Shown piece by piece: positions 1 to 21,064 of a DNA stretch of 21,064 bases. Numbering within the stretch: the first letter of the stretch is position 1; every line of letters begins with the position of its first letter. The stretch spans positions 1-21,064 of the forward strand of contig JAATGE010000137.1 of assembly GCA_015654825.1 (NCBI GenBank), given 5' to 3'. The notes beneath the pieces are model-generated. The model had not been told where the DNA came from. It did not search any database and was given only the letters and a program-made list of their open reading frames with translations. The position numbers were made by a program, and so were the translations under genes. The DNA comes from Rhodospirillales bacterium. GTDB taxonomy: Bacteria; Pseudomonadota; Alphaproteobacteria; Acetobacterales; Acetobacteraceae.

Positions 1-421
1 AGGTGCTGCGCACGATATCGAGATACTCGTTGGTCCGCGCGTAACGTTCCGGCTTGGTCAAATGGTCGCCGTCGCGCGCCAGTTCGTCGTCGCTCGCGCC
101 GGTGATGATGTGCACCGCGGCGCGGCCGCCGCTGACCTGGTCCAGCGTCGCGAACTGGCGCCCCGCCAAGGTGGGTGCGGTAAAGCCGGGCCGGTGCGCA
201 ATCATCAGGCCGAGCCGGTCGGTCACCGCGGCCACGTGCTGGCCGACCAGCAGGCTGTCCGGACTTTCGGCATGGAAAGCGAACAGAACCCGGTCGAAGC
301 CGCCTTGCTCCTGCACCGCGGCCATGGCGCGCACGAAGCGCAAATCGAGGACCGGGCCCGAGCGGGCCACGGTCTCGGACGCATTGTGATTGCCGACATA
401 GCCGATGAACGTAACGCCCAT
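1..421 (-). CDS. ssuD: LLM-class flavin-dependent monooxygenase, SsuD-like (5' part; runs off the left edge)
   Basis: This is a partial gene: 140 codons from the ATG at 421-419 down to the window edge. The translation begins MGVTFIGYVGNHNASET and contains HRPGFTAPTLAGRQFATLD and HIITGASDDELARDGD, then PERYARTNEYLDIVR. This layout matches the N-terminal third of bacterial luciferase-like alkanesulfonate monooxygenases, which use reduced flavin and oxygen to release sulfite from sulfonates in the cytoplasm. A purine-rich GAGGG lies 11 bases upstream of the ATG and supports this start. The neighbouring ssuCAB importer strengthens the sulfonate reading. The C-terminal two thirds are not visible, so a related LLM enzyme (for example a DszA/NtaA-type or dimethylsulfone monooxygenase) cannot be excluded. 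Confidence 0.82.
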   Translation of the reverse strand, partial: MGVTFIGYVGNHNASETVARSGPVLDLRFVRAMAAVQEQGGFDRVLFAFHAESPDSLLVGQHVAAVTDRLGLMIAHRPGFTAPTLAGRQFATLDQVSGGRAAVHIITGASDDELARDGDHLTKPERYARTNEYLDIVRST

Positions 422-774
422 GCCGCAAATTTCCCTCTGCCCGGAGGCACCGCGCAACGGCAGCGCCTAATACACTATCTACGAGAGTAATTTGCATTCA
501 GCCACCGTAATTTCCAGTGAATATGTCTGAGGTGCGTACTGAGCGGCGCTCAATGATCGCCCAAGCGGCGGTATAGAATGGCTTCGCCGACCAGGGGCTC
601 CGCCCCCCTCGCGGTCTTGCTCGGACCGATGGCGCTGCGCCCGCGAGCCCACGTCGGCGTGCCGCCGCCTGCGTTTGCGCTGCGGGGCGGGAGTGCGCTG
701 CACAGGCCGCCGGGCATGAAGTTGGCGCGGTGTCGATGTCAGCCTCGGAACAAATAAAATTGGGGTCTAGGGGC
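422..774. other. Gene-poor stretch between the ssuD-like gene and lysR
   Basis: I see no convincing coding sequence in these 353 bases. The part next to ssuD (about 465-535) is AT-richer than its surroundings and probably holds the promoter of that minus-strand gene, but I cannot assign clear hexamers. The rest is GC-rich. It contains a GGGGC-TCC-GCCCC hairpin at 594-606, and near its end the start of a palindromic repeat whose core lies at 793-811. A minus-strand frame across 479-703 would encode an arginine-rich peptide with no recognisable family, and I treat it as non-coding. Confidence 0.5.
594..606. repeat. Short GGGGC/GCCCC hairpin
   Basis: The arms GGGGC (594-598) and GCCCC (602-606) are separated by TCC. 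The same GGGCTCCGCC core recurs at 6763-6773, downstream of the GGDEF-EAL gene. It is therefore probably one of this genome's recurrent intergenic palindromes and not a site specific to this locus. A terminator role is possible, but no T-run follows it. Confidence 0.45.
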
Positions 775-818
775 CTAAGGCGCCAGCTTGGTCCAGGGGC
801 AAAGCCCCTGGCCTTCCT
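764..818. repeat. Palindromic repeat, core CCAGGGGCAAAGCCCCTGG at 793-811
   Basis: A perfect 8-base stem with an AAA centre is preceded by GGGGTCTAGGGGCCTAAGG and followed by CCTTCC. The same order (GGGGTCTGGGG..., then GGGTCCAGGGC-AAA-GCCCTGG, then CCTT) appears at about 10094-10142. Related copies lie at 9947-9970, 14059-14083 and, degraded, near 13425-13490. This copy overlaps the 3' end of the lysR reading frame and supplies its stop codon (TAG, read on the minus strand at 777-775). It probably acts as a terminator for lysR and belongs to a dispersed REP-like family. Confidence 0.75.
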
Positions 819-1680
819 TGCCCGAAGCCGTCTGCCGCACCGGCTCCCGCAACGCCGTCTGCACCAGCTCAGCCAGCCGGCGACCGGCCTCCGTCGGCTC
901 TTCCTCGCGCCACAACGTGTAGCTCACATCCGGCAGGCCCGGCAGCATACCGGGCGGCACTTCGGGCAGGCGGGCCCATTCGGCCAGCAGCATCGTGCGG
1001 CAGGTCAGCCCCAGTCCGGCCTCCACCGCCGCGCGCACGCCGGACAGGTTGGGGGTTTCCACCGCTACCCGGAAACGCCGGCCGGAATCCCGCAGCGCCC
1101 GCAGGGCCGCGGCACGAAACAGGCACGGCGCATCCAGCAGCACAAGCGGTATTTCAGGCGCCTCCGCCAGCGCCGGATCGCCGAGCCACACCATCCCGGC
1201 CAACCGGCACGCGCGCGGGTCGGCCGGGCGGCCGATGCAGAGCGCGATATCCAGTTCGCTGCGGGAGTAGGCGTCCATCAGCTCCGCCGAACCCGCCACT
1301 TTCAGCTGCAGCTGAGTTTGCGGGTGCAGCGCGGAGAAATGCCGCAGGATGGCCGGCAGCAGCGTTTCGGCGAAATCCTGCACCATGCCGAGCTGCACCA
1401 GGCCGGACAGCATTTCGCCATGCAGCGACCCCACCACGTGGTCGTTCAGCTCGAGTATCTTGCGCGCGGCGGTCACCAGCTCGCGGCCGGCCGGCGTCAG
1501 CACCAGCTGCCGCCCGTTGCGTTGGAACAGCTCTCGCCGCGCCAGCACCTCCAGCCGCTTCATCTGCAGGCTGAGCGCCGACGGGCTGAGAAAAACGTGG
1601 TCGGTGGCCCGCATCATCGAGCCGGTATCGACGATGGCCAGAAAGCTTCGCAGCAGGTCGGTCGGCAGGTTGGTGCGCAT
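775..1680 (-). CDS. LysR-family transcriptional regulator
   Basis: The protein is 301 residues, the usual LysR length. An N-terminal winged helix-turn-helix spans about residues 5-64 (LLRSFLAIVDTGSMMRATD, then LSPSALSLQMKRLE and LTPAGRELV). A periplasmic-binding-like effector domain follows at about 90-290. The gene is divergent from ssuC, with only 116 bases between the starts, so it most likely controls the sulfonate importer and perhaps itself. Family members such as CysB and Cbl govern sulfonate genes elsewhere, but I see no specific similarity to either. The last 14 or so residues (from GKEGQG onward) are encoded by a palindromic intergenic repeat, so the native C-terminus was probably shorter. 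No strong ribosome site precedes the ATG; the start was chosen because it is directly upstream of the HTH. Confidence 0.92.
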   Translation of the reverse strand: MRTNLPTDLLRSFLAIVDTGSMMRATDHVFLSPSALSLQMKRLEVLARRELFQRNGRQLVLTPAGRELVTAARKILELNDHVVGSLHGEMLSGLVQLGMVQDFAETLLPAILRHFSALHPQTQLQLKVAGSAELMDAYSRSELDIALCIGRPADPRACRLAGMVWLGDPALAEAPEIPLVLLDAPCLFRAAALRALRDSGRRFRVAVETPNLSGVRAAVEAGLGLTCRTMLLAEWARLPEVPPGMLPGLPDVSYTLWREEEPTEAGRRLAELVQTALREPVRQTASGKEGQGLCPWTKLAP

Positions 1681-1796
1681 GGCCCAAGCGTTGTAGCGGT
1701 TGAATTGTATGATCCTTAAATAACCTTAGCACATAGTGTTTTAATTGACATGGGGCATCGCCATGTGAATTCTGCGGCGGCAACCAAGGTTTCCCG
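1681..1796. promoter_or_regulatory. Divergent control region between lysR and ssuC
   Basis: This 116-base gap is AT-rich between about 1700 and 1750, in contrast to the GC-rich flanks. A perfect TTGACA lies at 1745-1750 on the plus strand, but no good -10 is found 16-18 bases further on. On the minus strand TACAAT (1709-1704) is a possible -10 for lysR. The inverted repeat CATGG...CCATG spans 1749-1765 and overlaps the TTGACA, so it is a candidate operator. LysR proteins usually bind T-N11-A sites in such regions. The hexamer assignments are my reading and are not certain. Confidence 0.5.
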
Positions 1797-2648
1797 ATGT
1801 CCGATCGTACAAGCGCCCTGGCACTGCCTGGTGGCCGCAGCCATCCATTGTCGGCCATCCGCGGCCTGGTGCCGCGCCTTTGGCCGCTACCGGTCGGCTT
1901 GCGCCGCGCCATCACGCCCCTGGCCATCCTGGTGCTGTGGCAGGCCGGATCCAGCCTCGGCTATATTCCCAGTCGTACCGTTGCCGCACCGATCGCCATC
2001 CTTGCCGCGGCGCGCGACCTGCTGGTTTCCGGTGCGCTTCTGCATCATTTGACAGTTTCGTTGCTGCGCGTGATCGCGGGGCTTTCGATCGCCATTGTGG
2101 TCGGCACCACGCTCGCCCTCGCGGCCGGGCTATCCCGCCTCGGCGAGGACCTGATCGACAGCACGTTGCAAATGGTGCGCACGCTGCCGTTCCTCGCCCT
2201 GGTGCCGCTGTTCATTCTTTGGTTCGGCATCGGGGAGACGCCAAAAATCGCGCTGGTGGCGCTGGGCGCGATGTTCCCGATCTACCTCAACCTGTTCGCC
2301 GGCATTCGCGGCGCCGACCCCAAGCTGCTGGAAGCCGCCTCCACGCTCGGCCTGTCGCGCGCCGCCCTGATCCGCCATGTGGTGCTGCCGGCAGCGTTGC
2401 CGAATGCGTTGACCGGCCTGCGTTACGCGGCCGGCATCGCGTGGCTCAGCCTGGTGGTGGGCGAACAGATCAACGCCGATTCCGGCATTGGCTACCTGAT
2501 GATGGATGCGCGCGATTTTCTGCGCACCGACATCATCATGGTGGGACTTGGCGTGTATGCGCTGCTCGGCCTGCTGTCCGACCAGGCGGTGCGGGCGCTG
2601 GAGCGCCGCACACTAGCCTGGCGCCCGGCGGCCCGTGTCGGCCGCTAG
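1797..2648 (+). CDS. ssuC: ABC transporter permease, aliphatic sulfonate type
   Basis: This 283-residue inner-membrane protein of the BPD_transp_1 family has about six hydrophobic segments. They include AILVLWQAGSSLGYIP near residue 40 and FLALVPLFILWFGIGETPKI near residue 135. The cytoplasmic EAA loop, which docks the ATPase, is visible as EAASTLGLSRAALIRHVVLP (about residues 180-199). Family members of this length import taurine, nitrate or sulfonates; the SsuA-like gene next door favours sulfonates. It is the first gene of a C-A-B operon facing away from lysR. The ATG at 1797 has only a weak purine stretch upstream (AACCAAGG), but the next in-frame starts would cut into the first membrane region. 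Confidence 0.9.
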   Translation: MSDRTSALALPGGRSHPLSAIRGLVPRLWPLPVGLRRAITPLAILVLWQAGSSLGYIPSRTVAAPIAILAAARDLLVSGALLHHLTVSLLRVIAGLSIAIVVGTTLALAAGLSRLGEDLIDSTLQMVRTLPFLALVPLFILWFGIGETPKIALVALGAMFPIYLNLFAGIRGADPKLLEAASTLGLSRAALIRHVVLPAALPNALTGLRYAAGIAWLSLVVGEQINADSGIGYLMMDARDFLRTDIIMVGLGVYALLGLLSDQAVRALERRTLAWRPAARVGR

Positions 2649-2655
2649 ACGGTCG

Positions 2656-3666
2656 ATGGGCGCCCCGGTTTTAGGTTTTGCCGCCCTGGCGCGGGGCCGG
2701 TTGGGCGCGGCCCCTGCCCTGGCGGCCCTGCTCCTGTGCATCGCACCGGCGAGCGCCGCATCGCTGCGGCTCGGCTACCAGAAATCCGCCGTGGCGCTCG
2801 TGGTGCTGAAGCAGCAGCACACGCTGGAGCAGGCACTGGCGCCGGCTGGCGTGGATGTGCGCTGGGTGCAGTTCCCGGCCGGGCCGCCGATGATGGAAGC
2901 GATGAATGCCGGTGCCATCGATATCGGCTACACCGGTGAAAGCCCGCCGATCTTCGCCCAGGCCGCCGGCGCGGACATTGTGTATCTGGCGGTGCTGCCG
3001 ACCACGGGACAAAACCAGGGCGTGTTGGCGCGGCGTGACGGTCCGTTGCACAATCCGGCGGATCTCCGCGGCCGCCGCGTCGCCTTCGCCAAAGGCTCCA
3101 GCGCGCACTACGCCGTGCTGCGCATCCTTTCCGTTGCCGGACTGAGTGCGTCGGACATCCACCCGGTGTTCCTGCCCCCGGCCGACGGCCGCGCCGCCAT
3201 TAGTACCGGCAGTGTGGACGCCTGGGTGATCTGGGATCCGTTCCTGGCCGAGGCGCAGCAGGATCCAACACTGCGCACTCTCAGCGACGCCAGCGCGGCA
3301 CCGAGCGGCGCCTACATACTGGCGCCGCGCGCCTACGCCACCGCCCATCCGGATATCGTCATGACCACGTTGCGCGCGATCAAGGCCGCTGCTGGCTGGG
3401 CGGCGCATAATACCACACGGCTCGCCGCCCTCATGACCGATGCTACCGGCGTGGACCTGGCCGCGGAACAGGTTTCCGTTGCGCGCGCCAATTTTTCCGT
3501 TTCGCTCATGGACGCGCCGGCCATTCGCCGCCAGCAGGGCATTGCCGACCTGTTCGCCGCCGCGAAATTGATCCCTGCGCCGGTCAACATCGACGCGGCG
3601 GTATGGACGCCGCCACGGGCGACCGGCGGCCTCGAGACCGCGGGCCCCGCGGCCGCCAGCCGATGA
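2656..3666 (+). CDS. ssuA: Periplasmic sulfonate-binding protein of the ABC importer
   Basis: The protein has 336 residues from ATG 2656. A secretory signal is visible (ARGRLGAAPALAALLLCIA, cleavage probably after PASAA). The mature part resembles NMT1/SsuA-type solute-binding proteins: LRLGYQKS at its start, AGPPMMEAMNAGAIDIGYTG, GRRVAFAKGSSAHY, and VDAWVIWDPF. In this family it captures alkanesulfonates and delivers them to SsuC. An in-frame GTG at 2635 would add seven residues and overlap ssuC by 14 bases; neither start has a strong ribosome site, and I prefer the ATG because it begins just after the ssuC stop. Its own stop overlaps the start of ssuB (ATGA, 3663-3666), which implies translational coupling. 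The exact ligand cannot be read from the sequence. Confidence 0.88.
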   Translation: MGAPVLGFAALARGRLGAAPALAALLLCIAPASAASLRLGYQKSAVALVVLKQQHTLEQALAPAGVDVRWVQFPAGPPMMEAMNAGAIDIGYTGESPPIFAQAAGADIVYLAVLPTTGQNQGVLARRDGPLHNPADLRGRRVAFAKGSSAHYAVLRILSVAGLSASDIHPVFLPPADGRAAISTGSVDAWVIWDPFLAEAQQDPTLRTLSDASAAPSGAYILAPRAYATAHPDIVMTTLRAIKAAAGWAAHNTTRLAALMTDATGVDLAAEQVSVARANFSVSLMDAPAIRRQQGIADLFAAAKLIPAPVNIDAAVWTPPRATGGLETAGPAAASR

Positions 3667-4397
3667 GCGCCGCCGCCGCCGATATGCCGCCTTCGCGCGA
3701 TACCAGCGTACGCGGACTGGTCCGCCGCTTCGGCCCTACCGCGGTGCTGGACGGGCTGGACCTGGATGTGCCCGCCGGCGCCTTCATCGCCCTGCTGGGC
3801 CGCAGCGGCTCCGGCAAGACGACGTTGCTGCGCACACTGGCGGGCCTGGACGTGGCCGAGCAGGGCAGCGTGGAGTTGCCGGCCCGCCGTGCCGTGGTGT
3901 TCCAGGAACCGCGACTGCTGCCGTGGAAGCGCGTGTGGCAGAACGTGGCACTCGGCCTGCCTGCCGCCGACGCGCGCGCCCACGCCGAGCAGGCGCTGCG
4001 CGAAGTGGAACTCGCGCATCGCATGGATGCCTGGCCGCTCACCCTTTCCGGCGGCGAGGCGCAGCGCGCCGGCCTTGCCCGCGCCCTGGTGCGCGATCCG
4101 GACCTGCTGCTGCTCGACGAGCCTTTTGCCGCGCTCGACGCACTCACGCGGCTGCGCATGCAGGCGCTGGTCGCCGGCCTGTGGGCGCGGCACGGCATGT
4201 CCGCCTTGCTGGTCACGCACGATGTAGACGAGGCGCTGCTGCTGGCCGACCATGCGGTGGAGCTGCAGCACGGCCGTATCGGCCTGCGCCTGCGCATCGA
4301 TCTGCCACGCCCGCGGCGCCACGCGGACGCCCGCTTCGCGGCACTGCGCAGCGAGTTGCTGACGGCACTCGGTATCGCCGCCGAAGAGGCGGCGTAA
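3663..4397 (+). CDS. ssuB: ATPase subunit of the sulfonate ABC importer
   Basis: The protein has 244 residues from the ATG at 3663, which overlaps the ssuA stop as ATGA. The frame is open upstream to 3603, but that stretch is shared with ssuA and is unlikely to be translated. All ABC ATPase motifs are present in order: Walker A (GRSGSGKTT), Q-loop (FQEPRLLPW), signature (LSGGEAQRAGLARAL), Walker B (LLLLDEPFAALD), and the H-loop (LLVTHDVDEA). The EPRLLPW and ALDALTR forms are typical of the SsuB/TauB/NrtD group. It powers uptake through SsuC. A hairpin lies about 28 bases after the stop. Confidence 0.92.
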   Translation: MSAAAADMPPSRDTSVRGLVRRFGPTAVLDGLDLDVPAGAFIALLGRSGSGKTTLLRTLAGLDVAEQGSVELPARRAVVFQEPRLLPWKRVWQNVALGLPAADARAHAEQALREVELAHRMDAWPLTLSGGEAQRAGLARALVRDPDLLLLDEPFAALDALTRLRMQALVAGLWARHGMSALLVTHDVDEALLLADHAVELQHGRIGLRLRIDLPRPRRHADARFAALRSELLTALGIAAEEAA

Positions 4398-4425
4398 CCG
4401 CGGCCCGAACGGCCAGGGTCGTTGG

Positions 4426-4450
4426 ACCACCGGCGGCCATGGCCGGTGGT
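4426..4450 (+). terminator. Possible terminator hairpin after ssuB
   Basis: ACCACCGGC (4426-4434) and GCCGGTGGT (4442-4450) form a perfect 9-base inverted repeat around a 7-base loop, starting 28 bases after the ssuB stop. No T-run follows, so it may act as a 3' stabiliser or a Rho-associated structure instead of a classical intrinsic terminator. The remaining bases up to 4590 hold no gene that I can support and presumably include the promoter of the following signalling gene. Confidence 0.5.
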
Positions 4451-4590
4451 CGCGCGACCGTTGGCGATCAACTTTAGGTTGCAAGTCGCGATATAAGGTG
4501 TTAACCAAAATTCTCCGGGCTCCCTAACCCGCATCCTGGGTGCGGGCCCGAGTATTGCGGCTCCAGTTCATTGGACTGCTAGGAGACGGC

Positions 4591-6741
4591 GTGCTCCGAA
4601 GCCTTGCCGAATGGCTTTTTTCCCCGCCGGACCTGACGCCACACGGTTTCTGCCTGCTTTGGGAGCCGTGGCTGATTTGGTCGCAAGCCATCGGCAATTG
4701 CGCGATCGGCCTCGCCTACATTGCGATCCCGCTGGCGTTGACCCGGTTCGCGAGCCTGCGCCGAGACCTCGCGTTCAAACCGGTATTCTGGCTTTTTGCG
4801 TCCTTCATCCTCTTGTGCGGCGCCACCCACTGGGCCGATCTGGTCACGCTATGGGTGCCAGCTTATCGCGTGTCCGCCATTCTCATGGTAGCGACTGCAA
4901 TCGTTTCGGTCGCCACCGCGATTACCGTGTGGCATATGCTTCCACTGGCGCTGACGATCCCCGCGCCGGCTCAGCTACGGGCCGCCGACCGCGCGTTGCG
5001 CCAAAGCGAAGACATGCTTCGTATGTCGGCGGATATAGCCCGCATTGGCGGATATCGTCTCGATATTGTTGAAGGCCGCATGCACTGTCCGCCGGAAGTG
5101 CACCTCATGCATGGCTATGCCAGCAATGGTGAACCCGTGACGGACGCCGCCTGGCTTGCGATGCTGCTGCCGGAGGACCGCCAGCGCGTGGGCGAAGAAC
5201 TCGCGGCCGCTTATGCGGCGCGGCAGCAGGTCACCGATATCTGCTATCGAATCGAACACCCGACGGACGGCATGCGGCATTTCGAAAGGCGTTGCCACAT
5301 AGAGTACGACAGCGCCGGGCGACCGGTGCACGCGATCTGCGTCGTTGTCGATACGACGGAACGCAGGCGATCGGAGGCGCGTCTTGCGCATCTGGCCCAT
5401 CACGACCCGCTGACGGGATTGGCAAATCGTAACCTTTTAGGTATCCGCCTCGGCGAGGCGATGACACGCGCGGCAGCCGGCGAGGCGTTCGCCATTTTGT
5501 GCATCGATCTGGATCGCTTCAAGGACGTAAACGACATGTTCGGCCACGCCGTCGGCGACGCGTTGCTGATCGCAGTCGCGGCCCGAATGGCGGCAGCGCT
5601 GCGGCCCACCGACACGGTCGCCCGCCTGGGCGGCGACGAATTTGCCGTCATACAAACCCAGATCGACGAGCCCGCCAACGCGAGCGTACTCGCTGCCCGG
5701 CTTATTGCCGTCCTGGGGGAGCCGTTCGATATCGCCGGCAATCACATTGTTATCAGCGTCAGCATCGGCATCGCGATCGCGGGCGAAAAGACGCCGGATT
5801 CGGAACGCCTGCTGCGCAACGCGGATATTGCGATGTACGCCGCCAAAACAACGGGAGCCCGGCGCTACCGGATCTTCGCGACTGAAATGGATGAAAAAAT
5901 CCAGGCACGATGCCGGCTGGAAACCGAGTTGCGGCAGGCGTTCGACAACAACGAATTCGAATTGTTCTACCAACCCCTTGTCAACGTCGATACACACCTT
6001 CCGTGCGCCTTCGAGGCTTTGCTTCGCTGGCGGCATCCGCGCGAGGGGCTCGTGATGCCCAGCCGGTTCATCCAGGTTGCAGAGACGACAGGTCTTATCG
6101 TGCCGATCGGCGCCTGGATTCTCCAGACGGCCTGCACCGAGGCCGCTCGTTGGCCGAACGATTTGCGCGTCAGCGTGAACCTCTCCGCGGTACAGTTCTC
6201 CGACGGTGACCTCCTCCAGGCGATCAAGGTGGCCTTGTGCAAGTCCGGCTTGAACCCGAGACGGCTTGAACTCGAAATCACCGAATCGGTCATGCTGCGG
6301 GATACGATGGCGACACTGGAGGCGCTGCACGAAATGAAGACACTGGGCGTGAGCGTCGCCATGGATGATTTTGGCACGGGCTACTCGTCGCTCAGCTATC
6401 TTCAGAGATTTCCTTTTGACAGGCTGAAGATCGACCGTTCGTTCGTGGCGTCGCTCGGCACAACACAGGAGAGTCGCGCGATCGTGGAAGCGGTTGTCTG
6501 CCTTTGCTCAGGTCTGGGCATCGGTACAATAGCAGAAGGCGTCGAAACCAAGACGCAGCTGGCTGTGTTGACGGAAATTGGGTGCACCGAGGCGCAGGGG
6601 TATCTGTTCAGCCCGCCGTGCTCGACCAAACAAATATCTTCGGTAATAGGACACCTCGAGAATTCCACCCGTGCGGCAGCCCCCTCGGAAATCGCGAGCG
6701 CTGTCGCCCTCGGCGACGCGTTGCTCAGCGCGGCAGGATGA
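4591..6741 (+). CDS. Ethylene-receptor-like membrane domain fused to PAS, GGDEF and EAL (c-di-GMP turnover)
   Basis: The protein has 716 residues. I place the start at GTG 4591 because AGGAG sits five bases upstream; GTG 4540 would add 17 residues without a ribosome site. Residues about 25-120 form three membrane helices that align with plant ETR1: AYIAIPLALTRF matches helix 1, and FILLCGATH matches the copper-binding helix 2, with Cys76 and His80 in the positions of ETR1 Cys65 and His69. Tyr43, Ile46, Pro47 and Ile73 are also kept, but the Asp25 position is Asn36. A PAS domain follows (about 138-258). The GGDEF is intact (347-351) with an inhibitory RxxD (Arg338, Asp341). The EAL domain has Glu475, Asn531, Glu562, DDFGTGYSS (Asp592, Asp593), Lys613 and Glu649. 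Both c-di-GMP synthesis and breakdown are therefore plausible. Ethylene sensing is an inference from the helices. Confidence 0.88.
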   Translation: MLRSLAEWLFSPPDLTPHGFCLLWEPWLIWSQAIGNCAIGLAYIAIPLALTRFASLRRDLAFKPVFWLFASFILLCGATHWADLVTLWVPAYRVSAILMVATAIVSVATAITVWHMLPLALTIPAPAQLRAADRALRQSEDMLRMSADIARIGGYRLDIVEGRMHCPPEVHLMHGYASNGEPVTDAAWLAMLLPEDRQRVGEELAAAYAARQQVTDICYRIEHPTDGMRHFERRCHIEYDSAGRPVHAICVVVDTTERRRSEARLAHLAHHDPLTGLANRNLLGIRLGEAMTRAAAGEAFAILCIDLDRFKDVNDMFGHAVGDALLIAVAARMAAALRPTDTVARLGGDEFAVIQTQIDEPANASVLAARLIAVLGEPFDIAGNHIVISVSIGIAIAGEKTPDSERLLRNADIAMYAAKTTGARRYRIFATEMDEKIQARCRLETELRQAFDNNEFELFYQPLVNVDTHLPCAFEALLRWRHPREGLVMPSRFIQVAETTGLIVPIGAWILQTACTEAARWPNDLRVSVNLSAVQFSDGDLLQAIKVALCKSGLNPRRLELEITESVMLRDTMATLEALHEMKTLGVSVAMDDFGTGYSSLSYLQRFPFDRLKIDRSFVASLGTTQESRAIVEAVVCLCSGLGIGTIAEGVETKTQLAVLTEIGCTEAQGYLFSPPCSTKQISSVIGHLENSTRAAAPSEIASAVALGDALLSAAG

Positions 6742-6759
6742 GGTTGTCTGGGTTCGCGC

Positions 6760-6825
6760 GGCGGGGCTCCGCCTCCAGGCAACGCGGAACAAAAAATTGA
6801 GGTGTGTGGCGGGGCAAAAGCCCGT
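6760..6825. repeat. Palindromes between convergent genes (degenerate repeat copy, likely terminators)
   Basis: The stretch between the GGDEF-EAL gene and the convergent BNR gene contains GGCGG-GGCT-CCGCC (6760-6773) and GGGC-AAAA-GCCC (6812-6823). Between them, CGGAACAAAAAATTGAGGT resembles CGGAACAAATAAAATTGGGG at about 746-765, just upstream of the repeat at the lysR end. This looks like a decayed copy of the same element. It probably ends transcription from both sides. Confidence 0.5.
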
Positions 6826-6830
6826 CGGCC

Positions 6831-9800
6831 CTACTTGCCTTTCTTCTCAACTTCCACGCGCACCGCCGCCAACGCCTTGTTCGCGCCAGCCATATCCGCC
6901 ACCGCCTTGTGATAGCCGGCCCGCGCATCCGCCGTCGGCGCACCGTCGGCGCCGTCCACCGCCTGCGCCAGCGTATCGAGCCGCTCGGAAATCGAGTTCA
7001 AGGTATCCGGCGCCGGCCGTGCTGCCGCCGCGACACCAAACGGGTCGAACTTCGCCCCGGTGGCCGCGCCCAGACGCGCGATCAGCGCCGACTTGCGTGG
7101 CGATCCGGCGCTCGCGTCCAACGCCTTGCGAAGGCCCGCGGCACTCTTCAGAGCAGTGCGGCACGCAACCCGCGCCGCCTCGATCTCCGTCGCGAGTGCG
7201 AATTGCGCCTGCAAATCGCCGGGCGCCAGTTTCAACCGCGGGTCGGGTAGAACAGACAGAGTCTGGCGATAACTATGCCCAGCCACTGTCAGCGTGACGC
7301 TGTAGGTTCCCGGCGGCGCCCAAACGCCCTGCGGCTCGCGCTCGCCGCCTGTCAATCCCGGCGGTTTTGCATAATGCAGGTCCCAAACGAACCGCTGTGC
7401 ACCCGGGGTCGCGGCCGGTGGGTGTCGCGTGACGATCCATTCCGGTGCCGCCGCGATCTTGGCGAGGTCCGGTACCGGTACCGGGTCCGTGCTACGAAAC
7501 TGCCGCACCACGGCACCCTTCGCGTCGGAAATCGCGATCTCCACGGGAACCGATGCGCCCGTGGGCAGCGCATAGTCGATGATCGCGCCGCTCGGCGGAT
7601 TTGGTGCCATGGGCTCGTCTTTCGGCATCGGCGTGCCGGTGAACGAGGGCGGGTGCAGGCGGATTGCCGGCGTCAGGGTGAACAATCGCGGCCCGCCAGC
7701 CGCATCGGCGGCAAGATCGCGCAACTGCACGATATCGTCCATGATGTAGAACCCGCGCCCATGCGTCGCGATCACCAGGTCGTCGCCATGCAGCACGATA
7801 TCGCGCACGCTGGTGCGCGGCAGATCACGCTGCAGCGACTGCCAATGCTCCCCATCATCAAACGATACGAATACGCCGCGTTCGGTGCCGGCATAGAGTA
7901 GGCCGCGCCGCGCCGGATCCTCGCGCACAACATTCACGCTGTTCAGTACGCCGCCGTCGACCAGGCCAGCAACGACCGGCCGCCAGTTCTTTCCGCCATC
8001 CGTTGTGCGCAATATATAGGGCGCGAAATCATCCAGACGGTGGCGATCGATCGCCAGGTAGGCCGTTCCGGCCTCGAAGTGGGACGGCTCCACGACACCG
8101 ATCTTCGACCATGCAAGCAGCCCGGCCGGCGTCACATCATCCCAATGCGCGCCGGCATCGCGCGTGCGCCAGACCAGCCCATCATCCGTCCCTGCCCAAA
8201 TCAAGTCTTTTGCCAGCGGCGACGGGGCAATCGCATAGACCACGCCGCGCCGCTTACCTGGATCCGGGGTGTCGGCGATCGTCGGCGCATCGAGGGTCGC
8301 TGGTACGCCGGGATCGGCGCGCGTCAGGTCCGGACTGATCGGCGTCCAATGTGCGCCGCCGTCCGCGGTGCGGAAAATACGCTGATTGCCGAAATAAAGT
8401 GCGTGGTCCAGCGGCCCGAACACCAGCGGCAAAGTCCAGGTGCCGCGATAATTGTCCGGAAATGCGAGCGTCGGATCGACGCTGTGCAACTGCCCCGAGC
8501 GCAGATCCAGTTTATCCACGCGGCCGCCATAGACCGTGTCGGGGTCGTCGGGATCGGGCGCGATATTGTCGCTCTCGCCGCCGGCGGCGACTTCGTGAAA
8601 ATCCTCCATCGTAATGCCGTCGGTCGGGCTGTCGCTGCGGCTCGGCACGCCGGCGGCCCCGGTATCCTGCTGCGCTCCGTAGACGCGGTACGGAAAACGA
8701 TTGTCGGTGCTGACGTGGTAGAACTGGCCGGTGGGCTGGTTGTACCAGCTGCTCCAGGTCTGTCCGCCATTGACCGTCACCAGCGCGCCCTGATCGACGC
8801 CGAGGATGCGCCGCGCCGGATCGTTCGGATCGATCCATAGACTATGGAAATCGTCGCCGGTCGGGTCGCCCTTCAGCGGAATGAAATGCCGACCGCCATC
8901 GGTGGAGCGCAGCAGGATGGTGTCGCAGACGTAGATGATGTCGGCATTCTTCGGGTCCGCCGTGATGCCCGAAAAATACCAGGCGCGTTCCAGGATGCGT
9001 TCGTCTCTGCTGACCTGCTCCCAGTTCGCGCCCGCATCCTCCGAGCGGAACAGCCCGCCCCCTTGCTTCGCATCGATCAGCGCATAAACCCGGTTCGGCC
9101 GCGCCGCGGAGAGCGCGATACCGATGCGGCCGACGCCCGTCGGTAGGCCGTGACCTTCGAGATGGGTCCAGCTGCGGCCGCCATCGAGAGATTTATACAG
9201 CCCGCTGCCCGGCCCGCTCGATGGCGGATATACGTTCCACGGCGGCCGCCGTGTTTGCCACAGCGCGCCATAGACGACATCCGGATTGCCGGGTTGAAAC
9301 GCGAGGTCGATCGCCCCCGTGTCCGCATCGCGAAACAGCGTCTTGCTCCAGGTGCGGCCGCCGTCGGTAGAGCGGAACACACCGCGCATCGAGTTTGGCC
9401 CGTACGGGTGCCCAAGTGCCGCCACCAGCAACACGTTCGCGTCGCGCGGATCGACCAGGATGCGCCCGATCTGTTGTGTATCGTCGAGGCCGATCGGCAC
9501 CCAGTTCTGGCCCGCGTCGGTGGAACGGAACATGCCCACGCCCTGCGCGATATCGGAGCGCATGTCGGCTTCCCCGGTGCCGATATAGATCGTACTCGGT
9601 GCGGACGGCGCCACGGAAAGGGCGCCGATCGATCCGACCGGGCCGGCATCGAAGATCGGCGCCCAGGTGCGGCCCGCATCGTCCGTGCGCCAGACACCGC
9701 CATTGACGGCACCGAAATAAAAGCGCCTTCGGTCGTCCGGCGATGCGTCCACCGCCAGCACCCTGCCGCCCCGGTACGGGCCGATCGAGCGCCAGTGCAG

Positions 9801-9908
9801 GTTCTGCAGCAGCGGGGCCGGTATCTCGGCGGCGCCGACGGACGAGCAGACAACCAGCATGCCGAACAAGGCGGCCGTGTTGCGCATAGGGGGTGATTTT
9901 ATCTTCAT
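6831..9908 (-). CDS. Secreted multi-Asp-box (BNR/VPS10-like) beta-propeller protein
   Basis: This 1,025-residue protein has a signal peptide (about 1-27, ending VGAAE). At least eleven Asp-box motifs of the S/T-x-D-x-G-x-x-W type follow, among them RTDDAGRTW, STDAGQNW, STDGGRTW, SLDGGRSW, SEDAGANW, TVNGGQTW, TADGGAHW, TRDAGAHW, TTDGGKNW and SFDDGEHW. Asp-boxes mark bladed beta-propellers of the sialidase and sortilin/VPS10 folds. WRSIGPYRGGRV near residue 39 is typical of the bacterial family usually labelled glycosyl hydrolase or BNR-repeat protein. After about residue 720 comes a beta-sandwich-like region (GTYSVTLTVAGHSYRQTL) and then a helical tail. No catalytic residues can be assigned, so the substrate is unknown. 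An in-frame ATG at 9887 is an alternative start; neither has a clear ribosome site. It is separated from the efflux operon by a large inverted repeat. Confidence 0.85.
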   Translation of the reverse strand: MKIKSPPMRNTAALFGMLVVCSSVGAAEIPAPLLQNLHWRSIGPYRGGRVLAVDASPDDRRRFYFGAVNGGVWRTDDAGRTWAPIFDAGPVGSIGALSVAPSAPSTIYIGTGEADMRSDIAQGVGMFRSTDAGQNWVPIGLDDTQQIGRILVDPRDANVLLVAALGHPYGPNSMRGVFRSTDGGRTWSKTLFRDADTGAIDLAFQPGNPDVVYGALWQTRRPPWNVYPPSSGPGSGLYKSLDGGRSWTHLEGHGLPTGVGRIGIALSAARPNRVYALIDAKQGGGLFRSEDAGANWEQVSRDERILERAWYFSGITADPKNADIIYVCDTILLRSTDGGRHFIPLKGDPTGDDFHSLWIDPNDPARRILGVDQGALVTVNGGQTWSSWYNQPTGQFYHVSTDNRFPYRVYGAQQDTGAAGVPSRSDSPTDGITMEDFHEVAAGGESDNIAPDPDDPDTVYGGRVDKLDLRSGQLHSVDPTLAFPDNYRGTWTLPLVFGPLDHALYFGNQRIFRTADGGAHWTPISPDLTRADPGVPATLDAPTIADTPDPGKRRGVVYAIAPSPLAKDLIWAGTDDGLVWRTRDAGAHWDDVTPAGLLAWSKIGVVEPSHFEAGTAYLAIDRHRLDDFAPYILRTTDGGKNWRPVVAGLVDGGVLNSVNVVREDPARRGLLYAGTERGVFVSFDDGEHWQSLQRDLPRTSVRDIVLHGDDLVIATHGRGFYIMDDIVQLRDLAADAAGGPRLFTLTPAIRLHPPSFTGTPMPKDEPMAPNPPSGAIIDYALPTGASVPVEIAISDAKGAVVRQFRSTDPVPVPDLAKIAAAPEWIVTRHPPAATPGAQRFVWDLHYAKPPGLTGGEREPQGVWAPPGTYSVTLTVAGHSYRQTLSVLPDPRLKLAPGDLQAQFALATEIEAARVACRTALKSAAGLRKALDASAGSPRKSALIARLGAATGAKFDPFGVAAAARPAPDTLNSISERLDTLAQAVDGADGAPTADARAGYHKAVADMAGANKALAAVRVEVEKKGK

Positions 9909-9936
9909 CTGGTGTTTTGCCAGTTAGTGGTGATCG

Positions 9937-10150
9937 ACGGTTCAAGAAAGGCCAGGGCTCTGCCCTGGACCCGTCGTACGCAGCACGGATTCGCGTGACG
10001 GGGCCAGTAGGCCCCAGACCCCATTCATTGCGGGGAACGGCGAGGCCGGAAAATATCGCGGGTGGTACTGGCTTCGCCGGGGAACCAATGAACGGGGGTC
10101 TGGGGCCCCCGGCAGCGGGTCCAGGGCAAAGCCCTGGCCTTTTTCAACGG
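9937..10150. repeat. Long imperfect inverted repeat built from two palindromic elements
   Basis: The left arm (about 9937-10030) contains CCAGGGCTCTGCCCTGG at 9952-9968 and GGGGCCAGTAGGCCCCAGAC at about 10000-10019, then CCCATTCATTG. The right arm (about 10086-10150) is the reverse complement in the same order: CAATGAACGGGGGTCTGGGG, then CCAGGGCAAAGCCCTGG at 10121-10137, then CCTTTTTCAACGG. The left arm carries about 25 extra bases between its two blocks. The transcript could fold into one long hairpin or into several small ones. The right arm begins three bases after the hlyD-like stop, so it probably ends the efflux transcript. It also lies in the leader of the BNR gene. Confidence 0.8.
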
Positions 10151-10153
10151 ACC

Positions 10154-11083
10154 TCACCGCTGGGACGTTTCTGGTTTCGGATCGACCTGCACTGTGGCCG
10201 TCATGCCGGCCACCAAGCGCACCCCGTTCGGCACCCGATCGATGGCGATGCGCACCGGAATCCGTTGCGCCAGACGCACCCAGGTGAAAATCGGATTGAC
10301 CATGGCCAGACCGGCACGATCGGGCTGCGCGTTGGCCACCTGGATGCCGCGCGCAATGCTTGCAACGTGGCCGGAGAGAATCCCCCGATAACCCATCAGC
10401 TTCATACTGGCGGGATCGCCTTCATGGATCGCATGCAGGCTGGTTTCCTCGAAATACCCGTCGACCCAAAACGAGTCACCGTCGATGAGGGAAATCTCGT
10501 TCTGACCGGCACTGGCGTAATCGCCCAGCTGTGCCAGCAGATTGGTGACAAACCCGTTGACCGGCGAGCGGATCTGGGTGCGCTCCAAATTCACCCGCGC
10601 CTGATCCAGATTGGCCAGCGCCTGCTGATATTGCGCTTCGGCGGCGGCGGCCGTGGCGGCAAAGCTCTCCTGCTGCTCCACCGTCACGGACAGCGTCGTC
10701 AATTCCTGGCGCCGCCGCGATTCCTTTTCCGCGTTCTGCGCCGTCACCTCGGATTGCCGCACTGCGGCTTCCGCCAGCCGTACCGCAATTCGGTAATTGG
10801 TCGGGTCGATCACCATCAGAAGATCGCCTTTGTGCACGAACTGGTTGTCCGCGACGGGAAGTGCCACGATGCGGCCGCCTACTTCCGGCGCAATCGTATC
10901 GACATAGACCCGCACCGTGCCATCGCGCGTCCACGGCGCACCAATATACGCGTTCCACGCCGCCCAGCCGAGCGGCAGGGCCGCCGCTGCCGCCGCCAGC
11001 GTGATCAGCACCGGTACGACCCGGATCCGGCCGCCGGCGCTGCCTTCGGTGTCGTGCTTCGGCATCTCTGTGGAATCGGCCAT
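10154..11083 (-). CDS. HlyD-family membrane fusion protein (AaeA/EmrA-like efflux adaptor)
   Basis: The protein has 309 residues. One N-terminal membrane anchor is visible (VVPVLITLAAAAAALPLGWA, about 22-41), followed by WTRDGTVRVYVDTIAPEVGG, the lipoyl/barrel start typical of AaeA and EmrA. A coiled-coil hairpin spans about 100-170 (EAAVRQSEVTAQNAEKESRR and AQYQQALANLDQARVNLERT), and the returning lipoyl half reads IRSPVNGFVTNLLAQLGDY. These adaptors link an inner-membrane pump to the outer membrane. The gene is the last of three on the minus strand, beginning six bases after the DUF1656 stop. In E. coli the equivalent AaeXAB set exports aromatic carboxylic acids; the substrate here is not known. 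Confidence 0.88.
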   Translation of the reverse strand: MADSTEMPKHDTEGSAGGRIRVVPVLITLAAAAAALPLGWAAWNAYIGAPWTRDGTVRVYVDTIAPEVGGRIVALPVADNQFVHKGDLLMVIDPTNYRIAVRLAEAAVRQSEVTAQNAEKESRRRQELTTLSVTVEQQESFAATAAAAEAQYQQALANLDQARVNLERTQIRSPVNGFVTNLLAQLGDYASAGQNEISLIDGDSFWVDGYFEETSLHAIHEGDPASMKLMGYRGILSGHVASIARGIQVANAQPDRAGLAMVNPIFTWVRLAQRIPVRIAIDRVPNGVRLVAGMTATVQVDPKPETSQR

Positions 11084-11089
11084 GGCAGC

Positions 11090-11293
11090 TCAGCGCGCGA
11101 CAAGCAGAACGAGGAACGACAGCACGATCGTATACACCGAAAAGGTGAAAAGCGCCGGATGCCAGATGTCGCGCAACAGGCCGAAATGCGTGCCGATCCG
11201 GCGCAGCCCGACCAGCATCACCCAGGCCGCCAACAGCATGACGGAGATCGGTGCGACATACACCCCGAACAGGTTGAGTTCCGTGAACCTCAA
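11090..11293 (-). CDS. DUF1656 small membrane protein (AaeX-like)
   Basis: The protein has 67 residues. It begins at TTG 11293, whose TTGA overlaps the stop of the upstream FUSC gene, and a GGGAG sits eight bases before it. No ATG or GTG lies in this frame near the conserved N-terminus. The sequence around FTELNLFGVYVAP, followed by two hydrophobic helices (SVMLLAAWVMLVGL and LFTFSVYTIVLSFLVLLV), is the hallmark of DUF1656. Members sit between FUSC and HlyD genes in aromatic-acid efflux operons. The function of the small protein itself is not established; its position suggests an accessory part of the pump. Confidence 0.85.
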   Translation of the reverse strand: MRFTELNLFGVYVAPISVMLLAAWVMLVGLRRIGTHFGLLRDIWHPALFTFSVYTIVLSFLVLLVAR

Positions 11294-13341
11294 GGGCGCA
11301 CTCCCGCATCGAAATAGGCTGCGTGCTGCGTCAATGCCTCCGCCGTTGCCAGGATGAGGCCGCGGGCCCGAAGCCGCACCGGCAGCCCCGGCCTGCCAGC
11401 GGGCAAGGCCGCCAGCAGCCGGTCGAATCCTGTCAGGCGCTCGACCGCACCGCGGCTGTCGCCCGCTGCGACGGCGGTGAGCGCCGGTGCCAAATCCGGC
11501 ATCAGATCGAACCGCCGCGCGATCCCACGCAGGCGGATGATTTGGGTGCCGACCGAAATCGCGGCCAGGAGCTGGGCCCTCTGCAACGGATCGGCCTGTT
11601 CCGGCAGTGCGGACAGGCGCGTATAGATCGCGCCCTCCCACTCGCTCGCGGTTGTCGCGACCGTACGGGCGGTCAGGTGGCGCAAGTCGCGCAGCGTCAG
11701 CGCCAGTAACCGCGTGGTCCGCACTGCGGGCGACAAGGGCGGCAACAAACGAAAGGCCAGCACGCCAGCGCACACCCCGGCAACGATTGCGATCGCTTCA
11801 TTGTAGAATTGTGGGGAATCGTAGGTCATCCGGTTGGTTGGCGCCAGAAGTGGAATGAAATTTGCGACCATGGCCACGAACATCGGAGTGCGCCACGGCT
11901 GCGCGATCAGCGCACCGGCCGGCACGAGCACCGCGCCGAGCGCCAGGCTGAAGCCGGCAAAACCCGAAACGCCAGGCAGCACGGCCAGCAGCACGACCCC
12001 CGCAATCACGGCACTCAGCCCCGTCCCCATCATAAAACTCATCGCCGTCGCATAGGCCCGATCGGCGGCCGGCGAGAACAGGATCACGGTGATGGCGGTG
12101 AACGCAATGGCCTGCGGACCGCTGGGCCAGGCCGTCGCGATCCAGAACAGTTCTACCGCGCCGATCGTGACAAAGGCACGCAGCGCGTTCAGCAACGGCG
12201 GCAGCATGTCCGGCACACGGAACCAGGCGAACCCGGAAAGGCCACGCCCGCGGATCGGATCCGCCGGTTGCAGCAGCAACAGAATTGCATCGAGCGCGCG
12301 CTGCATGCCAATCAGCGCTTCCGCGGTGCGATCGGCCAAAAGCTGTAGCGATGGTGTGCCTGCCGGCAAGGCCGCCAGCGCGCGCACCCCGGCCGCACAG
12401 GCGCGCTGCGCGCCGGACGGATCCGCGGTTAAGCCCGCGGCCCCCAGCGCGGACGCCCGCAGCAGCGAGGGCGGAAGCGCTCGCAACACCGCCAAGGCAT
12501 CCTGCCGCGGCGGCTCGCCGGCTGAGACCTCGAAATGAACCGCGGCCATCCGCCAGCCGGAAAGTGCCGCGAACAGACCGCTCACCGACGCTGCCAACAA
12601 CGGCGCCCGATGGCGCAGGTCGGCCGCCTCGCCGAACGCCTCGTCCATCACCGGCTCCAGCGCGATCACCCGCCGGATCAAGTCGCGCCGCCTGGCGCGC
12701 GCCGGCGACGGCGCCTCACCGTTGCGAAAGGCGCCGATGATGCCGGCCACTATATCCGCGGATATCGCCGCGAGTTGGTCGGCCAGCCGGCGCCGTGCGC
12801 CGCCAAAGTCGGTGCCCGCCATCACGATGCCGGCGGCAACGATACCGATGCAGATCTCGCTGACACGGGAAATGGCAAGCATGAACGCATCGCCGTTCGC
12901 GCCGCCCACAGCACCGAGTTCACCGCTGGCGATAATCGCCGCGGTGATGCCGGCGAGCGCGGCGGCATAGGACGCGAAGTTGCGCAACAGCGTGGCGAAC
13001 AGCGCGCAGATCCCGCCCCAAAGCGCCAGACCGGCAAGAAAACCCAGGCGGCTCTGCGGAAAGCACACCGTCAGCAACACAATCGTCACCGCGCCGACCA
13101 GGGTGCCGACCATGCGGAACCATCCCTTGCGCAATGATGCGCCGAGCTGCGGCTGGCAGACGATCGCCGCGGACGTGCCGGCCCAGTAGGCGTTGTCGAG
13201 TTGAAGCGCGTAGGCGACATAGAGCGCCAGGCATACCGCCGCCCAGAGTCGCACGCCGAACAAGGCCGCCGGCAGGGATCGACGGAGCGCAGTTGCCAGT
13301 GTCGGCGGGGCGTTCGATACGATAGGTTCCGCGTGGCTCAT
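11290..13341 (-). CDS. FUSC-family inner-membrane transporter (AaeB-like)
   Basis: The protein has 683 residues, with two hydrophobic blocks of about six helices each (about 28-175 and 385-540), each followed by a soluble helical region. This duplicated layout is that of FUSC/AaeB and p-hydroxybenzoate efflux pumps. Recognisable stretches include LDNAYWAGTSAAIVCQPQLG with a nearby LRKGWFRMVGTLVGA, the conserved start of the FUSC domain. Paired with the downstream DUF1656 and HlyD proteins it should export a small organic acid or drug from the cytoplasm. It is the first gene of the operon. The ATG has only a weak GGAA upstream. No dedicated regulator adjoins it, which differs from the AaeR arrangement of E. 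coli. Confidence 0.88.
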   Translation of the reverse strand: MSHAEPIVSNAPPTLATALRRSLPAALFGVRLWAAVCLALYVAYALQLDNAYWAGTSAAIVCQPQLGASLRKGWFRMVGTLVGAVTIVLLTVCFPQSRLGFLAGLALWGGICALFATLLRNFASYAAALAGITAAIIASGELGAVGGANGDAFMLAISRVSEICIGIVAAGIVMAGTDFGGARRRLADQLAAISADIVAGIIGAFRNGEAPSPARARRRDLIRRVIALEPVMDEAFGEAADLRHRAPLLAASVSGLFAALSGWRMAAVHFEVSAGEPPRQDALAVLRALPPSLLRASALGAAGLTADPSGAQRACAAGVRALAALPAGTPSLQLLADRTAEALIGMQRALDAILLLLQPADPIRGRGLSGFAWFRVPDMLPPLLNALRAFVTIGAVELFWIATAWPSGPQAIAFTAITVILFSPAADRAYATAMSFMMGTGLSAVIAGVVLLAVLPGVSGFAGFSLALGAVLVPAGALIAQPWRTPMFVAMVANFIPLLAPTNRMTYDSPQFYNEAIAIVAGVCAGVLAFRLLPPLSPAVRTTRLLALTLRDLRHLTARTVATTASEWEGAIYTRLSALPEQADPLQRAQLLAAISVGTQIIRLRGIARRFDLMPDLAPALTAVAAGDSRGAVERLTGFDRLLAALPAGRPGLPVRLRARGLILATAEALTQHAAYFDAGVRP

Positions 13342-13651
13342 CGGTTCCGGTGCAGTCTAAGGGGGACCAGGGCACGACCAGACCTACTTTAGTGGTTACT
13401 GGGGCGGCGTCGACACCGAGCCGATAACGCGGGGCCTTGGGCCTACTGGCGGCTGTGGGTTCCCTGGGGCCAAGTGCCTAGCCTTCCCGCAACTCCTTGT
13501 TGCCAACGTTGAGCCACGGAACAACGGTATGGATCGGCCCCAAAAAAGCGCGCCGTGGTCCGCCAGAACGTTCGCAAAGGCGGCGGTCCGGCCTATATAC
13601 AAACCGCCACAGTGGCTTCAATGACAAATCCGATGAAGGAGGATGCTCAAT
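13342..13651. promoter_or_regulatory. Divergent intergenic region with promoter and ribosome site for the hbpS-like gene
   Basis: These 310 bases separate the FUSC gene from the hbpS-like gene. A degraded copy of the palindromic repeat family occupies about 13425-13490; its GCCTACTGGCG reads as the reverse of the GCCAGTAGGCC seen at 10003-10013. Nearer the plus-strand gene, TTCGCA (13571-13576) and TATATA (13594-13599) are 17 bases apart and form a plausible promoter. A strong AAGGAGG (13636-13642) fixes the downstream start. I see no other coding sequence here. Confidence 0.5.
13425..13490. repeat. Degenerate copy of the palindromic repeat
   Basis: The stretch holds GGGGCCTTGGGCCTACTGGC, which on the other strand matches GGCCAGTAGGCCC of the left arm at about 10000. 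After it come GGGTTCCCTGGGGCCAAGTGCC and TAGCCTTCCCG, which align with the GGGTCC...GCCCTGGCCTTCCC order of the intact copies. Several mismatches break the stem, so it is probably a relic. Confidence 0.45.
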
Positions 13652-14050
13652 ATGGTCACCCTTGAGAAAGCCCACCGCGTCATCGCCGCCGGCGAGGCCA
13701 AGGCGAAGGAAATCGGCCAGCCGATGAATATCGCGGTCGTCGACGCCGGCACCAATCTTCGCGCCTTCATCCGCATGGACGGCGCCTGGCTGGGCAGTAT
13801 CGATATCGCAATCAACAAGGCGTTCACCGCCAAGGCGTTTGATATCTCGACACGGGAGCTTGGGCAGAATAGCCAGCCGGGTGACCAGTTCTTTGGCATA
13901 CATGTTTCCAATCATGACCGCGTCATGATTTTCGCGGGCGGTATTCCGCTGAAGGTGGATGGCAAGATCGTTGGCGCGGTCGGCGTCAGCGGCGGCAGCG
14001 GCGAGCAGGACCAGGCGGTGGCTGAAGCAGCGGCGGCTGTCTGCAGCTAG
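13652..14050 (+). CDS. GlcG/HbpS-family haem-binding protein
   Basis: The protein has 132 residues from ATG 13652, chosen because AAGGAGG ends nine bases upstream; the in-frame ATG at 13643 touches that ribosome site. The fold signature of the DUF336 (HbpS/GlcG) family is clear: LEKAHRVIAAGEAKAKEIG, then MNIAVVDAGTNLRAFIRMDG, then IDIAINKAFTAKAF and a glycine-rich end (GGIPLKVDGKIVGAVGVSGG). The streptomycete member HbpS binds and degrades haem; others sit in glycolate or cofactor gene clusters. No signal peptide is visible, so it should act in the cytoplasm. It stands alone between a divergent pump operon and convergent respiratory genes, and its own partner is unknown. A strong hairpin follows the stop. 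Confidence 0.87.
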   Translation: MVTLEKAHRVIAAGEAKAKEIGQPMNIAVVDAGTNLRAFIRMDGAWLGSIDIAINKAFTAKAFDISTRELGQNSQPGDQFFGIHVSNHDRVMIFAGGIPLKVDGKIVGAVGVSGGSGEQDQAVAEAAAAVCS

Positions 14051-14058
14051 GGGAGACG

Positions 14059-14083
14059 AAGGCCAGGGCAGTGCCCTGGCCTT
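14059..14083 (+). terminator. Palindromic repeat acting as a likely terminator after the hbpS-like gene
   Basis: AAGGCCAGGGC (14059-14069) and GCCCTGGCCTT (14073-14083) form a perfect 11-base stem with a three-base loop, nine bases after the stop codon. The core is the same as the copies at 9952 and 10121, so this is a member of the dispersed repeat family placed where a terminator is expected. Confidence 0.7.
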
Positions 14084-14109
14084 CCCGGGAAATCGCAATT
14101 GGAATTCTC

Positions 14110-14205
14110 TTGGCGCGAAACGAACGCCAAATGAATAAAAGTTTTTTGGTTCTTTTTTTCAAAAAAGAACAAGAAGAAAGCGCTTCTTTTTGAAAAAAGA
14201 AGCAA
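14110..14205. terminator. AT-rich double hairpin between convergent genes
   Basis: Two T/A hairpins follow each other: GTTCTTTTTT...AAAAAAGAAC (14149-14170) and GCTTCTTTTT...AAAAAGAAGC (14182-14203). A smaller inverted repeat, TTGGCG...CGCCAA, lies at 14110-14130. The block is strongly AT-rich in a GC-rich genome. Because the stems are T-rich on one side and A-rich on the other, they can terminate transcription from both strands: the hbpS-like gene from the left and the respiratory operon from the right. Confidence 0.6.
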
Positions 14206-14261
14206 AACCCTTTGGTTAATTGTTCTCTGTTCGACTACGCTGGATGAACTCAATGTTGAGC

Positions 14262-14750
14262 TTAGGGCGGCACTGCGCCCTGCCCGCCTTGCGATAGCGC
14301 TTTTACGTAGGCTGAGATTTCCCACAATTGCTGGTCCGGGATCTTGCCGCCCCAGGACGGCATTCCGTTCGGCCTTCCCTGCACCAGGGTTTCGTGGATC
14401 TGGTCGATCTGTCCGCCATAGCGCCATTGCGGATCAATCAGCGCGGGCCCCATGCCGCCGGCGCCATGAAAGTGACATCCGGAACAATTGTACCAGTCGA
14501 AAAGCCGCGCGCCTTCCGCAATGGCTTGGGAATTGCCTTCATATTCGCGGCCGCGAGGATCGGGCGGCGGTGGGCGCCCACCTCCCGGAAACAGCGTGGT
14601 GGTGGGCACGAATTGGCGGCCGCTATCGGTTGGTGCCGCGATAGCCTGCGAGGAACCGGCGACAGCCTGTGCGTGAGCTATTGCGGGCGTGCCCAGCAGC
14701 AGCGCGGCGGCAGCGGCCGCGCTATGAATGTTGTGGTATCGCGAAGACAT
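14262..14750 (-). CDS. Periplasmic c-type cytochrome, likely electron partner of the PQQ dehydrogenase
   Basis: The protein has 162 residues with a signal peptide (ending near TPAIAHAQA, residue 29) and a proline- and glycine-rich linker (about 54-68). A single cytochrome c domain follows: CSGCH at residues 89-93 binds haem covalently, and Met130 in RPNGMPSWGG is the probable axial ligand. The gene overlaps the 3' end of the PQQ dehydrogenase gene by 29 bases, so the two are translated together. It probably accepts electrons from PQQ and passes them toward the oxidase encoded upstream. It is the last gene of the operon, facing AT-rich hairpins. Confidence 0.88.
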   Translation of the reverse strand: MSSRYHNIHSAAAAAALLLGTPAIAHAQAVAGSSQAIAAPTDSGRQFVPTTTLFPGGGRPPPPDPRGREYEGNSQAIAEGARLFDWYNCSGCHFHGAGGMGPALIDPQWRYGGQIDQIHETLVQGRPNGMPSWGGKIPDQQLWEISAYVKALSQGGQGAVPP

Positions 14751-16560
14751 AGAGCGTGCCCCCTGCGGTTGTCTTGCTTTTCAGGTCGGCGGTGGCGCCG
14801 ACGAACCCAAGCGCCCCGGTGGGATCGCGCGGATTGAGGTTGCCTGAAACGATGGCGCCGGCCCAGCCGCCGACACCCGAAAGCACGGCAACATATTCGT
14901 TGCCGTCTGGTCCACGATAGGCAATCGGTTGGCCGACGATGCCGGAGCCGGTGTGAAACTGCCATTTCAGGGCGCCGGTCGCAGCATCCACGGCCTTGAA
15001 CCAGCCATCCATGGTGCCGTAAAAAACCAGATCCCCGGCGGTCACCAAGGCGCCACTCCAAAGCGGCAGATCCTCCTTGATATTCCAGGCGGCTGTTTGC
15101 CGGACCGGATCCCACGCCGTGAATTCGCCGCGATTCCCGCCGGGCCCTGGTTTCATGACGACGTTCGCGCCGACGAACCGCGTGCCTGAAGGGTAGTTGC
15201 CCTGCACGTTCTCCCGATACATGCACAGCTTTTCGTGCGGAATATACAGCAGGCCGGTGCGCGGCGAATAGGCGGAGGGATTCCAGTCCTTGGTGCCCGA
15301 TGCCGTTGGGCAGATATCGTGCACAACCGCGCCGAGCTTGGTTTCCTTCGCAGGATTGATGATGGGGCGACCGGTCTTCAGATCTATGCCGGTTGTGGAA
15401 TTGACGTATCCGTACGGGTTCGCGGAGATGATTTCTCCGTTCGTGCGGTCGATTTCGTAAAGATGACCGTTGCGGTCGGGGTGCAACAGCACCTTGCGCA
15501 TCTTGCCGTCCACCGGCACGTCGAGCAGTATCTGTTCGTTAATGCCGTCATAATCATGCTCGTCGTGCGGATTGAGCTGATCGCCCCACTTTGCGGCGCC
15601 GGTGTCCGGATCACGCGCGAAGATTGTCGTCGTCCATTTGTTATCCCCAGGGCGCTGTTCGTGGTTCCAGGGACCGGGATTTGCGGTGCCGTAATAGATC
15701 AGATTGAGATCGGGGTCATAGGCGATCCAGCCCCACATCGTTCCGCCGCCTGTGCGCCAGGCCTCCGGAGGCCAGGTCGACACGCCGAGGTCGTGGCCCT
15801 GCTCACCCGCATAGAAAGGATGAAAATCAGGTCCGATCAGCACATCCTTGTCGGGCCCTGTCGCATAGGCCCGCCAGAGCTGGCGGCCGCTCGCCGCATC
15901 CAGCGCCGTGAGCCAGCCCTGCACGCCCATTTCTCCGCCGGAATCGCCGACCAGCACCTTGCCCTTCACGACCAGTGGCGCCATGGTGATCGTTTCGCCC
16001 TTGTTGATATCGGTCAACTGCGTGCGCCATAGCTGTTTGCCCGTCGCGGCGTCGAGTGCAACCGCGCTCCCGTCCAGCGTATTGAAATAGAAGCGGCCCC
16101 CGTCATAGGCGCCCCCGCGGTTTACCACATCGCAACAGGCAACGCCCTGGGCCGCGGCCTGCTGCCTGGTCACATACGACCATTTCAGTGGGGCACCCGG
16201 CTTTGTCAGATCGAGCGCAAACACGTTGTTCGGGTATGAGGTTACCAATATGAGCGTGTTGGTGACCACGGTCGGCGCGCCCTCCTCGCCATGAACCGTG
16301 CCTGTGGCAAAGGTGAACGCCACGGCGAGATCCTTGACATTCCCGCCATTGATCCGGTCGAGCGAAGAAAAACGCGTGGCCGCATAATTCTTTGCCGGCA
16401 TCACCCACTGGCCGTCATCGTTCGGGGCCGCTGATGCAGGGGGTTGCGGTGGCGCGGCGGCGGCCTGAACCGCGCCGAGCGACAGCGCGGCAGCGCACAG
16501 GACCGGTCGCCGCCAACGACCCCTGCGTTTAGCGCAGCGTGTAGAGATAAGCGGCAACAT
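14722..16560 (-). CDS. PQQ-dependent alcohol dehydrogenase, methanol/ethanol family, lanthanide-type active site
   Basis: The protein has 612 residues from ATG 16560, chosen because GAAGGA lies eight bases upstream and a signal peptide follows (RRPVLCAAALSLGAVQAAAA). The frame is open to 16677, but that stretch belongs to the preceding cytochrome gene. The eight-bladed quinoprotein features are present: the vicinal Cys142-Cys143 (GVACCDVVNRG), metal ligand Glu210 (SGGEMGVQG), Asn294 (GTANPGPWN), and catalytic Asp336 in HDEHDYDGINE. Asp338, two residues later, is the extra acidic ligand seen in lanthanide enzymes (XoxF, PedH); calcium MxaF has Ala there. No cytochrome domain is fused, so electrons must leave through separate cytochromes. 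It oxidises an alcohol in the periplasm; the substrate is not clear. No XoxJ-like gene is seen. Confidence 0.9.
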   Translation of the reverse strand: MLPLISTRCAKRRGRWRRPVLCAAALSLGAVQAAAAPPQPPASAAPNDDGQWVMPAKNYAATRFSSLDRINGGNVKDLAVAFTFATGTVHGEEGAPTVVTNTLILVTSYPNNVFALDLTKPGAPLKWSYVTRQQAAAQGVACCDVVNRGGAYDGGRFYFNTLDGSAVALDAATGKQLWRTQLTDINKGETITMAPLVVKGKVLVGDSGGEMGVQGWLTALDAASGRQLWRAYATGPDKDVLIGPDFHPFYAGEQGHDLGVSTWPPEAWRTGGGTMWGWIAYDPDLNLIYYGTANPGPWNHEQRPGDNKWTTTIFARDPDTGAAKWGDQLNPHDEHDYDGINEQILLDVPVDGKMRKVLLHPDRNGHLYEIDRTNGEIISANPYGYVNSTTGIDLKTGRPIINPAKETKLGAVVHDICPTASGTKDWNPSAYSPRTGLLYIPHEKLCMYRENVQGNYPSGTRFVGANVVMKPGPGGNRGEFTAWDPVRQTAAWNIKEDLPLWSGALVTAGDLVFYGTMDGWFKAVDAATGALKWQFHTGSGIVGQPIAYRGPDGNEYVAVLSGVGGWAGAIVSGNLNPRDPTGALGFVGATADLKSKTTAGGTLYVFAIPQHS

Positions 16561-16909
16561 CGCGCGCATCCTTCCCATCCAATCCCATATTCGGCATGGC
16601 GTTGCCGGCAACGACGCTTTGCGGCGCCCGCAGCCAGGCAACCATGTTGTCCGCGGTATTTGCCAGCACACCAGCAATGATCATGCGGTCCGCGATGTTA
16701 TCGAGCGGTGGGCCCACCAGGCCGCGCGCACCGCGAATGCCTGGTATCGTGTGGCAGCCGCCACAGCCCAGTTGCTCGACCAACGCCGCGCCGTGCGAGG
16801 GATTCCCGCCGGAGACGGAACGCTCGCTCTGGCTGGACGCATGGTGGGACGGCGCCAAGGACCCGATCAACGACGCAGCAATGATCGCCGAAACATTTAG
16901 CCGGCGCAT
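16529..16909 (-). CDS. Small periplasmic c-type cytochrome
   Basis: The protein has 126 residues. The N-terminal signal region is MRRLNVSAIIAASLIGSLAP, and CGGCH at 49-53 is the haem site, followed by TIPGIRGARGLVGPPLD. Met105 (AGNAMPNMGL) is the likely axial ligand. The C-terminus (DVAAYLYTLR) is like that of the cytochrome domain fused to CtaC in the same operon, which ends AYLQTLQ, so the two may have arisen by duplication. The gene overlaps the membrane-protein gene before it by 13 bases and the PQQ dehydrogenase gene after it by 32 bases. It should shuttle electrons between the dehydrogenase and the oxidase. Confidence 0.87.
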   Translation of the reverse strand: MRRLNVSAIIAASLIGSLAPSHHASSQSERSVSGGNPSHGAALVEQLGCGGCHTIPGIRGARGLVGPPLDNIADRMIIAGVLANTADNMVAWLRAPQSVVAGNAMPNMGLDGKDARDVAAYLYTLR

Positions 16910-17349
16910 GTCGGCACCATCAATAGCGCGACGACGTTGAATGCGATCGCGCCGAAGAAGCCCAATCCGGCCATCAAGCCTACCACCGCCAGAAAGCGTG
17001 TGCGGCCTTCGCCGACCTCGAGCAAATGGCTGGTCGGTCCGGGCTGTTCGCCATGCGTGACCGACCATAAGCGCCACGCAACGAAAGCCGCCAGCAAAGC
17101 GATCGCCATGCCGGCAATATTGATGGCCAGCATTGCGGTCGGCACGCTTGGCCAGAGCGGGCCGGTCCCGACGCGTGGCGTGTCGTGCGGAAAACACGCA
17201 AAACTCGCCAGCGCGTAGTTGGCGACGAACTGGCCGAACCAGGCGGCCGGCCCCCCCACCAGACCGAAGAGCAGCGCGGCCAGGGAGACCTTGGCGCGAT
17301 GCGGCGAGGGATGCGCGGTTGTCGCCGTGGCGCTCGATGTTGCAGACAT
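16897..17349 (-). CDS. Three-helix membrane protein in the oxidase operon (unknown function)
   Basis: The protein has 150 residues. Three long hydrophobic helices are visible at about 21-52, 69-95 and 116-148, with Cys52 at the end of the first and Cys148 at the end of the third; a glycine- and proline-rich GLVGGPAAWFGQF sits in helix 1. I do not recognise a named family. The gene starts five bases after the ctaE stop and overlaps the next cytochrome gene by 13 bases, so it is probably made together with the oxidase. It may be an extra subunit or assembly factor, perhaps like the CoxP-type partner of alternative aa3 oxidases; that is an inference from position only. Confidence 0.7.
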   Translation of the reverse strand: MSATSSATATTAHPSPHRAKVSLAALLFGLVGGPAAWFGQFVANYALASFACFPHDTPRVGTGPLWPSVPTAMLAINIAGMAIALLAAFVAWRLWSVTHGEQPGPTSHLLEVGEGRTRFLAVVGLMAGLGFFGAIAFNVVALLMVPTCAG

Positions 17350-17354
17350 GGAGA

Positions 17355-17957
17355 TCACCAGAGATGCGGTGTGACATAGAGCACGATGAATACCGCGGCA
17401 CCCGCGCCGACGACGAAGTGCCAGTAGGCGGCGACAATGATGACGGGATCGTGCCGCCTGCTGTCGAAATATCCCAGCATGGACCAGACCAGCACGAGCG
17501 CCAAGGCCAGGAGGCCGGCCAGCAGGTGTGCGAGATGGATGGCGGTAATGATATAGAACATCGAGCCGTATGCATCGGAGCGTATTGAAAACGCCTTGCC
17601 ATGCCATTCGAGCAGTTGCAGTGCGACGAACGCGGCACCGCATAGCAGCGCCGCCAGGAAGCCGGCACGCAACCGCTCTGGCGCACCGGCGCGAGATCCC
17701 CAGAGTATGGCCAGGCTGCTGGCGAGCAACAGCAGAACGCCGGGCAGCGCAAACCTCACTGACGGCATCGCCGTCAGCCACTCGCCATCGACCTTGACCG
17801 CATCGTAGAGGTAGGCAAACAGCAGATAGCCGAACAGCGACGCTTCAGTAACGATGACGGTGATCATGCCCCACCAGCCGACACCGGCGTAGCCGAGACC
17901 GCCGACCGCCAACGGCCGGGGGGCGGAAGGTGTGGCCTCGATCGCGGTGTCAGACAT
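17355..17957 (-). CDS. ctaE: Cytochrome c oxidase subunit III
   Basis: The protein has 200 residues and about five membrane helices. Family marks include WWGMITVIVTEASLFGYLLF with Glu38, the segment LLEWHGKAFSI, IITAIHLAHLLAGLLAL, and a final YWHFVVGAGAAVF that corresponds to the classical YWHFVD motif with changes. Subunit III supports the proton-uptake path of subunit I in the inner membrane. The ATG at 17957 overlaps the end of ctaD by eight bases (ATGTCTGA). The frame is open upstream to 18077, but this would lie inside ctaD. It is shorter than the 7-helix mitochondrial form and resembles the five-helix bacterial type. Confidence 0.9.
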   Translation of the reverse strand: MSDTAIEATPSAPRPLAVGGLGYAGVGWWGMITVIVTEASLFGYLLFAYLYDAVKVDGEWLTAMPSVRFALPGVLLLLASSLAILWGSRAGAPERLRAGFLAALLCGAAFVALQLLEWHGKAFSIRSDAYGSMFYIITAIHLAHLLAGLLALALVLVWSMLGYFDSRRHDPVIIVAAYWHFVVGAGAAVFIVLYVTPHLW

Positions 17958-19896
17958 GGCGTGGTTGCGCGATCTGGGCCAATGCGCGCTCCGGCCACAG
18001 CCATCCGACGATCGAGGCGGTCGCGACCGCACCGCCGAACGCCGCCAGCCACCATTGGTGCAGCAGCAGGCCCACAAAAAAACCGCTCAGGCCCACGGTC
18101 AGCAACAGCGGTGCGTAGGATTCGCCGGGCATCTTCAGAATTGCGTCGGCGTCACCATCGAGCAGCGTCGTGGCCAGCGTTTCGCGACCGTGATCGAGCA
18201 GCATGCCCTCGATCGCCGTGGAACGGTCGGCACTTTCCTGCAATCGGTCCTCCCACAACGGATGCCGGCTGACGACCGTGGGGATGACCGCGAAGTTGTA
18301 GGATGGCGGAGGCGACGGCACGGACCATTCCAGCGTGGCCCCATCCCACGGGTTGGCACCGGCCAAACGGCCGCTGCGCAGACTCTGTATTACGTTGACT
18401 AATAGCAACAGAACGCCAGCGGCAAGCACGAAGGCGCCGACAGTGCTGACCAGGTTTAGGATGTTCCATCCCATGTGGTCCGGAAAAGTGTAGATACGGC
18501 GGGGCATGCCGCGCAATCCGGTCAGGTGCATCGGAAGGAATGCCAGCTTGAAACCGATGAACATCGTCCAGAAATTCCACTGGCCCAGCCGTTCGTCGAG
18601 CAGGCGGCTGGTCATTTTCGGAAACCACACGTAGATCGCGCCGACAACCGGAAAAAGATTGATGCCGATTAGCACGTAATGCAGGTGGGCCACTACGAAA
18701 TAGGTTTGTGTCAGCTGCCAGTCAACCGGCACCGAGGCGGTCATGAACCCGGAGACGCCACCTATGACGAACAGCACGATCATGCTCGAGAAAAACAGGA
18801 ACGCTGTCGTGATGACCGGACGGCCGAGCCAGATCGTCGCGGTCCACGCGAACACCGCGACGGCGCTCGGCACCGTGATGATGATGGAGGCGCCGCTGAA
18901 AAACGACAATGCGAGGTTCGGCAGGCCGGTGGCGAACATGTGATGCACCCAGACGCCGAAACCGAGGATCATGGTAGCGACCGTGGAAAGTGCGACCGGC
19001 GTGTAGCCAACCAGCGGGCGCCGGCAGAAGATCGGCAAGGCGTCCGACACCATGCCCATGGCGGGCAGTACGACGGCATAGACCCAGGGGTGGCCGAACA
19101 TCCAGAACAGATGTTGCCACAACAACGGCTGCCCGCCGGCAGAGACATCGAAGAAGTGTGTGCCGAACTGGCGATCCATCCAAAGCAGGAAAAACGCCAG
19201 GCTCACCGCGGGCACCACCAGGATATTGGCGGCCGAGGCCGTCAATGTGCCCCAGACCATGATCGGCATGCGGTTGACCGACATGCCCGGGGCGCGCGTA
19301 CGCATGACGGTTACCAGGAAGTTGGCCGCGCCGACGGTCGTGGAAATGCCCAGGTAAATCATGCCCAGGGCATAGAAATCGATGTTCATGCCGGGATTGT
19401 ACGGGCGCGACGCATAAGGTACGTAGTTGAACCAGCCGTCATTCGGGCCGACGCCGATGGCAAAGCCGGCATACATGAACAGGCCGGCGGCCACGTATAT
19501 CCAGTACGACAGCGCATTGAGGCGCGGGAACGCCATGTCGCGCGAGCCGAGCATCAATGGCCAAAGATAGTTGCTGAAGCCGGAGAGCACCGGCATGGCG
19601 TACAGGAAGATCATGGTCATGCCATGCGTCGAAAACAGCTGATCGTATTGCTCGGGCGTCAGCAAATGGCGGTCCGGGCCGATCAGTTGCAGGCGCATGA
19701 CCAGCGCTTCGATACCGCCCAAAATCAGGAACGCAAATGCGGTAACGATGTAGCAGATGCCGATCTTCTTGTGATCGACGGAAGAAAGCCAGCCCCCGAT
19801 GCCCGGGGGCGTTTCCCAAATTACGCCCAGCCCGCGCCGGTACGCCGCAGTGGCACTGACGTATCGGGGGATGCGCTCGAATTCAATGTCTTCCAC
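17950..19896 (-). CDS. ctaD: Cytochrome c oxidase subunit I, alternative type
   Basis: The protein has 648 residues with twelve core helices plus a C-terminal extension containing one or two more (about 598-640). Haem and copper ligands are complete: His91 and His406 (haem a), His404 (haem a3), His269, His318 and His319 (CuB), and Tyr273 for the His-Tyr link. D-channel entry residues are kept (Asn109, Asp120, Asn127). However, GHPWVY has Trp271 where most A1 enzymes have the channel-end Glu, PSAVAVFAW has Ala347 where the K-channel Lys usually sits, and TQTYF replaces the HDTYY of the Mg site. Similar GHPWVY and PSAVAVFAW forms exist in an alternative (CoxN-like) branch as far as I recall. 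The gene starts at GTG 19896 with AGGA nine bases upstream. Confidence 0.93.
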   Translation of the reverse strand: MEDIEFERIPRYVSATAAYRRGLGVIWETPPGIGGWLSSVDHKKIGICYIVTAFAFLILGGIEALVMRLQLIGPDRHLLTPEQYDQLFSTHGMTMIFLYAMPVLSGFSNYLWPLMLGSRDMAFPRLNALSYWIYVAAGLFMYAGFAIGVGPNDGWFNYVPYASRPYNPGMNIDFYALGMIYLGISTTVGAANFLVTVMRTRAPGMSVNRMPIMVWGTLTASAANILVVPAVSLAFFLLWMDRQFGTHFFDVSAGGQPLLWQHLFWMFGHPWVYAVVLPAMGMVSDALPIFCRRPLVGYTPVALSTVATMILGFGVWVHHMFATGLPNLALSFFSGASIIITVPSAVAVFAWTATIWLGRPVITTAFLFFSSMIVLFVIGGVSGFMTASVPVDWQLTQTYFVVAHLHYVLIGINLFPVVGAIYVWFPKMTSRLLDERLGQWNFWTMFIGFKLAFLPMHLTGLRGMPRRIYTFPDHMGWNILNLVSTVGAFVLAAGVLLLLVNVIQSLRSGRLAGANPWDGATLEWSVPSPPPSYNFAVIPTVVSRHPLWEDRLQESADRSTAIEGMLLDHGRETLATTLLDGDADAILKMPGESYAPLLLTVGLSGFFVGLLLHQWWLAAFGGAVATASIVGWLWPERALAQIAQPRHV

Positions 19897-19907
19897 GCGG
19901 GCTTGTC

Positions 19908-20927
19908 CTATTGCAGCGTTTGCAGGTAGGCCGTTACGCTGGCGATTTCCTGGCCGGATAGATAGAGGTTCGGCATGTTAGTGCCCGGCTTCAGCGATTG
20001 CGGATTAGCGAGCCACCCGGCGAGATTGCCGATATTGTTGGCCAGCATGCCGCCGGCGAGCGTTCCGCGGCTCATCAGGTGCGTGAGATCGGGCGCCACA
20101 GTGCCACCGGCCGCGGTGCCCCGCGCGCTGTGGCAGGCACCGCAATGAAATTCGAAATCTCTTTCTCCTGCCACGGTCTGTGCGGATTGGGGCGAGTTCG
20201 CGGGGCGCAATTGTCCGTCCCACCATTGCTGGAATTGCGCGGCAGGATCGGCCACCACGACCAGCCCCATATGCGCGTGCTGCACGCCGCAATATTCGCT
20301 GCACTCGCCGCCGTAGCGGCCTGTGTGGTCCGCCTCGATCCAGGTTTCGTTAATCTGCCCTGGGATTGCGTCCATCTTGCCGCTTAGAGCCGGGACCCAG
20401 AACGAGTGGATGACGTCCGCGCCGATCAGGCGGATGCGCACGGGTTCACCCACCGGGATATGGATTTCGTCGGCTGTGGTGAAAACGCGAGATGGGTCGG
20501 GGCTCAGGTAGCGCGCTTTGAACCACCATTGCTGCGCGGTTATCTCGATGGTCACCCGGGCAGGCCGCGGCGGCGCGTTCACGGCCGCCAGCACAACCAT
20601 GGTCCACACCAGTGACAGCAGCAGTGCCACGCACGATATGCCCAGGCCGACCGAGATCCACCGCAGACCGGAACCGCCGCGTTCCACCGGTGCGCGCGCG
20701 ATCCCTCCCCCACCCCGGGCGCGACGGAGCAGAGTGCCGATAACGACCAATGCCGTTACGACGACGACGACCAGGGTGGAAAGCGCCAGCAGCCCCCAGG
20801 TCAGTTGCACGACGGGGTCGGATTTCGGCCCGAAACCACGCAGGTAGCCGAGCGGCGGCGCCGCCGTAGCGGGCAGCGTTAGGGCGAGGATGGCGGCGCA
20901 GGCGAGTGACAGGCTGCTGCTGTTCAC
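19908..20927 (-). CDS. ctaC: Cytochrome c oxidase subunit II fused to cytochrome c (caa3 type)
   Basis: The protein has 339 residues from GTG 20927, which overlaps the upstream ctaG stop as GTGA. A signal peptide (LACAAILALTLPATAA), two membrane helices (about 45-67 and 91-116), and a periplasmic CuA domain follow. The CuA ligands are complete: His174, Cys209, Glu211, Cys213, His217 and Met220 in ECSEYCGVQHAHMG. The tail carries a cytochrome c domain with CGACH (262-266) and Met318 in GTNMPNLY. Such fusions let the oxidase receive electrons from another cytochrome or directly from a dehydrogenase. A longer open frame to 21059 lacks a plausible N-terminus and is shared with ctaG. Confidence 0.93.
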   Translation of the reverse strand: MNSSSLSLACAAILALTLPATAAPPLGYLRGFGPKSDPVVQLTWGLLALSTLVVVVVTALVVIGTLLRRARGGGGIARAPVERGGSGLRWISVGLGISCVALLLSLVWTMVVLAAVNAPPRPARVTIEITAQQWWFKARYLSPDPSRVFTTADEIHIPVGEPVRIRLIGADVIHSFWVPALSGKMDAIPGQINETWIEADHTGRYGGECSEYCGVQHAHMGLVVVADPAAQFQQWWDGQLRPANSPQSAQTVAGERDFEFHCGACHSARGTAAGGTVAPDLTHLMSRGTLAGGMLANNIGNLAGWLANPQSLKPGTNMPNLYLSGQEIASVTAYLQTLQ

Positions 20928-21064
20928 GACAGAACGGTGCCTGCCGTGAGACCGGCCGCGTGGGCGCCGCCGCCGTGCTGCGCGGCCGGTGCCGCCGCCA
21001 CGAACCGCCGCAGCATCAGCATGGCGACCCCCAGGAAAACCACGCAACCGGGCACCCACATGAT
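20924..21064 (-). CDS. ctaG: CtaG (caa3-type oxidase assembly protein), 3' end only
   Basis: Only the last 46 codons are inside the window. The peptide starts IMWVPGCVVFLGVAMLMLRR, which is the C-terminal membrane helix typical of the caa3-type CtaG family (GLIMWVPGG form), then continues into an Ala/Gly-rich tail ending in TVLS. CtaG members help assemble copper centres or the oxidase in the membrane. The stop TGA (20926-20924) overlaps the ctaC GTG start, so the oxidase operon extends beyond the right edge. Confidence 0.65.
   Translation of the reverse strand: MMWVPGCVVFLGVAMLMLRRFVAAAPAAQHGGGAHAAGLTAGTVLS

Follow-up and report, generated by a model that had tools for sequence, protein, structure and literature searches.

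An open reading frame in the window (the whole stretch of DNA that was analysed, 21,064 nucleotides) codes for a protein in which a transmembrane domain of the ethylene-receptor type, ETR1_N, is joined to PAS, GGDEF and EAL domains, and we propose, with a probability of roughly 0.5, that it is a Cu(I)-site sensor, having low affinity for ethylene or using another ligand, that would shift c-di-GMP turnover. The sequence shows membership of the receptor family, conserved copper ligands, intact cyclase and phosphodiesterase motifs, and the replacement of both partners of a bridge proposed for the plant receptor ETR1. The gene and its domains are placed as follows.

4407..4469, strand not applicable: imperfect inverted repeat, without a T tract, in the gap that separates the sensor gene from the ABC operon upstream of it
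4581..4585, plus strand: Shine-Dalgarno AGGAG, 5 nt ahead of GTG 4591 (sequence)
4591..6741, plus strand: open reading frame coding for 716 amino acids, ETR1_N-PAS-GGDEF-EAL (frame translation and Pfam)
4672..4956, plus strand: ETR1_N, ethylene-receptor-type transmembrane domain (Pfam)
5080..5346, plus strand: PAS_3 (Pfam, 36.3 bits, cut-off 25.6)
5395..5862, plus strand: GGDEF domain, with RxxD I-site at 5602-5613 and GGDEF motif at 5629-5643 (Pfam and motifs)
5926..6618, plus strand: EAL domain with known catalytic motifs (Pfam and motifs; aligned to the MucR and MorA crystal sequences)

GTG 4591 is probably the start codon and is preferred over an upstream GTG at 4540, because AGGAG precedes it and homologues begin at about the same place. 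The inverted repeat suggests that the sensor gene is a transcription unit separate from the ABC operon. The preliminary description had noticed three N-terminal helices carrying AYIAIPLALTRF and FILLCGATH, with Cys76 and His80 at the sites of the copper ligands of ETR1, joined to PAS, GGDEF and EAL domains with intact catalytic residues, and all of this was borne out by sequence, alignment, Pfam, motif check and structure prediction. The membrane domain scored 99.8 bits against ETR1_N (E 1.1e-28, curated cut-off 27; 104.5 bits in the genome search), which places it in this family and not in an unrelated one, and GGDEF (152.7 bits) and EAL (248.8 bits) were also over their Pfam cut-offs. An AlphaFold2 model of residues 1-143, built from a 68-row alignment with a mean pLDDT of 91.7, showed helices at 26-56, 63-86 and 92-120, which hydropathy also supports as three transmembrane segments, followed by a linker helix at 126-142. 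Ahead of helix 1 there is a bacterial-type PHGxCxxWxP motif (domain residues 17-26, window 4639-4668), differing from the plant-type N-terminus of ETR1; its His18 and Cys21 are nearly invariant in bacterial domains (254 and 261 of 272, respectively) and could form a second metal or disulfide site.

The enzyme half carries, by residue, RPTD 338 (the RxxD I-site) and GGDEF 347 in the first domain, and EALLRW 475, NLSA 530, LEITESVM 561, DDFGTGYSS 592, LKIDRSF 612, AEGVET 648 and QGYLFS 669 in the second, motifs whose residues we take to be catalytic, so that the protein has the sequence expected of a putative bifunctional cyclase/phosphodiesterase. The NCBIfam family TIGR00254 matched with 129.2 bits (cut-off 37.4), and among the 25 families listed, every equivalog scored under its cut-off. 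The closest solved sequences were 5m3c (364.3 bits) and 4rnh (355.2 bits), presumably MucR and MorA of P. aeruginosa; both have GGDEF and EAL in tandem, as here, and both are membrane sensors of families other than that of the query. Two PilZ matches were found in its own genome.

The residues that matter for ligand binding and signalling were compared with ETR1 and with AzoEtr1 of Azospirillum brasilense.

4696..4698, plus strand: Asn36, codon AAT, site of ETR1 Asp25 (alignment)
4816..4818, plus strand: Cys76, site of copper ligand ETR1 Cys65 (alignment)
4828..4830, plus strand: His80, site of copper ligand ETR1 His69 (alignment)
4885..4887, plus strand: Met99, site of ETR1 Lys91 and AzoEtr1 Lys98 (alignment)

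We take the required residues of ETR1 to be Asp25, Tyr32, Ile35, Pro36, Ile62, Cys65 and His69. Six of them are present in the query as Tyr43, Ile46, Pro47, Ile73, Cys76 and His80, both copper ligands included, and the seventh, Asp25, is replaced by Asn36. According to the available text of PMC11819568, the residues required in ETR1 number seven, mutation of Cys65 or of Asp25 abolished binding (with reference to alanine scanning), and Asp25 and Lys91 are predicted to form a polar bond tied to output, proposed as a signal bridge. The part consulted of a review (PMC13012798) describes Asp25Asn ETR1 as a functional receptor with ethylene affinity around 100-fold lower, and mentions natural variants. 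ETR1 numbering was transferred through the AzoEtr1 alignment and the residue pairs given in the available text of PMC11819568. For AzoEtr1, which is there described as binding ethylene, we used a locus on an A. brasilense Sp7 plasmid (L199), since its frame starts MFGGVEAF like the cloning primer and its Asp35, Cys75, His79 and Lys98 agree with the residues named in that portion of the paper.

Arabidopsis ETR1 (PF25487, ETR1_N) and the query share the three helices, the Cys and His ligands and the equivalents of Tyr32, Ile35, Pro36 and Ile62; ETR1 differs in having Asp25 and Lys91 instead of Asn and Met, and a GAF-kinase-receiver output instead of PAS-GGDEF-EAL. AzoEtr1 is closer, being a proteobacterial ETR1_N followed by PAS, with 44.4% identity across query residues 7-123 and the same six required residues, but it retains Asp35 and Lys98, and its output at the C-terminal end is a histidine kinase. 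Because Asn36 and Met99 stand at the Asp25 and Lys91 sites, it would be unsafe to assume that the protein responds to ethylene with the high affinity of ETR1, and these two residues, together with the ETR1 Asp25 data cited above, therefore make an ethylene site weaker than, and not like, that of ETR1 the safest functional reading. The preliminary description, which overlooked both residues, had proposed that the protein may turn an ethylene (or copper) signal into c-di-GMP; the sensor family, the copper ligands and the enzyme motifs agree with this, whereas Asn36 and Met99 speak against an ETR1-like response.

The two replaced positions co-vary among bacterial domains. In the best 120 of 1079 homologues of the domain, Asp occupies position 36 in 91, Asn in 28 and Gly in one, and 114 have Lys at position 99. 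A larger set of 270 distinct domains was assembled from these 120, four further protein matches, 80 named loci, two plasmid loci, relatives, and the order and phylum surveys, the class survey being left out and cores under 95 residues or matches under 30 bits being excluded. Asp and Lys occur together in 218 of these, Asp without Lys in 7, Lys without Asp in 30 and neither in 15, in such a manner that Lys is absent from 15 of the 45 domains without Asp and from only 7 of the 225 with it (Fisher p 1.7e-8, a value that ignores kinship). A Pagel-type test of correlated evolution on the domain tree gave a likelihood ratio of 40.4 for this pair, against a maximum of 24.0 for 110 randomly drawn control pairs of columns of similar conservation; the associated p of 3.5e-8 comes from one tree and is not to be taken at face value, and more weight is due to the control pairs. 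The tree, built from 109 columns, resolves few of its forks, with 34 of 267 starred; an independent-pairs test on starred branches found one pair only. Ranked by APC-corrected mutual information, the Asp/Lys pair comes 6th among 5671 pairs more than four positions apart. The genome survey alone, class included, showed the same trend in 126 distinct domains (107 with both, 3 with Asp only, 5 with Lys only, 11 with neither). The Asn/Met state of the query was found in 3 of the 270 domains (the query, P0006 and L065/L123). Because both positions are lost together and the tree test exceeds all 110 control pairs, the joint loss of Asp and Lys appears to be a recurrent evolved state. Paired change of both residues is what the Asp25-Lys91 bridge model predicts, and a natural double variant offers a direct test of it.

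For the weak Cu(I)-site sensor that we favour, a working scheme may be drawn. The membrane domain would dimerise, with Cu(I) held by Cys76 and His80; an olefin (ethylene at concentrations far above that needed by ETR1) or another small Cu(I) ligand would alter the copper coordination; lacking an Asp-Lys bridge, the protein would relay the change by helix packing, by way of helix 126-142 and then PAS; and the balance between synthesis by GGDEF and breakdown by EAL would shift, in a direction not readable from sequence. We counted for this reading the ETR1_N score, the six of seven residues, the co-variation, the intact motifs and the confident helix model. Against it we counted the abolished binding in Asp25-mutated ETR1, as given in the available text of PMC11819568, the SsuABC-like neighbourhood, a genus mate that has no such fusion, and the few resolved forks of the co-variation tree; position 36 by itself says little, because 30 of the 270 domains have no Asp and keep Lys.

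The architecture is rare, not unique. With the query's own genome counted, the surveys of order, class and phylum found ETR1_N in 65 of 395 genomes (64 above cut-off), 28 of 385 and 29 of 398 (28 above cut-off), respectively. Among the 126 surveyed domains, a survey that left out 6 order, 2 phylum and 5 class places, the output was a histidine kinase in 97, GGDEF/EAL in 5 and neither in 24, the kinases being called by a profile built in this analysis and some loci perhaps stopping short of the output domain. The 270-domain set holds 11 GGDEF-EAL fusions, seven Asp/Lys, three Asn/Asp (Methylotuvimicrobium type) and one Asn/Met, and Pfam confirmed the architecture in 11 other scanned ETR1_N proteins, some of them one gene seen twice. 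The domain order of the query recurs in Roseomonas sp. 18066 (P0124/L124), Pseudoroseomonas deserti (P0125/L140), Humitalea rosea (L116), Belnapia mucosa (L100) and the Methylotuvimicrobium type (L159/L160), although all of these have two PAS-type matches versus one in the query. Six other loci (L081, L084, L137, L225, L228 and L231) have ETR1_N in short frames of 142-195 amino acids with no output domain, possibly split receptors; in L084 the frame that follows, on the same strand, resembles by eye a membrane PAS kinase.

The two halves of the query have different nearest relatives: its membrane domain is closest to P0002, a histidine-kinase protein (72% over 109 columns), and its GGDEF-EAL half to proteins without ETR1_N. 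A first tree of this half used 83 of 127 rows that could be cut. A more careful one took 39 hand-picked rows, five with ETR1_N, and left out the long-branched L066, L116, P0194 and Methylotuvimicrobium-type rows; in it the query sits among 12 rows without ETR1_N (support 99/99). The halves of P0124 and P0125 are not sisters of it, and grouping the three was rejected with a p-AU of 0.0013, a value tempered by the group having been picked after the first tree. Starred branches in both trees force at least three changes, a count that cannot separate gain from loss; because ETR1_N is missing from most rows, the simplest reading is that fusion to GGDEF-EAL arose more than once.

These relatives bear on the next-ranked reading, that the membrane domain is a signal-dead anchor and dimeriser which lost its ligand function, the PAS domain or the expression level being the real input. 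The loss of both bridge residues would fit it, as would the four scanned near relatives of the GGDEF-EAL half (P0123, P0126, P0129 and P0133), which have PAS domains and no ETR1_N. We consider it unlikely, however, since drift would not be expected to spare Cys76, His80, Tyr43, Ile46, Pro47 and Ile73 alike, and 95 of the 126 surveyed domains also retain all six.

Next in order, and also improbable, is a copper (or redox) sensor, in which the Cys/His site would report copper supply, not an olefin, and set c-di-GMP. The protein retains the copper ligands but not the residue on which ethylene affinity depends in ETR1, and in a gammaproteobacterial lineage of Methylotuvimicrobium type a related fusion with Asn/Asp adjoins metal-efflux genes.

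About 130-7571 of L159 and L160, one strand: RND adaptor, CusA/CzcA permease, DUF3240 gene and ETR1_N-PAS-PAS-GGDEF-EAL gene

The genes for the RND-type adaptor and the CusA/CzcA heavy-metal permease (TIGR00914, 1037.8 and 1032.8 bits, cut-off 701.45) precede the fusion on the same strand by around 0.5 kb, with the DUF3240 gene in between in L159; by its open frames, L152 has the same gene order. This neighbourhood, however, is that of one lineage, the TIGR00914 match does not make the subfamily copper-specific, and the adaptor passes the general RND cut-off (TIGR01730) only and fails the metal-specific one. Beside the query gene, a Pfam scan of 18 frames of the window recognised no copper-transport or copper-resistance gene, and its genome context holds no link to ethylene or copper: the upstream operon is SsuABC-like, for an aliphatic sulfonate transporter. 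At a distance of 11 kb there is a cytochrome c oxidase, which is a copper enzyme too.

A high-affinity ETR1-like ethylene receptor controlling c-di-GMP has family membership and copper ligands on its side but is the least likely of the four readings and highly improbable, given Asn at the Asp25 site, a change that lowers ETR1 affinity around 100-fold in the available text of PMC13012798, and Met at the Lys91 site.

More tentatively, and less probably than not, the query may belong to a separately evolved, recurrent bacterial class in which both bridge partners are replaced and the copper site is kept, and whose members answer to something else, be it copper, a redox state or a high concentration of an olefin. 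In this protein and in Methylotuvimicrobium, such a site would act on c-di-GMP without an intermediate. If so, the ethylene sensor fold would be a general Cu(I)-site sensor, with ethylene reception as one specialisation.

Bacterial proteins that join ETR1-type domains to various outputs were already described, as the part consulted of PMC7700396 relates, and in the open-licence PMC literature searched no title or abstract was found on such a domain fused to GGDEF/EAL; within that literature, the GGDEF-EAL fusion combined with the loss of both bridge residues would be new. If the fusion works, a gas-sensor fold known best from the perception of a plant hormone acts on a bacterial second messenger within one polypeptide, and because no phosphorelay stands in between, a single purified protein would suffice to measure both input and output.

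The link to cellulose that the preliminary description drew from Komagataeibacter is unsupported: no match to the Cellulose_synt profile was found in the query's own genome, which is 66% complete, and the available text of the paper behind the cellulose effect (PMC4686702) has no ethylene receptor reported for K. xylinus. The genus mate has one such match (29.4 bits, cut-off 24.7). That genome, the single one returned by the search, has three ETR1_N proteins, all kinases, and no GGDEF-EAL fusion; the source genome has one ETR1_N domain and, besides the query, 17 matches for the GGDEF-EAL part. A locus from a genome of the same genus (L203) encodes an ETR1_N hybrid kinase with Asn/Asp at the bridge and Arg for the copper-ligand His.

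P0122, a database protein of 491 residues from an 84.5-kb contig, is identical to the query at residues 247-661 save one stretch, which replaces the GGDEF motif and resembles a local frame shift, perhaps from sequencing errors. On the minus strand of the window, 6831-9908 encodes a sortilin/BNR-repeat protein of 1025 residues with no match in the genus mate, and 14262-21059 holds a cluster with cytochrome c oxidase subunit I, subunit II fused to cytochrome c, a PQQ-type beta-propeller protein and further cytochromes c.
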